Source: Agrococcus jejuensis
GTDB lineage: Bacteria; Actinomycetota; Actinomycetes; Actinomycetales; Microbacteriaceae
DNA: 64,000 nt
Direction: 5' to 3'
Assembly (NCBI RefSeq): GCF_007679035.1
Contig: NZ_VEFR01000003.1
Location: 248,001-312,000 of the forward strand
Shown here: positions 1 through 64,000 of the stretch, piece by piece
Position numbering within the stretch: position 1 is the stretch's first letter
Layout: each line of letters starts with the position of its first letter
Program-made: the position numbers and the translations under genes
Notes under the pieces: model-generated
What the model saw: the letters and a program-made list of their open reading frames with translations, nothing else
Databases searched by the model: none
Told to the model about the DNA's origin: nothing

Positions 1-630
1 GCGCCGCTGCTGGCGCTCGAGATCGGCGGACCGGTGCTCATGGCCGTGATCTCGGCCATCGCGTTCGCGACGATCCTCGCGGTCGTCGCCGGCCTCGCGA
101 TCACGGCGGCGACGTCGTTCGCGCACGACATCTACGCCTCCGTCATCAAGAAGGGGCAGGCCGACCCGAAGCAGGAGGTGAAGGTCGCGCGCCGCACGGT
201 CGTCGTGATCGGCGTCATCGCGATCCTCGGCGGCATCGTCGCGCAGGGCCAGAACGTGGCGTTCCTCGTGGCGCTCGCGTTCGCGGTCGCGGCGTCGGCC
301 AACCTGCCGACGATCCTCTACTCGCTGTTCTGGAAGCGGTTCAACACCACGGGTGCGCTGTGGTCGATGTACGGCGGGCTCGCGAGCTGCATCCTGCTCA
401 TCGTCTTCTCGCCGGCCGTCTCGGGCGGCCCGAAGTCGATGTTCCCCGGGCTCGACTTCGACCTGTTCCCGCTGTCGAACCCCGGCATCGTCTCCATCCC
501 GCTCGCCTTCCTGCTCGGCGTCGTCGGCACGTTCGTGGGCAAGCCGGAGGCCGACCACGACGCGAAGCAGGCCGAGATGGAGGTGCGCTCGTTCACCGGC
601 GCCAACGCGGCGAAGGCGAGCGACCACTGA
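1..630 (+). CDS. ActP-type cation/acetate symporter, C-terminal part
   Basis: This is the last 209 codons of a sodium:solute symporter (SSSF) gene whose start lies before the window; the frame is open from base 1. The visible part has about five hydrophobic membrane segments separated by short loops, and a stretch HDIYASVIKKGQADPKQEV that resembles the intracellular loop of ActP-type acetate/pyruvate symporters. The tail after the last helix is hydrophilic and cytoplasmic, which is typical. Such proteins couple Na+ or H+ to uptake of short monocarboxylates. The exact substrate cannot be read from this fragment. A strong hairpin follows the stop codon. Confidence 0.85.
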   Translation, partial: APLLALEIGGPVLMAVISAIAFATILAVVAGLAITAATSFAHDIYASVIKKGQADPKQEVKVARRTVVVIGVIAILGGIVAQGQNVAFLVALAFAVAASANLPTILYSLFWKRFNTTGALWSMYGGLASCILLIVFSPAVSGGPKSMFPGLDFDLFPLSNPGIVSIPLAFLLGVVGTFVGKPEADHDAKQAEMEVRSFTGANAAKASDH

Positions 631-675
631 GCCGCTGACCGAGGTGGTCGGTCACGATCCGGCCACGAAACCGAT

Positions 676-711
676 GCGACGCGTCCCACGGCTTGCCGTG
701 GGGCGCGTCGC
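676..711 (+). terminator. Hairpin terminator after symporter gene
   Basis: A 17-bp GC-rich stem (GCGACGCGTCCCACGGC against GCCGTGGGGCGCGTCGC, one T-G pair) with a TT loop lies 46 nt after the symporter stop. There is no clear T-tract, as is common in high-GC actinobacteria. It separates the symporter from the maltose operon. Confidence 0.7.
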
Positions 712-774
712 TCGCTTGGATCGGGGCACGCGCGACGACGCGCGGCACGTGCATTCGAGGATGAGGGGCACGCG

Positions 775-2034
775 ATGCGAACCGGCACCACGGGATCCAG
801 GAGGCTGCTGCAGCTCGCAGCGATCGCGGCGACGGGCATGACGCTCGTCGCCTGCTCGGGCGGAGGCGGCGACGCCGACGCCGGCGGCGGCGAGGACGGC
901 GGCACCATCACGGTCTGGATGGACCAGAACCGTGCCGACGCGCTCGGCGACGTCATCGCGTCGTTCGAGGAGGAGTCGGGCACGACCGTCGAGGTCGTCA
1001 TCAAGGAGTTCGGCGACATCGCCGGCGACTTCGTCACGCAGGCGCCCGGCGGCGAGGGCCCCGACGTCGTGATCGCCCCGCACGACGCGCTCGGCAACCT
1101 CGTCTCGAACGGCGTGGTCGCGCCGATCGAGCTCGGGGACGCCTCCGGCGACTTCCAGGACGTGGCGATCGAGGCGATGAGCTACGACGGCTCGGTCTAC
1201 GGCGTGCCGGTGTCGATCGAGAACCTCGCACTCGTGCGCAACACCGCGCTCGCGCCCGAGGCGCCCGCGACGTGGGACGACCTCGTCGCCACGGGCCAGG
1301 CGGCCGTCGCATCCGGCTCGGCGCAGTACCCGCTGCTCGTCGGCCTCGACCCGAACACCGCCGACCCGTACCACCTGTACCCGCTGCAGGCCTCGTACGG
1401 CGGCCCGCTGTTCGCGCTCAACGACGATGGCACCTACGACGGCAGCGACCTGCAGATCGGCAACGAGGGCAACCTGCAGTTCGCCGCGCAGCTGCAGCAG
1501 TGGGGCGCCGACGGCATCCTCAACCTGTCGATCTCGCAGGACATCGCCAAGGAGCAGTTCGCAGCGGGCGCGAGCCCGTACACGATCACGGGCCCGTGGA
1601 GCCTCGCGCAGTTCGACGAGGCCGGCATCGAGTACGCGATCGACCCGATCCCGTCGGCGGGCGGCCAGAGCGCGACGCCGCTCGTCGGCGTGCAGGGCTT
1701 CATGCTCTCGTCGTACAGCGAGAACCCCATCGTGGCGACGCAGTTCATCACCGACTACATGGCCTCCGAGGAGGCGCAGACGGCGATCTACGAGGCGGGC
1801 GACCGCGCACCGGCGCTGACGGCTGCCTTCGAGGCCATGCCGGCGGACTCGCCCACGGCGGCGTTCGGCGAGATCGGCGCCGACGCCGTGCCGATGCCCA
1901 ACGTGCCCGAGATGGCGGCGATCTGGGACCAGTGGGGTGCCACCGAGGCGCAGATCATCGGCGGCCAGGGCGACCCGACGCAGCTGTGGACGTCGATGGC
2001 CGAGGCCATCCAGTCGACGATCGACGCCGGCTGA
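775..2034 (+). CDS. Maltose/maltodextrin ABC transporter substrate-binding lipoprotein
   Basis: This is a 419-residue family-1 extracellular solute-binding protein (MalE type). It starts with a basic n-region, a hydrophobic segment and a lipobox LVAC with the lipidated cysteine at residue 27, followed by a Gly/Asp-rich linker. The mature part begins GGTITVWMDQNR, as expected for a MalE fold, and includes APHDALGNLVSNGVVAPI, a typical sugar-binding-protein hinge region. MalF- and MalG-type permeases follow directly and a GH13 enzyme lies beyond, which supports alpha-glucan uptake. A GAGG element precedes the ATG. No ATPase is in the operon, so a shared MsiK/MalK-type ATPase elsewhere is inferred. 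Confidence 0.9.
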   Translation: MRTGTTGSRRLLQLAAIAATGMTLVACSGGGGDADAGGGEDGGTITVWMDQNRADALGDVIASFEEESGTTVEVVIKEFGDIAGDFVTQAPGGEGPDVVIAPHDALGNLVSNGVVAPIELGDASGDFQDVAIEAMSYDGSVYGVPVSIENLALVRNTALAPEAPATWDDLVATGQAAVASGSAQYPLLVGLDPNTADPYHLYPLQASYGGPLFALNDDGTYDGSDLQIGNEGNLQFAAQLQQWGADGILNLSISQDIAKEQFAAGASPYTITGPWSLAQFDEAGIEYAIDPIPSAGGQSATPLVGVQGFMLSSYSENPIVATQFITDYMASEEAQTAIYEAGDRAPALTAAFEAMPADSPTAAFGEIGADAVPMPNVPEMAAIWDQWGATEAQIIGGQGDPTQLWTSMAEAIQSTIDAG

Positions 2035-2059
2035 CGCCGAGCCCCTGGCGGGCGCGGGT

Positions 2060-2089
2060 CGGGATGCGGTCGCGCACGACCGCATCCCG
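2060..2089 (+). terminator. Intra-operon hairpin between malE-like and malF-like genes
   Basis: A perfect 13-bp stem (CGGGATGCGGTCG with its complement) closed by the tetraloop CGCA sits between the binding-protein and MalF-type genes. Hairpins here are commonly partial terminators or 3-prime stabilisers that give more binding protein than permease; that role is inferred from position. Confidence 0.6.
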
Positions 2090-2132
2090 GCTCCCGCGTC
2101 CGCACCGCTGACGACCGATGCGAAGGAGCACG

Positions 2133-3713
2133 GTGGCTGCACCCGACACGACGGGCCTGAGGAGGCCGCGACGCCTGAGCGGCTCGCTCGGCCTGCTCGC
2201 GAAGATCGCGCTGCTCGCGGTCGTCGACGCGATCGCCGTCTTCGCGATCATGCTGCTCGCAGCGCAGGGGAGCTGGATCGTCGTCGCCGTCGTCGCGCTC
2301 GTCACGGTCGTCGTGAACGCCGTCTACCTCGTGCCCGGCCGGTTCCTGCCCGCGAAGTACCTCACGCCGGGTCTCGTGCTGCTGGGCATCTTCCAGGTCT
2401 TCGTCGTGCTGTTCTCCTGCTACATCGCCTTCACGAACTACGGCTTCGGGCACAACTCGACGAAGGACGACGCGATCTCGCAGCTCATCCAGCAGTCCAC
2501 GTCGCGCGTCGAGGACTCGCCCGCGTACCGCGTGACGGTGGTCGAGAACCTGTCGGGGCTCGGGCTGCTCGTCACCGACCCCGACGGCGACGTCTCGGTC
2601 GGATCGGCCGAGCAGCCGCTGCAGCGGCTCGACGAGGGCCAGGTCGAGACGGAGGCGGGCGTCGCGGTCGCCGCGGACGGCTGGACGACGCTCACGACGG
2701 GGCAGATCGTGCAGCGCCAGTCCGACATCGCGAGCCTGCAGGTGCCGTTCTCCGACGATCTCGACGACGGCTTCCTCGTCACCGCCGACGCGCGCAACGC
2801 GTACGTGTTCGTGTCGAACCTCTCGTACGACGAGGCGACCGACACGCTCACCGACACCGACACGGGCGTCGTCTACGTCGACGGCGGCGAGGGTGCGTTC
2901 GTGTCGCCCGACGGCGAGGAGCTGCGACCCGGCTGGCAGGTGCTCGTCGGCTTCGAGAACTTCGCCTACCCGTTCCAGAGCCAGGCGTTCGGGCAGGCGC
3001 TCATCGGCGTCACCATCTGGACGTTCGCCTTCGCGGCGATCTCCGTCGGCCTGTCGTTCCTGCTGGGGCTCGCGCTCGCGGTCACGCTCAACGACCCGCG
3101 CCTGCGCGGCCGCAACGTGTACCGGGTGCTCGCGATCCTGCCGTACGCGTTCCCGTCGTTCCTGTCGGCGCTCGTGTGGCTCGGCCTGCTCAACACCGAG
3201 TTCGGGTTCGTGAACCAGGTGCTGCTCGGCGGCGCCGCCGTGCCCTGGCTCTCGGATCCGATCATCGCCAAGATCAGCGTCATCCTCGTGAACGTCTGGC
3301 TCGGCTTCCCGTACATGTTCCTGGTCTGCACCGGCGCGCTGCAGTCGATCCCCGAGGAGGTGACGGAGGCCGCGACGGTCGACGGCGCGAGGGGATGGGC
3401 GATCTTCCGGCTCATCAAGCTGCCGCTGCTGCTCGTGTCGATCGCGCCGCTGCTCATCTCGTCGTTCGCGTTCAACTTCAACAACTTCAACATCATCTAC
3501 ATGCTCACGCGCGGCGGTCCGCGCATCGGCGGCATCGACGAGAACGTCGGACACACCGACCTGCTCATCACGCTCGTCTACAAGGTCGCGTTCGCGGGGC
3601 AGGGGGCCGACTACGGCCTCGCCTCGGCGCTCGCGATCATCATCTTCGTCATCGTCGCCGTGATCTCCGCGATCTCGTTCCGGCAGACGAAGGCGCTCGA
3701 GGACCTCAACTAG
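2133..3713 (+). CDS. MalF-type maltose/maltodextrin ABC permease
   Basis: This permease is about 526 residues, close in size to enteric MalF. It has N-terminal helices, a long extracytoplasmic region of roughly 150 residues after the third helix, and then a C-terminal binding-protein-dependent permease domain. The EAA loop EEVTEAATVDGARGWAIFRL contacts the ATPase. I chose the GTG at 2133 because AAGGAG lies 4 nt upstream; an in-frame ATG at 2118 has no ribosome binding site. The product pairs with the following MalG-type gene to form the membrane channel for the upstream lipoprotein. Confidence 0.88.
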   Translation: MAAPDTTGLRRPRRLSGSLGLLAKIALLAVVDAIAVFAIMLLAAQGSWIVVAVVALVTVVVNAVYLVPGRFLPAKYLTPGLVLLGIFQVFVVLFSCYIAFTNYGFGHNSTKDDAISQLIQQSTSRVEDSPAYRVTVVENLSGLGLLVTDPDGDVSVGSAEQPLQRLDEGQVETEAGVAVAADGWTTLTTGQIVQRQSDIASLQVPFSDDLDDGFLVTADARNAYVFVSNLSYDEATDTLTDTDTGVVYVDGGEGAFVSPDGEELRPGWQVLVGFENFAYPFQSQAFGQALIGVTIWTFAFAAISVGLSFLLGLALAVTLNDPRLRGRNVYRVLAILPYAFPSFLSALVWLGLLNTEFGFVNQVLLGGAAVPWLSDPIIAKISVILVNVWLGFPYMFLVCTGALQSIPEEVTEAATVDGARGWAIFRLIKLPLLLVSIAPLLISSFAFNFNNFNIIYMLTRGGPRIGGIDENVGHTDLLITLVYKVAFAGQGADYGLASALAIIIFVIVAVISAISFRQTKALEDLN

Positions 3714-3728
3714 GGACGGCCAGCACCC

Positions 3729-4673
3729 ATGAGCACCACGCCTCCCATCCCCACCGACGCGCCGGCGCAGCAGCGCGCGTCCGACGCCGAGCGCATCGCC
3801 CGCCTCCGACAGCCGCGCATGAGGCCGGGCCGGTGGATCGCCGAGATCGGCTGGCGTCACGTCGTCGGCCTCGCCGTGGTCGTCTTCGCCACGTTCCCGC
3901 TCGTGTACGTGCTGTCGGCATCCCTCAACCCCACGGGCACGCTCACCGGGTCGAACGTGCTGTTCCGCGAGATCAGCGTCGAGAACTACGTCGAGCTGCT
4001 CTCGGACACGCGCCGCCCGTACGCGCGCTGGTTCGTGAACACGATGGTCGTCGGGGTCGTCACGAGCCTCGCGACGGTGTTCCTCGGCGCGCTCGCGGCG
4101 TACGCGTTCTCGCGGATGCGGTTCACGGGCCGTCGCGTGGGCCTGCTGAGCCTGCTGCTCGTGCAGATGTTCCCGCAGCTGCTCGCGGTCGTCGCGATCT
4201 ACCTGCTCATGCAGGGCCTGGGCGACGTCTTCCCGATCCTCGGCCTCGACTCGCTCGCCGGCCTCATCCTCGTGTACCTGGGCGGCGCCCTCGGCGTGAA
4301 CACGTACCTCATGTACGGGTTCTTCAACACGGTGCCCGCGTCGATCGACGAGGCGGCGAAGATCGACGGCGCCGGACATGCGCGCATCTTCTTCACGATC
4401 ATCCTGCGGCTCGTCGCACCGATCCTCGCCGTCATCGGCCTGCTGTCGTTCATCGGCACGACGAGCGAGTTCGTCATCTCGTCGGCGCTGCTCACGAGCC
4501 CCGACAACCTCACGCTCGCCATCGGCCTGTTCCGGTACGTGTCCGAGGAGACGAGCACGAACTACCCGGTCTTCGCCGCCGGCGCCGTGCTCGCCGCGAT
4601 CCCGGTCGTGGCCCTCTTCCTCTACCTGCAGCGGTACATCGTCGCCGGACTGACGGCGGGGTCGGTGAAGTAG
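3729..4673 (+). CDS. MalG-type maltose/maltodextrin ABC permease
   Basis: This is a 314-residue inner-membrane permease with six predicted helices and the EAA motif SIDEAAKIDGAGHARIFFTI, typical of carbohydrate-uptake-1 permeases. The N-terminus is cytoplasmic and charged. It follows the MalF-type gene by 15 nt, so the two are co-transcribed. The sequence TNYPVFAAGAVLAAIPVVAL before the last helix is characteristic of MalG C-termini. No MalK gene follows; instead the 120-bp repeat array begins within a few bases of the stop codon. Confidence 0.88.
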   Translation: MSTTPPIPTDAPAQQRASDAERIARLRQPRMRPGRWIAEIGWRHVVGLAVVVFATFPLVYVLSASLNPTGTLTGSNVLFREISVENYVELLSDTRRPYARWFVNTMVVGVVTSLATVFLGALAAYAFSRMRFTGRRVGLLSLLLVQMFPQLLAVVAIYLLMQGLGDVFPILGLDSLAGLILVYLGGALGVNTYLMYGFFNTVPASIDEAAKIDGAGHARIFFTIILRLVAPILAVIGLLSFIGTTSEFVISSALLTSPDNLTLAIGLFRYVSEETSTNYPVFAAGAVLAAIPVVALFLYLQRYIVAGLTAGSVK

Positions 4674-4675
4674 GG

Positions 4676-5290
4676 ACGCGACGCGTTCCGCGCCGTCGGC
4701 GTCCGCGGCGCATCCCGGCGTTCCGGTGCCCGCCGTCCTCCACTGTCTCGCGGTGCGCCGTGCCGGGCTGCGAAGGCGTTGCGCGGTCCGCCGACACGCG
4801 ACGCGTTCCGCTTCCTCGCCGTCCACGCCGCATCCCGGCGTTCGGGTGCCCGCCGTCCTCCACCGTCGTGCGGTGCGCCGTGCTGGGCTGCGAGGGCGCC
4901 TCGCGGTCCGCCGACACGCGACGCGTTCCGCGCCGTCGGCGTCCGCGGCGCATCCCGGCGTTCCGGTGCCCGCCGTCCTCCACCGTCGTGCGGTGCGCCG
5001 TGCTGGGCTGCGAGGACGCCGTGCGGTCCGCCGACACGCGACGCGTTCCGCTTCCTCGCCGTCCACGCCGCATCCCGGCGTTCGGGTGCCCGCCGTCCTC
5101 CGCCGTACCGCGGTGCGCCGTGCCGGGCTGCGAGGGCGCCTCGCGGTCCGCCGACGCGCGACGCGTTCTGCGCCGTCGGCGTCCGCGGCGCATCTCGGCG
5201 TTCCGGTGCCCGCCGTCCTCCGCCGTACCGCGGTGCGCCGTGCTGGTCTGCGAGGGCGCCGTGCGGTCCGCCGACACGCGACGCGTGCAG
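4676..5290 (+). repeat. Tandem array of five 120-bp units with alternating A/B types
   Basis: Five head-to-tail copies of an exactly 120-bp unit start at about 4681, 4801, 4921, 5041 and 5161, with a sixth breaking off after ACGCGT at 5281. Each unit opens with ACGCGT. Copies 1, 3 and 5 have the opening CGCGCCGTCGGCGTCCGCGG, while copies 2 and 4 have CGCTTCCTCGCCGTCCACGC, so the array has a 240-bp higher-order period. The length is a multiple of three, so several frames stay open, one of them joined to the downstream GH13 frame. I see no spacer structure of the CRISPR kind. The function is unknown. Confidence 0.92.
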
Positions 5291-5423
5291 CTCGCAGGCG
5301 AGGCCTCTTCCCGAGTGCGTCCCCGCTTCCAAGACCGCTCCTCGAGGTGCGAGCGAAGCGAGCCTCGAGAGGTCCCTCCCGAAGACCTCAGCGGCACCCC
5401 ACCGATCGCCTACCGTTGATCGC

Positions 5424-7427
5424 ATGCTCGCGCCCCACCACGACGGCTCGCCGCTGCACGTCTCGACCCAGCATCCGCAGCTCGGGGACGCCGTGCGGCT
5501 GCGGCTGCGCATCCCGGTCACGCACGAGGAGCCGCTCGAGGTGCTCGTGCGCTCGAACCCCGACCGCGAGCCGTTCTTCAACAAGGCGGTGCACGTCGGC
5601 CGCGTCGACGGCTGGGACTGGTGGGAGGCCGAGGTGCTCGTCGCCAACCCGCTGCACCGCTACCGCTGGCTCGTGCACTACGCGTCGGGCCTCACCGAGT
5701 GGCTGAACCAGGAGGGCGTGCATCGCATCGAGACGCGCGACGACAGCGACTTCGCGCTCGTCGCGCACCCGGCGCCGCCCGCGTGGGCGGGCGACGGCAT
5801 CCTGTACCAGGTGTTCCCCGACCGGTTCGGTCGGTCGGCGGATGCGGACGCTCGCCCCGTGCCCGACTGGGCGGTGCCGGCCGCGTGGGGCGACCCTGTG
5901 GTGCCGTACGGCCCCGAGGTGTCGACGCAGTGGTTCGGCGGCGACCTCGCGGGCGTCGAGGAGCATCTCGACCACATCGTCGACCTGGGCGCGACGATCC
6001 TGTACCTGACGCCCGTCTTCCCCGCGCGCTCGAACCACCGGTACGACGCGTCGACGTTCGATCACGTCGACCCTCTGCTCGGCGGCGATGAGGCGCTCGT
6101 CTCGCTCGTGCGCGCCGCGCACGCGCGCGGCCTCAAGGTCATCGGCGACCTCACGTCGAACCACTCGGGCGACGCCCACGAGTGGTTCCGCGCCGCGCAT
6201 CGCACGCCCGAGGCGCCCGAGAGCGACTTCTACTACTTCCTCGACGACGCGAACGAGACGTACGCGTCGTGGCTGGGGCACGCATCCCTGCCGAAGTTCG
6301 ACTGGTCGAGCCGCGAGCTGCGACGCCGCTTCATCGAGGGGCCTGACTCGGTCGTCGCCCGCTACCTGCAGGAGCCGTTCGGCCTCGACGGGTGGCGCAT
6401 CGACGTCGCGAACATGACCGGCCGTCTCGGCGCCGCCGACCACAACGCCGAGGTGCGCCGCACCATCCGCCAGACGATGGTCGACGTCGACCCCGACACG
6501 CTGCTGCTCGGCGAGTCGACGAACGACGCGACCGACGACTTCCAGGGCGACGCGTGGCACGGGGCCATGACGTACGCGGCCTTCACGCGCCCCGTGTGGG
6601 GCTGGCTGTCGGTGCCCGGATCGGCGGCGTTCGGCGGCCTCGGCATGGCGCGCTCGGTCATCCCCTCGTACACGGGCACCGACGTGCACGCGCAGCACGT
6701 GCGCTTCACCGCCGGCATCCCGTGGCGCACGCGCCTCCACACCATGCAGGCGCTCGACACCCACGACACCCCGCGCTTCGCGACGAACGCGCTGCCGGGC
6801 GCGCACCCCGTGGCGCTGGGCATGTCGGTGACGCTGCCCGGCATCCCCGTCGTGTGGGCGGGCGACGAGCTGGGGCTCACGGGCACGAACGGCGAGGAGT
6901 CGCGCACGCCGATGCCGTGGGGATCGCTCGACGAGCACGCATCCGACCTCGAGCGATACCGAGCGCTGCTGGGCCTGCGTCGCGACCACGTGGCGCTGCG
7001 CTCGGGTGGCATGCGCTGGCTGCACGTCGCCGACGAGGTGCTCGTGTACGTGCGCGAGGCCGAGCAGGGCTCGGTGCTCGCGGTCGCGTCGCGCGGCTTC
7101 TTCGACGTCGTGCTCGACGAGGGCTCGCTGCATCTGCACGGCGCCGACCCGCAGCTGCTGTGGGGCGAGGGCCGGGCGGATGCGTTCGGTCGCGGCGGCG
7201 TGCGCCTGACGGGCTCGGGTCCGTCGTTCTCGGCGTGGTCGCTGCCCGGCGTGCCCGTGCCCGTGCCGTCGACCGATGCGATCGCCGCCGAGGACGCCGC
7301 GCTGCTCGAGAACGCCGCCCAGGATGCCGCCCTCGTCGCCGGCGTGCAGGGCGCCGAGTCGACCGAGACGGCGGCGTGGGGTCACGAGCTGCCGCCCGAG
7401 CCGGGCGCCGGCCAGCCGCAGTCCTGA
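5424..7427 (+). CDS. GH13 maltodextrin glucosidase / neopullulanase-type enzyme
   Basis: This 667-residue enzyme has an N-terminal beta-sandwich of the cyclomaltodextrinase/neopullulanase type (about residues 1-115) and a GH13 TIM barrel. The four conserved regions are present: DLTSNH starting at D242, GWRIDVAN with nucleophile D327, LLGES with acid/base E364, and LDTHDTPR with D448. It should hydrolyse short maltodextrins, probably in the cytoplasm because no signal peptide is seen. The frame is open upstream through the repeat array, but the ATG at 5424 starts the recognisable N-terminal domain. The last 60 or so residues are acidic and low in complexity. It is the metabolic partner of the upstream uptake genes. 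Confidence 0.88.
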   Translation: MLAPHHDGSPLHVSTQHPQLGDAVRLRLRIPVTHEEPLEVLVRSNPDREPFFNKAVHVGRVDGWDWWEAEVLVANPLHRYRWLVHYASGLTEWLNQEGVHRIETRDDSDFALVAHPAPPAWAGDGILYQVFPDRFGRSADADARPVPDWAVPAAWGDPVVPYGPEVSTQWFGGDLAGVEEHLDHIVDLGATILYLTPVFPARSNHRYDASTFDHVDPLLGGDEALVSLVRAAHARGLKVIGDLTSNHSGDAHEWFRAAHRTPEAPESDFYYFLDDANETYASWLGHASLPKFDWSSRELRRRFIEGPDSVVARYLQEPFGLDGWRIDVANMTGRLGAADHNAEVRRTIRQTMVDVDPDTLLLGESTNDATDDFQGDAWHGAMTYAAFTRPVWGWLSVPGSAAFGGLGMARSVIPSYTGTDVHAQHVRFTAGIPWRTRLHTMQALDTHDTPRFATNALPGAHPVALGMSVTLPGIPVVWAGDELGLTGTNGEESRTPMPWGSLDEHASDLERYRALLGLRRDHVALRSGGMRWLHVADEVLVYVREAEQGSVLAVASRGFFDVVLDEGSLHLHGADPQLLWGEGRADAFGRGGVRLTGSGPSFSAWSLPGVPVPVPSTDAIAAEDAALLENAAQDAALVAGVQGAESTETAAWGHELPPEPGAGQPQS

Positions 7428-7469
7428 CGCGCCGGCGACCGCCCGGTCGATCGGCCGCCCTCTCCGTCG

Positions 7470-7690
7470 ATTGGCCACTTCCTGCGATCGATTGGCCACT
7501 TCTTGCGGTGATTGGCCACCTTCTGCGATCGATTGGCCACTTCTTGCGGTCATTGGCCACGATCTGCGGTGGCGCGCCGCTCATTGGTCCACAACTGGAC
7601 CAATCGATGCCCGCCCAGGCGTCACCGAGGATCGATTGGCCACGATCTGCGGTGGCGCGCCGCTCATTGGTCCACAAGTGGACCAATCGA
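7470..7690 (+). repeat. Phased ATTGGCCAC box array with two ATTGGTCCA/TGGACCAAT palindromes
   Basis: This convergent intergenic region holds ATTGGCCAC at 7470, 7491, 7511, 7532 and 7552, a spacing of 20-21 bp or two helical turns, with TTC(C/T)TGCG between boxes. A sixth box is at 7635. Two palindromes with arms ATTGGTCCA and TGGACCAAT around a 4-nt centre lie at 7583-7604 and 7666-7687. Segment 7552-7607 recurs almost perfectly at 7635-7690, 83 bp away. The same two motifs recur at 34116-34215 in the opposite orientation. They could be protein-binding sites, a dispersed repeat or an unusual terminator region. Confidence 0.85.
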
Positions 7691-7717
7691 CGCCCGACGA
7701 GGCTGGGCGACCGGGCC

Positions 7718-8716
7718 TCAGCGCGCCCGCATGCCCGCCCACACGTCGGCGAGGGCACCGCGCAGCGTCGGATGCCGGAACACGTAGCCGGTCTCCGTCA
7801 GCACGCCCGGCAGCACCCACCGCGACTTCAGCACGAGCTCGCTCTCGGTCTGCAGCACCGCCATCGCCGGCTCGAGCATGAAGCGCCACGCGGGCATCCC
7901 GATCGGCATCCCGACGGTCTGGCGCAGCAGGCGCATGAGCTCGGCGTTCGTCACGGGGTCGGGCGCGGCCATGTTCACGGGGCCGTCGATCTCGGGATGC
8001 GCCTCGACGTGCGCGATGGCCCCGACGACGTCGTCGACGTGGATCCACGAGAACCGCTGCCGCCCTCCCGTGCCGCGACCGGCCGACGGAGCCTTCGCTG
8101 CCGGGTCGTCCTTCGAGACCCCGATGCCGCGGTAGCGCGTGTGCGGGATCCACGGCCCGTCGAACTGCGTGCCGCCGATGCCGAGCCGCGCGAGCCGGAA
8201 CAGCATCTGCGACGCCGGCCCCTCGGCCCCGAGCGCGATCGTGATGCGCATGGGCACACGCCGCGTCGCGGGCAGGTCCTCCTCGGCGAGCGCCGCCTCC
8301 CATGCACGCGCCACGTCCTCCGAGAACCCCTTCTCGCCCGCGGGGTCGGCCTCGGTGTGCGGGCGGTCGGTCGTGTGCGAGTAGGTGGTGGCGGTGGATG
8401 CGTTCATCCACAGCGGCGGGGGAGCGGTGGCGGATGCGATCGCGGCGCCGAGCTCGCGGGTCGTGTCGACGCGGGAGTCGAGGATCTCGGCGCGGTTCGC
8501 GTCGGTGTAGCGGCAGTTCACCGAGCGGCCCGCGAGGTTCACGACGAGCGAGGCGCCGTCGACGAGCCTCGCGACGCCCGACCGGTCGCCCCAGCGTGCG
8601 TCGGCCGACGATCCGCGTCCGATGGTCGCGACCTCGCGCCCCTCCGACGCCATGCGGGCCGCGATGGCCTGGCCGATGAATCCGGATCCTCCAGCGAGCA
8701 CGACGCGTCCTGACAT
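7718..8716 (-). CDS. TIGR01777-family NAD(P)-dependent epimerase
   Basis: This is a 332-residue Rossmann-fold protein of the extended-SDR family related to YfcH. The N-terminal nucleotide-binding motif is GGSGFIGQAIA, and NLAGRSVNCRYTDANR is the family hallmark after the cofactor domain. The C-terminal portion carries the DUF1731-like segment ending in FRHPTLRGALADVWAGM. The substrate of this family is not established; a sugar-nucleotide or cell-envelope role is usually assumed. It is convergent with the GH13 gene, with the box array between them. A purine-rich GTGGAGG lies very close to the ATG. Confidence 0.85.
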   Translation of the reverse strand: MSGRVVLAGGSGFIGQAIAARMASEGREVATIGRGSSADARWGDRSGVARLVDGASLVVNLAGRSVNCRYTDANRAEILDSRVDTTRELGAAIASATAPPPLWMNASTATTYSHTTDRPHTEADPAGEKGFSEDVARAWEAALAEEDLPATRRVPMRITIALGAEGPASQMLFRLARLGIGGTQFDGPWIPHTRYRGIGVSKDDPAAKAPSAGRGTGGRQRFSWIHVDDVVGAIAHVEAHPEIDGPVNMAAPDPVTNAELMRLLRQTVGMPIGMPAWRFMLEPAMAVLQTESELVLKSRWVLPGVLTETGYVFRHPTLRGALADVWAGMRAR

Positions 8717-8765
8717 GCCTCCACTCTGTCGTGCGCGACGGCACGCCGGGAGCCCCTCGCCGACG

Positions 8766-8795
8766 TGACGCGAGCCCCCTGCCCGGTGCTATGAT
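8766..8795 (+). promoter_or_regulatory. Probable promoter of the tRNA-Thr/tRNA-Met pair
   Basis: A -10-like TATGAT at 8790-8795 is preceded, at an 18-bp spacing, by TGACGC. The first base of the tRNA is about 40 nt downstream. The -10 match is good and the -35 match is only partial. Confidence 0.45.
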
Positions 8796-8834
8796 CGTCC
8801 GGTTGCCTGCGGCGCTCTCGCGCGGCTCGGCTTC

Positions 8835-8906
<72 letters not shown>

Positions 8907-8944
8907 CGCTCCTGCTTGACGCCTCGTGCTCGGGCGGGCGCAGC

Positions 8945-9018
8945 GGCGGGGTAGCTCAGCTGGTCAGAGCGCACGACTCATAATCGTGAGGTCGCGGGTT
9001 CGAGCCCCGCCCTCGCTA
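8945..9018 (+). tRNA. tRNA-Met (anticodon CAT, elongator type)
   Basis: Acceptor GGCGGGG pairs with CCTCGCT, allowing two G-U pairs. The anticodon loop CTCATAA sits between ACGA and TCGT, and the T-arm is GCGGGTTCGAGCCCCGC. The first pair is G-U rather than a C-A mismatch and the anticodon stem lacks the three G-C pairs, so it is not the initiator. A lysidine-modified tRNA-Ile cannot be fully excluded. Confidence 0.92.
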
Positions 9019-9085
9019 CAGCCGCTTCGATGGGCCCGGTCACCGCGTGGTGCCGGGCCCTTCTGCATCCCCGCTGCGCATCGGG

Positions 9086-9577
9086 TCACGAGGGCGAGGG
9101 ATCGTCGTCGAAGCGGCGCCGCACCCGAGCGGCCTCGTCGGCGTCGAGTCGCCAGTGGCTGCCGTGGCGGTGCGCGAAGTCCGGACCGCCATCGTCGGGC
9201 TCGCGCAGGAAGGCGCGGACGCGACTGGGCCCGCCGTGCCCGAGCTCGGCGGCGAGGCTCGATGGCGTGTCGCGTCCGGGATGCCGCGGCGTGACTGCGC
9301 CGTCGCGTCGAGCCGCGCGGTCTCGCCGCGCCCGCCGGAAGCCGGTGGAGACGTGCCGGATGCCGTGCAGCTCGAGCAGGTCGGCGTCGATCGAGGCGAC
9401 CAGATGGTGCACGAGCGGCACGTCGAGCGTCTGCATCGAGGCGCCGGCGATGGCGCCTGTCGAGGCGAACTCGCCGTGCAGCCGTTCGACGTCGTCGACC
9501 TCGAAGGTGAGCGCGACGTGCACCACGTGCCTCGTCGGCACCCGCTGAGGCGCTCGGCCCTGCTCGGTCGCCGTCAT
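9086..9577 (-). CDS. Hypothetical protein with C-terminal HTH-like segment
   Basis: I do not recognise this 163-residue protein as a named family. The N-terminal half contains beta-strand-rich sequence (RHVVHVALTFEVDDVERLHG), the middle is very Arg-rich, and the C-terminus has the pattern SLAAELG...SRVRAFLRE...GSHWRLDADEAARVRRRF. That last pattern resembles small actinobacterial wedge or winged-helix modules that begin with LAxELG and end with WxLd. It overlaps the upstream gene by ATGA, so the two are translationally coupled, which supports both being real genes. The function is unknown; DNA binding is only a suggestion. Confidence 0.6.
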   Translation of the reverse strand: MTATEQGRAPQRVPTRHVVHVALTFEVDDVERLHGEFASTGAIAGASMQTLDVPLVHHLVASIDADLLELHGIRHVSTGFRRARRDRAARRDGAVTPRHPGRDTPSSLAAELGHGGPSRVRAFLREPDDGGPDFAHRHGSHWRLDADEAARVRRRFDDDPSPS

Positions 9578-9801
9578 CGACGCCCCGTCGCGGCGGCGAG
9601 GACGACGAGGGCGACGCCGGCGAGCGCGATCGATCCCGCGAGGGCCAGCACGATGCGCGGATGCTCGCGTCGCAGCTCGGCGAGCGGGGCGCCGACCGGC
9701 GCGATCGCGCCGCCGGCGTCGAGGCGGTGCACCTCGCTCTCGGGACCGGGGGCGGGCTCGTCGACCTGCGCCTGCGCGTCATGCTCGGTCGGGTCGCTCA
9801 T
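9574..9801 (-). CDS. Small single-pass membrane protein
   Basis: This 75-residue protein has an acidic, proline-rich N-terminal half (MSDPTEHDAQAQVDEPAPGP) followed by one strong membrane segment, IVLALAGSIALAGVALVVLA, and a short basic end TGRR. The expected topology is N-terminus in or out with a single helix at the C-terminal end, like a tail-anchored protein. An AAGG precedes the ATG. The stop overlaps the next gene by ATGA. No family is recognised, and the tail-anchor topology is inferred from the sequence. Confidence 0.6.
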   Translation of the reverse strand: MSDPTEHDAQAQVDEPAPGPESEVHRLDAGGAIAPVGAPLAELRREHPRIVLALAGSIALAGVALVVLAAATGRR

Positions 9802-9973
9802 GCGTGCCGCCTTCGGCTCGTGGTGACGGTCCACGGTCCTCGCGTCAGGAGGTCGACGCCAGCGCTGGACTTCGCCGCTGCACGAGCGCACGCGCGCTCG
9901 CTCGCGCGTAGCACCATGCGGCCGTCGTCGACGCGGTCGCATCCCACGGCCGCATGCCCCATACGGTTCGAGC

Positions 9974-10303
9974 ATGGGGCAGCTGGTCTACGGATCGACC
10001 GAGTACGAGTTCGACGACCGCACGCTCGCGCACCTCGAGGTCGTGGTGGTCGCGAAGTTCCGCAGGCGGGAGGCGTTCATGGTGTCGTGGACGACGCCCG
10101 CCCCCGAGGACGCCCGCATCGAGCTCTGGCTGTCTCCCGGCAACCCGCTGCAGCTGCGCTACGCAGGGTCCCGCTCCCCGCTGCTGAGTCAGTCGTGGGT
10201 GCAGGCGATGATGGACATGGCGGGCACGCTCCGCGGCCTGCGGCTGATCGGCGAGGCCCAGGCGGTGCGCGAGGCGAGCATGCCCCCGGCCTGGCAGCAC
10301 TGA
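9974..10303 (+). CDS. DUF7882 family protein
   Basis: This is a 109-residue protein beginning MGQLVYGSTEYEFDDRTLAHLE. The MGxLxYG start followed by a short beta-rich domain is typical of a small-protein family that is common and usually multi-copy in Microbacteriaceae. Homologues have often been labelled ATP-dependent DNA ligase, but no ligase motif (KxDG) is present here and the length excludes it. No signal peptide or membrane segment is seen. It is divergently transcribed from the small membrane-protein pair. The role is unknown. Confidence 0.75.
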   Translation: MGQLVYGSTEYEFDDRTLAHLEVVVVAKFRRREAFMVSWTTPAPEDARIELWLSPGNPLQLRYAGSRSPLLSQSWVQAMMDMAGTLRGLRLIGEAQAVREASMPPAWQH

Positions 10304-10497
10304 CGCGGCCCCGAGGGCGGTCGGAGCCGGGCCCCTGGGCTCGCGAGGTGCGATGGCGATGCGCGTCGCTGGCGCGCCCGCCGCTCGAGGGAGCATTCCC
10401 ATCCAGCCGTGGGATCGCCTGCGATGCGCGATCCCGAGGCCCCTTGCGACCGACCGCATCCGTCGCCCCATCCACCCCGCTTCGGTAGGCTCGCAGC

Positions 10498-10944
10498 GTG
10501 CCTGTCGCCCCTGATCTGTCCGGGCGCACCTACCCGCCGACCGCACCGTATGCGGTCGGTCGCGAGAAGGTGCGCGAGTTCGCCGCAGCCGTCGGAGCGA
10601 CGCATCCCGTGCACCATGACGTCGAGGCCGCCCGCGCAGCCGGCTACGCCGACGTCGTCGCCCCTCCGACGTTCGCGATCGTCGTCTCGCAGCGCGGCCT
10701 CGACCAGCTGCTCGCCGACGACAGCGCGGGCATCGAGCTGTCGCGCGTCGTGCACGGCGACCAGCGCTTCACGATCGAGCGCCCCATCGTCGCCGGCGAC
10801 GAGCTGCAGGTCGCGTTCGGCGTGACGAACGTGCGCGCCCTCGGCGGCAACGCCATGGTGTCGACCGAGGCGAGGATCACGGACGCCGACGGCGCGCTCG
10901 TCGCGACCGCGTCCTCGAGCCTCGTGGTGGGAGCGGACGCATGA
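10498..10944 (+). CDS. hadA: FAS1-type/HadA-like dehydratase subunit
   Basis: This 148-residue protein has a single hot-dog domain of the MaoC N-terminal-like kind (YAVGREKVREFAAAVGATHP, then VVAPPTFAIVVSQRGLDQLL). In mycobacteria HadA is the non-catalytic, substrate-channel subunit that pairs with HadB in (3R)-hydroxyacyl-ACP dehydration of type II fatty-acid synthesis. Organisms without mycolic acids keep the pair, and its substrate there is less clear. The gene starts with GTG and overlaps the next gene by ATGA, consistent with a heterodimer. Confidence 0.85.
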   Translation: MPVAPDLSGRTYPPTAPYAVGREKVREFAAAVGATHPVHHDVEAARAAGYADVVAPPTFAIVVSQRGLDQLLADDSAGIELSRVVHGDQRFTIERPIVAGDELQVAFGVTNVRALGGNAMVSTEARITDADGALVATASSSLVVGADA

Positions 10945-11354
10945 GCGCGACGGACCTCGAGGTCGGCCAGGTCGTCGCGACCCGTGACATCCACCTCTCG
11001 CGCGAGTCGCTCGTGCGGTACGCGGGAGCATCGGGCGACTTCAATCCGATCCACTACCGCGACGACGTCGCGACGGCAGTCGGGCTGCCCGGCGTGCTCG
11101 CGCACGGCATGCTCACGATGGGACAGGCCGTGCAGCCCGTCGTCGACTGGCTCGGCGACCCCGGCCGCGTCGTCGACTACCAGGTGCGCTTCACGCGCCC
11201 CGTCGTCGTCGACGCCGATGCGGGCGCCGACGTGACCGTCGAGGCGAAGGTCGGGCAGCTGCCCGGCGACGGCACGGCACGCATCGACCTGACCGTGTCG
11301 TTCGGCGGGCAGACGGTGCTCGCCAAGGCGCAGGTCGTGGTGCGCCTGCCATGA
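10941..11354 (+). CDS. hadB: MaoC/HadB-like (3R)-hydroxyacyl dehydratase subunit
   Basis: This is a 137-residue catalytic hot-dog protein. The hydratase-2 motif YAGASGDFNPIHYRD carries the catalytic D33 and H38, and GLPGVLAHGMLTMG is the following conserved helix. It should dehydrate (3R)-hydroxyacyl thioesters together with the upstream HadA-like subunit. Both flanking junctions are four-base ATGA overlaps, so hadA, hadB and murB form one tightly coupled operon. Confidence 0.88.
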   Translation: MSATDLEVGQVVATRDIHLSRESLVRYAGASGDFNPIHYRDDVATAVGLPGVLAHGMLTMGQAVQPVVDWLGDPGRVVDYQVRFTRPVVVDADAGADVTVEAKVGQLPGDGTARIDLTVSFGGQTVLAKAQVVVRLP

Positions 11355-12484
11355 GGTTCGCGGATGCGACGACGATGCGCGTCGGTGGCGAGGCCGACCG
11401 CTGGGTCGACGCGTCCACGCGCGAGGAGGCCGTCGAGGCCTACCTCGCGCTGATCGCCGACGACGAGCCGCACGTGCTGCTCGGCGGCGGCTCGAACACC
11501 GTCGCCTCCGACGAGCCCTTCGAGGGCACGGTGCTGCGCATGCGCACGTCGGGCGTCGAGGTGCTGCCGGCTGCGGCGCGCCGCGAGCGACCGGCGGGCG
11601 ACGAGGAGCCCGACGACGCATCCATCGTGGTCCGCGTCGAGGCAGGGGAGTCGTGGGAGGCGCTCGTCGAGCGCACCGTCGCCGAGGGCTGGGCGGGCAT
11701 CGAGGCGCTGAGCGGCATCCCCGGCTCGGTCGGCGCCGCCCCCATCCAGAACATCGGCGCGTACGGGCAGGAGCTCGGCGCGTGCCTCGTCGGCATCGAC
11801 CTGCTCGACGCCGACTCGCGCGAGGTGCGGCACGTGCCCGCGTCGCAGCTGCGGCTCGGCTACCGCGACTCGGCGCTGAAGCGCGGCGACCTGCAGGGCC
11901 TCGTGCTCTCGGTCGACCTGCGGCTGCGACGGTCCGCGGATGCGCTGAGCCAGCCGATCGCCTACGGCCAGCTCGCGCAGGCGCTCGGCGTCGACCTCGG
12001 CCGCCGCGTGCCGCTCGACGCCGTGCGCGAGACCGTGCTCGCGCTGCGGTCGTCGAAGGGCATGGTGCTCTCCGACGACCCCGACTCGGTGTCGGCGGGC
12101 TCGTTCTTCACGAACCCGATCGTCTCGGGGCGCTTCGCCGCGCAGCTGCCCGAGGACGCGCCGCGCTGGTCGACGACCCCCGAGGCGACCGCGACGATCG
12201 TGCCGCTCGACGCCGACACCCGCATCCCCGTGCGCGAGCCCGTCGAGTCGCGCGTGAAGCTCTCGGCGGCATGGCTCATCGAGCGCGCCGGCATCCGCAA
12301 GGGCTACGCGCTGCCCCACTCGCGGGCGGCGATCTCGTCGAAGCACACCCTCGCCATCACGAACCGCGGCGGTGCGACGGGCGAGCAGGTCGCCGACCTC
12401 GCCCGCTTCGTGCAGACGCGCGTGGAGTCCGAGCTCGGCGTGCACCTCGTGCCGGAGCCCGTGCTCGTCAGCCTCGAGGTCTGA
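11351..12484 (+). CDS. murB: UDP-N-acetylenolpyruvoylglucosamine reductase
   Basis: MurB reduces UDP-GlcNAc-enolpyruvate to UDP-MurNAc with NADPH and FAD, the second committed step of peptidoglycan synthesis in the cytoplasm. The 377-residue protein has the FAD-binding start ADATTMRVGGEADRW, LLGGGSNTV, the FAD motif SGIPGSVGAAPIQNIGAYGQE and the catalytic region SAGSFFTNPIV. It ends in SRAAISSKHTLAITNRGGAT, typical of type I MurB. An acidic and Arg-rich insertion near residues 70-95 is longer than in the Escherichia coli enzyme. The start overlaps the hadB stop. Confidence 0.93.
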   Translation: MRFADATTMRVGGEADRWVDASTREEAVEAYLALIADDEPHVLLGGGSNTVASDEPFEGTVLRMRTSGVEVLPAAARRERPAGDEEPDDASIVVRVEAGESWEALVERTVAEGWAGIEALSGIPGSVGAAPIQNIGAYGQELGACLVGIDLLDADSREVRHVPASQLRLGYRDSALKRGDLQGLVLSVDLRLRRSADALSQPIAYGQLAQALGVDLGRRVPLDAVRETVLALRSSKGMVLSDDPDSVSAGSFFTNPIVSGRFAAQLPEDAPRWSTTPEATATIVPLDADTRIPVREPVESRVKLSAAWLIERAGIRKGYALPHSRAAISSKHTLAITNRGGATGEQVADLARFVQTRVESELGVHLVPEPVLVSLEV

Positions 12485-12569
12485 CGGCCCGACGTCCGGC
12501 GCATCGAGGTCGCACGGCCGGCGCGCAACGCCTTGCGCCCGGCGCCGCCTTCGAGGAACGTGGAGCGCC

Positions 12570-13046
12570 ATGGATGCCGCAGACGCCGACCGACCGACCG
12601 CCGACGACGCGACGACCGACGGCGAGCGCGCAGCGCCGCCGCACTCCCACGATCACCTCGAGCTGCACGTCTCGCGATCCCGGGCCTTCGACGCCTACCT
12701 GCGCGACCTGGGCTCCTGGTGGCTGCACGGCCGCGCCCCCCGCTCCGACCTGCACGTCGAGCAGCATGCGGGCGGCTCGATCGTCGAGCACGCGTCGGGC
12801 GTCGACGAGCGTCCGTGGGGCGAGGTGCACGAGATCGAGCCGGGCCGCCGCGTGCGGCACTCGTATCGCTACGCCGGCGAGCGATCCGCGGTCGTGACGG
12901 CCGAGTTCCACGACGGCGACCACGGCGGCGCGACCATCGACCTGCACCACGAGCCGTGGGAGGGCAGCGACGAGGATCGCGCCGCCCTGCAGGGCGCATG
13001 GACCGACGCGCTGCGCCGCCTCGAGGCGATCGCCAGCGCCGTCTGA
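12570..13046 (+). CDS. SRPBCC-like (START superfamily) hypothetical protein
   Basis: This 158-residue protein begins with a disordered acidic stretch and then a domain LELHVSRSRAFDAYLRDLGSWW that looks like an AHSA1/SRPBCC fold, followed by strand-like segments VHEIEPGRRVRHSYRYAG and a final long helix. SRPBCC proteins form a deep hydrophobic ligand pocket; the ligand here cannot be predicted. GGAG lies four bases before the ATG. It may be the last gene of the murB transcript (86-nt gap). The assignment rests on pattern only. Confidence 0.65.
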   Translation: MDAADADRPTADDATTDGERAAPPHSHDHLELHVSRSRAFDAYLRDLGSWWLHGRAPRSDLHVEQHAGGSIVEHASGVDERPWGEVHEIEPGRRVRHSYRYAGERSAVVTAEFHDGDHGGATIDLHHEPWEGSDEDRAALQGAWTDALRRLEAIASAV

Positions 13047-13098
13047 GTCGAGGTCTTCGGCCCGATGCGACCTCACATCGGGCCGGAGACCTCGACTC
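13045..13098. terminator. Bidirectional hairpin between convergent genes
   Basis: A 23-bp inverted repeat with one T-G pair (arms 13045-13067 and 13076-13098, core AGGTCT-CGGCCCGATG) and an 8-nt loop lies exactly between the SRPBCC-like stop, which it overlaps, and the aminotransferase stop. It serves both strands as a terminator. Confidence 0.8.
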
Positions 13099-14289
13099 CT
13101 AGGCGAAGAGGCGCTGCAGGCGCTGGATGCCCTCGAGCAGCGGGGCGTCGCCCAGCGCGTACGAGAAGCGCAGGTAGCCGGAGGGGCCGAACGCCTCGCC
13201 GGGCACGGCGGCGACCTCGGCGTGCTCGAGCATGAGGTCGGCGAGCTCGAGCGATGACGTGGGCGTCGAGCCCGCCCACTCGCGACCGAGCAGGCCCTGC
13301 ACGTCGGCGTACACGTAGAACGCGCCCTCGGGCGTCGGCACGGTGACGCCGTCGATCCTCGACAGCTCCGACACCGCGAGGCGGCGGCGACGGTCGAACG
13401 CGACGCGCATCTCCTCGACCGCGTCCTGCGGCCCCGTCAGCGCCTCGAGCGCGGCCTTCTGCGCGACGTTGTTCACGTTCGACGTCAGGTGCGACTGCAG
13501 GTTGGCGGCGGCGGCGATCGCATCCTTCGGACCGACCATCCAGCCGAGGCGCCAACCCGTCATGGCGTACGTCTTCGCGACGCCGTTCACGAGGATCGTG
13601 CGGTCGGCGAGCGCGGGCACGGCCTCGGTGATCGACACGGCGCGCACGCCGTCGTAGGTGAGGTTCTGGTAGATCTCGTCGCTGACCACCCACAGGCCGC
13701 ATCGCTCGGCCCACTCGCCGATCGCGCGCACCTCGTCGGGCGAGTACACGGCCCCGGTGGGGTTCGACGGGCTCACGAACAGCAGCGCCTTCGTCTTCGG
13801 CGTGCGGGCCGCCTCGAGCTGCTCGACCGTGACCTTGTAGCCCTGGTCGGCGCCTGCGAACACGTCGACCTGGCTCGCGCCCGTGAGCGCGATGGCCTCG
13901 GGGTAGGTCGTCCAGTACGGCGTGGGCACGAGCACCTCGTCGCCCGGGTCGAGGATGACCTGGAACGCCTGGTAGACGGCCTGCTTGCCGCCGTTCGTCA
14001 CGACGACCTGGCTCGCGTCGACCTGGGTGCCCGAGTCGCGCAGCGTCTTCGCGGCGATCGCCTCGCGCAGGTCGGGCAGGCCGACCGCGGGCGTGTAGCG
14101 GTGGCTCGCCGGGTCGAGCACGGCGCGGGATGCCGCCTCGACGACGTTCGCGGGCGTGGGGAAGTCGGGCTCGCCCGCCGCGTACGAGATCACGTCTCGG
14201 CCCTGCGCCTTGAGGGCCTTGGCCTTGGCGTCGACCTTGAGGGTCGCGGACTCGTTGATGGCGGCGATGCGCTGGGAGATGCGGCTCAC
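13099..14289 (-). CDS. Pyridoxal-phosphate aspartate aminotransferase
   Basis: This is a fold-type I, class I/II aminotransferase of about 396 residues. The motifs are [16 protein letters not shown] near the start, SNPTG in the cofactor region, and [17 protein letters not shown] carrying the Schiff-base lysine. It interconverts aspartate and oxaloacetate with 2-oxoglutarate/glutamate; related enzymes may use prephenate or other amino acids. The frame has no ATG near the start. I chose the GTG at 14289, which places the expected sequence [20 protein letters not shown] at the N-terminus; a TTG at 14298 is possible. It is divergent from the tRNA-Trp operon. Confidence 0.88.
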
Positions 14290-14377
14290 GAGTCCCAAGG
14301 CTAGCCATCTGCGGATGCGCTCACGAGGGCCGCGCCGCGACGACTGGCGGCGGCACGCCGACGGACGCGGCGTCAGG

Positions 14378-14407
14378 TGGACAGCACGCGGGGAAGCCAC
14401 GTATGCT
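14378..14407 (+). promoter_or_regulatory. Promoter of tRNA-Trp-secE-nusG transcript
   Basis: TGGACA and TATGCT are separated by 18 bp, about 100 nt before tRNA-Trp, and fit a housekeeping sigma-factor promoter. No other promoter-like pair of comparable quality is visible in the divergent region. Confidence 0.55.
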
Positions 14408-14507
14408 GGACCCTTGGTGGTTGACATCCGCCATGATCTCGCGCGCCCTTCGGCGCACGATCCATCCGCGAGGAGGGTCGGAGCGTCATGGAGTCGATCA
14501 CCCGCCG

Positions 14508-14580
14508 AGGGCGGTGGCTCAATTGGTAGAGCAGCGGTCTCCAAAACCGCAGGTTGCAGGTTCGAGTCCTGTCCGCCCTG
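14508..14580 (+). tRNA. tRNA-Trp (anticodon CCA)
   Basis: Acceptor AGGGCGG pairs with CCGCCCT, the D-arm is GCTCAATTGGTAGAGC, stem GCGGT/ACCGC encloses CTCCAAA with anticodon CCA, and the T-arm is GCAGGTTCGAGTCCTGT. The CCA end is not encoded. Its position directly upstream of secE is conserved in many bacteria. Confidence 0.96.
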
Positions 14581-14647
14581 CTCGGCTCGTCACTCGACGG
14601 GCATCGAGGCCCCGCGAGGGGCCTCGATCAGAAGAAGAAGGGTCCCC

Positions 14648-14941
14648 GTGGCACAGAACGCGATCGACGAGCAGCGCCCGTCGACGAAGCGCCCGCGCCG
14701 AGCCAACCCCTTCGCAGCGATCGGCCGCTTCTTCGGCGGCATCGTCCTGTTCCTCAAGCAGGTGATGGACGAGCTGCGCAAGGTGGTGACGCCGACGTGG
14801 CGCGAGCTCCTGGGCTACACGCTCGTGGTGCTGGTGTTCGTCGTCATCATGATGGCGCTCGTCACGGGGCTCGACCAGGTCTTCGGCCGCCTCGTGCGGT
14901 GGGTCTTCGCCGGCGTCTCGCCGCTCGAGGAACTGGGCTGA
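14648..14941 (+). CDS. secE: Preprotein translocase subunit SecE
   Basis: SecE clamps SecY in the SecYEG protein-export channel. The 97-residue protein has the short actinobacterial form: a basic N-terminal tail (KRPRRANPF), an amphipathic helix [20 protein letters not shown] with the conserved motif before WRELL, and one membrane helix [20 protein letters not shown]. It starts with GTG; GAAGG lies six bases upstream. NusG follows after 23 nt, the usual arrangement. Confidence 0.95.
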
Positions 14942-14964
14942 GGATCGACGGGGGAGAGAACGAC

Positions 14965-15657
14965 ATGAGCGACGCCAACGACATCGACCGCAACCTGCAG
15001 ACCGCGCTCGACGACATCGCACCGACGCCCAAGGACGAGGCGGCGGAGCCCGCCGTCGACCCGTACGCGGAGTTCAAGCGCGACCTGCGCCTCCGCCCCG
15101 GCAAGTGGTACGTCATCCACTCGTACGCCGGCTACGAGAAGAAGGTCAAGGCGAACATCGCCTCGCGCGCCGAGAACATGCAGGTCGACGGCGTGTACGA
15201 GATCCAGGTCCCGACCGAGGACGTGCTCGAGGTCAAGAACGGCGTCGGCAAGCGCGTGAACCGCGTGCGCGTGCCCGGCTACGTGCTCGTGCGCATGGAC
15301 CTCAACGAGGACACCTGGTCGATCGTGCGCCACACGCCCGGCGTCACGGGCTTCGTGGGCAACGCCCACAACCCGGCACCGCTGCGCTTCAACGAGGCGT
15401 TCACGATGCTGAAGCCCATCGCCGACGCCGAGCTCGCCGAGCAGCAGCAGGGCGCTCCGCAGCAGGAGCGCACCGTCGTCACCGACGTCGACTACGAGGT
15501 CGGCGAGACCATCACGATCACCGAGGGCTCGTTCGCGGGCTTCCCCGGCACCATCTCCGAGATCCAGCCCGCCTCGGGCAAGCTCACGGTGCTCGTCAGC
15601 CTCTTCGAGCGCGAGACGCCCGTCGAGCTGGGCTTCGGACAGGTCACCAAGCTCTAA
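14965..15657 (+). CDS. nusG: Transcription termination/antitermination protein NusG
   Basis: NusG links RNA polymerase to Rho and to the ribosome. The 230-residue protein has an acidic N-terminal extension of about 45 residues typical of actinobacteria, the NGN domain ([19 protein letters not shown] ... [10 protein letters not shown] ... [10 protein letters not shown]), and a C-terminal KOW domain ([20 protein letters not shown]). GGGGGAGA precedes the ATG. It is co-transcribed with secE and probably reads into rplK-rplA. Confidence 0.95.
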
Positions 15658-15718
15658 GCCCCCGCCAGGGCTGGGATGCCGGCCCGAGGGCCGGCGAGAA
15701 GACGAAGAAGGAAGAGAC

Positions 15719-16150
15719 ATGGCACCCAAGAAGAAGGTCACGGGTCTGATCAAGCTCCAGATCCAGGCCGGCGCCGCCAACCCCGCGCCCCCGGTCGGTC
15801 CGGCGCTCGGCCAGCACGGCGTGAACATCATGGAGTTCTGCAAGGCGTACAACGCCGCGACGGAGTCGCAGCGCGGCAACGTCATCCCCGTCGAGATCAC
15901 GGTGTACGAGGACCGCTCGTTCGACTTCGTGCTCAAGACGCCGCCGGCTGCAGAGCTCATCAAGAAGGCTGCAGGCGTGAAGAAGGGCTCGGGCGTCCCG
16001 CACACCGAGAAGGTGGGCAAGCTCACCGACGCACAGGTCGCCGAGATCGCGGAGCAGAAGATGCCCGACCTCAACGCCAACGACCTCGACGGCGCGAAGC
16101 TCATCATCGCGGGCACCGCTCGCTCGATGGGCATCACGGTCGAGGGCTGA
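15719..16150 (+). CDS. rplK: 50S ribosomal protein L11
   Basis: L11 binds 23S rRNA helices 43-44 in the GTPase-associated centre and is needed for factor binding and the stringent response. The 143-residue sequence has the N-terminal domain [20 protein letters not shown] and the C-terminal RNA-binding domain ending [20 protein letters not shown] precedes the ATG. It lies 61 nt after nusG and 85 nt before rplA. Confidence 0.97.
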
Positions 16151-16235
16151 CCAGCAGCATCATCACCGGGGCATGAGCCCCACCAGTGGGAGCGCCTGCC
16201 AGGCGCGCACCGCGAATCTCTGAAGGAGAACGAAC

Positions 16236-16925
16236 ATGGCACAGAAGTCCAAGGCGTACCGCGCCGCGGCAGCGAAGATCGAGGCTGACCGCTTCTACAC
16301 CCCGGAGGAGGCCGTCGCGATCGCTCGCGAGTCGGGCTCCGCCAAGACCGACTCCACCGTCGAGGTGGCGCTCAAGCTCGGCGTCGACCCGCGCAAGGCC
16401 GACCAGATGGTCCGCGGCACCGTGTCCCTTCCTCACGGCACCGGCAAGACCCAGCGCGTCATCGTCTTCGCGCAGGGTGCGGCAGCGCAGGCAGCCCTCG
16501 ACGCGGGCGCCGACGAGGTCGGCTCCGACGAGCTCATCGAGAAGGTGGCCGCCGGCTACACGGCGTTCGACGCCGCCGTCGCGAGCCCCGAGCTCATGGG
16601 CAAGGTCGGCCGTCTCGGCAAGGTGCTCGGTCCCCGTGGCCTCATGCCCAACCCCCGCACCGGCACCGTGACGCCCGACGTCGCGAAGGCCGTCACGGAC
16701 ATCAAGGGTGGCCGCATCGAGTTCCGCGTCGACAAGCACGCCAACGTGCACTTCGTCGTCGGCAAGGCATCGTTCACCGAGGAGCAGCTGTCGGAGAACA
16801 TCCGCGCCGCGCTCGACGAGATCGTGCGCCTCAAGCCGTCGTCGTCGAAGGGCCGCTACGTCATGAAGGCCGCCGTCTCGACGACCTTCGGCCCCGGCAT
16901 CCCCGTGGACGTCGCGACCGTCTGA
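16236..16925 (+). CDS. rplA: 50S ribosomal protein L1
   Basis: L1 forms the mobile L1 stalk that handles exit of deacylated tRNA, and it can repress its own operon. The 229-residue protein has the L1 signature [19 protein letters not shown] and the conserved end [23 protein letters not shown] lies six bases before the ATG. It closes the cluster; a strong terminator follows, and rplJ-rplL is separated from it by about 13.4 kb rather than following directly. Confidence 0.97.
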
Positions 16926-16941
16926 CGCACCGCGTACGCAT

Positions 16942-16971
16942 GAAGGGCCCCGCCAGTCGGCGGGGCCCTTC
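16942..16971 (+). terminator. Rho-independent terminator after rplA
   Basis: A perfect 13-bp stem GAAGGGCCCCGCC with loop AGTC ends in CTTCGTCGTCCC. It lies 17 nt after rplA and 13 nt before the convergent tatB stop, so it may act on both strands. Confidence 0.85.
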
Positions 16972-16983
16972 GTCGTCCCGGCG

Positions 16984-17493
16984 TCAGGCGACGGAGGCGT
17001 CGGCCGAGCGATCGGATGCGGAGGTCGCAGCCTGCCCGGCGGTCGGCTCGGCCTGTGGCTCGATGGGCTCGACGACGCGGATGCGGCGGGGGTGCCCCGA
17101 CGATCCGCCGGCGGCGACCCAGCGCGTGCGCGTCGCGACCGCGGGCGCGGGCTCGCCCGTCTCGGCGGGCTCGGCCCGGTCGGCCGGCTCGACCGTGGCG
17201 CCGTCGCTGCCGACGTCGTCGGGCATGGGATGCGCGACGCGTGCGACGGCAGGCTCGGCGAGCGCCTCGCGCACGATGCGGCGCGGGTCGTAGCGCTGCA
17301 CCTCGCGCTGCCACTCGTCGGCACGCACCCCCAGATCGGTCTCGGCCCGAGCTCGGGCCGCGTCGACGAAGGCGCGCAGCCCGTGCGCCCAGGCGCCGAG
17401 ACGCTCGGCGTAGGCGGGAAGACGCGTGGGTCCGAGCACGAGCGCGGCCACGACCAGCACGACGACGAGCTTCTCGAGGCTGACGCCGATCAT
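16984..17493 (-). CDS. tatB: Sec-independent protein translocase subunit TatB
   Basis: TatB receives folded twin-arginine substrates together with TatC. The 169-residue protein has the TatA/B start MIGVSLEKLVVVLVVAALVLGPTRLP: one membrane helix, a hinge with Gly-Pro, then an amphipathic helix YAERLGAWAHGLRAFVDAAR and a long acidic disordered tail. The long tail and its coupling to tatC favour TatB over a second TatA. It overlaps tatC by ATGA. The order tatA-tatC-tatB differs from the familiar A-B-C order. Confidence 0.82.
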   Translation of the reverse strand: MIGVSLEKLVVVLVVAALVLGPTRLPAYAERLGAWAHGLRAFVDAARARAETDLGVRADEWQREVQRYDPRRIVREALAEPAVARVAHPMPDDVGSDGATVEPADRAEPAETGEPAPAVATRTRWVAAGGSSGHPRRIRVVEPIEPQAEPTAGQAATSASDRSADASVA

Positions 17494-18275
17494 GCGAGCG
17501 CCCCCTCGCGGTCGGGCGCATCCGCGTGCGCGCGTCGGGCGGCGCGACGGTCGTGCAGCCACGCGATGCCGAGCGCGGCCGCCCACAACGCCGTCATGGG
17601 CAGTGCGACGAGCAGCATCGAGAGCACGTCGGCGGCCGGGGTCGCGAGGGCGCTGAAGACGACGATCGCGACGACGCACACGCGCCAGCCGCGCGCGAGG
17701 GTGGCGGCGGAGAGCACGCCGAGCGCGTTGAGCAGCACGATGACGACGGGCAGCACGAACGCGACGCCCGTGGCGACGACGACCTTCAGCACGAAGTCGA
17801 CGTAGGTCGAGGCGAGCAGCACGGTGGTGTCGCCCTCGCCCGCGAAGCCCGCGAGCAGCTCGACCATGTGCGGGAAGAGCGCGAGGCCCGTGGCGCAGCC
17901 GGCGGCGAAGAGCGGCACGGCGGCAGCGATCGTGCCGAGCGCCGCTCGACGCTCGCGTCGCGTGAGGCCGGGCCCGACGTAGCGCACGGCCTCGACGAGC
18001 CACCACGGCGCGGCGAGCACGATGCCGGCGAGCACGGCGATGCGCAGCCGCAGGTCGAACGCACCCGTCACGGAGTCGTAGTTGAGGCTCGCGTCGCGCG
18101 TCTGCGCGATCTCGAGGATCGGCGCACGCAGCACGTCGAGCACGGCATCCGACAGCAGGTACCCGACCACGACGGCGACGGCGAACGCGATCGTCGACCG
18201 CACGAGCCCCGCGCGCGCGTCGCGCAGATGCTGCCCGAGCGTGAGGCGCGGAGCGTCGGCGGTCGTCGCGGTCAC
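17490..18275 (-). CDS. tatC: Sec-independent protein translocase subunit TatC
   Basis: TatC is the polytopic receptor for twin-arginine signal peptides. The 261-residue protein shows six membrane helices and family motifs such as LGQHLRDARAGLVRS at the N-terminus, FVLKVVVATGVAFVLPVVIV and SALATPAADVLSMLLVALPM. The start is a GTG that overlaps the tatA stop as GTGA, and the stop overlaps the tatB start as ATGA. The whole cassette is therefore translationally coupled. Confidence 0.92.
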   Translation of the reverse strand: MTATTADAPRLTLGQHLRDARAGLVRSTIAFAVAVVVGYLLSDAVLDVLRAPILEIAQTRDASLNYDSVTGAFDLRLRIAVLAGIVLAAPWWLVEAVRYVGPGLTRRERRAALGTIAAAVPLFAAGCATGLALFPHMVELLAGFAGEGDTTVLLASTYVDFVLKVVVATGVAFVLPVVIVLLNALGVLSAATLARGWRVCVVAIVVFSALATPAADVLSMLLVALPMTALWAAALGIAWLHDRRAARRAHADAPDREGALA

Positions 18276-18481
18276 GGTCGTGCGGTGGTGGATGCGGCGG
18301 AGGCGTCGGCGTCGGCCGTCGCATCCTCGGTGGAGCGCGCCGGCTCGGCGACCTCGCGCTTGAGGATCGAGACCGACTGGCCGACGCTGCGCGCGAGGGC
18401 GGGCAGGCGCGTGGCGCCGAAGACGAGCAGGATGACGGCGAGCACGACGAGGGCGTGCCAGCCCGTGAGGCCTTGCAGCAT
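18272..18481 (-). CDS. tatA: Sec-independent protein translocase subunit TatA
   Basis: TatA oligomers form the protein-conducting element of the Tat system. The 69-residue protein has one helix WHALVVLAVILLVFGATRLP, the FGxxxLP hinge, and an amphipathic helix ALARSVGQSVSILKREV, then a short acidic tail. The stop is shared with the tatC GTG. A GGAG lies upstream of the ATG (AAGGAGAACCCC). It is probably the first gene of the Tat operon. Confidence 0.93.
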   Translation of the reverse strand: MLQGLTGWHALVVLAVILLVFGATRLPALARSVGQSVSILKREVAEPARSTEDATADADASAASTTARP

Positions 18482-18517
18482 GGGGTTCTCCTTGGGTGCG
18501 GGGTGGTTCGATCGGGG

Positions 18518-19504
18518 TCAGGGTCGGCCGGGTCCGCCGCCCGAGCCGCCGGGGGCTGCGCCGCCGGTGGGCTCGGTCGCGGTGTCGACGCGCACGACGA
18601 GCGACGCGGCGTAGCCGGAGGTCGCGTCGCCCGAGATGGTGGCCATCTGCAGCGCGGCGGAGTCCTCGCCGAAGACGTTGTCGCTCGCGAGGGTGATCTG
18701 CGCGAGGTTCTGCGCCGACGACGGGTAGTCGGACAGCTGGTACACCTCGTCGAGCACGTCCTGCGGGAAGGCGAGCTGCGAGGTGGCGATGGCATTGCCG
18801 GCGTCGTCGATCGACGCGAGGTCGGGGTAGACCTCGAAGTGGATGTGCGTCCACCGGCCCGAGTAGCACCCGGGTACGATCGACGTGAAGGTCACGCGAC
18901 CGGAGGCATCCGCCACCTGCACGCCGCGCAGCCACGACTCGTCCTCGACCCCGTCGGAGTACATCGAGTAGCGCCCCTGCGCGTCGCAGTGCCACGCGTA
19001 GACCGCGACGCCGGCGAAGGCGGCGTCGCCGTTCGCCATGTCGGTGATCGTGAGGGTGAAGTCGAGCGGCACGCCGGGCACGGGGTCGTCGACGCCGATG
19101 CTCGAGCGGATGTCGGCGCGCTCGATGCCGGACTCGGCGAGCACGTCGGGGCCGTTGGAGCCGTCGCCCGGGTACGGGCCGGCGGTCTCGTCGGGGATCT
19201 CCGCCGACGGCAGCGTGAGCGTGGACGTGCTGGGGCTCGCGGACGCGGACTCGGTGGGCGTCGCGCTCGTCGCGGGCGTCGACGACGATGACGACGTGGC
19301 GGAGCCGGTGCTCGTGCACGCGGCGAGCACGGTCGCACCGACGCCGAGACCTGCGAGGCCCAGCACGGCACGCCGCGTCATGAGCGTGCGCACGTCGAAC
19401 GCGGGGCCCTGGTCGACGACCTCCTCGTCGGGGCGGTCGAGCAGTCGGCCCTCGTAGGCCGGGCCGTCGGGGGTCTGGTCGGGATCGGGGATGCCGGTCG
19501 CCAT
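18518..19504 (-). CDS. Intradiol ring-cleavage dioxygenase, Tat lipoprotein
   Basis: This 328-residue protein has an N-terminal cytosolic stretch of about 42 residues, then a twin-arginine motif MTRRAVLGLAGLGVGA with RR at 44-45 and a lipobox LAAC with cysteine at 63. After a Ser/Thr-rich linker comes a catechol-dioxygenase fold: GRYSMYSDG supplies the first iron tyrosine, CYSGRWTHIHFEVY the second tyrosine and the two histidines. It should be exported folded, anchored outside the membrane, and cleave an aromatic diol. Only 36 nt separate it from tatA. GGAGGAGG precedes the chosen ATG. Confidence 0.87.
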   Translation of the reverse strand: MATGIPDPDQTPDGPAYEGRLLDRPDEEVVDQGPAFDVRTLMTRRAVLGLAGLGVGATVLAACTSTGSATSSSSSTPATSATPTESASASPSTSTLTLPSAEIPDETAGPYPGDGSNGPDVLAESGIERADIRSSIGVDDPVPGVPLDFTLTITDMANGDAAFAGVAVYAWHCDAQGRYSMYSDGVEDESWLRGVQVADASGRVTFTSIVPGCYSGRWTHIHFEVYPDLASIDDAGNAIATSQLAFPQDVLDEVYQLSDYPSSAQNLAQITLASDNVFGEDSAALQMATISGDATSGYAASLVVRVDTATEPTGGAAPGGSGGGPGRP

Positions 19505-19643
19505 GGGATGCCTCCTCCATCGGTGCCGCACCGGTGCGGTGCGGCGATGGAGTCCAGCATCCGCGCGGGGCACTCGCGGACCACTGGAGGCGCATTCACG
19601 CTTCGTGAGAGGTCCGGCCGGCTGGCGGGGAGCCTTCCGCCGC

Positions 19644-20291
19644 CTACTGCACCAGGCGGTGCTCGTACGCGAACGCGACGAGCTGGATGCGCGACGCGAG
19701 CCCCAGCTTCGACAGGATCGCGCGCATGTGCGTCTTCACCGTCGTCTCGGCGACGTAGAGCTCCGCGCCGATCTCGGCGTTCGACCGACCCTTCGCGGCG
19801 AGGGCGAACAGCTCGCGCTCGCGATCGGTGAGGGTCGCGAGCACCGACCAGTCGGGCTGCGGGCGCACGATCGCGGCGGCCCGCAGCAGGTCGAACGTCT
19901 CGGCGGGAGCGATGACCTGCTGCCCGTCGACGACGGCGCGGATCGCCTGCGCGAGGAACTCGGGCCGTGCATCCTTGAGCAGGAATCCGCTCGCGCCGGC
20001 GCGGATGGCGTCGAGCACGGCGCGGTCGTGCCGCACGGTCGTGAGCACGACGACGTGCGGCGGCGGCTCGGGATGCTCGGAGCGGAGGAGCCGCGTCGCC
20101 GTGATGCCGTCGACGACGGGCATGCGGATGTCCATGAGCACGACGTCGGGCCGGGCCTCGCGGCACACGGCGAGCGCCTCGGCGCCGTCGGCGGCGGTGC
20201 CGACGACCTCGAAGCCCTCCTGCGCCTCGAGGATCATGCGCATCCCGTCGACGAACAGGGCCTGGTCGTCGACGACGACGATGCGGATCAC
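19644..20291 (-). CDS. NarL/LuxR-family response regulator
   Basis: This 215-residue regulator has a receiver domain with acidic pocket D8-D9, phospho-acceptor D54 in VVLMDIRMP and K at the usual LLKDA site, and a C-terminal LuxR HTH (LTDREREL...GRSNAEIGAELYVAETTVKTHM). It starts with GTG overlapping the stop of the upstream kinase, so the pair is coupled. Its targets are not visible; the neighbouring dioxygenase and Tat genes are possible but unproven. Confidence 0.92.
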   Translation of the reverse strand: MIRIVVVDDQALFVDGMRMILEAQEGFEVVGTAADGAEALAVCREARPDVVLMDIRMPVVDGITATRLLRSEHPEPPPHVVVLTTVRHDRAVLDAIRAGASGFLLKDARPEFLAQAIRAVVDGQQVIAPAETFDLLRAAAIVRPQPDWSVLATLTDRERELFALAAKGRSNAEIGAELYVAETTVKTHMRAILSKLGLASRIQLVAFAYEHRLVQ

Positions 20292-21763
20292 GCGCGACCG
20301 TCGACGGGCGGCTCGGGTGCGGCGGCGTCCGGCGACGAGAGCCCGCCTGGCTCACCCAGCTGCACCCGACGTGCATTCGCCTCGCCCCACGTCGCGGCCG
20401 GCGTGGGCATCGTGGGCGGCGCGGGCATCGGGCCGGTCGGCGCCTCGCCCCACCACGCGGGCTGCGCCGCCGCCGAGCCGTCGACGGCCGGGTTCGGGAG
20501 CCTCTGCGCGGAGCCGATCGGCGGCACGGGGCCGATGGTCGGCACGGGGCCGATGGTCTGCACGGGCACGGTCGGCAGCTGATCCTCGCCGAGGATCGTC
20601 GAGCCGAGCGTCTCGGGCTCGTACGGCAGGTACGCCGTCACGACGAACCGGTCGCCATCGGCGTCGACGTCGACCCATCCGCCCGCCTGCTTCGCGCGCT
20701 CGTGCATGCCGGTGATGCCTCGACCGATCGGGCCGAGCGCCTCGCGCTCGCGGATGGGGGAGGACACCGCGAGCGACAGGCCCGGGCCCGTCCACGACAG
20801 CGTCACGACGGCGTCGACGTCGGGGCCGCCGTGGCGCAGCGCGTTCGTGAGCGCCTCCTGCACGATGCGGTACGCGGCGATGCCGCCGATGCGCGGCAGG
20901 TGCCCGTGCCGACCGGCGTCGTGGAAGGTCACGGTGGGCCCGGCCGAGCGCGTCTGGTCGATGAGCGCGGGGATGTCCTCGATCGTCGGCTGCGGGCGCC
21001 GCGCGTCGTCGTCGACGCGCTCGAGCAGCTGGCGCACCTCGACGAGCGCGAGGCGCGCGGTGTCGGAGATCGTGGTCAGCACGGGGTCGATGCGCTCGGG
21101 ATGCTCGGCGTGCGTGAGCCGCAGCCCCTCGGCCTGCGCCGCGAGCACCGCGAGCGAGTGCGCCATGACGTCGTGGAAGTCGTGCGTGAGGTCGGCGCGC
21201 AGCCGCTCGTCGCGCAGCTCGGACTCGACGACGACCGTGCGCGCCTGCACCGTCGACCTCTCGCGCTCTGCGCGCACGGCATCGAAGAAGGCGCGGAGGC
21301 CGAAGGGCACGGCCCAGGTGAGGATGCCGACGATCGTGAAGCCCACGACGACGCCCGGGTCGATGGCGTAGGAGCCGTAGCTCGCGTTCCAGGCACTGGC
21401 GATCGCCGCGCGGACGAGGCCGCTGAGGAGCGCGACGCAGACGATGAGCCCGCCGACGTAGAGGCGCCAGCGCATCGGCTCGAGGTCGAAGACCGCGATC
21501 GCGGCGGTGAGCGCTGCGATGAGCGCGGGCCCCGAGAACGCCCCACCCCACGGCGCATCCGACAGCACGGCGACCGGCACCGCGATGGCGGCGACGAGGA
21601 GCGCCCATCGCGGCCACTGGCGGGACACGGCGAGCGCCGCGCATGCGATGAACATCGCGGGGATCTGCTGGAAGACGCTGAGCGCGGTGGAGAGGAACGC
21701 CACGACGGCGATCGCAGCGGGCCACCATCGCGCTGCGAGCGCCAGGAATCGGGTGAGCGTCAT
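20288..21763 (-). CDS. Sensor histidine kinase, HisKA_3 family
   Basis: This is a NarX/DesK-like membrane kinase of about 491 residues. The N-terminal 170 residues have about five hydrophobic helices and no large extracellular loop. Then come a short linker, the HisKA_3 dimerisation box DFHDVMAHSLAVLAAQAEG with the phospho-histidine, and an HATPase_c domain (VQEALTNALRHG, GITGMHERAKQAGG). A Pro/Gly-rich tail of about 80 residues follows the catalytic domain, which is unusual. The ATG at 21763 or the GTG at 21772 could be the start. It signals to the NarL-type regulator with a GTGA overlap. Confidence 0.88.
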   Translation of the reverse strand: MTLTRFLALAARWWPAAIAVVAFLSTALSVFQQIPAMFIACAALAVSRQWPRWALLVAAIAVPVAVLSDAPWGGAFSGPALIAALTAAIAVFDLEPMRWRLYVGGLIVCVALLSGLVRAAIASAWNASYGSYAIDPGVVVGFTIVGILTWAVPFGLRAFFDAVRAERERSTVQARTVVVESELRDERLRADLTHDFHDVMAHSLAVLAAQAEGLRLTHAEHPERIDPVLTTISDTARLALVEVRQLLERVDDDARRPQPTIEDIPALIDQTRSAGPTVTFHDAGRHGHLPRIGGIAAYRIVQEALTNALRHGGPDVDAVVTLSWTGPGLSLAVSSPIREREALGPIGRGITGMHERAKQAGGWVDVDADGDRFVVTAYLPYEPETLGSTILGEDQLPTVPVQTIGPVPTIGPVPPIGSAQRLPNPAVDGSAAAQPAWWGEAPTGPMPAPPTMPTPAATWGEANARRVQLGEPGGLSSPDAAAPEPPVDGRA

Positions 21764-21919
21764 GCTCGTCACGCTAGCCCCGCATCCGGCGCATCCCCCG
21801 GGATCGCGCGCGCATCTCATCCCTGGGGAGGAGCGGGTCGTCCCGCCGGGTGCCTGCGGCATCCGTGGGCTCGCTTCGCGGCTCGCTCCGCTCGCACCGC
21901 ACCGAGCGGTCTCGGGCGA

Positions 21920-22870
21920 TCACCGCACCGACAGCACGACCTTGCCCCGCGCGTGGCCCGTCTCGACGCGCTCGAACGCGGCGACGGCGTCGTCGAGCCG
22001 GTGGATGGCGTCGATGCGCACGCGCACGTCGCCCGCCTCGATGAGGCGACCGACGATGCCGAGGTTCGCGCCATCGGGCTCGACCCGCACGCCCGTCGAC
22101 CGCATGCCGGCGGCGGCGCACGCCTCGGCGTATCCGGGCCAGGATCCTGTGGGCACGTTGACGTACAGCCCGCCCGACCGCAGCACGGCGAGCGAGCGCG
22201 ACCCGGTGTCGTCGTGCACGTCGCCGACGAGGTCGATGACGACGTCGACCTTGGCGGTCGCCTCCTCGAAGCGCTGGCGCGCATGATCGACGACCTCATC
22301 GGCGCCGAGCTCGCGCAGGAAGTCGAGGTTGGCCTCGGATGCCGTGGCGACGACGCGCGCGCCGAAGTACTTCGCGAGCTGCACGGCGAAGTGGCCGACG
22401 CCGCCGGCCCCGGCGTGCACGAGCACGCGCTGGCCGCCGTGCGCGCGCGCGACGCGCACGACCGCATCCCACGCCGTCAGCGCCGCGAGCGGCACCGCAG
22501 CCGCCTCCTCCCACGTGAGCGACGTGGGCTTGCGCGCGAGGCAGATCGACGACACCGCCACCTGCTCGGCGAACGAGCCCCAGCCGCGCGCCGGACTCGC
22601 CATGCCGAACACGGCATCCCCGGGCTGCAGGTCGTGCGTCTCGTACGCGGCCTCGGCGACGGTGCCGGCGAGGTCGTGCCCGCCGACCCAGGGGAACCGT
22701 TGGATGCCGGCGGCCGTGCCTCCGCCCGCGCGGGTCTGCACGTCGATGGGATTGATGCCGGCTGCACGCACGTCGACGAGCACCTCGGACATGAGCCGCA
22801 CGGGCGCGGCGACCTCCCCGACGCGGGCGACGCTCGCCGGACCGTGCTCGTCGATGAGCACCGCGCGCAT
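21920..22870 (-). CDS. NADP-dependent oxidoreductase, zinc-independent MDR family
   Basis: This is a quinone-oxidoreductase-like protein of about 316 residues. It has MRAVLIDEHGPASVARVGEV at the start, the GroES-like catalytic domain (AAGINPIDVQTR), the segment WVGGHDLAGTVAE, and a nucleotide-binding motif VLVHAGAGGVGHFAVQLAKY. Zinc-ligand cysteines are absent, consistent with the zeta-crystallin branch that reduces quinones or enones with NADPH. I chose ATG 22870 because GGAG lies nine bases upstream; an in-frame ATG at 22885 has no site. The substrate is unknown. Confidence 0.87.
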   Translation of the reverse strand: MRAVLIDEHGPASVARVGEVAAPVRLMSEVLVDVRAAGINPIDVQTRAGGGTAAGIQRFPWVGGHDLAGTVAEAAYETHDLQPGDAVFGMASPARGWGSFAEQVAVSSICLARKPTSLTWEEAAAVPLAALTAWDAVVRVARAHGGQRVLVHAGAGGVGHFAVQLAKYFGARVVATASEANLDFLRELGADEVVDHARQRFEEATAKVDVVIDLVGDVHDDTGSRSLAVLRSGGLYVNVPTGSWPGYAEACAAAGMRSTGVRVEPDGANLGIVGRLIEAGDVRVRIDAIHRLDDAVAAFERVETGHARGKVVLSVR

Positions 22871-22952
22871 GGTGGGAGTCTCCATGTCGCGAACCTATCC
22901 ACGCGGTGTGACACCGACGTTTCCATCGTGCATCGATCGGTAGCCTGGCTGG

Positions 22953-23645
22953 ATGCACTCCGCGCGCGCCTCCCGGGCCGACCGCATCGTCGGCGTGCTC
23001 GCCGTGCTCGCCCTCGTCGCGGGCACCGTGATCATCGGCACGCAGCGCGCCCGGTACGAGCGGTTCCTGTACATCTCCGAGCTCGGCGCCGTGTACATGC
23101 GCTCGGAGGAATGGTTCCGGTGGGGCTTCGTCCTCGTCGTCGTGGGCATCGCCCTCGTCGCGTGGGTCGTGCGCGACGTGCGCTCGCGCGGCCGCGTGCT
23201 CGACCGGTGGCGGCCCGCGATCTCGCTGGTGCTGTCGGCGGCGTGGTTCCTCGTCGCCTCGCAGGTCAACTGCACCGACGGCTGCCCCGCGCCGTTCACG
23301 CGCGACTCCACGCCGCGCGACGCCGTGCACATCGCGGCGGCGGTGCTGGGATTCGCGGCGGGCGCGTGGGCGATGCTGCAGCTCGCGACCGCTGCGGATC
23401 GGTGGATGCGGCGCATCTCGGCCGTCGGCGGGGTGCTCGTGGCGAGCATCGCCGCGGCAGGTGGCCTCATCTCGCTCGCGCGCGGCAACACCGACGTCGG
23501 CTCGACCCTCGAGTACGTCGCGGCGGCCATCGGCGTCGCGTGGCTCGTGACCGTGACGGTCGTGCACCTGTGGCAGGGCCCGGCGACCATCGTCGTCGAG
23601 GGCGGCGCGGCCGAGCCCGAGCGCGAGCCGGTCGACGCGACCTGA
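22953..23645 (+). CDS. DUF998 family membrane protein
   Basis: This 230-residue integral membrane protein has about six hydrophobic helices. An extracytoplasmic loop CTDGCPAPFTRDSTPRDAVH with two cysteines precedes AAAVLGFAAGAWAMLQLA, a pattern typical of DUF998. The C-terminal 25 residues are acidic and cytoplasmic. The function of the family is not known to me. It is divergent from the oxidoreductase gene. Confidence 0.72.
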   Translation: MHSARASRADRIVGVLAVLALVAGTVIIGTQRARYERFLYISELGAVYMRSEEWFRWGFVLVVVGIALVAWVVRDVRSRGRVLDRWRPAISLVLSAAWFLVASQVNCTDGCPAPFTRDSTPRDAVHIAAAVLGFAAGAWAMLQLATAADRWMRRISAVGGVLVASIAAAGGLISLARGNTDVGSTLEYVAAAIGVAWLVTVTVVHLWQGPATIVVEGGAAEPEREPVDAT

Positions 23646-23658
23646 GCGGACGCCGGCG

Positions 23659-24399
23659 TCAGAGCCCGGTGAGGAACGAGCCGAGCTGCTCGCGGTACCA
23701 GGCCATGACGGCCGCGGCCCCGTCGTCGCGCGCCGGCGACACGAGCATGCGGCAGCCGAGCCCCGCGCTCCACTCCTCGGCGACGTGCAGCGGATGCACG
23801 GGGTCGCGCGGGCTCGCGAGCACGACGGATGCGACGCCGAGCGAGGCGAGCTCGCCCGGCGCGTAGGCGCGGTTGCGGGGGATCTCGAGCAGTCGCACGC
23901 GGCGCTCCCATGCGAGCGGCTGCGTCACCTGCGTCTCGAGGGCGTCGGCACCGACGGGCGAGACGCCCCGCACGGCGTCGTAGGCGCCCGAGGCGCGCAG
24001 CGCGGCGAGCGAGCGCCTGGGTCCGTGGCGCTCGAGCAGCTCGGCGATGACGGGGAAGACCGCGAGGTTCGCAGGAAGCGACTCGTGCGTGAACGACGGG
24101 CGCTGGAAGGCGACGCGGTCGATGGCGAACCGGCCGGACAGGGCGATGCGCACCCCGATCGCGGCGCCCAACGAGGTGCCGACGATCGACACGGGCGATC
24201 CGTCGTGCTCGGCGGCGAGCGCATCCGCGCACTCGCTCGCGAGGGACTCGAGCGCGAAGTCGTCGCCGTCGCCCAGCAGCGTGCTCGCACCGTGCGCGCG
24301 CAGGTCGGGGGCGACGACGTGGCTGCGCAGGTCCTTCGGCAGGTATGCGAGGGCGTTGGCGCGCGAGCCCCCGAGGCCGTGCAGGGCGAGGATCGTCAC
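23659..24399 (-). CDS. Alpha/beta-hydrolase fold protein
   Basis: This 246-residue protein begins directly with ILALHGLGGSRANALAYLP, which holds the oxyanion-hole HG. The nucleophile elbow is IVGTSLGAAIG with Ser as nucleophile; an aspartate (SPRDPVHPLHV) lies near the end, and a histidine in that same segment could complete the triad. No signal peptide is seen. The substrate cannot be predicted. The GTG start is 13 nt after the stop of the YqaJ-type gene, so the two are likely co-transcribed. Confidence 0.8.
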   Translation of the reverse strand: MTILALHGLGGSRANALAYLPKDLRSHVVAPDLRAHGASTLLGDGDDFALESLASECADALAAEHDGSPVSIVGTSLGAAIGVRIALSGRFAIDRVAFQRPSFTHESLPANLAVFPVIAELLERHGPRRSLAALRASGAYDAVRGVSPVGADALETQVTQPLAWERRVRLLEIPRNRAYAPGELASLGVASVVLASPRDPVHPLHVAEEWSAGLGCRMLVSPARDDGAAAVMAWYREQLGSFLTGL

Positions 24400-24412
24400 C
24401 GAGGCACCCGGC

Positions 24413-25033
24413 TCAGGCGGCGAGCAGCTCGAAGAGCCGGTCGGCGGTCGCGACGAGGCGGGCGATCTCGGCGTCGTCGCGCTCGACCCACTGGTAGCGC
24501 GGTGGCCCGACGGGCACGTACTCGTCGTGCTGCTCCCACACGAACAGCGTGCGCTCGGCGCCCAGCACGTGCTGCTGCCACCAGATCTGCCGCAGGTAGG
24601 GCCTGGGGATGCGCGTGAGGTCCTTCATGGACGTCTTGATCTCGGCGAGCACGAGACCGTCGTCGGCGACGCCGTCGGGCGTCGCGAGATGGCGGCGGTC
24701 GTCGACGGCGTGGAAGAGCGCGTTCGACGGCGCGATCGAGAAGTGGTCGGACACCCAGCGCGCGATGTGCGGCTCGCGGTCGCGGCCGTGCTGCGTCGCG
24801 GCGTTGCCCGAGAACCACGGGCCTCGGCCGCGCTTCTCCATGACGACGGCGGCGATCGACCGCTCGGTCGTCATCTTGGCGACGTCGGTCGCCGTCACGC
24901 CCTGCGCGCGGGCCCGGAGCCAGGCGATGCGATCGCTCGAGCGGCAGAGGATGCGGTCGAGGTGCGACGGCGGCGCCACCGGCGCGACGACCTCGTCGAA
25001 GAGGTCGAGCACGGGGTGGTCCATGGCATCCAT
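24413..25033 (-). CDS. YqaJ-like PD-(D/E)xK nuclease family protein
   Basis: This 206-residue protein carries the lambda-exonuclease/YqaJ pattern: GVTATDVAKM, SGNAATQHGRDREPHIARW, the metal site ATPDGVADD followed by LAEIKTS, and the helix YLRQIWWQQHVLGAER. The PDG...EIK set forms the PD-(D/E)xK active site. Such nucleases are usually phage recombinases paired with RecT or Bet, yet no partner or phage gene is nearby. Here it sits in a two-gene operon with an alpha/beta hydrolase. A chromosomal repair role or a domesticated nuclease is possible. Confidence 0.82.
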   Translation of the reverse strand: MDAMDHPVLDLFDEVVAPVAPPSHLDRILCRSSDRIAWLRARAQGVTATDVAKMTTERSIAAVVMEKRGRGPWFSGNAATQHGRDREPHIARWVSDHFSIAPSNALFHAVDDRRHLATPDGVADDGLVLAEIKTSMKDLTRIPRPYLRQIWWQQHVLGAERTLFVWEQHDEYVPVGPPRYQWVERDDAEIARLVATADRLFELLAA

Positions 25034-25207
25034 CGTCGCACCGACGACCCACGGCGACGAACGCACGCGCCGAGGCGCGCGGACGCGAGCGTCAGCGATC
25101 CGCGGGCGACCGAGCGCGTCCCCCGCCGGCACGCGTGACACGCGCGGCGGTCGCGGTGCGACGCCGGCGATGGGGGAGCGCACGGACGCCGGGGCTAGCC
25201 TCGGCGC

Positions 25208-25699
25208 ATGGTGGAGCGTCGCGCGGAGATCGCATGGACGGATCCCGACGATGCGCTCGGAACCCTGGGTCGCATGTCAGGGCTCGACTACCTGCTGGGC
25301 ATCATGCGCGGCACCGTGCCGCAGATGCCGATCCTCAGCGCGTGGGGCATCGACCTCGTCGGCGCCGAGCCCGGCCGCGTCGAGCTGCGCGCCGAGCCGG
25401 CCCAGATGCTCTACAACCAGGTCGGCACGGTGCACGGCGGCTTCACGAGCACGCTGCTCGACACGGCGTGCGGCCTCGCGGGCTTCTCGACGCAGCCCGC
25501 CGGTCAGATGTACACGTCGATGGATCTCGCAGTGCGCTTCCTGCGTCCCGTGCTCGCCGGCGACGCCGTGCGCGCGGTCGGCGAGGTCGTGAAGCCCGGA
25601 CGCAAGGTCATCGCGACCGAGGCGCGCCTGCTCGACGCGCGGGGGCGCATCCTCGCGACGGCGACGAGCGGCCTGCTCGTGCTGCCCGTCGACCGCTGA
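25208..25699 (+). CDS. PaaI-type hot-dog thioesterase
   Basis: This 163-residue protein has the PaaI thioesterase core: NQVGTVHGGFTSTLLDTACG with the HGG motif, then YTSMDLAVRFLRPVLAGD. These enzymes hydrolyse acyl- or phenylacetyl-CoA thioesters in the cytoplasm. About 40 extra residues precede the core. No aromatic degradation genes are adjacent, so the natural substrate remains open. Confidence 0.88.
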   Translation: MVERRAEIAWTDPDDALGTLGRMSGLDYLLGIMRGTVPQMPILSAWGIDLVGAEPGRVELRAEPAQMLYNQVGTVHGGFTSTLLDTACGLAGFSTQPAGQMYTSMDLAVRFLRPVLAGDAVRAVGEVVKPGRKVIATEARLLDARGRILATATSGLLVLPVDR

Positions 25700-25922
25700 G
25701 CCCGGGAGGCGCGGCGCGGCGCCGCGGCACCTCGTGCACGCGCATGCCGGGCGCGAGCGGCAGCGCGTCGAGCACCGCCTGCAGTCGTGCCGAGCGCACC
25801 ATGCGCCCACCGGAGGGACTTCGACCGACGGCGCAGACCTGTGATCCATCCACGGCGCATAGGAACGACATAGGATGGCGCATGTCCGCCGCATAGGCCG
25901 CTCTGGCTGGATGGAGAGCATG

Positions 25923-26663
25923 ATGGACACCGCTCAGCAGCAGCTCCGGGCGCAGCCGCGCCTCACGAGGCCCGATGGCTCGCCCATCCGGGTGCTCGTC
26001 GTCGACGACGAGCAGTCGCTCGCCGACCTCGTCGCCATGGGCCTCAAGTACGAGGGCTGGGAGATCAAGACCGCGGCCAACGGCCAGCAGGCGCTGCAGG
26101 CGGTGCGCGAGTTCCGCCCCGACGCGGTCGTGCTCGACATCATGCTCCCCGACTTCGACGGCCTCACGGTGCTGCAGCGCATGCGCTCCGCAGGCTTCGA
26201 CGTCCCCGTGCTCTTCCTCACCGCGAAGGATTCGCTCGACGACCGCGTCGCGGGCCTCACCGCCGGTGGCGACGACTACGTCACGAAGCCGTTCGGCCTC
26301 GAGGAGGTCGTGGCACGACTGCGGGGCCTCATCCGCCGCACGGCCGCGACGGCCGAGGAGTCGAGCGTGCTCTGGGTCGGCGACCTCATGATGGACGAGG
26401 ACTCGTACGAGGTGCAGCGAGGCGGCACGCCCGTCGAGCTCACCGCCACCGAGTTCGAGCTGCTGCGCTACCTCATGCGCAACCCGCGCCGCGTGCTCTC
26501 GAAGGCGCAGATCCTCGACCGCGTGTGGTCGTACGACTTCGGCGGGCGCGCGAGCGTCGTCGAGCTCTACATCTCGTACCTGCGCAAGAAGATCGACACG
26601 CTCGGCGAGCCGATGATCCACACGGTGCGCGGCGTCGGCTACCAGCTGCGCGCAGCGCAGTGA
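25923..26663 (+). CDS. OmpR/PhoB-family response regulator
   Basis: This 246-residue regulator has an unstructured start, a receiver domain (RVLVVDDEQS; phospho-D72 in VVLDIMLPDFDG; TAKDS; KPFG) and a winged-helix domain (ELTATEFELLRYLMRNPRRV ... RASVVELYISYLRKKI). I chose the second of two adjacent ATGs because GGAG lies six bases upstream. It resembles the actinobacterial TcrX/TrcR group. A histidine kinase follows after 10 nt. Confidence 0.92.
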   Translation: MDTAQQQLRAQPRLTRPDGSPIRVLVVDDEQSLADLVAMGLKYEGWEIKTAANGQQALQAVREFRPDAVVLDIMLPDFDGLTVLQRMRSAGFDVPVLFLTAKDSLDDRVAGLTAGGDDYVTKPFGLEEVVARLRGLIRRTAATAEESSVLWVGDLMMDEDSYEVQRGGTPVELTATEFELLRYLMRNPRRVLSKAQILDRVWSYDFGGRASVVELYISYLRKKIDTLGEPMIHTVRGVGYQLRAAQ

Positions 26664-26673
26664 CGGCCGCGCG

Positions 26674-28188
26674 GTGACGACGGCGCCGGCGCAGTCGGCA
26701 TCGGATGCGCCGGCCCGCACACGCGTCACCTCGCGATGGTCGCTGCGGCGACGACTGCTCGTGGCGGTCGTCGCCGCCTTCGTGCTGCTGACCTCGTGCA
26801 TCGCGCTCGCGAGCGTGCTCGCGATGCGCGGCGTGCTGACGACCCAGCTCGACGACCAGATCAAGGGGTCGATGCGTGCGGTCGCGGGCCTGCTGAGCGG
26901 CACCCAGCTGCAGACCGCTCCCGCTGCGGATGGCGGCATCGATCCCGGCACGACCTATGCATTGGTCGTCGACGGCGACGTCCTGCAGGCGGCGACGCTG
27001 TCGAGCGACGGCAGGAGCCTCACGGTCTCCGACGAGAACCTCGACCGGCTCATCGATGCGGCGGTCGTCGACACGTGCCAGACGGCATCGCTGCGCGACG
27101 GCCTCGGCGACCTCCGCGTGTGCACGGTCGGCACGGTCGACCAGCTCGGTCAGCCCAACGGCGTGCTGCTCGTCGCGTCTCCGTTGCGCGGCACCTATCA
27201 GACCCTCCTCGCCCTCTCGTTCGTCATCGCGGTCTCGGTCTTCGTCGCGGCGCTCGCGCTCGTCGCGCTCGGCGACGTGCTCATCCGTCGCGCGCTGCGG
27301 CCGCTCACGTCGGTCATCGTCACGACCGAGCGCATCTCGCAGCTGCCGCTCGACACGGGCGAGGTGCAGATGTCGAACCGCGTGCGCGTCTCCGACCCCG
27401 CGACGGAGGTCGGGCGCGTGACCGAGAGCGTCAACCGCATGCTCGAGCACATCGAGTCGTCGCTCGAGGCCCGCGCCGCGTCGGAGCGCAAGGTGCGGCA
27501 GTTCGTCGCGGATGCGTCGCACGAGCTGCGCACGCCGCTCGCGGCGGTGCAGGGCTACGCCGAGATCACGCGCAAGCACGACACGTCGCTCTCCGACGAC
27601 GCGAGGGAGTCGCTCGGGCGCATCGAGGCGGCGGCGCACCGCATGTCGTCGCTCGTCAACGACCTGCTGCTGCTCGCCCGCCTCGACGAGGGCACCGAGA
27701 TCGACCGGGGCACGGTCGACCTCTCGCTGCTCGTGATCGACGCCGTCGCGGATGCGCAGGCGGCCGGCCCCGACCATCCCGTCGCGCTCGAGCTGCCCGA
27801 GGAGCCCGTCGAGGTCGTCGGCGACCTCATGCGCCTGCAGCAGGTCGTCGCGAACCTGCTCGCGAACGCGCGCATCCACACGCCGCCCGGCACGCACGTG
27901 GAGGCGCGGCTGGGCGTCGATGGAGATGCGGCGGTGCTCGAGGTGGCCGACGACGGCCCGGGCGTGCCCGCCGAGCTGCAGGCGACGCTGTTCGAGCGCT
28001 TCGTGCGTGGCGACGCCTCGCGCTCTCGTGCCGCGGGGTCGAGCGGGCTCGGGCTCGCGATCGTGCGCGCGATCATGACGGCGCACGGCGGCTCGATCGA
28101 CATGCGCAGCGAGCCGGGCGACACGGTCTTCACGCTGCGGCTGCCGCTCGTGGAGGACGCGCTCGCGACCGCGCCCGACGGGGACTGA
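26674..28188 (+). CDS. Sensor histidine kinase with HAMP domain
   Basis: This 504-residue kinase has a first membrane helix at about residues 28-55, an extracytoplasmic sensor of some 120 residues, a second helix ALSFVIAVSVFVAALALVAL, a HAMP linker, HisKA with H283 in VADASHELRTPLAAVQGYAE, and HATPase_c (NLLANARIHTPPGTHV, ADDGPGVPAEL, GSSGLGLAIV). It starts with GTG. The stimulus is unknown; the LPxTG surface protein gene just downstream is a candidate target only by position. Confidence 0.92.
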   Translation: MTTAPAQSASDAPARTRVTSRWSLRRRLLVAVVAAFVLLTSCIALASVLAMRGVLTTQLDDQIKGSMRAVAGLLSGTQLQTAPAADGGIDPGTTYALVVDGDVLQAATLSSDGRSLTVSDENLDRLIDAAVVDTCQTASLRDGLGDLRVCTVGTVDQLGQPNGVLLVASPLRGTYQTLLALSFVIAVSVFVAALALVALGDVLIRRALRPLTSVIVTTERISQLPLDTGEVQMSNRVRVSDPATEVGRVTESVNRMLEHIESSLEARAASERKVRQFVADASHELRTPLAAVQGYAEITRKHDTSLSDDARESLGRIEAAAHRMSSLVNDLLLLARLDEGTEIDRGTVDLSLLVIDAVADAQAAGPDHPVALELPEEPVEVVGDLMRLQQVVANLLANARIHTPPGTHVEARLGVDGDAAVLEVADDGPGVPAELQATLFERFVRGDASRSRAAGSSGLGLAIVRAIMTAHGGSIDMRSEPGDTVFTLRLPLVEDALATAPDGD

Positions 28189-28290
28189 CGGCCTCGGTCG
28201 TCGCGCCAGCGACGGACCGACGTCGGCGCCCCGCCGTCGACGCGTCACGGGTCTCGCGCGCATGCGGCTGCGACCGGCCGCAACTGAATC

Positions 28291-28319
28291 TTGCTCAATC
28301 CCCAGCGCGCACATATGCT
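28291..28319 (+). promoter_or_regulatory. Promoter of the LPxTG protein gene
   Basis: TTGCTC and TATGCT are separated by 17 bp, giving a 5-prime leader of roughly 65-70 nt before the ATG. GAGG lies seven bases before the start. The -10 element is convincing; the -35 is moderate. Confidence 0.55.
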
Positions 28320-28392
28320 CCTGCTAGGCCGACCCTGTCGGCACCGTGCAGCGGCCAGGCCGCGCGCGTCCTCCCGACTCTGAGGCGATGCC

Positions 28393-30018
28393 ATGCCCCG
28401 TCCCCTGCGCCGCGCGATGTCCGCCGGCCTCGTCACCCTCCTGGCCACCGCGGGGGTGGTCGGCCTCGGTGCATCCGTCGCGTCGGCCGACTCCACGCAG
28501 ACCTTCAGCGGCACCCTGCAGGCCGGCGATGGCACCTGGCAGCGGCCGAACAGCTGCGTCGACCCCACTCCGCGGTGGGACACGGACGAGGTGCCGAGCC
28601 AGTACTACGACGCGCAGACCTTCACGGTGCCCGAGTCGGGTGGCTACGAGCTCGAGATGACCGCGCACTCGATCGCGAACGACGCCGAGGAGGAGGGTGC
28701 GGACGGCTACTTCTACCTGTACGAGGGCGGCTTCGACCCCGCGAACACTGCTGCTGGCTGCATCACGCAGAACGATGACGGCACGGGGACCCTGCGGCCG
28801 CTGATCGAGGCGAACCTGCAGGCCGGCGTGACGTACACGCTCGTCACGACGCAGTACTTCAATCCGGCGAACGAGTCCGTGTACTCCTACGCGACCGAGA
28901 TCCGTGGCCTCTACCTCGGCGTGACCCTCGAGCTGAGCGCCGAGCAGGCCCGCGTCTTCAGCATGAGCGAGCCCGTCGACCTGCTCGCGTCCTTCTCCGA
29001 GCCGGTCGTCGGCTTCGACGCGGACGACGTGTCGGTCTCCGGCCCCGGGGCCGTCGACGTGACGGTCAGCGGCTCGGGTGCCGACTACGCGATCGAGCTC
29101 AGCGCGCCCACGGTGTACGGCACCTACCGGATCAGCGTCGGCCGCGGCGCTGCAGTCTCCATCGAGACGGAGGAGGCGTCGCAGCCGTCGCAGGAGGTCT
29201 CGGTCGTCTACGCCGAATCCATCCCGACGCCCACCGTCACGGTGACGGGCATGACGACGATCGTCGCTGAGCCCGCCGTCTTCCAGATCGAGTTCTCCGA
29301 GCCCGTCGAGGGTCTCGAGTCCTCCGACGTCGTCGTCGGCGGCACGGCGGGCGCGACGACCGTCGAGCTTGCCGGCGAAGGTGCGCTGTACACCGTCACG
29401 GTCACGGGCTTCGCGCAGGCGGGCACCGTCGAGGTCTCCGTGCCCGAGGGCGCGGCGTACGCCGTGCTCCCCGGGGGCGAGGGCCCCGATGTGCGCGTGC
29501 CGAGCGCGGCGTCGAACACGGCGACCATCACCTACGCTCCGATCGTCGCAGAGGCTCGGCCCACGGTCACCGTCGAGCAGGCGGCCGGTCAGGCCGACCC
29601 GACGTCGACCCTCCCCGTCGCATTCGACGTCACGTTCTCCGAGCCGATCGATGGCCTCGAGACGACCGACGTGCAGCTCGGCGGCACGGCCGGCTCCACG
29701 CGCGTCGCCGTCGAAGCGCTCGCAGGCGAGGCGCCCAACACCTCCTACCGCGTGACGGTGCTCGACGCTGCGCGCGCCGGCACCATCTCCGTCTCGATCC
29801 CCGCCGGCGCGGTGGTCGACCAGGCCGGCCTGGGCAACCTGCCGTCGACCTCGGTCGACAACGTGGTGACCTATGCCGTCGCCGCCCCTCCGGCCGCGAG
29901 CGCGGGTGGCACGCTGCCGCAGACGGGCGCCGCACCCGGGTGGCTGCTCGCCGCCGCCGCGATGCTGCTCGTCGCGACGGGCGCCGTCGCCGTGCGCAGG
30001 TCCGCGGTGCGCGTCTGA
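28393..30018 (+). CDS. LPxTG-anchored surface protein with Ig-like repeats
   Basis: This 541-residue protein has a Sec signal peptide (basic start, hydrophobic core, cleavage near ASVASA-DST), an N-terminal region of about 150 residues rich in aromatic residues, and then three bacterial Ig-like modules, each opening with FSEPV or FSEPI (FSEPVVGFDADDVSVSG, FSEPVEGLESSDVVVGG, FSEPIDGLETTDVQLGG). It ends with LPQTG at 508-512, a membrane helix and basic residues, so sortase should attach it to peptidoglycan. Adhesion or an envelope role is inferred. It is monocistronic. Confidence 0.88.
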   Translation: MPRPLRRAMSAGLVTLLATAGVVGLGASVASADSTQTFSGTLQAGDGTWQRPNSCVDPTPRWDTDEVPSQYYDAQTFTVPESGGYELEMTAHSIANDAEEEGADGYFYLYEGGFDPANTAAGCITQNDDGTGTLRPLIEANLQAGVTYTLVTTQYFNPANESVYSYATEIRGLYLGVTLELSAEQARVFSMSEPVDLLASFSEPVVGFDADDVSVSGPGAVDVTVSGSGADYAIELSAPTVYGTYRISVGRGAAVSIETEEASQPSQEVSVVYAESIPTPTVTVTGMTTIVAEPAVFQIEFSEPVEGLESSDVVVGGTAGATTVELAGEGALYTVTVTGFAQAGTVEVSVPEGAAYAVLPGGEGPDVRVPSAASNTATITYAPIVAEARPTVTVEQAAGQADPTSTLPVAFDVTFSEPIDGLETTDVQLGGTAGSTRVAVEALAGEAPNTSYRVTVLDAARAGTISVSIPAGAVVDQAGLGNLPSTSVDNVVTYAVAAPPAASAGGTLPQTGAAPGWLLAAAAMLLVATGAVAVRRSAVRV

Positions 30019-30086
30019 CGCACTGCACGGTCACGGGGCCGGGTGCCGCTCGCGCGGTGCCCGGCCCCTGTCCATCTGCCTGCGAG

Positions 30087-30116
30087 TTGCGGCGACCGGC
30101 CCCGTCCGTCTATGGT
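30087..30116 (+). promoter_or_regulatory. Promoter of rplJ-rplL
   Basis: TTGCGG and TATGGT are separated by 18 bp and lie at the start of the L10 leader, about 180 nt before rplJ. The placement just before the conserved leader structure makes it credible. Confidence 0.55.
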
Positions 30117-30122
30117 TGGCAC

Positions 30123-30264
30123 ATACCCAAGACCGCTGGTCATCGGCGTGCGCCCAGGCGCTCGACGACGAAGGTGGATCCGACAGGATCCCGGCCCGCG
30201 CAGGTGTGAATCCCCGAGAAGGGGCCGAGCTCCGTGCGCATGCGCCGGAGCTCCTTTCGTTTTC
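30123..30264 (+). promoter_or_regulatory. Ribosomal protein L10 leader
   Basis: The 5-prime leader of rplJ-rplL in many bacteria is an RNA structure bound by the L10-L12 complex that shuts off the operon when L10 is in excess. Here the region contains the typical segment CAGGTGTGAATCCCCGAGAA between paired GC-rich arms, followed by a terminator hairpin and a T-rich run. I recognise it by position and by these elements, not by a covariance search. Confidence 0.7.
30227..30264 (+). terminator. Attenuator hairpin of the L10 leader
   Basis: GAGCTCCG pairs with CGGAGCTC around an inner GCGCATGCGC helix; CTTTCGTTTTC follows. This is a standard intrinsic terminator placed before the rplJ ribosome binding site, the expected off-state of L10 autoregulation. 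Confidence 0.75.
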
Positions 30265-30296
30265 TCCGTCGGACCAGCATCCGATCAAGGAGCACC

Positions 30297-30815
30297 ATGG
30301 CGAACAAGGAGACTGCGGTCGCCGAGCTCTCGAACCTGTTCGAGACCTCGTCGGCTGTCCTGCTCACCGAGTATCGCGGGCTCACGGTCGCGCAGCTGAA
30401 GACGCTGCGTCGATCGATCTCCGAGCACGCAACCTACGCCGTGGTGAAGAACACGCTCACGAAGATCGCCGCCAACAAGGCTGGCATCTCGGCGTTCGAC
30501 GACAGCCTCCAGGGGCCGTCGGCGATCGCCTTCGTGCACGGCGACCCCGTCGCCGTCGCGAAGTCGCTGCGTGACTTCGCCAAGGCGAACCCTCAGCTCG
30601 TGGTCAAGAACGGCTACTTCGACGGTAGCCCGCTGACCGCTGAGGACGTCACCAAGCTCGCCGAGCTCGAGTCGCGGGAGGTGCTGCTGGCGAAGCTGGC
30701 CGGTGCCTTCAAGGCCTCGCTGTTCGGTGCGGCGTACATGTTCCAGGCGCCCCTCGCGCAGGCGGCTCGCACCGTCGACGCGCTTCGGGCCAAGCAGGAG
30801 TCCGCGGCCGAGTAG
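30297..30815 (+). CDS. rplJ: 50S ribosomal protein L10
   Basis: L10 anchors the L7/L12 dimers on the ribosomal stalk. The 172-residue sequence has [37 protein letters not shown] and [13 protein letters not shown], all L10 hallmarks, and a C-terminal helix for L7/L12 binding. AAGGAG lies four bases before the chosen ATG. An L10 leader precedes it and rplL follows after 27 nt. The gene is unlinked from rplK-rplA in this genome. Confidence 0.97.
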
Positions 30816-30842
30816 GCTGCGGCGGAATCACAGGAGATAGAG

Positions 30843-31229
30843 ATGGCAAAGCTGTCCACCGAGGAGCTGCTCGAGCAGTTCAAGGGCCTCACGCTCATCG
30901 AGCTGAGCGAGTTCGTCAAGGCGTTCGAGGAGACCTTCGAGGTCACCGCCGCCGCCCCCGTCGCCGTCGCCGCAGCCCCCGCTGCCGGTGGTGCTGACGC
31001 TCCGGCCGAGGAGGAGAAGACGGAGTTCGACGTCGTCCTCGAGGCCGCCGGCTCGGCGAAGATCCAGGTCATCAAGGTCGTGCGTGCGCTCACGTCGCTC
31101 GGCCTCGGCGAGGCCAAGGCTCTCGTCGATGGCGCTCCCGCCAACGTGCTCGAGGGCGCGAAGAAGGAGGACGCCGAGAAGGCCAAGGCCGACCTCGAGG
31201 AGGCCGGCGCGACGGTGACCGTCAAGTAG
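30843..31229 (+). CDS. rplL: 50S ribosomal protein L7/L12
   Basis: L7/L12 forms the flexible stalk that recruits and activates translational GTPases. The 128-residue protein has the N-terminal dimerisation helices [20 protein letters not shown], an Ala/Pro-rich hinge near residue 45, and the C-terminal domain [20 protein letters not shown] ... [18 protein letters not shown] lies six bases before the ATG. A strong terminator follows, so it ends the operon. Confidence 0.97.
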
Positions 31230-31245
31230 TCACCTCGTTCCTCGC

Positions 31246-31280
31246 GAAGCCCCGCACCGACTCGTTCGGTGCGGGGCTTC
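31246..31280 (+). terminator. Terminator after rplL
   Basis: A perfect 15-bp stem GAAGCCCCGCACCGA with a 5-nt loop lies 16 nt after the rplL stop. It is the same kind of GAAG-GGGG hairpin seen after rplA, although unrelated in detail. Confidence 0.85.
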
Positions 31281-31327
31281 GTGCATCCGCGGGGCGGCGG
31301 CGACGGCGCGCGTCGTACGCTCGACGG

Positions 31328-31957
31328 ATGCAGCCCACGGACGTCGTCGACTGGCGCCGCCGCGTCTTCGCGATCTACGCCGCCGTGCGTGACGCGGCGT
31401 CGCCCGAGGCCGGGCACGCCGTCTGGTCGCGCGAGCGCGACGTGCTGCTGCGCACGCATCCCGCGTCGCCCGTGCCCGAGTCCGAGCGTGCAGGCCTCGG
31501 CGGCGCCGACGTCGCGCCGTACGACGCCGCGTGGCGCTTCGAGTGCGCGCTCGAGCCGGCGGACGGGATGCGCTGGGACGTCGAGACGGGCACGGACGGG
31601 GTCGTGCCGTTCGAGCGCTGGGCGACGGCGCGGCTGCCCGGCGTGGGCACGCTCGACGTCTGGCGCCTGCGCTCGTACGGTGGCGGTCTGTTCGTGCCCG
31701 TGCGCGACGAGCTCGCGGGGCGCGATGGCGGCACCTACGGCGGCGGCCGCTACCTGATCGACACGGTGAAGGGCGCCGACCTCGGCGGTGCCGACGGCAC
31801 GCTCGTGCTCGACCTCAACTTCGCCTACGCGCCGTCGTGCGCCTACGACCCGGCGTGGGCGTGCCCGCTGCCGCCCGTCGGCAACCGCGTCGCCGTGCCG
31901 ATCCCGGTGGGGGAGCGGCATCCGCTGCTGCGTTCGGATGGGGAGATCGGGGCATGA
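31328..31957 (+). CDS. DUF1684 family protein
   Basis: This 209-residue protein matches the DUF1684 pattern: VVDWRRRVFAIYAAVRD with an early WRxxV helix, the beta-rich middle, then GTYGGGRYLIDTVKGADLGG and NFAYAPSCAYDPAWACPLPP near the end. The Cys-containing NFAYNPSCAY-type motif is diagnostic. The family has no established function; homologues are found across actinobacteria and in some hyperthermophiles. A 14-codon open frame bridges to the next gene by ATGA at both ends. Confidence 0.85.
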   Translation: MQPTDVVDWRRRVFAIYAAVRDAASPEAGHAVWSRERDVLLRTHPASPVPESERAGLGGADVAPYDAAWRFECALEPADGMRWDVETGTDGVVPFERWATARLPGVGTLDVWRLRSYGGGLFVPVRDELAGRDGGTYGGGRYLIDTVKGADLGGADGTLVLDLNFAYAPSCAYDPAWACPLPPVGNRVAVPIPVGERHPLLRSDGEIGA

Positions 31958-31994
31958 CGACGCGAGGACTGCCGCTCGGGTTCGGGGAGGGCGC

Positions 31995-32732
31995 ATGACC
32001 CTCGAGATCGTGCAGGTCGCGCCCGGCGTGCTCGTCGTGACGCTGCCGGAGGCGGCGATGAACGCCGTGCTCGTCGTCGACGGCGGCGAGGTGCTCGTGG
32101 TCGACGTCGGGGCGACGCCGAGCCGCGGTGCCGAGCTGCGCGCGCTCGCGGAGCGGCACGGTCGCGTCGTCGCGGTCGTCGTCACGCATCCGCATTGGGA
32201 TCACGTCTTCGGGCTCGGCGCGTTCGCCGACGTTCCGAGCCACGCGCATCCCGCGACCATCGTCGACCTGCGCGAGACCGGCATCGCGCAGCGCGACGCG
32301 CTCATCGCGTTCGCGACGGACCCGGTGCCTGCCTGGCTGGGAACGTTCGTCCCGCCGCTGCCGACGCATCCCGTCGCCGCGCCGACGACCGTGCGCGTCG
32401 GAGGGCTCGACGTCGTGCTCGACCCCGTCGGGCACGCGCACACCGTCGGCGATCTCGCGCTGCACGTGCCCGCCTTGGGCGTGAGCATGCTCGGCGACCT
32501 CGTCGAGGTCGGCGACCCGCCGCAGCTGCACGACGCCGACCTCGCCGGGTGGGTCGCGGCGCTCGATCGTCTCGCGCCCGCCCTGCAGCCGATCGTGCTG
32601 CCAGGCCACGGTGCGGCGACGACGCCCGCGTTCGTGGCCGCGCAGCGCGACCTGCTCGCAGCCGGGCTCGCGCATCTGCGCGGAGCAGGTCCTGCACCCG
32701 AGGGTCTCGACCTCACGCAGCTGCCCGGCTGA
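31995..32732 (+). CDS. MBL-fold metallohydrolase
   Basis: This 245-residue protein has a metallo-beta-lactamase fold with the metal motif THPHWDHVFG (HxHxDH), a second histidine segment GHAHTVGDLALHVPA, SMLGDLVEVG with the bridging aspartate, and the final histidine in IVLPGHGAATT. Glyoxalase II-like hydrolysis of thioesters or esters is likely, but the substrate cannot be read. It is probably co-transcribed with the DUF1684 gene. Confidence 0.87.
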   Translation: MTLEIVQVAPGVLVVTLPEAAMNAVLVVDGGEVLVVDVGATPSRGAELRALAERHGRVVAVVVTHPHWDHVFGLGAFADVPSHAHPATIVDLRETGIAQRDALIAFATDPVPAWLGTFVPPLPTHPVAAPTTVRVGGLDVVLDPVGHAHTVGDLALHVPALGVSMLGDLVEVGDPPQLHDADLAGWVAALDRLAPALQPIVLPGHGAATTPAFVAAQRDLLAAGLAHLRGAGPAPEGLDLTQLPG

Positions 32733-32751
32733 GCCTCGCCGGACGTGCGAC

Positions 32752-32812
32752 ATGTGCACGTGAGCGGGCCGGCATCCGGCATGCGGGTCCGCCGACCCGC
32801 TGACGTGCACAT
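32752..32812. repeat. Hairpin element E1 (ATGTGCACGTGAGCG family)
   Basis: Arms of 22 nt (20 paired) begin ATGTGCACGTGAGCGG and end GACGTGCACAT around a loop that itself contains CGGCATGCGG. The first 15 nt are identical to element E2 at 35773. It lies between the MBL-fold gene and kynureninase and could act as a terminator, but the shared sequence points to a repeat family. Confidence 0.75.
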
Positions 32813-32843
32813 CACCCACGCGTCGCCACGGCAGGATCGACGC

Positions 32844-34094
32844 ATGGACCTCACGCTCGAGCATGCCCGCGCCCGCGACGCCGCCGATCCGCTCGCCGCG
32901 CACCGCGATCGGTTCGTGCACGCCGACGACACGATCTACCTCGACGGCAACTCGCTCGGGCGCCTGCCGCGCGCGACCCCGCACGTGCTCGTCGACGTCG
33001 TCGAGCAGCAGTGGGGAGCCGGCCTCATCCGCTCGTGGCCGCGGTGGCTCGAGGATGCGCGCGCGACGGCCGACCTGCTCGGCGAGGTCGTGCTCGGCGT
33101 CGCGCCCGGGCAGGTGCTCGTGGGCGACTCGACGACCGTGAGCCTGTACCGCCTCGCCGTCGCTGCCGTGCGGGCGCGGCCGGGCCGCACGCGCATCCTC
33201 GTGGAGGCCGACGCCTTCCCGACCGACCTGTACGTGCTCGACGGCGTCGCGCGCGACCACGGGCTCGAGCTCGTGCGCATCGAGGCGCCGATCGACGACG
33301 GCGTGCGTGCCGAGCATCTCGCGCCGCTGCTCGACGAGACCGTCGCGCTCGTGTGCCTCAGCCAGGTGCACTACCGATCGGGGGCGCTGCTCGACCTCGC
33401 CGGGCTCACGGCGCTCGCGCACGACGTCGGCGCGCTCACGCTCTGGGACCTGTGCCACTCGGCCGGATCCGTCGAGGTGCCGCTCGCCGCATCCGGCGCC
33501 GACATCGCGGTCGGCTGCACGTACAAGTACCTGAACGCCGGGCCGGGTGCGCCCGCATTCTCGTACGTGCGGGCCGACCTGCTGCCGTCGCTGCGGTCGC
33601 CCATCCAGGGATGGTTCTCGCAGGCCGACCAGTTCGCGATGGCGCCCGACTACGACCCCGTCGCCGGCATCGACCGCATCGCCGCCGGCACGCCCGACGT
33701 GCGTGGCATCGCCGCCGTGCGCGAGGGCGTGCGCACGATCGAGGCCGCCGGGGTGGTGGCCCTGCGCGCGAAGGGCGCGGCGCTCGGCGACCTCGCGATC
33801 GCGCTCGCCGACGCCTGGCTCGCGCCGCTGGGCTTCCGCGTCGCGAGCCCGCGGGATGCGTCGCTGCGCGGTGCGCACGTCGTGCTGGAGCATCCCGAGG
33901 CGTGGCAGGCGTGCCAGGCGTGGATCGACGCCGGCGTCATCCCCGACTTCCGCGCGCCCGACCGGGTGCGCATCGGCCTCGCGGCGTTGACGACGTCGTT
34001 CGAGGATGTGTGGGTGGGCCTCGACCGGCTGCGCACGATCGTCGCCGAGGGGCGCCACCTCGACTACCCGACGGAGCGCGGCCGCGTGACCTGA
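32844..34094 (+). CDS. kynU: Kynureninase
   Basis: Kynureninase cleaves L-kynurenine to anthranilate and alanine (or 3-hydroxykynurenine to 3-hydroxyanthranilate) with pyridoxal phosphate. The 416-residue protein has TIYLDGNSLGRLPRATPH, the DSTTVSLYRL cofactor region, DLCHSAGSVEVPL with the PLP-binding aspartate, and the Schiff-base K228 in GCTYKYLNAGPG. GGCAGGA lies seven bases before the ATG. Neither tryptophan dioxygenase nor formamidase is adjacent, so it is an isolated step here. Confidence 0.92.
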   Translation: MDLTLEHARARDAADPLAAHRDRFVHADDTIYLDGNSLGRLPRATPHVLVDVVEQQWGAGLIRSWPRWLEDARATADLLGEVVLGVAPGQVLVGDSTTVSLYRLAVAAVRARPGRTRILVEADAFPTDLYVLDGVARDHGLELVRIEAPIDDGVRAEHLAPLLDETVALVCLSQVHYRSGALLDLAGLTALAHDVGALTLWDLCHSAGSVEVPLAASGADIAVGCTYKYLNAGPGAPAFSYVRADLLPSLRSPIQGWFSQADQFAMAPDYDPVAGIDRIAAGTPDVRGIAAVREGVRTIEAAGVVALRAKGAALGDLAIALADAWLAPLGFRVASPRDASLRGAHVVLEHPEAWQACQAWIDAGVIPDFRAPDRVRIGLAALTTSFEDVWVGLDRLRTIVAEGRHLDYPTERGRVT

Positions 34095-34115
34095 GCCGGG
34101 GTGCGCGGTTCGTCG

Positions 34116-34215
34116 ATTGGTCCAGTTCTGGACCGATCGACCGGGCGACCCCTACAGGACGTGGCCAATCGGCGCGGGAAGTGGCCAATCGGCGCGGGAA
34201 GTGGCCAATCGGCGG
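34116..34215. repeat. Second ATTGGTCCA palindrome with three GTGGCCAAT boxes
   Basis: A palindrome ATTGGTCCAG-TT-CTGGACCGAT lies at 34116-34137, then GTGGCCAATCGGCGCGGGAA repeats at exact 20-bp spacing from 34161, 34181 and 34201. GTGGCCAAT is the complement of ATTGGCCAC, so this is the array at 7470-7690 in the opposite orientation. It lies between kynureninase and the photolyase-like gene. The function is unknown. Confidence 0.85.
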
Positions 34216-34308
34216 GGACCACTCGACGCGCCAGCGCAAGTCGATGCATGCGGCGTGCGGCGCTTGCGAGGATCGAGGCATGCGGATGCGTGGACGCGGA
34301 GACGACCG

Positions 34309-35754
34309 ATGAGGGCGGCCCTCGTGCTCGGCACGCAGCTGCTGCCGCATCATCCGCTCGTCGACGATCCGGACACCGACCTGGTGCTCGTCGTCGAGTC
34401 GGCGGCGCTGTTCGAGCGGCTGCCGTACCACCAGATCAAGATCGCCTTCCTGCTCGCCGCGATGCGGCACCACGTGGCCGAGCTGCGCGGGCGCGGCATC
34501 CGCGTCGAGACGGTCCGGCTCGACGACGACCTGTCGTTCGCCGACGGGATCTCGGCGCTCGTGCGACGCCACGACGTCACCGAGCTGCGATGGATGCGCG
34601 CTGCGGATCGCGGCACCGACGACCGCATCCGCGCGACCTGCGAACGCCTCGGCATCGCCCACGACGCCGTCGCCGACGCCATGTTCCTCACGCCCGAGGA
34701 GGACGTCGACGCCTGGTACGCCGAGCACGAGCACGCGCGCATGGAGGACTTCTACCGCTGGCAGCGCCAGCGCACCGGCATCCTCATGCACGGCGACGGC
34801 CCGGCCGGCGGGCAGTGGAACTACGACCACGACAACCGCGAGCCCCTGCCGAAGGGCGGCATCGACGTGCCGGCCCTGCCCGAGCCGCGGCACGACGACC
34901 TCACGCGCCAGACGATCCAGGAGGTGCGCGAGCGATTCGCGGGCCATCCCGGCGACGCACGCGACCTGTGGCTGCCGGTCACGAGGCGCAGCGCCCTGCA
35001 TTGGCTGCAGCGCTTCGTCGACGAGCGCCTGCCGCGATTCGGGCGCTACGAGGATGCGATGCACCGCGACGAGCCCGTGCTCTTCCACTCGGTGCTCACG
35101 CCCATGCTCAACGTGGGCCTGCTGCATCCGCAGGAGGTCGTCGATGCGGCGCTCGAGCGCGGCGGCGACGTGCCGCTCGCCTCGCTCGAGGGCTTCGTGC
35201 GCCAGATCGTCGGCTGGCGCGAGCACATGCGCGGCATGTACCGGGCGCATCCCGAGCTCGAGCACGCGAACGCGCTCGAGCTCGACCGCGAGCTCGAGGA
35301 CTGGTGGTACACGCTCGACGACGTGCCGCTCACGCTGCCCGAGCCGGTGCGCGTCGTGCTGCAGCGCGTGCACGCCCTCGCGTACGCGCACCACATCGAG
35401 CGGCTCATGGTGCTGGGCAGCTGGATGCTCATGCAGGGCTACGCGCCGCGGTCGGTCAACCGGTGGTTCCTGTCGCTGTTCGTCGACGCCTATCCGTGGG
35501 TGATGGTGCCGAACATCATGGGCATGAGCCAGTTCGCCGACGGCGGCCTCGTCGGCACGAAGCCGTACGTGTCGGGCGGCGCCTACCTGCAGCGGATGGG
35601 TCGGTGGTGGTCGTCGGAGCGTGCGGCGCGCGAGTCGGCGTTCACCGATGCGTACTGGGCGTTCCTCGAACGGCACGAGGACGCGCTCGCCGGCAACCAC
35701 CGCCTCGCCCAGCCGCTCGCCCAGATGCGGCAGCGACGGGCGGAGCGCGGCTGA
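34309..35754 (+). CDS. Cryptochrome/photolyase-related protein (FeS-BCP family) without cluster cysteines
   Basis: This 481-residue protein belongs to the bacterial cryptochrome and (6-4) photolyase family of PhrB type. It has an N-terminal antenna-binding Rossmann domain (LVLGTQLLPHHPL), the segment GQWNYDHDNREPLPK, and the helical FAD domain with GWREHMRGMYR, YAHHIERLMVLGSWMLMQG and NIMGMSQFADGGLVGTKPY. Family members normally hold a [4Fe-4S] cluster on four cysteines. Here the only cysteine in the whole protein lies in the N-terminal domain (ATCERL), and the usual ligand region reads RMGRWWSSERAARESAF. It therefore likely binds FAD but no cluster. Confidence 0.88.
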   Translation: MRAALVLGTQLLPHHPLVDDPDTDLVLVVESAALFERLPYHQIKIAFLLAAMRHHVAELRGRGIRVETVRLDDDLSFADGISALVRRHDVTELRWMRAADRGTDDRIRATCERLGIAHDAVADAMFLTPEEDVDAWYAEHEHARMEDFYRWQRQRTGILMHGDGPAGGQWNYDHDNREPLPKGGIDVPALPEPRHDDLTRQTIQEVRERFAGHPGDARDLWLPVTRRSALHWLQRFVDERLPRFGRYEDAMHRDEPVLFHSVLTPMLNVGLLHPQEVVDAALERGGDVPLASLEGFVRQIVGWREHMRGMYRAHPELEHANALELDRELEDWWYTLDDVPLTLPEPVRVVLQRVHALAYAHHIERLMVLGSWMLMQGYAPRSVNRWFLSLFVDAYPWVMVPNIMGMSQFADGGLVGTKPYVSGGAYLQRMGRWWSSERAARESAFTDAYWAFLERHEDALAGNHRLAQPLAQMRQRRAERG

Positions 35755-35772
35755 CGACTCAGCGCGCAGGAC

Positions 35773-35833
35773 ATGTGCACGTGAGCGAGCCGGCAGGGCC
35801 GCATGCGGGATGCCGGCTCGCTCAGGTGCACAT
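35773..35833. repeat. Hairpin element E2 (ATGTGCACGTGAGCG family)
   Basis: Arms of 23 nt with one mismatch begin ATGTGCACGTGAGCGAGCC and end in GGTGCACAT around a 15-nt loop. The start is identical over 15 nt to E1 at 32752. It follows the photolyase-like gene by 18 nt and may also terminate it. Confidence 0.78.
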
Positions 35834-35851
35834 CTCCCGACAAGGCGCGGC

Positions 35852-35919
35852 GAGATGTGCGCGGATCCCAGCCCTCGACGCGCTCAGCGTCGCGAGACCC
35901 GCGAGATCGCGCACATCTC
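35852..35919. repeat. Hairpin element E3 with GAGATGTGCGCG arms
   Basis: A perfect 12-nt inverted repeat GAGATGTGCGCG / CGCGCACATCTC encloses a smaller hairpin GACGC-GCTCA-GCGTC. Its ends share ATGTGC with E1 and E2. It lies between E2 and the stop of the convergent ABC ATPase gene. Confidence 0.6.
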
Positions 35920-35985
35920 ACCGCGCCACCACGCGAGGCGGCCACGCAGCACGAGGCTGCGGGCCGCCGACGCGGACGCGACGAG

Positions 35986-37052
<1,067 letters not shown>

Positions 37053-37056
<4 letters not shown>

Positions 37057-37907
37057 GCGCGTGGGTCCTTCTTGGTCTTCGGCGCCTTCGGCTGCGTCGC
37101 GCGCGGCTGTCCGCCGCCCGCGATGGCGATCACGAGCAGCAGGACGAACGCGAACGCCAGCGCGACGAGCGACACGATCACGGATGCGTAGGCGTCCGCC
37201 TGCTGGATCTGCACGAGCGCCGTCTGCAGCACGATGCGGTTGAGGAGCGCCGCGATGGTGTACTCGCCGAGCACGATCGCGACGGTGAGGATGCACGCGG
37301 TGAGGATGCCGCGGCGGATGTTCGGCACGACGATCTCGACGAGCGTGCGCGTGAAGCCGGCGCCGAGCGAGCGCCCGGCCTCCGTGAGGGTGCCGACGTC
37401 GACGAGCCGCAGCTCGGCCTGGATCGCGCGGTACGCGAACGGCAGCGCGACGACGGCGTATGCGAGCGCGAGCGGCCACGCCGACGAGCCGACGACGCGC
37501 GCGATCGATGCGTAGACCGGCGCGAGGCCGACGACGAGCACGATGGCGGGGATCGAGATCGGCAGGATCGAGATCATCTCGAGCACGCGCTGCAGGCGCG
37601 GCACCCGCAGGCGCACGAGCACCATGGTCGGCACGAGGATCGCCACGATGAGCACGGCCGTCACGACCGACAGGCCGAGCGACACCGCGATGCCCTCGCC
37701 GAGCATCCGGTACGTGCGGCTGCCGGAGGCGAGGCCCTCGGCGAGCGCCGTCCACCGGTCGAAGGTGATGCCGTCGCGCGTGCGCAGCGTGAACTCGACC
37801 ATCGCGACGATGGGGATGGCGAAGAGGGCGCCGACGACGCCGAGGATCGTCCAGCGCGCCCAGGGCGCGGGCGCGACGTCGGACGCGCGACGGCTCATCG
37901 CTGCCAC
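37053..37907 (-). CDS. ABC importer permease (second of pair)
   Basis: This 284-residue permease has six membrane helices and an EAA-type loop (LTEAGRSLGAGFTRTLVEIVVP). The C-terminus is Lys-rich (KAPKTKKDPRA). The start could be GTG 37907 or ATG 37898. It is related to PotC/ThiP/PhnV-type permeases. It overlaps the ATPase gene and lies 43 nt after the first permease gene, with a short duplicated sequence GGTGGCAGCGATGA at both the end of that gene and the start of this one. Confidence 0.85.
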
Positions 37908-37950
37908 CGCGCGCTGCTCGCTCGCGTCGGCGTCGCGAGGCTCGAGGCCA

Positions 37951-38835
37951 TCATCGCTGCCACCGCTCCGTGCGCCGCTGCAGCAGGGAGTAGCCCCACA
38001 TGAGCACGGTCATGATGAGGATCATCGCGAGGGCGAGCGCACCGGCGAGGCCCTCCTGGCCCAGCACGGTCTCCGACACGAGCGCGCCGCGGATCTGCAG
38101 CGTCACGATCTGCCCTCCCTGGCTGATGAGCGCCGCGGCGGTCGCGAACGACGAGAACGCGTTCGCGAACAGCAGCACGAGGCTGCCGAGGAACGCGGGA
38201 GCGAGGATGGGCCCGCCCACGTGCAGCCAGTAGCGGGCGCGCGTGCCGCCGAGCGACGCGTTCGCCTCCGCCCACTGCGCCCGCAGGCCGTCGACGGCCG
38301 GCATGAAGGTGATGACCATGAGGGGGATCTGGAAGTAGAGGTAGGGGAGGATCAGGCCGGGCACCTGGTACAGCCAGACGCCGCCCGAGTAGATGTCGAT
38401 GCCGAGCGCATCCCGCATCCACACGGTCACGAGGCCCTGGATGCCGATGGTCGCGATGAACGCGAACGCGAGCATGACGCCGCCGAACTGGGCGAGCGTG
38501 CCGGATGCCGCGTCGACGATGCGGCGCACGAGGCTCGTGGGCGGCAGGCCCAGCAGGGCGAGGCACACGAGGGCGCCGACGGCGGCGCCGAGCGCCGCCG
38601 TGAGCGCGGACACCCAGATGGATGCCCAGATCGAGCCGAGCACGGTCGGCGAGAGGATCGCCGCGATCGCGTCGAGCGTGAGGCCGTCGTCGCCGACGAA
38701 CGCGGAGCCGACCGCGATGGCCGTCGGGATGGCGAGGAAGCAGAGGGTGAGGAGCGCGAAGGGCGTGAGGCCGAGCGCGGTGCCGAGCAGCTGCCCGGCA
38801 CCGCGTCCTCGGCCTACTGGATGGCGGTCGCCCAC
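37951..38835 (-). CDS. ABC importer permease (first of pair)
   Basis: This permease of about 294 residues has six helices and the loop WAEANASLGGTRARYWLHVG, an EAA-type contact region. The sequence begins LGLTPFALLTLCFLAIPTAIA after a short start. No ATG precedes that helix; I chose the GTG at 38835, which overlaps the binding-protein stop by about 22 nt. That overlap suggests translational coupling. The start is uncertain; the rest of the gene is clear. Confidence 0.82.
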   Translation of the reverse strand: MGDRHPVGRGRGAGQLLGTALGLTPFALLTLCFLAIPTAIAVGSAFVGDDGLTLDAIAAILSPTVLGSIWASIWVSALTAALGAAVGALVCLALLGLPPTSLVRRIVDAASGTLAQFGGVMLAFAFIATIGIQGLVTVWMRDALGIDIYSGGVWLYQVPGLILPYLYFQIPLMVITFMPAVDGLRAQWAEANASLGGTRARYWLHVGGPILAPAFLGSLVLLFANAFSSFATAAALISQGGQIVTLQIRGALVSETVLGQEGLAGALALAMILIMTVLMWGYSLLQRRTERWQR

Positions 38836-39941
38836 TGCTCGGCGACGAGCGCCGATGCAGCCTCGGCCTGCTCGGCCGTCAGCTGCACGAGGTCGGCCGG
38901 CGGGGTGCCGACGGCGTCGAGCGCGTCCTGGTCGACCGTGCCCTCGTCGATCATCGACTGGAGGCGCACCGGGAAGGCGCCGGCCTCGAGCCAGATGTTC
39001 TGCGCCTCGTCCGAGAACAGGAACTCCTGCCACAGGCGCGCCGCCGCGGGGTGCGGGGCGTCGGCGTTGATGGCCTGGTTGTAGTACGAGCCGAGCGCCT
39101 GGCCCTCGGGGATCCAGAGCTGCCAGTCGCGCTGGCCCTCGAGCGCGACCTGGTTCGCGGCCTCGATGTACGACCAGTTGATGACGACGGGCGTCTCGCC
39201 CGAGGCGACGGTCGCGTTCGTGGCGTTGAGCGGCAGGAAGTTGCCGGCGGCGGCGAGCTCGGCGAAGAAGTCGATGCCGGGCTGCATGTCGTCGGCGGAG
39301 CCGCCCGACTGGATGGCGGCGAGCTCGACGCCCGCGAGCGCGGCGCCGGCCTGCGTCGGGTCGCCGTTCAGCGCGACGGAGCCGCGGTACTCGTCGCCCA
39401 GCAGGTCCTCCCACGACTCGGGCGCAGGCACGGCGTCCGCGTCGTAGGCCACGGCCATGATGCCCGTGTAGTCGTTCACCCACAGGCCCTCGGGGTGCTT
39501 GTTCTCCCCGGGGATCGAGTCCCAGGTCTCGACCTGGTACGGCGCGAACATGTCCTCGTTCGCGAGCGCGACCGCGGGGCCGAGGTCGAAGACGTCGGGG
39601 GCCGTGTCCTGGCCTGCGAGGTCCTGCGCGGCCGTGATCTCCTCGGCGCTCGACGCCTCGGGGTTCGCCGACACGATCTCGATGTCGTAGGTCTCCTCGA
39701 ACAGGTCCATGACGGCGCCGTAGTTGGCCCAGTCCTCGGGGAGGGCGATGACGTTGAGGGTGCCCTCGGCCTCGGCGGCCGCGACGAGGCCCTCCATGCC
39801 GCCGAAGTCCTCGGCGCTCGTGGTCGTCGACGCGTCGACGTCGGGAACCTCGGCGTCGGCCTCGGCCGACGACGAGCAGCCTGCGAGCGCGAGGGCCGCG
39901 ATGGTGAACGCGGCGGGGGCTGCGAGGTGCTTGAGACGCAT
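38814..39941 (-). CDS. ABC importer substrate-binding lipoprotein (PotD/AfuA-like)
   Basis: This 375-residue lipoprotein has a signal peptide with lipobox LAGC (cysteine 22) and an acidic linker. The mature part has LNVIALPEDWANYGAVMDLF, resembling polyamine, iron(III) and aminoethylphosphonate binding proteins, and the segment WEDLLGDEYRGSVALNGDPT. The ligand is not evident. AAGGAG lies four bases before the ATG. It is the first gene of a four-gene operon that runs through both permeases to the ATPase. Confidence 0.87.
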   Translation of the reverse strand: MRLKHLAAPAAFTIAALALAGCSSSAEADAEVPDVDASTTTSAEDFGGMEGLVAAAEAEGTLNVIALPEDWANYGAVMDLFEETYDIEIVSANPEASSAEEITAAQDLAGQDTAPDVFDLGPAVALANEDMFAPYQVETWDSIPGENKHPEGLWVNDYTGIMAVAYDADAVPAPESWEDLLGDEYRGSVALNGDPTQAGAALAGVELAAIQSGGSADDMQPGIDFFAELAAAGNFLPLNATNATVASGETPVVINWSYIEAANQVALEGQRDWQLWIPEGQALGSYYNQAINADAPHPAAARLWQEFLFSDEAQNIWLEAGAFPVRLQSMIDEGTVDQDALDAVGTPPADLVQLTAEQAEAASALVAEQWATAIQ

Positions 39942-40149
39942 GGTGCTCCTTGGGTACCGGGCGCGGGGAGGCGCGCCTGGGGAACCGTGGCAGCGAGCGG
40001 TGTCGCGTCGGTGAACGCATCGTGGACGCTGAGCGACCCTCACCTTGCGGGGTGGCGCAGCCTGCTCCACGGCGGCGGCGCGCGGCGGGCGCGCTGCGCC
40101 TCGGGCGGACGCGGCGATCGCCGTGGGCGAGCGGGCGTAGCGTTGCCGC

Positions 40150-42009
40150 ATGAGCATGATGGCCGGCGGCCCGCGCGGCGCCATGCGCGTGTCGGGTCGC
40201 GACGAGTCGGTGCAGCGGGCGCAGAACGCCGACGCGCCCCGCATCCCGAACCTCCTCGGCCGCATCATGGCGCTGTTCCGGCCGCATCGTCCCGCGATCG
40301 CGCTCACGATCGTGCTCGTGCTCGTCGTCGCGGCCATCGGGGTGTTCCCGCCGCTGCTGACGCAGCGCGTGTTCGACGACGCGCTCTTCCCCGAGTCGGG
40401 CGGCGTGCAGATGCGCCTGCTGCTCGCGCTCGTCGGCGGCATGGTGGCGCTGCTCGTCACGTCGAGTCTGCTCGGCATCTGGCAGACCTACCTCACCGCC
40501 CGCGTCGGCAACACGGTCATGGGCAGCCTGCGCACGCAGCTGTTCGACCATCTCCAGCGCATGGAGCTGGCCTTCTTCACCCGCACCAAGACCGGCGTCA
40601 TCCAGTCGCGGCTGCAGAACGACGTCGGCGGGGTCGCGACGGTGCTGTCGAACACGGTGTCGTCGGTCGTCGGCAACACCGTGACCGTCATCTCGAGCCT
40701 CGTGACCATGCTCATCCTGTCGTGGCAGCTCACGATCGTCGCGGTGCTGCTCACGCCCCTCCTCGTCATCGCGCAGCGTCGCGTGGGCCAGGTCCGCGCC
40801 CGGATCGCCACGAAGACGCAGGAGTCGCTGTCGGAGATGACGTCGATCACGCAGGAGGCGCTGTCGGTGTCGGGCATCCTGCTCGCGAAGGTCTTCGGCA
40901 GGCAGCAGGACGAGTCGAGGCGCTACGCCGACGAGAACGGCAGGCAGATCGAGCTGCAGGTGCGGCAGCAGATGACGGGCCAGACGTTCTTCGCCGTCGT
41001 CTCCATCTTCATCTCGGTGATCCCCGCCGTCGTGTACGTCATCGCCGCGCTGCTCATCACGAACGACCTGCAGGCCGTGACCGCCGGCACGCTCGTCGCG
41101 TTCACGACCGTGCAGGCGCGCCTGCTCATGCCGCTCATGGGCCTGCTGCGCGTCGCGCTCGACCTGCAGACCTCCGGCGCGCTCTTCGCCCGCATCTTCG
41201 AGTACCTCGACCTGCGGCCGCAGATCGTCGATCGGCCGGATGCCGTGGAGGTGCCCGCCGACCGGCTCGGCGCGATCGCGTTCGAGGACGTCGTCTTCCG
41301 CTACCCCGACGCGCTGGAGTCGGAGCCGCCGACGCTCGACCACGTGTCGTTCGAGGTGGAGCCGGGCACCTTCGTCGCCTTCGTGGGCGCCTCGGGCGCG
41401 GGCAAGACGACGATCGGCTACCTCGTGCCGCGGCTCTACGAGGCGGCCGGCGGCGTCGTGCGATTCGCGGGCGTCGACGTGCGCGACCTCGACCATCGGT
41501 CGCTCACCGACGCCATCGGCATCGTGAGCCAGGACGCCTACCTCTTCCACGCGACGATCGCCGAGAACCTGCGCTACGCGATGCCGGATGCGACGGATGC
41601 GCAGCTCGAGGAGGCCGCGCGCGGCGCGAACATCCTCGACACGATCCGCTCGTTCCCGCTGGGCTTCGACACCGTCGTGGGGGAGCGCGGGTACCGGCTC
41701 TCCGGCGGCGAGCAGCAGCGCATCGCGATCGCACGCGTGCTGCTCAAGGATCCGGCGGTGCTCATCCTCGACGAGGCCACGAGCGCGCTCGACACCGTGT
41801 CGGAGCGGATCGTGCAGCAGGCGCTCGACGCCGCGTCGCGCGGCCGCACGGTCGTGGCGATCGCGCACCGCCTCTCGACGATCCGCGACGCCGACGTCAT
41901 CGTCGTGCTCGACCACGGCAGGATCGTGGAGCGCGGCACCCATGACGAGCTGCTCGCGATGGGCGGCGCGTACGCGGCGCTGCACTCCGAGCAGCGCGCC
42001 AATGCCTGA
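40150..42009 (+). CDS. ABC transporter ATP-binding/permease fusion (type IV exporter)
   Basis: This 619-residue half-transporter has six helices in an ABC-membrane domain (about residues 45-345), then an ATPase domain: Walker A GASGAGKTT, Q-loop IVSQDAYLFH, signature YRLSGGEQQRIAIARV, Walker B VLILDEATSALD and H-loop IAHRLST. It would act as a homodimer or with a partner, exporting lipid, peptide or drug. No partner gene is adjacent. Three possible ATG starts lie close together; I kept the first, MSMMAGG. Confidence 0.9.
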   Translation: MSMMAGGPRGAMRVSGRDESVQRAQNADAPRIPNLLGRIMALFRPHRPAIALTIVLVLVVAAIGVFPPLLTQRVFDDALFPESGGVQMRLLLALVGGMVALLVTSSLLGIWQTYLTARVGNTVMGSLRTQLFDHLQRMELAFFTRTKTGVIQSRLQNDVGGVATVLSNTVSSVVGNTVTVISSLVTMLILSWQLTIVAVLLTPLLVIAQRRVGQVRARIATKTQESLSEMTSITQEALSVSGILLAKVFGRQQDESRRYADENGRQIELQVRQQMTGQTFFAVVSIFISVIPAVVYVIAALLITNDLQAVTAGTLVAFTTVQARLLMPLMGLLRVALDLQTSGALFARIFEYLDLRPQIVDRPDAVEVPADRLGAIAFEDVVFRYPDALESEPPTLDHVSFEVEPGTFVAFVGASGAGKTTIGYLVPRLYEAAGGVVRFAGVDVRDLDHRSLTDAIGIVSQDAYLFHATIAENLRYAMPDATDAQLEEAARGANILDTIRSFPLGFDTVVGERGYRLSGGEQQRIAIARVLLKDPAVLILDEATSALDTVSERIVQQALDAASRGRTVVAIAHRLSTIRDADVIVVLDHGRIVERGTHDELLAMGGAYAALHSEQRANA

Positions 42010-42025
42010 CGGCGAAGCGCGGTTT

Positions 42026-42067
42026 TGCGTTCACTAGTTGACAACAACGGCGCCCGCGGGCGACGAT
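42026..42067 (+). promoter_or_regulatory. ROK gene promoter with operator-like sequence
   Basis: TGCGTTCACTAGTTGACAAC overlaps a -35 TTGACA (42038-42043); a weak -10 GACGAT lies 18 bp downstream and just before the ROK start. A matching sequence occurs at 43284-43309 before the sugar ABC operon, so this is probably the regulator's own operator. Confidence 0.6.
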
Positions 42068-42073
42068 GGGCGC

Positions 42074-43231
42074 ATGCAGCGACGCCCGGGATCCCAAGGC
42101 GCCCTGCGCGCGGCCAACGAGGCGCGCATCGCAGACGTGCTGCGCGACGCGCCGGCGACGCAGTCGGAGCTCGCCGAGCGCACGGGCCTCGCGAACGCGA
42201 CGGTGTCGAACATCGTGCGCGACCTGCGCGACCGCGGGCTCGTCACGACCGGGCCGACGATCCACCAGGGCAGGCGCGCGACGCTGGTGACCATCGAGTC
42301 GGGCGCCGGCCCCGTCGTCGTGGGCGTCGACTTCGGCAGGCGCCACGTGCGCATCGCGGTCGCCCGCACCGACCTGCAGCCCATCGCCGAGCAGCATGTC
42401 GAGCTGCCGGCCGGGCACCACGCATCCGAGAGCCTCGCCGTCGCCGCCCACGCGGTGGCCGAGATGCTCGACGGCGCCGAGCTGCGCGAGGTCGCGGCGA
42501 TGTGCGTCGGCGTGCCTGGCCCCTTCGACCTGCGCACGGGCACGATCGCGGGGCACACGATCCTGCCCGAGTGGGTCGGCGTCTCGCGCGATGCGATCTC
42601 GGAGGCCTTCGGCATGGCCGTCGAGGTGGGCAACGACGCCGACCTCGGCGCGACGGCGGAGCGCACGGTCGGTGCCCATCGCGGCGTCGACGACCTCATG
42701 TTCGTGAAGGTGGGCACGGGCATCGGCACGGGCCTCGTGCTCGGTGGGCGCCTGCATCGCGGCGCCATCGGCATCGCGGGCGAGCTCGGGCACGTGCAGG
42801 TGGATCCGCAGGGTCCGCTGTGCGTGTGCGGCAACCGCGGCTGCCTCGAGACGCTCGCGTCGGTGCGCGTCATGACGCAGGAGCTGTCGGCGGCGCTGCG
42901 CCGCCCGGTCTCGACGGCGGACATCGTGTCGTCGGCGCTCGCGGGCGACCCCGTCACCCGTCGCGTGATCGAGGACGCCGGCGTCGCGATCGGTCGCGCC
43001 GTCGCCAACGCCGCCAACCTGCTCGCTCCCGCGGTCGTCGTCGTGGGCGGACCGCTGTCGGAGGTCGGCGAGCTGCTGCTCGAGCCCGTGCGCGACGGCT
43101 TCCGCCGCTTCGCGATCCACGCCCTCGCGTCCTCCACCGACGTCGTCGCGACGTCGCTCGGCGAGCGCGCCGAGGTGCTGGGCGCGCTCGCGATCGCACG
43201 CGACGCGGCACGGTCTCCGGCACTCGTCTGA
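42074..43231 (+). CDS. ROK-family transcriptional repressor
   Basis: This 385-residue regulator has an N-terminal winged HTH (TQSELAERTGLANATVSNIV) and a ROK sugar-kinase-like domain: VVGVDFGRRHVRIAV, GVPGPFD, the HIGH-type segment GELGHVQVDPQGPLCVCGNRGCLE with the zinc-site cysteines, and VVVVGGPLSE. Such repressors (XylR/NagC group) sense sugars. The ATG at 42074 is favoured over a TTG at 42038, which lies inside the -35 element. The multiple-monosaccharide importer immediately downstream is its likely target. Confidence 0.9.
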   Translation: MQRRPGSQGALRAANEARIADVLRDAPATQSELAERTGLANATVSNIVRDLRDRGLVTTGPTIHQGRRATLVTIESGAGPVVVGVDFGRRHVRIAVARTDLQPIAEQHVELPAGHHASESLAVAAHAVAEMLDGAELREVAAMCVGVPGPFDLRTGTIAGHTILPEWVGVSRDAISEAFGMAVEVGNDADLGATAERTVGAHRGVDDLMFVKVGTGIGTGLVLGGRLHRGAIGIAGELGHVQVDPQGPLCVCGNRGCLETLASVRVMTQELSAALRRPVSTADIVSSALAGDPVTRRVIEDAGVAIGRAVANAANLLAPAVVVVGGPLSEVGELLLEPVRDGFRRFAIHALASSTDVVATSLGERAEVLGALAIARDAARSPALV

Positions 43232-43283
43232 CCGCGTCGTGACCGAATCGTTGCGTTCATGACGCGACAGAGTTGGCATCCAC

Positions 43284-43325
43284 TGCGTTCACGACTTGAC
43301 GACAAGGCGTGCCCGCTCGTATCGT
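43284..43325 (+). promoter_or_regulatory. Promoter/operator of the monosaccharide ABC operon
   Basis: A -35 TTGACG (43296-43301) and -10 TATCGT (43320-43325) are 18 bp apart. TGCGTTCACGACTTGACGAC overlaps the -35 and matches the sequence before the ROK gene; a further partial copy, TTGCGTTCATGAC, lies at 43251. This is the expected place for sugar-inducible ROK repression. Confidence 0.65.
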
Positions 43326-43369
43326 GAGCCACGGTCCGCCGCCGGTGCTGGACCAGCGAGGGAGCGAGC

Positions 43370-44917
43370 GTGGAGCAGGCGAGGCCGACCATCCTGTCGA
43401 TGCGCCACATCACCAAGGAGTTCCCGGGCGTGCGGGCGCTCGACGACGTGAGCCTCGAGGTCGCGACGGGCACGATCCACGCGATCTGCGGCGAGAACGG
43501 CGCGGGCAAGTCGACCCTCATGAAGGTGCTGTCGGGCGTGTACCCCCACGGCTCGTTCGACGGCGAGATCGTCTACCGGGGCGAGCGGGTGGCGTTCAGC
43601 CGCATCAACGACTCCGAGCGCGCCGGCATCGTGATCATCCACCAGGAGCTCGCGCTCATCCCCGAGCTCTCGATCGCCGAGAACATCTTCCTCGGCAACG
43701 AGCCCCGCGGCGTGCTCGGCATCGACTGGGACACCGTGCGCGGTCGCTCCCGCGAGCTGCTCGCACGCGTCGGCCTCGACGAGGACCCCGACACGCAGAT
43801 CAAGAACATCGGCGTCGGCAAGCAGCAGCTCGTCGAGATCGCGAAGGCGCTCGAGAAGGACGTGCGGCTGCTCATCCTCGACGAGCCCACCGCCGCCCTC
43901 AACGAGGGCGACTCGCAGCACCTGCTCGACCTGCTCGTCGGCCTGCGCTCCAAGGGCGTCACGTCGATCATGATCAGCCACAAGCTCAACGAGATCGAGG
44001 CCGTCTCCGACGCCATCACGATCATCCGCGACGGCAAGGCCATCGAGACGCTCGACATCCGCGACGGCGCCGTCGACGAGGACCGCATCATCCGCGGCAT
44101 GGTCGGCCGCACGCTCGGCAACCGCTTCCCCGACCGCGCAGGTCACGCCGGCGAGGTGTTCTTCGAGGTGCGCGACTGGACGGTGCAGCATCCCCTCACG
44201 GCCGAGCGCCTCGTCGCCAAGCAGTCGTCGTTCACGGTGCGCCGCGGCGAGGTCGTGGGCTTCGCCGGTCTCATGGGCGCCGGCCGCACCGAGCTCGCGA
44301 TGAGCATCTTCGGACGCCAGTACGGCACGTGGCTCGGCGGCACCATCGTGAAGGACGGCAAGGAGATCCAGCTGCGCTCGGTCTCCGAGGCCATCGCCAA
44401 CGGCATCGCCTACGTGAGCGAGGACCGCAAGGCCCTCGGCCTCAACCTGCTGGACTCCATCAAGCGGTCGATCGTGTCGGCCAAGCTCGGCAAGATCGCG
44501 CGCGGCGGCGTCGTCGACGCGCTCGCCGAGGCGAAGGTCGCCGAGGAGTACCGCCAGGCGCTGCGCATCAAGGCGCCCACGGTCGAGATGGGCGTCGACA
44601 CGCTCTCCGGCGGCAACCAGCAGAAGGTCGTGCTGTCGAAGTGGATGTTCACCGACCCCGACCTGCTGATCCTCGACGAGCCGACGCGCGGCATCGACGT
44701 GGGTGCCAAGACCGAGATCTACCAGATCGTGCGCGAGCTCGCCGATGCGGGCAAGGGCGTGATCCTCATCTCCAGCGAGCTGCCGGAGCTGCTCGGGCTC
44801 GCAGACCGCATCTACACGATCTTCGAGGGTCGCATCACGGGCGAGATCCGCGCTGCCGACGCCGACCAGGAGACGCTCATGCGCCGCATGGCGCCGACGA
44901 AGGGTGACGCAGCATGA
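43370..44917 (+). CDS. gguA: Multiple-monosaccharide ABC importer ATPase
   Basis: This 515-residue protein is a double ATPase of the carbohydrate-uptake-2 family. The first domain has Walker [21 protein letters not shown] and HKLNE; the second has a degenerate Walker [24 protein letters not shown] and [13 protein letters not shown], as is usual in this family. It starts with GTG after GAGGGAGC. Together with the following permease and ChvE-like protein it matches GguAB-ChvE, which imports several hexoses and pentoses. Confidence 0.9.
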
Positions 44918-46185
44918 CCAACGACGTGCAGGAGCGGCGAGGCTTCCGCGCCTCCGACCTCTCGATGCTGGCGGGCAAGAAGGGATCGCTGAAGGAGTTC
45001 GGCATCCTCGGCGCCCTCGTGGTCATCGTGGTGGCGTTCCAGATCGCGACCGAGGGGACGACGCTCTCGTCGAACAACCTCATCAACATCATCCAGTCGC
45101 AGTCGTACATCCTGATCCTCGCCGTCGGCATGGTGATGGTGATCATCGCCGGGCACATCGACCTCTCGGTCGGCTCCGTCGCCGCGTTCGTGGGCGTCGT
45201 CGTCGCGATCGCGATGAACGACTGGGGCCTGCCCTGGTTCGTCACGATCCTCATCGGCCTCGGCCTCGGCGTGCTCGTCGGCGCCTGGCAGGGCTTCTGG
45301 GTCGCGTTCATCGGCGTGCCGGCGTTCATCGTGACCCTCGCGGGCATGCTGATGTTCCGCGGTCTCAACCAGATCATCGGACAGTCGCGCGGCATCCCCG
45401 TCGACCGCGAGTTCGTGAACCTGCTGGCCGGCTACCTGCCAGAGGTCGGGCCCTTCACGGGCTACAACAACCTCACGCTGCTGCTGGGCGCCCTCGCCGT
45501 CGTCGCCGTGGTCGTGCTCGAGCTGCGAGGCCGCGCGAAGCGCGTGCGCCTGGGCGCCGCGGTGCCGCCGATGTGGGTCGCCGTCACGCGGCTCGCGCTC
45601 GTCGCCATCGTCATCATCGCCGCCGCGCTGCTCTTCGCGAGCGGCCGCGAGGGCACGAGCTTCCCCAACGCCGGCATCCTGTTCGTGCTCATCGCGCTGG
45701 CCTACGCCTTCGTGACGCGCAACACCTCGCTCGGCCGTCACGTCTACGCCGTCGGCGGCAACCGACGCGCCGCGGAGCTCTCGGGCGTCCGCTCGCGCTG
45801 GGTCGACTTCTTCGTCATGGCGAACATGTCGGTGCTGGCCTCCGTCGCAGGCATGCTGTGGATCGCCCGCGCGCAGGCCTCCGGTCCCGCCGACGGCGGC
45901 GGCTGGGAGCTCGACGCCATCGCGGCCGTGTTCATCGGCGGCGCAGCCGTCGCGGGTGGCATCGGCACCGTCGCAGGCTCCATCATCGGTGGCCTCGTCA
46001 TGGCCGTGCTCACCAACGGACTCTTCGCCATCGGCGTCGGCTCCGACTGGATCCCCGTGATCAAGGGCCTCGTGCTGCTCATCGCGGTCGCGATCGACGT
46101 CATCAACAAGCAGCAGGGCCGCTTCTCGTTCATCGGCCTCATGCTCCGCGGCCTGCGCCGCGGCCGCTCCAACGACCTTTCCTGA
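44914..46185 (+). CDS. gguB: Multiple-monosaccharide ABC importer permease
   Basis: This 423-residue permease has about ten hydrophobic helices, the segment [20 protein letters not shown] and [20 protein letters not shown], both typical of sugar permeases of the RbsC/XylH/GguB group. A longer central loop with Arg-rich sequence lies at about residues 200-225, as in XylH and GguB. It overlaps the ATPase gene by ATGA. It forms the channel for the importer and likely works as a homodimer. Confidence 0.9.
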
Positions 46186-46210
46186 CGCACCACCCATACA
46201 AGGAGAACCC

Positions 46211-47305
46211 ATGAAGAAGACCGCCATCGTGGCGCTCGCCGGCATCGCTGCCGTGACCGTCGCGCTCTCCGGCTGCGGCCGGACCGAGCCGGGCGCAGAG
46301 GGCGGCGACGACGCCGCCGGCTTCGCCGCAGACGCCTCCATCGGCGTCGCCCTGCCCGACCGCACCTCCGAGAACTGGGTGCTCGCGGGCGACCTCTTCG
46401 AGAACGGTCTCGAGGAGGCCGGCTTCGAGGGCGACGTGCAGTACGCAGGCTCGTCGAACGCCGTCGGCGACCAGCAGCAGCAGATCCAGCAGATGATCGA
46501 CTCGGGCGTCGAGGTCATCGTGATCGGCGCCGCCGACACGAACCAGCTCGCCACCCAGCTCGAGGCTGCGGACGCTGCAGGCATCACCGTCATCGCCTAC
46601 GACCGCCTCATCCAGAACTCCGACCTCGTCGACTACTACGTCGCGTTCGACAACTTCCACGTCGGCGAGCTGCAGGCGCAGTCGCTGCTCGAGGGTCTCG
46701 AGGAGAAGTTCCCCGGCGAGGAGCCGTGGAACGTCGAGCTGTTCTCGGGCTCGTCCGACGACTCGAACTCGGCCGTCTTCTTCGACGGCGCGATGAGCAT
46801 CCTGCAGCCGGCGATCGACGACGGCACGATCAACGTCGTGTCGGGTCAGACCACCGTGCAGCAGACGGCGACCGAGGACTGGGCCGCTGAGAACGCCCAG
46901 AACCGCATGGACACGATCATCACGTCGTCGTACCAGGGCGTCGAGCTGCACGGCGTGCTCTCGCCGAACGACAACCTGGCCCGCGCGATCATCGCGTCGG
47001 CCACGGGTGCCGGCTTCCCCGTCCCGGTCGTGACCGGCCAGGACTCCGAGGTCGCCTCGGTCGAGTCGATCGTCGCAGGCGAGCAGTACTCGACGATCTA
47101 CAAGGACACGCGCGCCCTCGTCGCCGCGGCCATCGACATGGTCTCGGAGCTGCAGGCGGGCGAGGAGGTCACCACGACCGGCGAGTCCGACAACGGCGCC
47201 GTCGAGGTTCCCGCGAACCTGCTGGAGCCCGTCATCGTCACGCAGGAGAACGCCGCAGAGGCGTACGCCGAGAACCCGGACCTCGAGCCGCTCACGCAGC
47301 CGTAG
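46211..47305 (+). CDS. chvE: ChvE-type monosaccharide-binding lipoprotein
   Basis: This 364-residue lipoprotein has a signal peptide ending in LSGC (cysteine 22) and a periplasmic-binding-protein type 1 fold: IGVALPDRTSENWVLAGDLF, QQQQIQQMIDSGVEVIVIGA, VIAYDRLIQNSDLVDYYVAF and PVVTGQDSEVASVESI. These segments match ChvE, which binds glucose, galactose, arabinose and related sugars. AAGGAG lies six bases before the ATG. It is the last gene of the operon and is followed by a terminator. Confidence 0.92.
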   Translation: MKKTAIVALAGIAAVTVALSGCGRTEPGAEGGDDAAGFAADASIGVALPDRTSENWVLAGDLFENGLEEAGFEGDVQYAGSSNAVGDQQQQIQQMIDSGVEVIVIGAADTNQLATQLEAADAAGITVIAYDRLIQNSDLVDYYVAFDNFHVGELQAQSLLEGLEEKFPGEEPWNVELFSGSSDDSNSAVFFDGAMSILQPAIDDGTINVVSGQTTVQQTATEDWAAENAQNRMDTIITSSYQGVELHGVLSPNDNLARAIIASATGAGFPVPVVTGQDSEVASVESIVAGEQYSTIYKDTRALVAAAIDMVSELQAGEEVTTTGESDNGAVEVPANLLEPVIVTQENAAEAYAENPDLEPLTQP

Positions 47306-47320
47306 TCCATCCATCCACGC

Positions 47321-47358
47321 CGGCGGGCGGCTCCTCCCTCGGGAGGGGTCGCCCGCCG
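47321..47358 (+). terminator. Terminator after the ChvE-like gene
   Basis: A 9-bp outer stem CGGCGGGCG/CGCCCGCCG and an inner CTCC/GGAG pair form a hairpin 16 nt after the stop. It separates the sugar importer from the sulfur amino-acid genes. Confidence 0.7.
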
Positions 47359-47443
47359 TCGTCATGCGGCGTCGCGGCAGCCTCCGGCGGCCGTCACGCG
47401 CCCTCGCCGCGCGGTAGCGTGGACCGGCCACGGAAGGGGAGCG

Positions 47444-48814
47444 ATGCGCTTCGCAGAGACCATCCTCGAGACCATCGGGGACACGCCGCTCGTGCGGCTC
47501 AACCACGTCACCGACGGCATCGCCGCGACGGTGCTCGCGAAGGTCGAGTTCCTCAACCCGGGCGGATCGGTGAAGGACCGCATCGCGCAGTCGATGATCG
47601 ACGACGCCGAGCGCCGCGGCGTGCTGCAGCCTGGCGGCACCATCGTCGAGCCGACGAGCGGCAACACGGGCGTGGGGCTCGCGCTCGTGGCCCAGCAGCG
47701 CGGCTACCGCTGCATCTTCGTCTGCCCCGACAAGGTCTCCGAGGACAAGCGCGCGACGTTGCGCGCGTACGGCGCCGAGGTCGTCGTCACGCCGACGGCC
47801 GTCGCGCCCGACAGCCCCGAGTCGTACTACGGCGTCGCGAACCGCATCACCGCCGAGGTCGAGGGCGCGTTCCAGCCGAACCAGTTCTTCAACCCCGCGG
47901 CGCCCGCCGCCCACGAGGCGACGACCGGCCCCGAGATCTGGCGCGACACCGACGGCCGCGTCACGCACCTGGTCGCCGGCGTCGGCACGGGTGGCACCAT
48001 CACCGGCACGGCGCGCTTCCTCAAGGGCGCCTCGGACGGCGCCGTGCGCGTCGTCGGCGCCGACCCGCTCGGCTCCATCTACTCCGGCGGCACGGGCCGT
48101 CCGTACCTCGTCGAGGGCGTCGGCGAGGACATGATGCCCGGCAACTACGACCCGTCGGTCATCGACGAGGTCGTCGCGGTCGACGACGCGGCATCGTTCG
48201 CCATGACGCGGCGCCTCGCCCGCGAGGAGGGCCTGCTGGTGGGCGGCTCGAGCGGCATGGCCGTCGTCGTCGCGCTCGACGTCGCACGCGACCTGCCCGC
48301 CGACGCCGTCGTCGTCGTGATCCTGCCGGACTCCGGCCGCGGCTACCTGCAGAAGGTGTACTCGGACGCGTGGATGCGCGCGCACGGGTTCGCGGATCCC
48401 GCCGAGGGCACGACGGTGCGCGACGTGCTCACCGCCAAGGGCGGCGCCGCACCGGCGCTCGTGCACGCGCATCCCACCGACACCGTGCACGACGCGATCG
48501 AGATCATGCACGAGTTCGGCGTGAGCCAGCTGCCCGTGCTGCGCGCCGAGCCGCCCGTCGTGCTCGGCGAGGTCGCCGGCTCGGTCGACGAGCGGCAGCT
48601 GCTCGACGCCGTCTTCACCGGCGGCGCCCGCCTCGGCGACTCCGTGGGCGACCACATGGGCCCGCAGCTGCCGCGCATCGGCGCGGGGGAGTCGGCCGAC
48701 GACCTGCGCGACGCGCTCGCCGAGGCCGACGCGATCCTCGTGCTCGACGAGGCGCGCCCCATCGGCGTCGTCACGCGCGCCGACCTGCTGACGTACCTCG
48801 CGAAGGAGGCATGA
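47444..48814 (+). CDS. Cystathionine beta-synthase
   Basis: Cystathionine beta-synthase joins serine (or O-acetylserine) and homocysteine to cystathionine with PLP. The 456-residue protein has a fold-type II domain: NPGGSVKDRIA with the PLP lysine, EPTSGNTGVGLA, GVGTGGTITG and GGSSGMA. Two C-terminal CBS domains follow (about residues 335-456: HAHPTDTVHDAIEIM ... LVLDEARPIGVVTRADLL). No heme-binding N-terminal part is present. The next gene, a cystathionine gamma-synthase/lyase, overlaps by one base or four depending on its start. Confidence 0.9.
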   Translation: MRFAETILETIGDTPLVRLNHVTDGIAATVLAKVEFLNPGGSVKDRIAQSMIDDAERRGVLQPGGTIVEPTSGNTGVGLALVAQQRGYRCIFVCPDKVSEDKRATLRAYGAEVVVTPTAVAPDSPESYYGVANRITAEVEGAFQPNQFFNPAAPAAHEATTGPEIWRDTDGRVTHLVAGVGTGGTITGTARFLKGASDGAVRVVGADPLGSIYSGGTGRPYLVEGVGEDMMPGNYDPSVIDEVVAVDDAASFAMTRRLAREEGLLVGGSSGMAVVVALDVARDLPADAVVVVILPDSGRGYLQKVYSDAWMRAHGFADPAEGTTVRDVLTAKGGAAPALVHAHPTDTVHDAIEIMHEFGVSQLPVLRAEPPVVLGEVAGSVDERQLLDAVFTGGARLGDSVGDHMGPQLPRIGAGESADDLRDALAEADAILVLDEARPIGVVTRADLLTYLAKEA

Positions 48815-49953
48815 TGACCGGGTTCTCGACGAGGGCCATCCACGACGGCCAGCCGTTCGACCCCCGCACCGGTGCGGTCGTGCCACCGGTCTTCCTGTCG
48901 TCGACGTTCGTGCAGACGCACGTCGGCGGCTTCCGCGACGGCTACGAGTACGCCCGCGGCGGCAACCCGTCGCGCGACCAGCTGCAGGAGCAGCTCGCGT
49001 CGCTCGAGGGCGGCACCCACGCGTACGCGTTCGGCTCGGGGCTCGCGGCCGAGGACTCGCTGCTGCGCGCCGTGCTGCACCCCGGCGATCACATCCTCAT
49101 GGCGAACGACGTCTACGGCGGCACGCACCGCCTCGTCGACCAGGTGTGGGCGCCCTGGGGCATCGAGCTGTCGACCACGGACTTCGCCGACCTCGACGCC
49201 GTGCGCGCGGCGATCCGGCCGACGACGAAGGTGCTGTGGGTCGAGACGCCGTCGAACCCGCTCATGAAGATCACCGACCTCGCCGCGCTGGCCGAGCTCG
49301 GCCACGCCGCCGGGGCCCTCGTCGTCGCCGACAACACGTTCGCGTCGCCGTTCCTGCAGCAGCCGCTCGCGCTCGGCGCCGACGTCGTCGTGCACTCGAC
49401 CACGAAGTACGTCGGCGGGCACTCCGACCTCGTCGGCGGCGCCGTCGTGACGGCGGATGCCGAGCTGGCGGAGCGCGTCGGCTTCATGCAGTTCGCCGTC
49501 GGAGCGATCAACTCGCCGTTCGACGCGTGGCTCACGACCCGCTCGCTCAAGACGCTCGCGGTGCGCATGGAGCGCCACTCGTCGAACGCGCAGGCGGTCG
49601 CCGAGGCGCTCGTGGGGCACCCGGCGCTCGAGGCCGTGCACTACCCGGGCCTGCCGACGCATCCCGGCCACGAGATCGCGGCGCGGCAGATGTCGGGCTT
49701 CGGCGGCATGGTGTCGATCCAGGTGCGCGGAGGCGCGGACGAGGCGCTCGAGATCGTGCGCCGCACGGAGCTGTTCCAGCTCGCGGAGTCGCTCGGCGGC
49801 GTCGAGTCCCTCATCTGCTACCCGTCCGAGATGACGCACGCCTCGGTGAAGGGCACGGAGCTCGCGGTCCCGACGAACCTCCTCCGCCTGTCGGTCGGCA
49901 TCGAGGACGCCGACGACCTCATCGCCGACATCACCACCGCCCTCACCCCCTGA
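48814..49953 (+). CDS. Cystathionine gamma-synthase/gamma-lyase
   Basis: This 379-residue PLP enzyme of the Cys/Met-metabolism family has YEYARGGNPSRDQLQEQLAS, PSNPLMKI, and the Schiff-base lysine in HSTTKYVGGHSD. Paired with CBS, a gamma-lyase reaction (reverse transsulfuration, cystathionine to cysteine) is likely; synthase activity cannot be excluded by sequence. I chose the second of two consecutive ATGs because AAGGAGG lies four bases before it; the first ATG is only one base away. A 52-nt palindrome lies 20 nt after the stop. Confidence 0.88.
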   Translation: MTGFSTRAIHDGQPFDPRTGAVVPPVFLSSTFVQTHVGGFRDGYEYARGGNPSRDQLQEQLASLEGGTHAYAFGSGLAAEDSLLRAVLHPGDHILMANDVYGGTHRLVDQVWAPWGIELSTTDFADLDAVRAAIRPTTKVLWVETPSNPLMKITDLAALAELGHAAGALVVADNTFASPFLQQPLALGADVVVHSTTKYVGGHSDLVGGAVVTADAELAERVGFMQFAVGAINSPFDAWLTTRSLKTLAVRMERHSSNAQAVAEALVGHPALEAVHYPGLPTHPGHEIAARQMSGFGGMVSIQVRGGADEALEIVRRTELFQLAESLGGVESLICYPSEMTHASVKGTELAVPTNLLRLSVGIEDADDLIADITTALTP

Positions 49954-49973
49954 CGCGTCCCTTCCCACCAACT

Positions 49974-50025
49974 TTCTGAGGTTTTCGGCCCTTTCTGACA
50001 TCAGAAAGGGCCGAAAACCTCAGAA
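49974..50025. repeat. Palindrome P1 (25-bp arms, CA centre)
   Basis: A perfect 25-bp inverted repeat with a two-base CA centre starts TTCTGAGG and has the core TGAGGTTTTCGGCCCTTTCT. It lies between the cystathionine enzyme and the DUF559 gene, whose stop codon at 50020-50022 is inside its right arm. It matches P2 at 51040-51091 over 23 bp of each arm, and its centre CA is the complement of the TG in P2, so the two are in opposite orientation. It could also act as a terminator for both genes. Confidence 0.95.
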
Positions 50026-51003
50026 CTCTGGACGGATGGGGTCGGGCGGGCGTGTGGAGAGCAATGCGCGGACCGTGGCCGCAAGGGTCTCGGGGCGCTC
50101 GAGCGTGGTGCGCGTGACGCGCACGACGCGCCATCCGGCGGCGTGGAGTCGCTCGGTGCGCGCCACGTCGCGTTGCCACTGGGCGCGGACGGTGCGGTGG
50201 CCGTCGCCGTCGTACTCGATGGCGACGCGCTCGTCGCGGTAGAGCAGGTCGGCGCGGGCGATCAGCTCGCCCGCGTCCCAGATCTCGCCGTTGACCTCCG
50301 GCTCGGGCAGGCCGTGGTCGATGAGCGCGAGGCGAGTCGGCGTCTCCATGGGCGACTCGACGCCGAGTCGGACCAACGGTTGCGCGAGGCGCAGGCGTCC
50401 GATGCCGTGCATGCTCGCCCAATCGCCGACCGCCCGCTCCAGCTCCTCGCACGTCGCCATGGGGCGTGGTCCGCGGAGACCCGGGTAGTTGTCGGCAGCC
50501 GAGACGAGGGCATCGCCCACCACGACGAGCGACGGCACGTCGAGCACTCGCCCGAGCAGGAGCCAGGTCAGCACCGGGTCGGTCACCGGCACGCCGCCGA
50601 TCATCGTCGATCGGATGCGCTCGGCGGCGATCGCGCGACTCGTGACGCCCCGGGTCGAGGGGCGATAGGCGCCGTCGGGAACGAGCACCTGGATGCCTCC
50701 GGGAGCCCCGGCTGGCAGGGGCAAGCCGTGAAGCCTCGCAGCCGACGCCTCGCTCACGAGCTGGCCGGCGCGCAACCGCGGCGCGTACATCTGCGCGAGC
50801 TCCAGCGCATCCACCGGTGCCTCGAGTGCTCGCACGCCCCAGAATGGCCGCTGCAGCGAACGGTTTCGAAGTGCCTTCTGGGATACCCCGGCTCTCATGG
50901 CGGCACCCACGCCGACCGCCTTGGGCTCGTCGAGCTCCGGCATCTCGTCCTGTCGCATGGCTGCAGGATGCACGTCCAAGCCTCGCCGAGCGCACGAATC
51001 CAT
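50020..51003 (-). CDS. DUF559 (Vsr-like nuclease) protein with AbiEi-like N-terminal region
   Basis: This protein has about 307-327 residues. The N-terminal half resembles the AbiEi-antitoxin-type winged helix found with DUF559 (GVSQKALRNRSLQRPFWGVR, then SEASAARLHGLPLPA, PVTDPVLTWLLLGRVL). The C-terminal DUF559 domain is a PD-(D/E)xK nuclease related to Vsr: METPTRLALIDHGLPEPEVN, IARADLLYRDERVAIEYDGD, then RDVARTERLHAAGWRVVRVT. The start is uncertain (ATG at 51003, 50958 or 50943; none has a strong site). Codons such as CTT, CGA and CGT in the first part differ from the neighbours. It is bracketed by palindromes P1 and P2. Confidence 0.85.
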   Translation of the reverse strand: MDSCARRGLDVHPAAMRQDEMPELDEPKAVGVGAAMRAGVSQKALRNRSLQRPFWGVRALEAPVDALELAQMYAPRLRAGQLVSEASAARLHGLPLPAGAPGGIQVLVPDGAYRPSTRGVTSRAIAAERIRSTMIGGVPVTDPVLTWLLLGRVLDVPSLVVVGDALVSAADNYPGLRGPRPMATCEELERAVGDWASMHGIGRLRLAQPLVRLGVESPMETPTRLALIDHGLPEPEVNGEIWDAGELIARADLLYRDERVAIEYDGDGHRTVRAQWQRDVARTERLHAAGWRVVRVTRTTLERPETLAATVRALLSTRPPDPIRPEF

Positions 51004-51039
51004 CGCCCTGTGGATGGCGTCGACCTGTGGACGAGGACG

Positions 51040-51091
51040 TTGTGAGGTTTTCGGCCCTTTCTGATGTCAGAAAGGGCCGAAAACCTCACAA
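51040..51091. repeat. Palindrome P2 (25-bp arms, TG centre)
   Basis: A perfect 25-bp inverted repeat with a TG centre, starting TTGTGAGG and sharing the core TGAGGTTTTCGGCCCTTTCT with P1. It lies in the 90-nt gap between the start of the DUF559 gene and the stop of the upstream MFS gene, which begins 3 nt away. The sequence difference from P1 is confined to one outer base pair and the central two bases. Confidence 0.95.
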
Positions 51092-51093
51092 AG

Positions 51094-52440
51094 TCAGGCG
51101 AGGGGCTTGCCGCGCTGCTCGGGGAGGAGAGCGAAGGCGGCGATCGCCGCGACCGCGAACGCCGTCGCGAAGACCGCGAACAGCAGGGGCGTGCCGCCGA
51201 GGGCGACGAGGGGCGTGACGATGAGCGGGGCGATGATCGACGCGATGCGGCCGAAGCCCGCTGCGGCGCCCGTGCCCGTGCCGCGCACCGACGTCGGGTA
51301 GAGCTCGGGCCCGATCGCGTACAGCGCGCCCCACGCGCCGAGGTTGCAGAACGACAGCGCGCAGCCCGCGGCGATGATCTGCCAGTCGGCGGATGCGAGG
51401 CCGTACGCGACGGCAGCGACGGCAGAGCCCGCCAGGAAGATCGCAAGGGTCGACCGCCGTCCGATGACCTCGATGAGCCAGGCCGCGACGGCGTAGCCGG
51501 GCAGCTGCGCGAGGGTGATGATCAGCGTGAACTGGAACGAGCGCACGAGGTCGAACCCCTGCGCGACGAGCAGCGACGGGATCCAGATGAACGCGCCGTA
51601 GTACGACAGGTTGATGCAGAACCAGACGATCCACAGCCCGGCGGTGCGACGGCGCACGGCCGGGCTCCAGATCGACTGCGCCGAGTCCGCCTCGACGCCG
51701 GCGAGCACGCGCGGGGTCGCGGGCGGCAGCTCGGTGCGGGCGTCGCCGGCGGCGGCCTCGAACTCGCGCACGATGCGCTCCGCCTCGTCGTGGCGTCCCT
51801 TCGCCTCGAGGAACCGCACCGACTCGGGCAGTCCCATGCGCACGACGACGGCGTAGAGCGTGGGCACGATGCCCACCGCGAGGGCCCAGCGCCAGCCGTC
51901 GTCGGAGAGCGGGATGATGAACGCGCCGATCGCCGCCGCGGCGATCCAGCCGACGGCCCAGAACGACTCGAGCCACACGACGACGCGACCGCGGATGCGG
52001 CGGGGTGCGAACTCCGACACGAGCGTGGATGCGACGGGCAGCTCGGCGCCGAGCCCGAGCCCGATGACGAACCGCAGCGCGATGAGCATCGCGACGCCGG
52101 TCGAGAGCGCGGCCGCGCCCGTGGCGATGCCGTAGATCAGCAGCGTGATCGCGAACACCTGGCGGCGGCCGAGACGGTCGGCGACGAGCCCGCCGAGCGT
52201 CGCGCCGATCGCCATGCCGACGAAGCCGATCGATCCGATCCAGCCGAGCGTCGTGCCGTCGAGCTGCCACTGCACGGCGAGGGCTGCCATGACGAACGAG
52301 ATGAGGCCGACGTCCATGGCGTCGAGCGCCCAGCCGATGCCCGACCCGACGAGCAGGCGGCCGTGCTTGCTGGTGAACGGCAGCCGGTCGAGCCGCTCCG
52401 TGCGGGTGTACGCGCTCGTGGAAGCGGGTGCGTCGGGCAT
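51094..52440 (-). CDS. MFS transporter, sugar/metabolite:H+ symporter type
   Basis: This 448-residue major-facilitator protein has twelve predicted helices. Its first inter-helix loop has GLVADRLGRRQVFAITLLIY (the DRxGRR motif) and another loop has PRRIRGRVVVWLESFWAVGW. It looks like the sugar- and aromatic-acid symporter group (NiaP/PcaK-like). The central cytoplasmic loop is charged. The substrate is not evident; the divergent amidohydrolase gene may be functionally related. P2 lies immediately after its stop. Confidence 0.87.
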   Translation of the reverse strand: MPDAPASTSAYTRTERLDRLPFTSKHGRLLVGSGIGWALDAMDVGLISFVMAALAVQWQLDGTTLGWIGSIGFVGMAIGATLGGLVADRLGRRQVFAITLLIYGIATGAAALSTGVAMLIALRFVIGLGLGAELPVASTLVSEFAPRRIRGRVVVWLESFWAVGWIAAAAIGAFIIPLSDDGWRWALAVGIVPTLYAVVVRMGLPESVRFLEAKGRHDEAERIVREFEAAAGDARTELPPATPRVLAGVEADSAQSIWSPAVRRRTAGLWIVWFCINLSYYGAFIWIPSLLVAQGFDLVRSFQFTLIITLAQLPGYAVAAWLIEVIGRRSTLAIFLAGSAVAAVAYGLASADWQIIAAGCALSFCNLGAWGALYAIGPELYPTSVRGTGTGAAAGFGRIASIIAPLIVTPLVALGGTPLLFAVFATAFAVAAIAAFALLPEQRGKPLA

Positions 52441-52632
52441 GCCGAGGCCTGTCTGTGCGGGCGCCGGCGGGCGGTGGCGGCGCGACCGATCAAGGGATGC
52501 GACCACAGTAGTCGCGCCCGCGCGTCGACGCCCGCTCGATGGGTCGGCACCGAAGGGGGCACCGGCAGGGCCGCGCTCGGCGTCGGTGGACGGTCGTAGG
52601 CTGGATGCACCGCCACGGAACTTGGAGAGAGC

Positions 52633-53811
52633 ATGCTGCGCGCCGTCGTCAACGCCCACGTCATCCCGGTGGAGGGCGACCCGTTCGACGGCACGATCCT
52701 CATCCGAGACGGCCGCATCGAGGCGCTCGGCGCCGACGTCGAGGTGCCCGAGGGCGCCGAGACGCTCGACGTGGCCGGCGCGCAGGTGACGCCGGGCCTC
52801 GTGGATGCGCACGTGCACCTGGGCGTGCACCCCGAGGGCGACGGTGGCGCGGCGAGCGACACGAACGAGATGACGGGCGTCAACCAGGCGGCCGTGCGCA
52901 CGATCGACGCGATCGACCCGTTCGACGAGGGCTTCGACGTCGCGCTCGCAGGTGGCGTCACGACCGTGAACGTCAACCCGGGCTCCGGCAACCCCATCGG
53001 CGGCCTCGCGACGACGCTGCACACGCACGGTCGCATCGTCGACCACATGGTGCTGCGCGAGCCCGCCGGCCTGAAGTCGGCGCTCGGCGAGAACCCGAAG
53101 CGCGTGTACGGCGAGCGCAAGCAGACGCCCTCGACGCGCCTGGGCACCGCGAAGGTCATCCGCGAGGCGTTCGTCGCGGCGCAGAACTACCTGCGCAAGC
53201 ACGCGGACCCCGACTCCAACGCCGACGTCGACCTCACGCACGAGGCGATCGCCAAGGTGCTGCGTCGCGAGATCCCGTGGCGCCAGCACGCGCACCGCGC
53301 CGACGACATCGTGACGGCCGTGCGCATCGCCGAGGAGTTCGGCTACGACCTCGTCATCGACCACGGCACCGAGGCGCACGTCGTCGCCGACCTGCTCGCC
53401 GAGAAGGGCATCCCCGTGCTCATCGGCCCGCTCTTCACGACGAAGTCGAAGATGGAGCTGCGCGGCCGCTCGATCGCGAACCCCGGCAGGCTCGCCAAGG
53501 CGGGCGTCGAGATCTCGATCATCACCGACCACCCCGTCATCCCCATCTCGTTCCTCGTGCACCAGGCGTCGCTCGCGGTGCGCGAGGGCCTCGACCGCGA
53601 GACGGCGCTGCGCTCGATCACGATCAACCCGGCGAAGGTGCTCGGGGTCGCGGGCGAGGTGGGCTCGCTCGAGGTCGGCAAGCGCGCCGACGTCGTCGTG
53701 TGGGACGGCGACTGGATGGACCCCATGGCCCGCCCCTCGCTCGTGCTCATCGACGGCGCGGAGGTGTACCGTCGCGAGGACGGCGTCGAGACGATCGCGC
53801 CGCGCTCGTGA
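52633..53811 (+). CDS. Amidohydrolase (imidazolonepropionase-like)
   Basis: This 392-residue metal-dependent hydrolase has an N-terminal beta-sandwich and a TIM barrel: TPGLVDAHVHLGVHPEG with the HxH metal ligands, a metal histidine in PWRQHAHRADDIV and in LVIDHGTEAH, and IITDHPVIPISF with the catalytic aspartate. It resembles imidazolonepropionase and related amidases of unknown substrate. GGAGAGAG precedes the ATG. Its stop overlaps the following MFS start as GTGA, so the two are co-translated, and a transport-plus-hydrolysis pathway is plausible. Confidence 0.88.
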   Translation: MLRAVVNAHVIPVEGDPFDGTILIRDGRIEALGADVEVPEGAETLDVAGAQVTPGLVDAHVHLGVHPEGDGGAASDTNEMTGVNQAAVRTIDAIDPFDEGFDVALAGGVTTVNVNPGSGNPIGGLATTLHTHGRIVDHMVLREPAGLKSALGENPKRVYGERKQTPSTRLGTAKVIREAFVAAQNYLRKHADPDSNADVDLTHEAIAKVLRREIPWRQHAHRADDIVTAVRIAEEFGYDLVIDHGTEAHVVADLLAEKGIPVLIGPLFTTKSKMELRGRSIANPGRLAKAGVEISIITDHPVIPISFLVHQASLAVREGLDRETALRSITINPAKVLGVAGEVGSLEVGKRADVVVWDGDWMDPMARPSLVLIDGAEVYRREDGVETIAPRS

Positions 53812-55037
53812 CGGCGGTCACGCAGCATCCCGGCGACCTGCTCACGCGCCGCAGGCGCGTCGCGACGATCGTCGTGCTGGGCCTGCTCACGGCGCTCGGT
53901 CCGTTCACGATCGACCTCTACCTGCCCGCATTCCCCGTGCTCGCCGACGACCTCGGCGCCACGGATGGGCAGGTGCAGCTGACGCTCGCCGCGACGACGC
54001 TCGGCTTCGCGCTCGGCCAGCTCGTGCTGGGCCCGCTGAGCGACCGCGTCGGCAGGCGCTGGCCGCTCGTCGCCACCTCGACGCTGCACGTGCTCACGTC
54101 GATCGCGATCGCGGTGGCGCCGAACGTCGAGATGCTCACGGTGCTGCGCGTGCTGCAGGGCCTCGGCGCTGCAGGCGGCGCGGTCGTGGCGATGGCGATG
54201 GTGCGCGACCTCTTCTCGGGTCGCTCGCTCGTGGTCTACCTGTCGCGCCTCGCGCTCATCATGGGGCTTGCGCCCATCCTCGCCCCGGTCATCGGCTCGT
54301 GGCTGCTCGGGGTCACGCAGTGGCGCGGCATCTTCTGGGTGCTCGCGCTGTACGGCGCGGTCGTGATCCTGCTCGTCGCGACGCTGCTGCGCGAGACGCT
54401 GCCGCCCGAGCGCAGGCTGCGGATGGGGGCGGGCACGCTGGGCAGCTACCGCCGCGTGCTCGGCGATCGCCGCTTCGTGGGCGTCGCGATCATCGGCTCG
54501 TCGGGATTCGCAGGCATCTTCTCGTACCTGTCGACGTCGCCGCTGCTGCTGCAGGAGGTCTACGGGCTGAGCGCGACCGAGTTCGGCGCCGTGTTCGCGG
54601 TGTGCTCGGTGGGCGTGTTCATCGGCGTGCAGACGTCGTCGCGGCTGGCGACGCGCATCGGCCCGCAGTGGGTGCTCGCAGGCTCCACGGCCGGCATGGT
54701 GGCCGCGGCCATCCTCATGCTCGTGCTCGACCGCTCGGGCTTCGGCCTCGCGGGCTTCATCCCCGCCATGGTCATGTTCACGCTGTCGTTCGGCCTCACG
54801 ATGCCGTGCGTGCAGGTGCTCGCGCTCGTCGAGCACGGCAGCGAGGCCGGCACCGCGGCGTCGCTCATCGGCGCGTCGAACATGCTGCTCGCGAGCGTCG
54901 TCGGCGGCGTCATCGGCAACTTCGCGGTGCAGGATGCGGTGCCGATGGGTGCCGTGATGCTGGGCGGCGGCCTGCTGGCGACGCTGTCGCTGTGGGTGCT
55001 CGTGCGGCCGCGCACCGTGCCCGCGCTCGCGGACTGA
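53808..55037 (+). CDS. Bcr/CflA-family multidrug MFS exporter
   Basis: This 409-residue exporter has twelve helices. The signature TIDLYLPAFPVLADDLGATD near the N-terminus and GPLSDRVGRRWPL are typical of Bcr/CflA drug:H+ antiporters, as is LQGLGAAGGAVVAMAMVRDL (motif C region). It starts with GTG overlapping the amidohydrolase stop. Known relatives export bicyclomycin, chloramphenicol or sulfonamides; the substrate here is unknown. Confidence 0.9.
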   Translation: MTAVTQHPGDLLTRRRRVATIVVLGLLTALGPFTIDLYLPAFPVLADDLGATDGQVQLTLAATTLGFALGQLVLGPLSDRVGRRWPLVATSTLHVLTSIAIAVAPNVEMLTVLRVLQGLGAAGGAVVAMAMVRDLFSGRSLVVYLSRLALIMGLAPILAPVIGSWLLGVTQWRGIFWVLALYGAVVILLVATLLRETLPPERRLRMGAGTLGSYRRVLGDRRFVGVAIIGSSGFAGIFSYLSTSPLLLQEVYGLSATEFGAVFAVCSVGVFIGVQTSSRLATRIGPQWVLAGSTAGMVAAAILMLVLDRSGFGLAGFIPAMVMFTLSFGLTMPCVQVLALVEHGSEAGTAASLIGASNMLLASVVGGVIGNFAVQDAVPMGAVMLGGGLLATLSLWVLVRPRTVPALAD

Positions 55038-55066
55038 CGCGACCGGGCCGCGGCGCCCGCATCCGC

Positions 55067-55115
55067 CACGCACGAGGCGCCCTCGACCGAGCAGGTCGCG
55101 GGCGCCTCGTGCGTG
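55067..55115. terminator. Bidirectional hairpin between MFS exporter and LuxR-type regulator
   Basis: A perfect 15-bp stem CACGCACGAGGCGCC with a 19-nt loop lies exactly between two convergent stops. It serves both strands. Confidence 0.8.
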
Positions 55116-55118
55116 AGG

Positions 55119-57407
55119 TCAGCGGCTGACGGCGAGCGCCGAGCGCTCGGGCACGCCGAGCTCGGCCATCACGGCACGCGAGCGCGAGCGCACGGTGCCG
55201 AGCGGCAGGTCGAGCAGCTGCGAGATCTGCAGGTCGGTGAGGCCCGCGGCGGCGAGGCCGAGGATGTCGCGGTCGATCCATGAGCGGCTGCCGCGCAGCG
55301 CACGGCGCGAGGCGACGAGGCTCGTCTCGAGGTCGTCGGCCAGTCGTGCTGCGGCCGTGTCGCCCCCGAGCGCCGCGGCGACGTCGAGCAGGCGCCGCGT
55401 GAGCGCTGCGTGGCGTGCCGAGACGATGCCGGATGCGGCGTGCACGAGCATGCCCGCGTCACGGTGGCGGGCGGCGGTCGCGAGCACGTGGAGCGCGCGC
55501 AGCACGGGCGTGAGGAGGCGCACGTCGATGTCCGACAGGTCGGGCACGGTGTCGCCGAGGCGCGCGTGGAGCGCTGCAGCGGCGATGCGGAGCGGCACGT
55601 GGGCGGGCACCCCGGCGTCGGCGAGCGCTGCGCAGCGGCCGAGGGTCGCACGGGCGGCCTCGCCGTCCACGTGCTCGGCGGCGGCGACGATCTCGGCGAC
55701 GTGGCCGGAGACGACGAGCAGCGTGGCGCCGGCGGCGTCGCGCACCGCCTCGGGACCGTGGTGCAGCGCGTCGGTCGCGGCGATCGCGAGCTGCCTGGGC
55801 GCCTCGTCGGGCAGGTCGAGCAGCATCGACTCGGCGACGTGCGCGTGCTCGGGCAGGCCGTCCTCGGCGACGCGGGAGATGAGCGCGAAGGCGATGGCGG
55901 CGGAGTCGTCGGTCGTCGCTGCGATCTCGACGATGCGGTCGAGCGCGGTGTCGAGCAGCGGCAGGGGCGGCAGCGCGACGGCGCGGGCAGCCATGCGCGT
56001 CTCGGCGATGGCGCGCCCGGCGGCCGACAGCATCGTGCGCGTCCAGTCCTGCACGTGGCCGACGATGCCGTGCACGCCGTCGGCCGCCGCGATGACGCCA
56101 CGGGCGTCGCCACGGAAGGCGGCGTCGGCGGCGAGGAGGCCGTAGGCGCGCACGCTCACGAGCGGGTCGCCACCCGCGAGAGCGGCCTGCGCGGCGAGGG
56201 CGACGGTGGCGTGGTCGCCGGCCTCGAGCGCGGCCTGCGCCCGGGCGAGCTCGCCGATGCGCCGGAGTCGCGCGCCGAACTCGGCGTGCGGTGGCAGCAG
56301 GTCGACGAGGTCGCTGCCGACCGACTCGGGCGCGAGCACGGATGCCGTGATCGTGAAGGCGACGAGCCTGGTCGAGAAGTCGTCGAAGCCGGCGACGTGC
56401 GCGTCGCGGATGAGCGGGGCGGCGACGGCGGTCTCGCCTGCGGAGATCGCGGCGAGCATCGTCGGCAGCGTCTCGGGGTCGAGCGTCGTCGCGATCGATG
56501 CGGCATCGCGTGCGCAGCTCGCGAGGCTGCGGCCCACGAGCGTGCAGGCGGCGATCGCGGCGATGCGCGCGCGGATGGCGGGGGAGGTGCTGAGCCTGCC
56601 CGCCTCGATCGCGCGGTGCGCGGCGATGTACTCGCTCACGGTGGCGGCGTCGCGGCGCGACCAGCCGTCGGCGATGTCGGCGAGGATCGCGAGGCTGCGG
56701 TCGTCGGGACGCTGCGTGAGCGGCGTGCGCAGGATCGCGGGGACGACGAGCGCCCCGGCGACCTCGTCGACGATGCCGACGTGCAGCAGGGCGTCGACGG
56801 CCTCCTGGCCGAGGTGGTCGACGGCGCGGGTCACGCGGATGCCGTGGATGGCGGCGATGGTCTCGGCGGCGCCGCGCAGCTCGGGCTCGAGCGCCCGCAC
56901 GATCGCGGCGGCTGCGGCGCCGGCGCGACGGGGTCGGTCGGGACGGAGGCGGTCGTCGAGCAGCGCTGCGGCGAGCAGCGGGTAGCCGCGCGACTGCGCG
57001 TGGATGAGGCTGCGGCCGATGGCGCCGAGCCAGTCGGGACGCAGGCCCGCGCGCGCGAGGCGGTCGTCGGCGAGGCGGTCGAACTGCCTGCGGGTGAGGC
57101 GGCCGAGGCGCACGACCATCACGGAGCACTCGTCGGGCTCGGGCAGCGTCACGGTGCGGCGCGTGTCGAGCGAGTCGTCGTCGGAGAGCACCGTCTGGGT
57201 GTCGCCGCCCGGGCCGGCGCTGCGCATCGGGAGGAAGGCGATGCTGCCCGATCCCGGGGTGCGCAGCCTCGTGTGCGTGACGCGTCGGCGCACGGCCTCC
57301 GAGCCGAGCAGCGGGTGCCCGACGAGCACGACGCGCCTGCCGGCGTCGACCGCCTCGAGGATCCGCGTGCAGTCGTCGTGGCGTCCGAGTGGGTCCACCG
57401 TGCGCAT
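55119..57407 (-). CDS. Large LuxR-family transcriptional regulator with degenerate ATPase part
   Basis: This 762-residue protein ends in a LuxR HTH (DILGLAAAGLTDLQISQLLD, GTVRSRSRAVMAELG). In size and layout it resembles LAL/MalT-type regulators: an N-terminal ATPase-like region, a long helical middle and the C-terminal HTH. However, where Walker A is expected it reads VVLVGHPLLGSEAVRRR, without GKT or GKS, so nucleotide binding is doubtful. The HTH is unusually divergent, too. GGGAG lies five bases before ATG 57407. The divergent region holds three palindromes with GTCGAA half-sites. Confidence 0.82.
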   Translation of the reverse strand: MRTVDPLGRHDDCTRILEAVDAGRRVVLVGHPLLGSEAVRRRVTHTRLRTPGSGSIAFLPMRSAGPGGDTQTVLSDDDSLDTRRTVTLPEPDECSVMVVRLGRLTRRQFDRLADDRLARAGLRPDWLGAIGRSLIHAQSRGYPLLAAALLDDRLRPDRPRRAGAAAAAIVRALEPELRGAAETIAAIHGIRVTRAVDHLGQEAVDALLHVGIVDEVAGALVVPAILRTPLTQRPDDRSLAILADIADGWSRRDAATVSEYIAAHRAIEAGRLSTSPAIRARIAAIAACTLVGRSLASCARDAASIATTLDPETLPTMLAAISAGETAVAAPLIRDAHVAGFDDFSTRLVAFTITASVLAPESVGSDLVDLLPPHAEFGARLRRIGELARAQAALEAGDHATVALAAQAALAGGDPLVSVRAYGLLAADAAFRGDARGVIAAADGVHGIVGHVQDWTRTMLSAAGRAIAETRMAARAVALPPLPLLDTALDRIVEIAATTDDSAAIAFALISRVAEDGLPEHAHVAESMLLDLPDEAPRQLAIAATDALHHGPEAVRDAAGATLLVVSGHVAEIVAAAEHVDGEAARATLGRCAALADAGVPAHVPLRIAAAALHARLGDTVPDLSDIDVRLLTPVLRALHVLATAARHRDAGMLVHAASGIVSARHAALTRRLLDVAAALGGDTAAARLADDLETSLVASRRALRGSRSWIDRDILGLAAAGLTDLQISQLLDLPLGTVRSRSRAVMAELGVPERSALAVSR

Positions 57408-57492
57408 AGCTGCTCCCGTCACCTGCGCTCGCTTCGACGAGGATCGACCGGTCGGCGTCTGGGTCGGTGACGCGTCGGATCGGGGCCTCGCC

Positions 57493-57597
57493 GTCGAAGA
57501 ATCTTCGACTTCTCGGAGGATACCCCGGCGATCGGTCGTTCGACCGTCGAACAGTGAAATCCTCTACCGGTGGGGGACAAGTCGAACGGCGTTCGAC
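57493..57597. promoter_or_regulatory. Three palindromes of GTCGAA/TTCGAC half-sites in a divergent promoter region
   Basis: The 290-nt gap between the regulator and the HerA-like gene contains GTCGAAGA-A-TCTTCGAC (57493-57509), GTTCGAC-C-GTCGAAC (57538-57552) and GTCGAAC-GGC-GTTCGAC (57581-57597), spaced about 44 bp apart. They look like operators, most simply for the adjacent LuxR-type regulator. They differ from the actinobacterial LexA box by spacing. Confidence 0.6.
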
Positions 57598-57696
57598 TCC
57601 CGCGCGGATGCCGCCTGCGACGCACCGTCGCTGCATGCGAGGCCGGTGCTCCTCGACCCCGTGCGCGCAAGGCCTCGCACGGGACAGGATGGAGGC

Positions 57697-59547
57697 ATGA
57701 GCGACGAGCTGGAGGCCGCACGCGCGGCCCTCGAAGAGGCGAGGCGGGCCCAGGCAGCGGCCGAGGAGCGGTTGCGGGCCATGGAGGCCGCGAGCGCGCC
57801 GGCACCGGACGACGGCGCGGCGTCCGTCCCCGCGACCTCCGAGGACCCTGCATCCCCCGACGAGCATGCCGAGCCGCCTGCGAGCGCACCCTCGTCCGAC
57901 GTCGCGCAGTCGACGGAGGCACTCGAGGAATCTTCGACCGCGCAGGAGGCCGGTCGCCCGCCGGCGCCCGAAGGGCCCCTCGGCGCGGCCGCCGTCGACG
58001 CGATCCGCGCCGGCTACGCCTTCGACGGCGCTGCGCTCGAGCTCGGTGCGCTCGTGAACGGCGACGCCGACCCGTCGACGCCCATCCGCATCCCCCTCGG
58101 CATGCTCAACCGGCACGGGCTCGTCGCGGGAGCGACGGGCACGGGCAAGACGAAGACGCTGCAGGTGCTCGTCGAGCAGCTGTCGGCCGCCGGCGTGCCC
58201 GTGTTCGCCGCCGACATCAAGGGCGACCTCTCGGGCATCGCGACGCCGGGCGCCTCGAGTCCCAAGCTGCTCGAGCGCACCGCGGGCATCGGCCAGGACT
58301 GGCAGCCGCTCGCCGCGCCCGTCGAGTACTTCTCGCTCGGCGGCGAGGGCATCGGCGTGCCCATCCGAGCCACCGTCACGGGCTTCGGGCCGACGATGCT
58401 CGCGAAGGTGCTCGGCCTCAACGACACGCAGGAGTCGAGCCTCGGCATCCTCTTCGCCTACGCCGACAGGCAGGGACTGCCGCTGCTCGACCTCAAGGAC
58501 CTGCGCGAGCTGCTGCTGTGGCTCACGGGCGACGAGGGCAAGGCCGAGCTGCGCGAGCTGGGCGGCATCTCGCCGCAGACCGCCGGCGTCATCCTGCGCG
58601 AGCTCACGGCCTTCGCCGAGCAGGGCGCCGAGCGCTTCTTCGGCGAGCCCGAGATCGACGTCGCCGAGCTGCTGCGCACCGCGCCCGACGGCCGCGGCCT
58701 CGTGAGCCTGCTCGAGGTGCCCGGCGTCGCCGACCAGCCGCAGCTGTTCTCCACCTTCCTCATGTGGCTGCTCGCCGAGCTCTTCGAGACGCTGCCCGAG
58801 GTGGGCGACCCCGAGAAGCCGCGGCTCGTGTTCTTCTTCGACGAGGCGCACCTGCTGTTCAAGGACGCGTCGAAGGAGTTCCTCTCGTCGATCACGCAGA
58901 CCGTGCGGCTCATCCGCTCGAAGGGCGTCGGCATCGTCTTCGTCACGCAGACGCCCAAGGACGTGCCGAGCGACGTGCTCGCCCAGCTGGGCTCGCGCGT
59001 GCAGCACCAGCTGCGTGCGCACACGCCCGACGACGAGAAGGCGCTGCGATCGACGGTGCGCACCTACCCGAAGAGCGACTACGACCTGCAGGAGGTGCTC
59101 ACGAGCCTCGGCACCGGCGAGGCCGTCGTCACGGTCATGGACGAGCGGGGCGTGCCGACGCCCGTCGCGTGGACGCGGCTGCGCGCCCCGCAGGGGTCGA
59201 TGGATCCCACGCCCGAGGCTCGGATGCAGGCGACGGTCGCGGCGTCGCCGCTGCAGGCGCGCTACGGCGAGGCCGTCGACCGCGAGTCGGCCTACGAGAT
59301 CCTCGCGAAGCGTCTCGAGCAGACGCAGGCCGTCGCAGCGAAGGCCGAGGCGGATGCCGCAGCCGCCAAGGCGGCGAAGGAGCACGAGGCCGAGGCGCGC
59401 AGGCTCGAGCAGCAGGCGTCGCGCAACCGGACGGCGTCGGAGCGGGCCGCGAAGGACAATCCCGTGGTGCAGGCGATCCGCTCGCGCACGGGGCAGACGA
59501 TCATCCGCGAGATCGTGCGGGGGATCTTCGGCACCCGCAGGCGCTGA
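57697..59547 (+). CDS. HerA/DUF853-type ATPase
   Basis: This 616-residue protein has an N-terminal coiled coil (EAARAALEEARRAQAAAEER), an acidic, Pro-rich linker, then a RecA-like motor: Walker A GATGTGKTKT (K151), Walker B LVFFFDEAHLLF (D382-E383), TQTPKDVPSDVLAQLGSRVQ and a C-terminal coiled coil rich in Ala, Lys and Glu. It belongs to DUF853, relatives of the HerA DNA translocase. NurA is not adjacent, so a role in DNA processing is inferred from fold only. GGAGG lies just before the ATG. Confidence 0.88.
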   Translation: MSDELEAARAALEEARRAQAAAEERLRAMEAASAPAPDDGAASVPATSEDPASPDEHAEPPASAPSSDVAQSTEALEESSTAQEAGRPPAPEGPLGAAAVDAIRAGYAFDGAALELGALVNGDADPSTPIRIPLGMLNRHGLVAGATGTGKTKTLQVLVEQLSAAGVPVFAADIKGDLSGIATPGASSPKLLERTAGIGQDWQPLAAPVEYFSLGGEGIGVPIRATVTGFGPTMLAKVLGLNDTQESSLGILFAYADRQGLPLLDLKDLRELLLWLTGDEGKAELRELGGISPQTAGVILRELTAFAEQGAERFFGEPEIDVAELLRTAPDGRGLVSLLEVPGVADQPQLFSTFLMWLLAELFETLPEVGDPEKPRLVFFFDEAHLLFKDASKEFLSSITQTVRLIRSKGVGIVFVTQTPKDVPSDVLAQLGSRVQHQLRAHTPDDEKALRSTVRTYPKSDYDLQEVLTSLGTGEAVVTVMDERGVPTPVAWTRLRAPQGSMDPTPEARMQATVAASPLQARYGEAVDRESAYEILAKRLEQTQAVAAKAEADAAAAKAAKEHEAEARRLEQQASRNRTASERAAKDNPVVQAIRSRTGQTIIREIVRGIFGTRRR

Positions 59548-59570
59548 GCGCACGGCGCCCCGAACGCAGT

Positions 59571-59602
59571 CGATGCGCGGCACCCGAGGGTGCCGCGCAT
59601 CG
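59571..59602. terminator. Terminator between HerA-like gene and tRNA-Ser
   Basis: A perfect 15-bp stem CGATGCGCGGCACCC with a 2-nt loop lies 24 nt after the HerA-like stop and 11 nt after the 3-prime end of the convergent tRNA-Ser. It can stop both transcripts. Confidence 0.8.
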
Positions 59603-59612
59603 CGTCGTGCTG

Positions 59613-59697
59613 CGGAGGATGGGGGATTCGAACCCCCGAGGGCTTGCACCCAACACGCTTTCCAAGCGTGCGCCATAGGCCACTAGGCGAATCCTCC
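59613..59697 (-). tRNA. tRNA-Ser (anticodon GGA)
   Basis: On the minus strand acceptor GGAGGAT pairs with ATCCTCC; the anticodon stem CACGC/GCGTG encloses TTGGAAA with anticodon GGA. A long variable arm, as in class II tRNAs, precedes the T-arm GGGGGTTCGAATCCCCC. The CCA end is not encoded. Confidence 0.94.
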
Positions 59698-59750
59698 AGC
59701 TGGCCGCGAAGGCCAACCCGACAAGTCTAGCCCGACGTCGCACGTGCGAA

Positions 59751-59790
59751 CGCCGAAGGGGCGGGATCTCGCGATCCCGCCCCTTCGGCG
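59751..59790. terminator. Terminator after the subtilase gene
   Basis: An 18-bp perfect palindromic stem CGCCGAAGGGGCGGGATC with tetraloop TCGC lies 11 nt beyond the subtilase stop on the minus strand. It also insulates tRNA-Ser transcription. Confidence 0.8.
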
Positions 59791-59801
59791 TGCGTCTGCG
59801 G

Positions 59802-62800
59802 CTAGCCGCAGACGGTGTACGACTCGACGCCGGCACCCAGGGCGGCGGGGCCACCCATGAGGTAGACGTCGGGCTGCCCGAGTCGCAGGCTCTCGCTGAT
59901 GATCTCCGAGTTCACGCAGTTCGTCTGGACGACGTACAGCGGGGACTCGTCGGCACCGGCGAGGGCCGAGGCGGCCAGGGCATCGGGGAAGTTGAGACCG
60001 CTCGCGATGTACATCGACGACACCGGAGGTCCGAAGATCGCCTGGTTGATGTACACGCCCGTGAGGAATCGGTCGGATCCAGCCAGACGCTGCGGGCTGC
60101 GCACGTCGTTGATGAGATCCGCGTAGATCCCGTTCGACACGGCAGCGTCGCCACCGGCCACGAGGGTCCGCGTCGTGCCGAGCGCGTCGAGCGTCGCCGA
60201 CGTCGCCGCATCGAGGTCGGTCGCGAGACCGTCGACGAGCAGCACCGGCGCACCGATCGCGCCGCCCGCGGCACCTGCCGTGAGGGCGTCGGGGAAGGAG
60301 CGGCCGGTGGCGATGAACGCCGTGCCCGCACCCTCGCCGAACGCGTACTCGGCGATGAGGCGCGAGGTCTCGTAGCGATCGGCGCCCGCGATGCGGTCGA
60401 CCGTGTCGGCGAGGTCGCCCATGGCCGACTCGACGCCCGCCGAGATGGCGCTCGTGCCACCGACGATCACGATGCGGCTCGGGGAGAGCCGCTCGATCTC
60501 GTCGAGCACGACGCCGGGCGACGTGGCCGGGTCGGTGAGCAGCAGCGGACCGCCCTGGACCGCTGCAGCGGGGCCGGCCGCGAGGCCGTCGGGGTAGTTC
60601 ACGCCGCTCGCGACGTAGACCACGTCCGCACCCTCGGGGTAGCCGAGCTGCGAGGCCGCGACCGCGGTCTCGTAGCGGTTCTCGCCGGCGATGCGCTCCG
60701 GCGCGGGGATGCTCGCCTCGCCCGTCGTCACGTGGACGAACGTGCGGGACTCGCCCGAGTAGGTCACCGCGCCGACGAACTCGCCGTCGAGCGGAAGCCC
60801 TCGCCACGAAGCCGTGTATGTCGAGGGCTGCGCGATCGTGCCCGAGATGCTGGTCGGGTCGGTCGTGAAGGAGCCGAGGCCCGGCTCCGACGTCACCGCT
60901 GCCTGCCGCACCACGTAGTCGGTCGTCGCCTCGTTCGAGGAGTAGACCGACACGATCGTCGCCCAGGTGCCCGGCGTCGGGTCCTCGACGAGGAGCGTCT
61001 CCGATGCGGCCTCGGTGCCCGCGACGTGCTGCTCGACGATCTGGCCGTTCACGAGGCGCACGGCGTAGAGGTCGAGGTCGGAGTCGGGGTCGAGGCTGTC
61101 GAGCGCGAAGTAGCGCGCCGTCTCACCCTCGGCGACCGTGAAGGTCGACGACGGCAGACGCTGGCCCGTCGCACCGGTGCCCGAGTCGAACTCCTCGACC
61201 GGGAACAGGCCCTGCGGGGTGAGCGGGATCGAGCCCGTGATGCCGGAGGTCAGCGACACGGGCGTGGCGCCGGCCGTGCCGGTGCCCTCGACCCACTGCG
61301 GTGCGTCGGCGATCACCGGGTACACGGCGATCGGCGACCGCGCGGTGTGCTCGGCGCTCGTCCACGTGAGCGAACCCTGCGTCCACGACTCGAGCGTCGC
61401 GCCGGCGTCGACCGTGAAGGTCACGGTGTAGCTGCCGGTGGCGCCGGGTCCGGCGAACGAGAGCGTCGACGGCTCGACGACGGCGGTGACGCCCTCGGGC
61501 GCATCCACCGACACCTCGTACGACCCCGCCTCGAGGGCCGTCAGCGTCCTCGTGACCGTCTGCGTGCCCGCGAGCGCGCCGATGCCGATCGAGGGGATGT
61601 TGAGGTCGCTCGGGTCGATCGGCGCACCCACCCACGTGTCGGGCAGCTGGTAGCCGATGCCCCGCAGGTAGCCGTGCCAGTCGGTGAGGCCGTTGGCGTA
61701 GTAGACGCCGGCATCGAGGAAGTCGGCCGTGTTGACGAAGCCGGCGCCCTGCGCGAACCAGTCCTGGTTCGGCGTGCCGTCGGCGTTCACCGTGTCGGTC
61801 GCGGTCGTCATGAGCGCGGACTTGACCTCGGCGGGCGTCGCCGTCGGGTGCGCGCCCAGGTAGACGGCCGCGAGGCCGGCGACGTGGGGTGCAGCCATCG
61901 ACGTGCCGCTGAGGAAGATGTAGCTCGGCTCGCCACCTGCCGCGTTGGGACCGGCGGCGATGATGCCGGTGCCGGGTGCGGCGATGTCGGGCTTGATGAC
62001 GTCGTTGCCGTCGGCCTCGACCGGACCGCGCGACGACGATGCCGCGACGATGGGCGCGGGCGTCTCGAACGGCGACGAGTTGCCCGCCGTGAACGAGACC
62101 GTCTGCTGCGGGTCGGCCTGCGCCACCGCGAGGACCTGCGCGTAGTAGGCCGCGTCGATGTGCACCGTCGGCACCGCGTGGTCGTCGAGGTCGATCGAGT
62201 TCGGCGTCGGGTTGCCGAGGATCATGCCTGCGCCACCGGCGGCCTCGACCACGACCGACTTCTCGGCGCGCGCGTTGCTGCCGCGGTCGCAGAAGACGAT
62301 CGTGCCCTCTGCGACGGGAGCGAGCGAGTTCGGCAGGCAGAGCGCCGCGTCGGCCGCGGATGCGCCCTCCGCGGGGATGTCGCCGGCGTACACGAGCGGA
62401 CCGCTGAAGGGCTCGGCGCCCTCGGACATGTCGACGGTGATCGACGCACCGGGGATGAGCGAGCCGTCGGGCAGCTCGATGGTCGCCTCGTAGTTGGGGA
62501 TCGTCGTGTTGGCGACGGTCGTGTACCAGGGCGATGCGTGGTCGAGCGTCGTGGGGTTGGGGCCCGAGTTGCCCGCCGAGGCGGAGACGAAGATGCCTGC
62601 TGCCGCGGCGCCGAGGAAGGCGACGTCGTACGGAGCGAGCACGGAGTCGGCTGCGCCGCCGCCGATCGAGAAGTTGATCACGTCGACGCGGTCGGTGACC
62701 GCGGCCTCGATGCCTGCGAGCAGGTCGGTGCCGTAGCAGGCGTCGTCATCGGTCGAGGCCGGGTCCTCGCCCGACCAGCAGACCTTGTACGCCGCGATGC

Positions 62801-63767
62801 GCGCCTCGGGAGCGACGCCCGACATCGTGCCGATGTCCTGGCCGCCCTCGGTCGTCACGGGCACGTCGTGGTTGCCCGCGGCCGTCGAGGCCGTGTGCGA
62901 GCCGTGGCCGTCGCCGTCGCGCGGCGAGAGGTACTCGCCGGGGACCTGCTCCTCCGTGCCGAACTCGAAGCCGTCGGCCATCGCGCCGGCCGCGAAGAAC
63001 TGCGCGCCGACGATCTTCGTCGAGCACATGTCGGTCGTGAACTGCGGTCCGGTCTCGCACGTGCCGGTGAACGTCTCTCCGTCGCCCTTGACGAAGAGGA
63101 TCCGCGACGCGGCGTCGCTCGGCGTGCCGGACCAGTAGGGCTCGGCGCCGGCGGTCGTGCCGAGCGCCTCGCCCGCGAAGAGCGGGTTCTCAGGAGCGAT
63201 GCCCGTGTCGAGCACGCCGACCACCACGCCAGCGCCTGCACCCTCGACGCCGCCGACCTGGTTCCACATGCCCTCGACGTCGAGGTACTCGTTGGCCGGG
63301 GAGCCGTCGATCTGCAGCACCTCGTCGGGGGTGACGGCCGCGACGCGCGGGTCGAGCGACAGGTCGATCGCCTGGTCGACGGTCAGGTCGGCGACGAAGC
63401 CGTTGATGGAGAGCGTCAGGCTCGTCTCGACGTCGGCGCCGACGGAGTCCGCGACCTCCTGCTGCTCCGTCTCGAGGTAGTCGCTGTACGCGACGACCGC
63501 GGGGTCGGTGGCGTCGAGGGAGTCGGAGCCCGACGGCGAGGTGCGCTGGAGGTTGGGCAGCCCGCCCGTGTAGAGGGCGGCGCTGTCGTCGACGAGCTGG
63601 ACGACGTAGCGTCCGTCGACGAAGCCGCTGAGGTCGACGGCGGGGCTGCTTGGTGCGGCGTTGGCGACCGTCGTGCTCACGACGACGCCGCCGAGACCGA
63701 TGGTCACGGCGGCGAGCGAGGCGAGGCAACGACGGAGCGCGGCACGACGTGGCGTGGTGGTGCTCAC
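59802..63767 (-). CDS. Secreted subtilisin-like (S8) protease with CWB2 repeats
   Basis: This 1321-residue preproprotein has a Sec signal peptide, an I9-type propeptide, and an S8 domain with catalytic D187 (VLDTGI), H288 (DGHGSHTAS) and S623 (SGTSMAAPH). A PA domain lies within the long H-to-S distance. A C5a-peptidase-like Fn3 part, a pre-peptidase C-terminal-like domain and three CWB2 cell-wall-binding repeats (about residues 1019-1321; ERIAGENRYETAVAAS, DRIAGADRYETSRLIA, QRLAGSDRFLTGVYIN) follow. CWB2 modules bind wall glycopolymers, so it should stay cell-associated. The GTG start is chosen because GAAGGA lies nine bases upstream. Confidence 0.92.
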   Translation of the reverse strand: MSTTTPRRAALRRCLASLAAVTIGLGGVVVSTTVANAAPSSPAVDLSGFVDGRYVVQLVDDSAALYTGGLPNLQRTSPSGSDSLDATDPAVVAYSDYLETEQQEVADSVGADVETSLTLSINGFVADLTVDQAIDLSLDPRVAAVTPDEVLQIDGSPANEYLDVEGMWNQVGGVEGAGAGVVVGVLDTGIAPENPLFAGEALGTTAGAEPYWSGTPSDAASRILFVKGDGETFTGTCETGPQFTTDMCSTKIVGAQFFAAGAMADGFEFGTEEQVPGEYLSPRDGDGHGSHTASTAAGNHDVPVTTEGGQDIGTMSGVAPEARIAAYKVCWSGEDPASTDDDACYGTDLLAGIEAAVTDRVDVINFSIGGGAADSVLAPYDVAFLGAAAAGIFVSASAGNSGPNPTTLDHASPWYTTVANTTIPNYEATIELPDGSLIPGASITVDMSEGAEPFSGPLVYAGDIPAEGASAADAALCLPNSLAPVAEGTIVFCDRGSNARAEKSVVVEAAGGAGMILGNPTPNSIDLDDHAVPTVHIDAAYYAQVLAVAQADPQQTVSFTAGNSSPFETPAPIVAASSSRGPVEADGNDVIKPDIAAPGTGIIAAGPNAAGGEPSYIFLSGTSMAAPHVAGLAAVYLGAHPTATPAEVKSALMTTATDTVNADGTPNQDWFAQGAGFVNTADFLDAGVYYANGLTDWHGYLRGIGYQLPDTWVGAPIDPSDLNIPSIGIGALAGTQTVTRTLTALEAGSYEVSVDAPEGVTAVVEPSTLSFAGPGATGSYTVTFTVDAGATLESWTQGSLTWTSAEHTARSPIAVYPVIADAPQWVEGTGTAGATPVSLTSGITGSIPLTPQGLFPVEEFDSGTGATGQRLPSSTFTVAEGETARYFALDSLDPDSDLDLYAVRLVNGQIVEQHVAGTEAASETLLVEDPTPGTWATIVSVYSSNEATTDYVVRQAAVTSEPGLGSFTTDPTSISGTIAQPSTYTASWRGLPLDGEFVGAVTYSGESRTFVHVTTGEASIPAPERIAGENRYETAVAASQLGYPEGADVVYVASGVNYPDGLAAGPAAAVQGGPLLLTDPATSPGVVLDEIERLSPSRIVIVGGTSAISAGVESAMGDLADTVDRIAGADRYETSRLIAEYAFGEGAGTAFIATGRSFPDALTAGAAGGAIGAPVLLVDGLATDLDAATSATLDALGTTRTLVAGGDAAVSNGIYADLINDVRSPQRLAGSDRFLTGVYINQAIFGPPVSSMYIASGLNFPDALAASALAGADESPLYVVQTNCVNSEIISESLRLGQPDVYLMGGPAALGAGVESYTVCG

Positions 63768-63979
63768 AGGAGGATGTCCTTCGTCACAGGTTCCCCACTC
63801 GATCGGGCGGGGCATTGAGCGCCAACCTAGGCCGCTCCTGACGCACGCATCGGCAAGCGTTACCGAAGCGTGACCAGACGCGGACGCGATACGGCGTGTC
63901 GTGAGTCTTGCTCACGAAAATGGGCGGTCGCACGCCGCAACGGGTCGCTCGCCGCCGACCGCGTCCCTAGGCTGGAGCG

Positions 63980-64000
63980 GTGACCTCACGGATGATGATC
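63980..64000 (+). CDS. Possible gene start at the window edge
   Basis: A GTG followed by seven codons (MTSRMMI) opens a frame that runs out of the window, divergent from the subtilase gene. GGAG lies two bases before the GTG, which is closer than usual, so the start may be elsewhere. No function can be given. The 212-nt region between it and the subtilase gene carries AT-richer spots (such as CACGAAAATGGG) but no promoter I can defend. Confidence 0.3.

Follow-up and report, generated by a model that had tools for sequence, protein, structure and literature searches.

The window, that is, the whole stretch of 64,000 nucleotides that we analysed from Agrococcus jejuensis (genome G000; other G numbers denote relatives of the genus Agrococcus), holds a gene for a predicted nuclease that lies between two long and nearly identical palindromes, P1 and P2. 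Positions of the features under discussion are as follows.

48811..49953, + strand: left neighbour, a cystathionine gamma-synthase/metB-like gene, named by reading its translation
49974..50025, no strand: P1, a 52-nt palindrome with 25-bp arms and centre CA, containing the stop codon of the nuclease gene
50020..51003, - strand: nuclease gene, 327 aa, with an N-terminal AbiEi-like part and a C-terminal DUF559/MTES_1575 (EDxHD/Vsr-type) part
50044..50361, - strand: segment for residues 215-320, aligned with the I-Bth0305I catalytic domain and with Vsr, with invariant E220, D252, H269 and D279
50368..50955, - strand: segment for residues 17-212, aligned with the AbiEi antitoxin 6y8q (Z 9.7)
51040..51091, no strand: P2, a 52-nt palindrome with 25-bp arms and centre TG; the MFS gene ends 2 bp away
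51094..52440, - strand: right neighbour, an MFS transporter gene, named by reading its translation
13046..13097, no strand: third copy of the palindrome family, solitary, between convergent genes
7466..7570, no strand: array of units of about 20 bp, like those on either side of the paralogous nuclease gene G000:C11:394527-395393
34157..34218, no strand: second array of 20-bp units, on the strand opposite to the first and like it by eye

The sequence confirmed what the first-pass annotation had described, namely two inverted repeats, each with perfect 25-bp arms around a CA or TG centre, that enclose a single gene, whose TGA stop is within P1. The arms had been said to differ at the outermost base pair, but the actual difference is the third base pair, and 50 of 52 bases are the same in the better orientation. 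This likeness stands out in the window: among 310 sliding comparisons P1/P2 scores 49.5 and all others score at most 20. Each strand of either palindrome, together with a short flank, folds into a hairpin of -48 to -53 kcal/mol. The codon usage of the nuclease gene, reported as unlike that of its neighbours, indeed departs from theirs (GC3 of 0.86 versus 0.96-0.98 in seven neighbours).

P1 and P2 as a private pair are ruled out by the distribution of their relatives. A covariance model of the family, built from 21 aligned copies, matched 33 places in G000 (66 strand matches, E up to 0.1), and P1 has the top score in the whole genome. GANNTC is the centre of all aligned copies, nearly all of which also have GAGG(3)TCGGCC ... 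GGCCGA(3)CCTC at constant spacing, and the inner stem covaries on both arms, 14 of 24 pairs showing compensatory double changes. The copy at 13046-13097 coincides with a hairpin at 13045 that had been listed among unrelated ones of the window; by eye, the hairpins at 676, 55067, 59571 and 59751 do not resemble one another. Moreover, palindromes occur as doublets 60-62 nt apart, two in G000 (C44 64083/64145 and 253241/253301) and three in G021.

The genomic context of 25 places in G000 was determined with a simple home-made gene caller and is therefore rough. None of the 25 lies inside a gene; 23 of these intergenic places are downstream of an adjacent gene, and two lie between divergent genes. 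Nearly all of the downstream places (22 of 23) overlap the stop codon or are located within 21 bp of it, the remaining one being at 74 bp, and 11 of the 25 places are between convergent genes. At 7 of the 25, whether solitary or flanking, the stop codon overlaps the element by the same six bases.

In the structure model of the nuclease (mean pLDDT 90.8), residues 217-319 align with the catalytic domain of I-Bth0305I (3r3p_B; Z 11.5, rmsd 2.6, 94 aligned), and residues 215-320 with Vsr (1cw0; Z 9.9). Residues 17-212 align with AbiEi (6y8q_A) at Z 9.7 but with an rmsd of 6.5 over 175 aligned residues, and the best Foldseek hit is the AbiEi relative Rv2827c (E 1.7e-4), for which the structural-alignment Z is only 6.9, a level that is common according to the tool. 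E220, D252, H269 and D279 are invariant in 28 of 28 members and probably represent the letters of the EDxHD motif. Pfam assigns MTES_1575 to all 28 members, DUF559 to 23 and AbiEi_1 to 3, and finds no transposase domain in the single gene of the unit. The model predicts a fusion of an AbiEi-type DNA-binding part with a nuclease of the EDxHD/Vsr kind. Two other readings of the gene were rejected. As to a defence system, PADLOC gave no match for the window protein, and among the 28 members 8 match mREase_II (best 7e-6) and a few match AbiEi models. As to carriage by plasmids or phages, tblastn of the window protein returned three plasmid records and one phage record with 48-57% query cover and 33-37% identity, matches so weak that no close relative is carried there.

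The AbiEi-type part may instead suggest that the flanking palindromes are operators, through which the protein represses its own gene, with the dispersed copies as regulated sites or decoys and no mobility driven by the protein. In PMC7319586, the promoters of AbiEi and Rv2827c carry inverted repeats to which these proteins bind, and both the AbiEi fold match and the position of P2, 36 bp upstream of the nuclease start codon, would suit this role. However, a matching copy is also present at the stop codon, the dispersed copies lie at gene ends, divergent genes flanking just 2 of 25, units are either present or missing as a whole (see below), and the nuclease residues are conserved. We hold the operator explanation to be improbable.

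Bracketing by matching repeats extends well beyond the window locus. In a census of the genus, 500 bp on the left were compared with 500 bp on the right of 65 of 68 matched nuclease genes, the other three being too close to a contig end. Paired flanking repeats reached a score of at least 20 in 51 of the 65 genes and at least 25 in 43, and were missing at threshold for 14. Control genes of 600-1800 bp from five genomes reached these scores in 2 and 1 of 140 cases, respectively (51/65 versus 2/140, Fisher p about 1e-32), and one of the two scoring control genes itself sits between two P1-family copies. When left and right flanks were paired across different genomes, 70 of 975 pairs scored at least 20, a number that includes genes of the same subfamily with a common repeat. 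A wider sample comprised 80 loci of named genomes, including Agrococcus, Microbacterium, Cryobacterium, Frigoribacterium, Isoptericola and Arthrobacter, of which three were excluded for short flanks; at a score of at least 20, paired repeats were found at 47 of 77 loci (30 lacking them at this threshold), whereas distal pairs reached it in 1 of 150 cases and cross pairs in 14 of 924. The two samples overlap, some loci being the same genes.

Palindromes of roughly 50-80 nt make up many of the left-right pairs, and a few pairs barely over the threshold are non-palindromic by eye (e.g. at locus L298). In one nuclease subfamily, inverted arrays of a 20-bp unit serve as brackets, for example with 14.4 and 14.9 copies in G011. 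Some subfamilies have 20-bp tandem arrays and no palindromes, so that a single recognition mode may not suit all. The unit of the array-bracketed subfamily (loci L304, L320 and others of the genus) is CTGAGTGGCGCCTCCCGCAC, and it replaces the single palindrome.

These comparisons bear on another explanation of the palindromes, in which they are ordinary bidirectional terminators at 3' ends of genes whose sequence is shared by chance, and the nuclease gene merely happens to lie between two of them. Such terminators would be expected where most copies in G000 are located, namely downstream of genes, within 21 bp of stop codons or overlapping them, and often between convergent genes, and the hairpins are very stable. 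On the other hand, no T-run follows a palindrome stem between 48000 and 53000 of the window (0 found), matched two-sided repeats distinguish nuclease genes from other genes, repeat sequences differ among subfamilies, and repeats mostly track the nuclease among genomes. The missing T-run and the control genes led us to reject termination as the sole explanation, and we regard chance-shared terminators as unlikely; the palindromes may act secondarily as terminators. The first-pass annotation had reasoned that mobility would lose its support if the core were found at the ends of many unrelated genes with no DUF559 association. Cores do lie at such ends, but the DUF559 association holds.

Among relatives, the palindrome family follows the closest counterparts of the nuclease. 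The family search covered 24 Agrococcus genomes with 150 first-look candidates scored per genome, so that weak or diverged copies can escape it. The family is present in three of the 24, with 60 strand matches in G000, 84 in G021 and 49 in G023, and the other 21 gave no match at E up to 1e-4. Among 36 genomes from other genera of the family and order, four gave one or two weak matches to the model (E up to 0.01); these four are out of 60 genomes searched in total. The nuclease search covered 20 of the 24 Agrococcus genomes, the four less complete ones being omitted, and identities of the closest counterparts were 100% in G000, 86% in G023 and 60% in G021, the best elsewhere being at most 48%. 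Hence the same three genomes hold both the family and the closest nuclease counterparts, and in G021 and G023 the counterpart is bracketed by two family palindromes as in G000. Within a genome the two flanking copies are much alike (50/52 in G000, 49/52 in G021 and 47/52 in G023); between genomes, the copies of G021 agree with those of G000 and G023 at 36-38 of 52 positions, and those of G000 and G023 with each other at 46-49 of 52. The two flanking arms thus changed together in G021 versus the other two genomes, and less clearly so between G000 and G023.

Other nucleases have repeats of their own. Three other nuclease paralogues in G000 have three other, mutually different repeats, two of which are clearly dispersed in this genome. 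These repeats, of loci L047, L048 and L049, were searched as a joined query against G000, G021 and G023 only. The L049 repeat was found at no fewer than 21 places in G000 and at least 15 in G023, flanking copies counted; among the matches listed, the L048 repeat occupies many places in G000 and G021, and the L047 repeat is mostly in G021, where gene L312 has similar flanks. Both window arrays, at 7466-7570 and 34157-34218, are likely dispersed copies of the repeat of a paralogue.

Six repeats from other genomes were searched in nine genomes, with 215 matches. Among the matches listed, the repeat of G012 occurs only in G012 (13 places) and that of G004 only in G004 (9 places). The G008 repeat is in G008 (6) and G017 (2), and the G016 repeat in G016 and G014 (at least 15 places each), again among the matches listed; the nucleases of each of these two pairs are sisters in the tree. 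The listed matches of the G001 repeat are 12 in G001 and one cross match at a G004 place, and those of the G010 repeat are 7 in G010, 3 in G019, whose nuclease is a sister, and 3 weak ones in G001. With these weak G010-type places G001 breaks the rule, its nucleases being at most 41% like that of the window. Among the matches listed, the six repeat families occur mainly in genomes holding the cognate nuclease.

Likeness of repeats and likeness of proteins were correlated among the 43 genes scoring at least 25 (Mantel rho 0.17, a value reached in none of 2000 permutations). This holds for close pairs only; no deep correlation was detected in the 797 pairs with a protein score ratio below 0.55 (rho 0.0006). 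This flatness fits a fast change of specificity, and it carries no weight for recognition.

Presence and absence of units across related genomes, which are confounded by common descent, were compared at two loci. At the window locus the unit is present in G000, G021 and G023. Of the 17 genomes without it, ten have the metB-like gene next to the MFS gene, with match ends 30-314 bp apart; of the remaining seven, six have 3.5-25 kb between the two genes and one has no good metB-like match. The second locus is that of the sister nucleases in G010 and G019, which are nearest in the tree (branch support 99/98) and have related repeats. There, the matches to the flanking genes are 8, 41 and 17 bp apart in G000, G021 and G023, all three without the unit, and they end at or no further than 18 bp from the outer palindrome ends. 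The reading frame of the neighbour ends at the element-end TGA in G010 and G019 and at a native TGA in G000 and G021. No target-site duplication was seen by eye between filled and empty sites, whose sequences have diverged so that it may have been lost. Units appear to have been gained or lost as blocks at two different loci. With the unit at one locus in G000, G021 and G023, recent movement of the window copy is at most conjectural. A unit kept at its locus with diverged arms had been named in advance as an argument against mobility; the three genomes with close counterparts do keep it so, but the sister units are elsewhere.

At the empty metB-MFS sites of four of the ten genomes (G004, G020, G018 and G006; loci L277, L283, L281 and L282), another, solitary palindrome is seen by eye, and those at the junctions of G004 and G020 have common CACAACGCAAGCCCG-type arms.

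Solitary copies differ among genomes as well. Five places within one 18-kb stretch of G000 are partly common to G000, G021 and G023: one is in all three genomes with an inner stem differing in G023; G023 lacks another; a third is degenerate there and replaced by about 1.2 kb of other DNA in G021; and a doublet of G000 is also in G021, with a single diverged counterpart in G023. Turnover of the palindromes is thus real, and it looks slow.

A phosphatase-like gene of G021 (L265, G021:C1:2099916-2100766; named from its translation) is located between two P1-family copies, with one copy in G000 and none in G023, and palindromes may therefore bracket passenger genes too. The nuclease itself could be such a passenger or a defence gene; another transposase, e.g. 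TnpA-REP, would have spread the palindromes, and recombination between them would have moved the gene. The phosphatase-like gene fits this explanation. However, this same nuclease is found in many subfamilies with unlike repeats, and passengers are not expected to own repeats; we consider a passenger nuclease very unlikely.

The putative mobile unit formed by P1, nuclease gene and P2 has points in common with several known systems. REPs, the best-known dispersed bacterial palindromes, go with a single type of enzyme, TnpA-REP, which is a HuH protein. As in a REPtron (TnpA-REP/RAYT with REP, BIME or REPIN), the enzyme gene adjoins its cognate palindromes, many solitary copies are intergenic, and paired copies have a near-fixed spacing, here 60-62 nt. 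In contrast, the predicted fold is EDxHD/Vsr with AbiEi instead of a HuH (Y1) transposase, the palindromes are about 52 nt, and related units are at different loci. PMC8266576 gives a conserved GTAG foot as a feature of REPs; neither GTAG nor another conserved foot is present in the 21 aligned copies. With the HuH and GTAG features failing, the unit is not a REPtron despite the resemblance.

EDxHD homing endonucleases offer the second comparison. I-Bth0305I has the same catalytic fold with conserved E, D, H and D, and, according to PMC3943268, forms a dimer on a target nearly 60 bp long, so that a long target with dimer binding is a further likeness, as is a gene present or absent as a block with empty sites in relatives. 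Unlike in that system, no intron or intein is seen around the window gene, the gene has its own flanking palindromes and an AbiEi-type part, and homing is putative. The AbiEi antitoxins (AbiE, Rv2827c) resemble the N-terminal fold (6y8q, Z 9.7) and have inverted repeats of comparable size, 23-25 bp with a centre of 2-3 bp against 25-2-25 here; the AbiEi target in PMC7319586 consists of two 23-bp inverted repeats with 3 bp between them. They differ in that the protein here is fused to a nuclease and its repeats are on both sides and dispersed. Moreover, no AbiEii (DUF1814) toxin gene is beside the nuclease gene, the neighbours being metB-like and MFS genes by their translations. The Vsr mismatch endonuclease shares the nuclease fold (1cw0, Z 9.9) and differs in the metB-like and MFS neighbours, the extra AbiEi part and the bracketing repeats found here. 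Insertion sequences and MITEs are likewise units with inverted ends and short non-autonomous relatives, but here Pfam finds no transposase domain, each end is a complete palindrome and no target duplication was seen by eye between the diverged sites. A literature search, in which most subscription journals were outside coverage, found no paper on an association of DUF559 nucleases with palindromes.

The unit is best read as resembling either REP/RAYT systems or homing elements, though with another enzyme. An endonuclease gene whose product recognises or spreads the palindrome, in analogy with RAYT and REP, had been proposed as a possibility from the window alone, and comparative sequence data support it: bracketing in 51/65 and 47/77 loci, repeats mainly in genomes with the nuclease, and presence or absence of blocks at two loci. 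We infer binding, cutting and movement by the nuclease, and consider it probable that P1, nuclease gene and P2 are a mobile unit whose own palindrome is bound by a dimer and cut or nicked, with repair from other copies spreading it. The AbiEi-type, inverted-repeat-binding part would allow a protein dimer to recognise its own palindrome, and the EDxHD/Vsr-type part would cut or nick it. Repair of the break from another copy would keep copies alike and would spread solitary palindromes to gene ends, and at times it may bring the gene with both its palindromes to a new place in the manner of homing. Landing at gene ends would be tolerated because the element-end TGA can serve as the stop codon of the neighbour, as in the sister unit (G010, G019) and in 7 of the 25 places of G000.

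We lean slightly towards a broader reading, in which the AbiEi-EDxHD (DUF559) proteins of Actinobacteria form a large class of mobile elements that has so far gone undescribed. They would be free-standing nucleases of a homing type, each with a private long palindrome or 20-bp array, homing from copy to copy, with solitary palindromes as non-autonomous offspring and a stop codon supplied to the neighbour. A DUF559/MTES_1575 gene with weak AbiEi matches shows a REP-like link to palindromes in Agrococcus, Cryobacterium, Frigoribacterium, Isoptericola and Arthrobacter. Such elements could account for one class of repeated actinobacterial palindromes and could assign a function to DUF559/MTES_1575 genes. 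Dozens of nucleases beside their own repeats give a candidate table of enzymes and targets, which makes evolution of recognition directly testable, and they are a possible source of long-site nucleases.

Two further repeats were observed along the way. A 12-base piece of a dispersed repeat of about 160 bp (locus L262 of G000:C44, 16032-16191 and 5130-5292) is absent from the window; this repeat holds inverted GGTCTCGTGACG/GTCACGAGACC parts, is by eye unlike P1/P2, and has dozens of matches in G021 and G023. In addition, a 120-bp unit is repeated in tandem at 4676-5286 of the window, with 5.1 copies.
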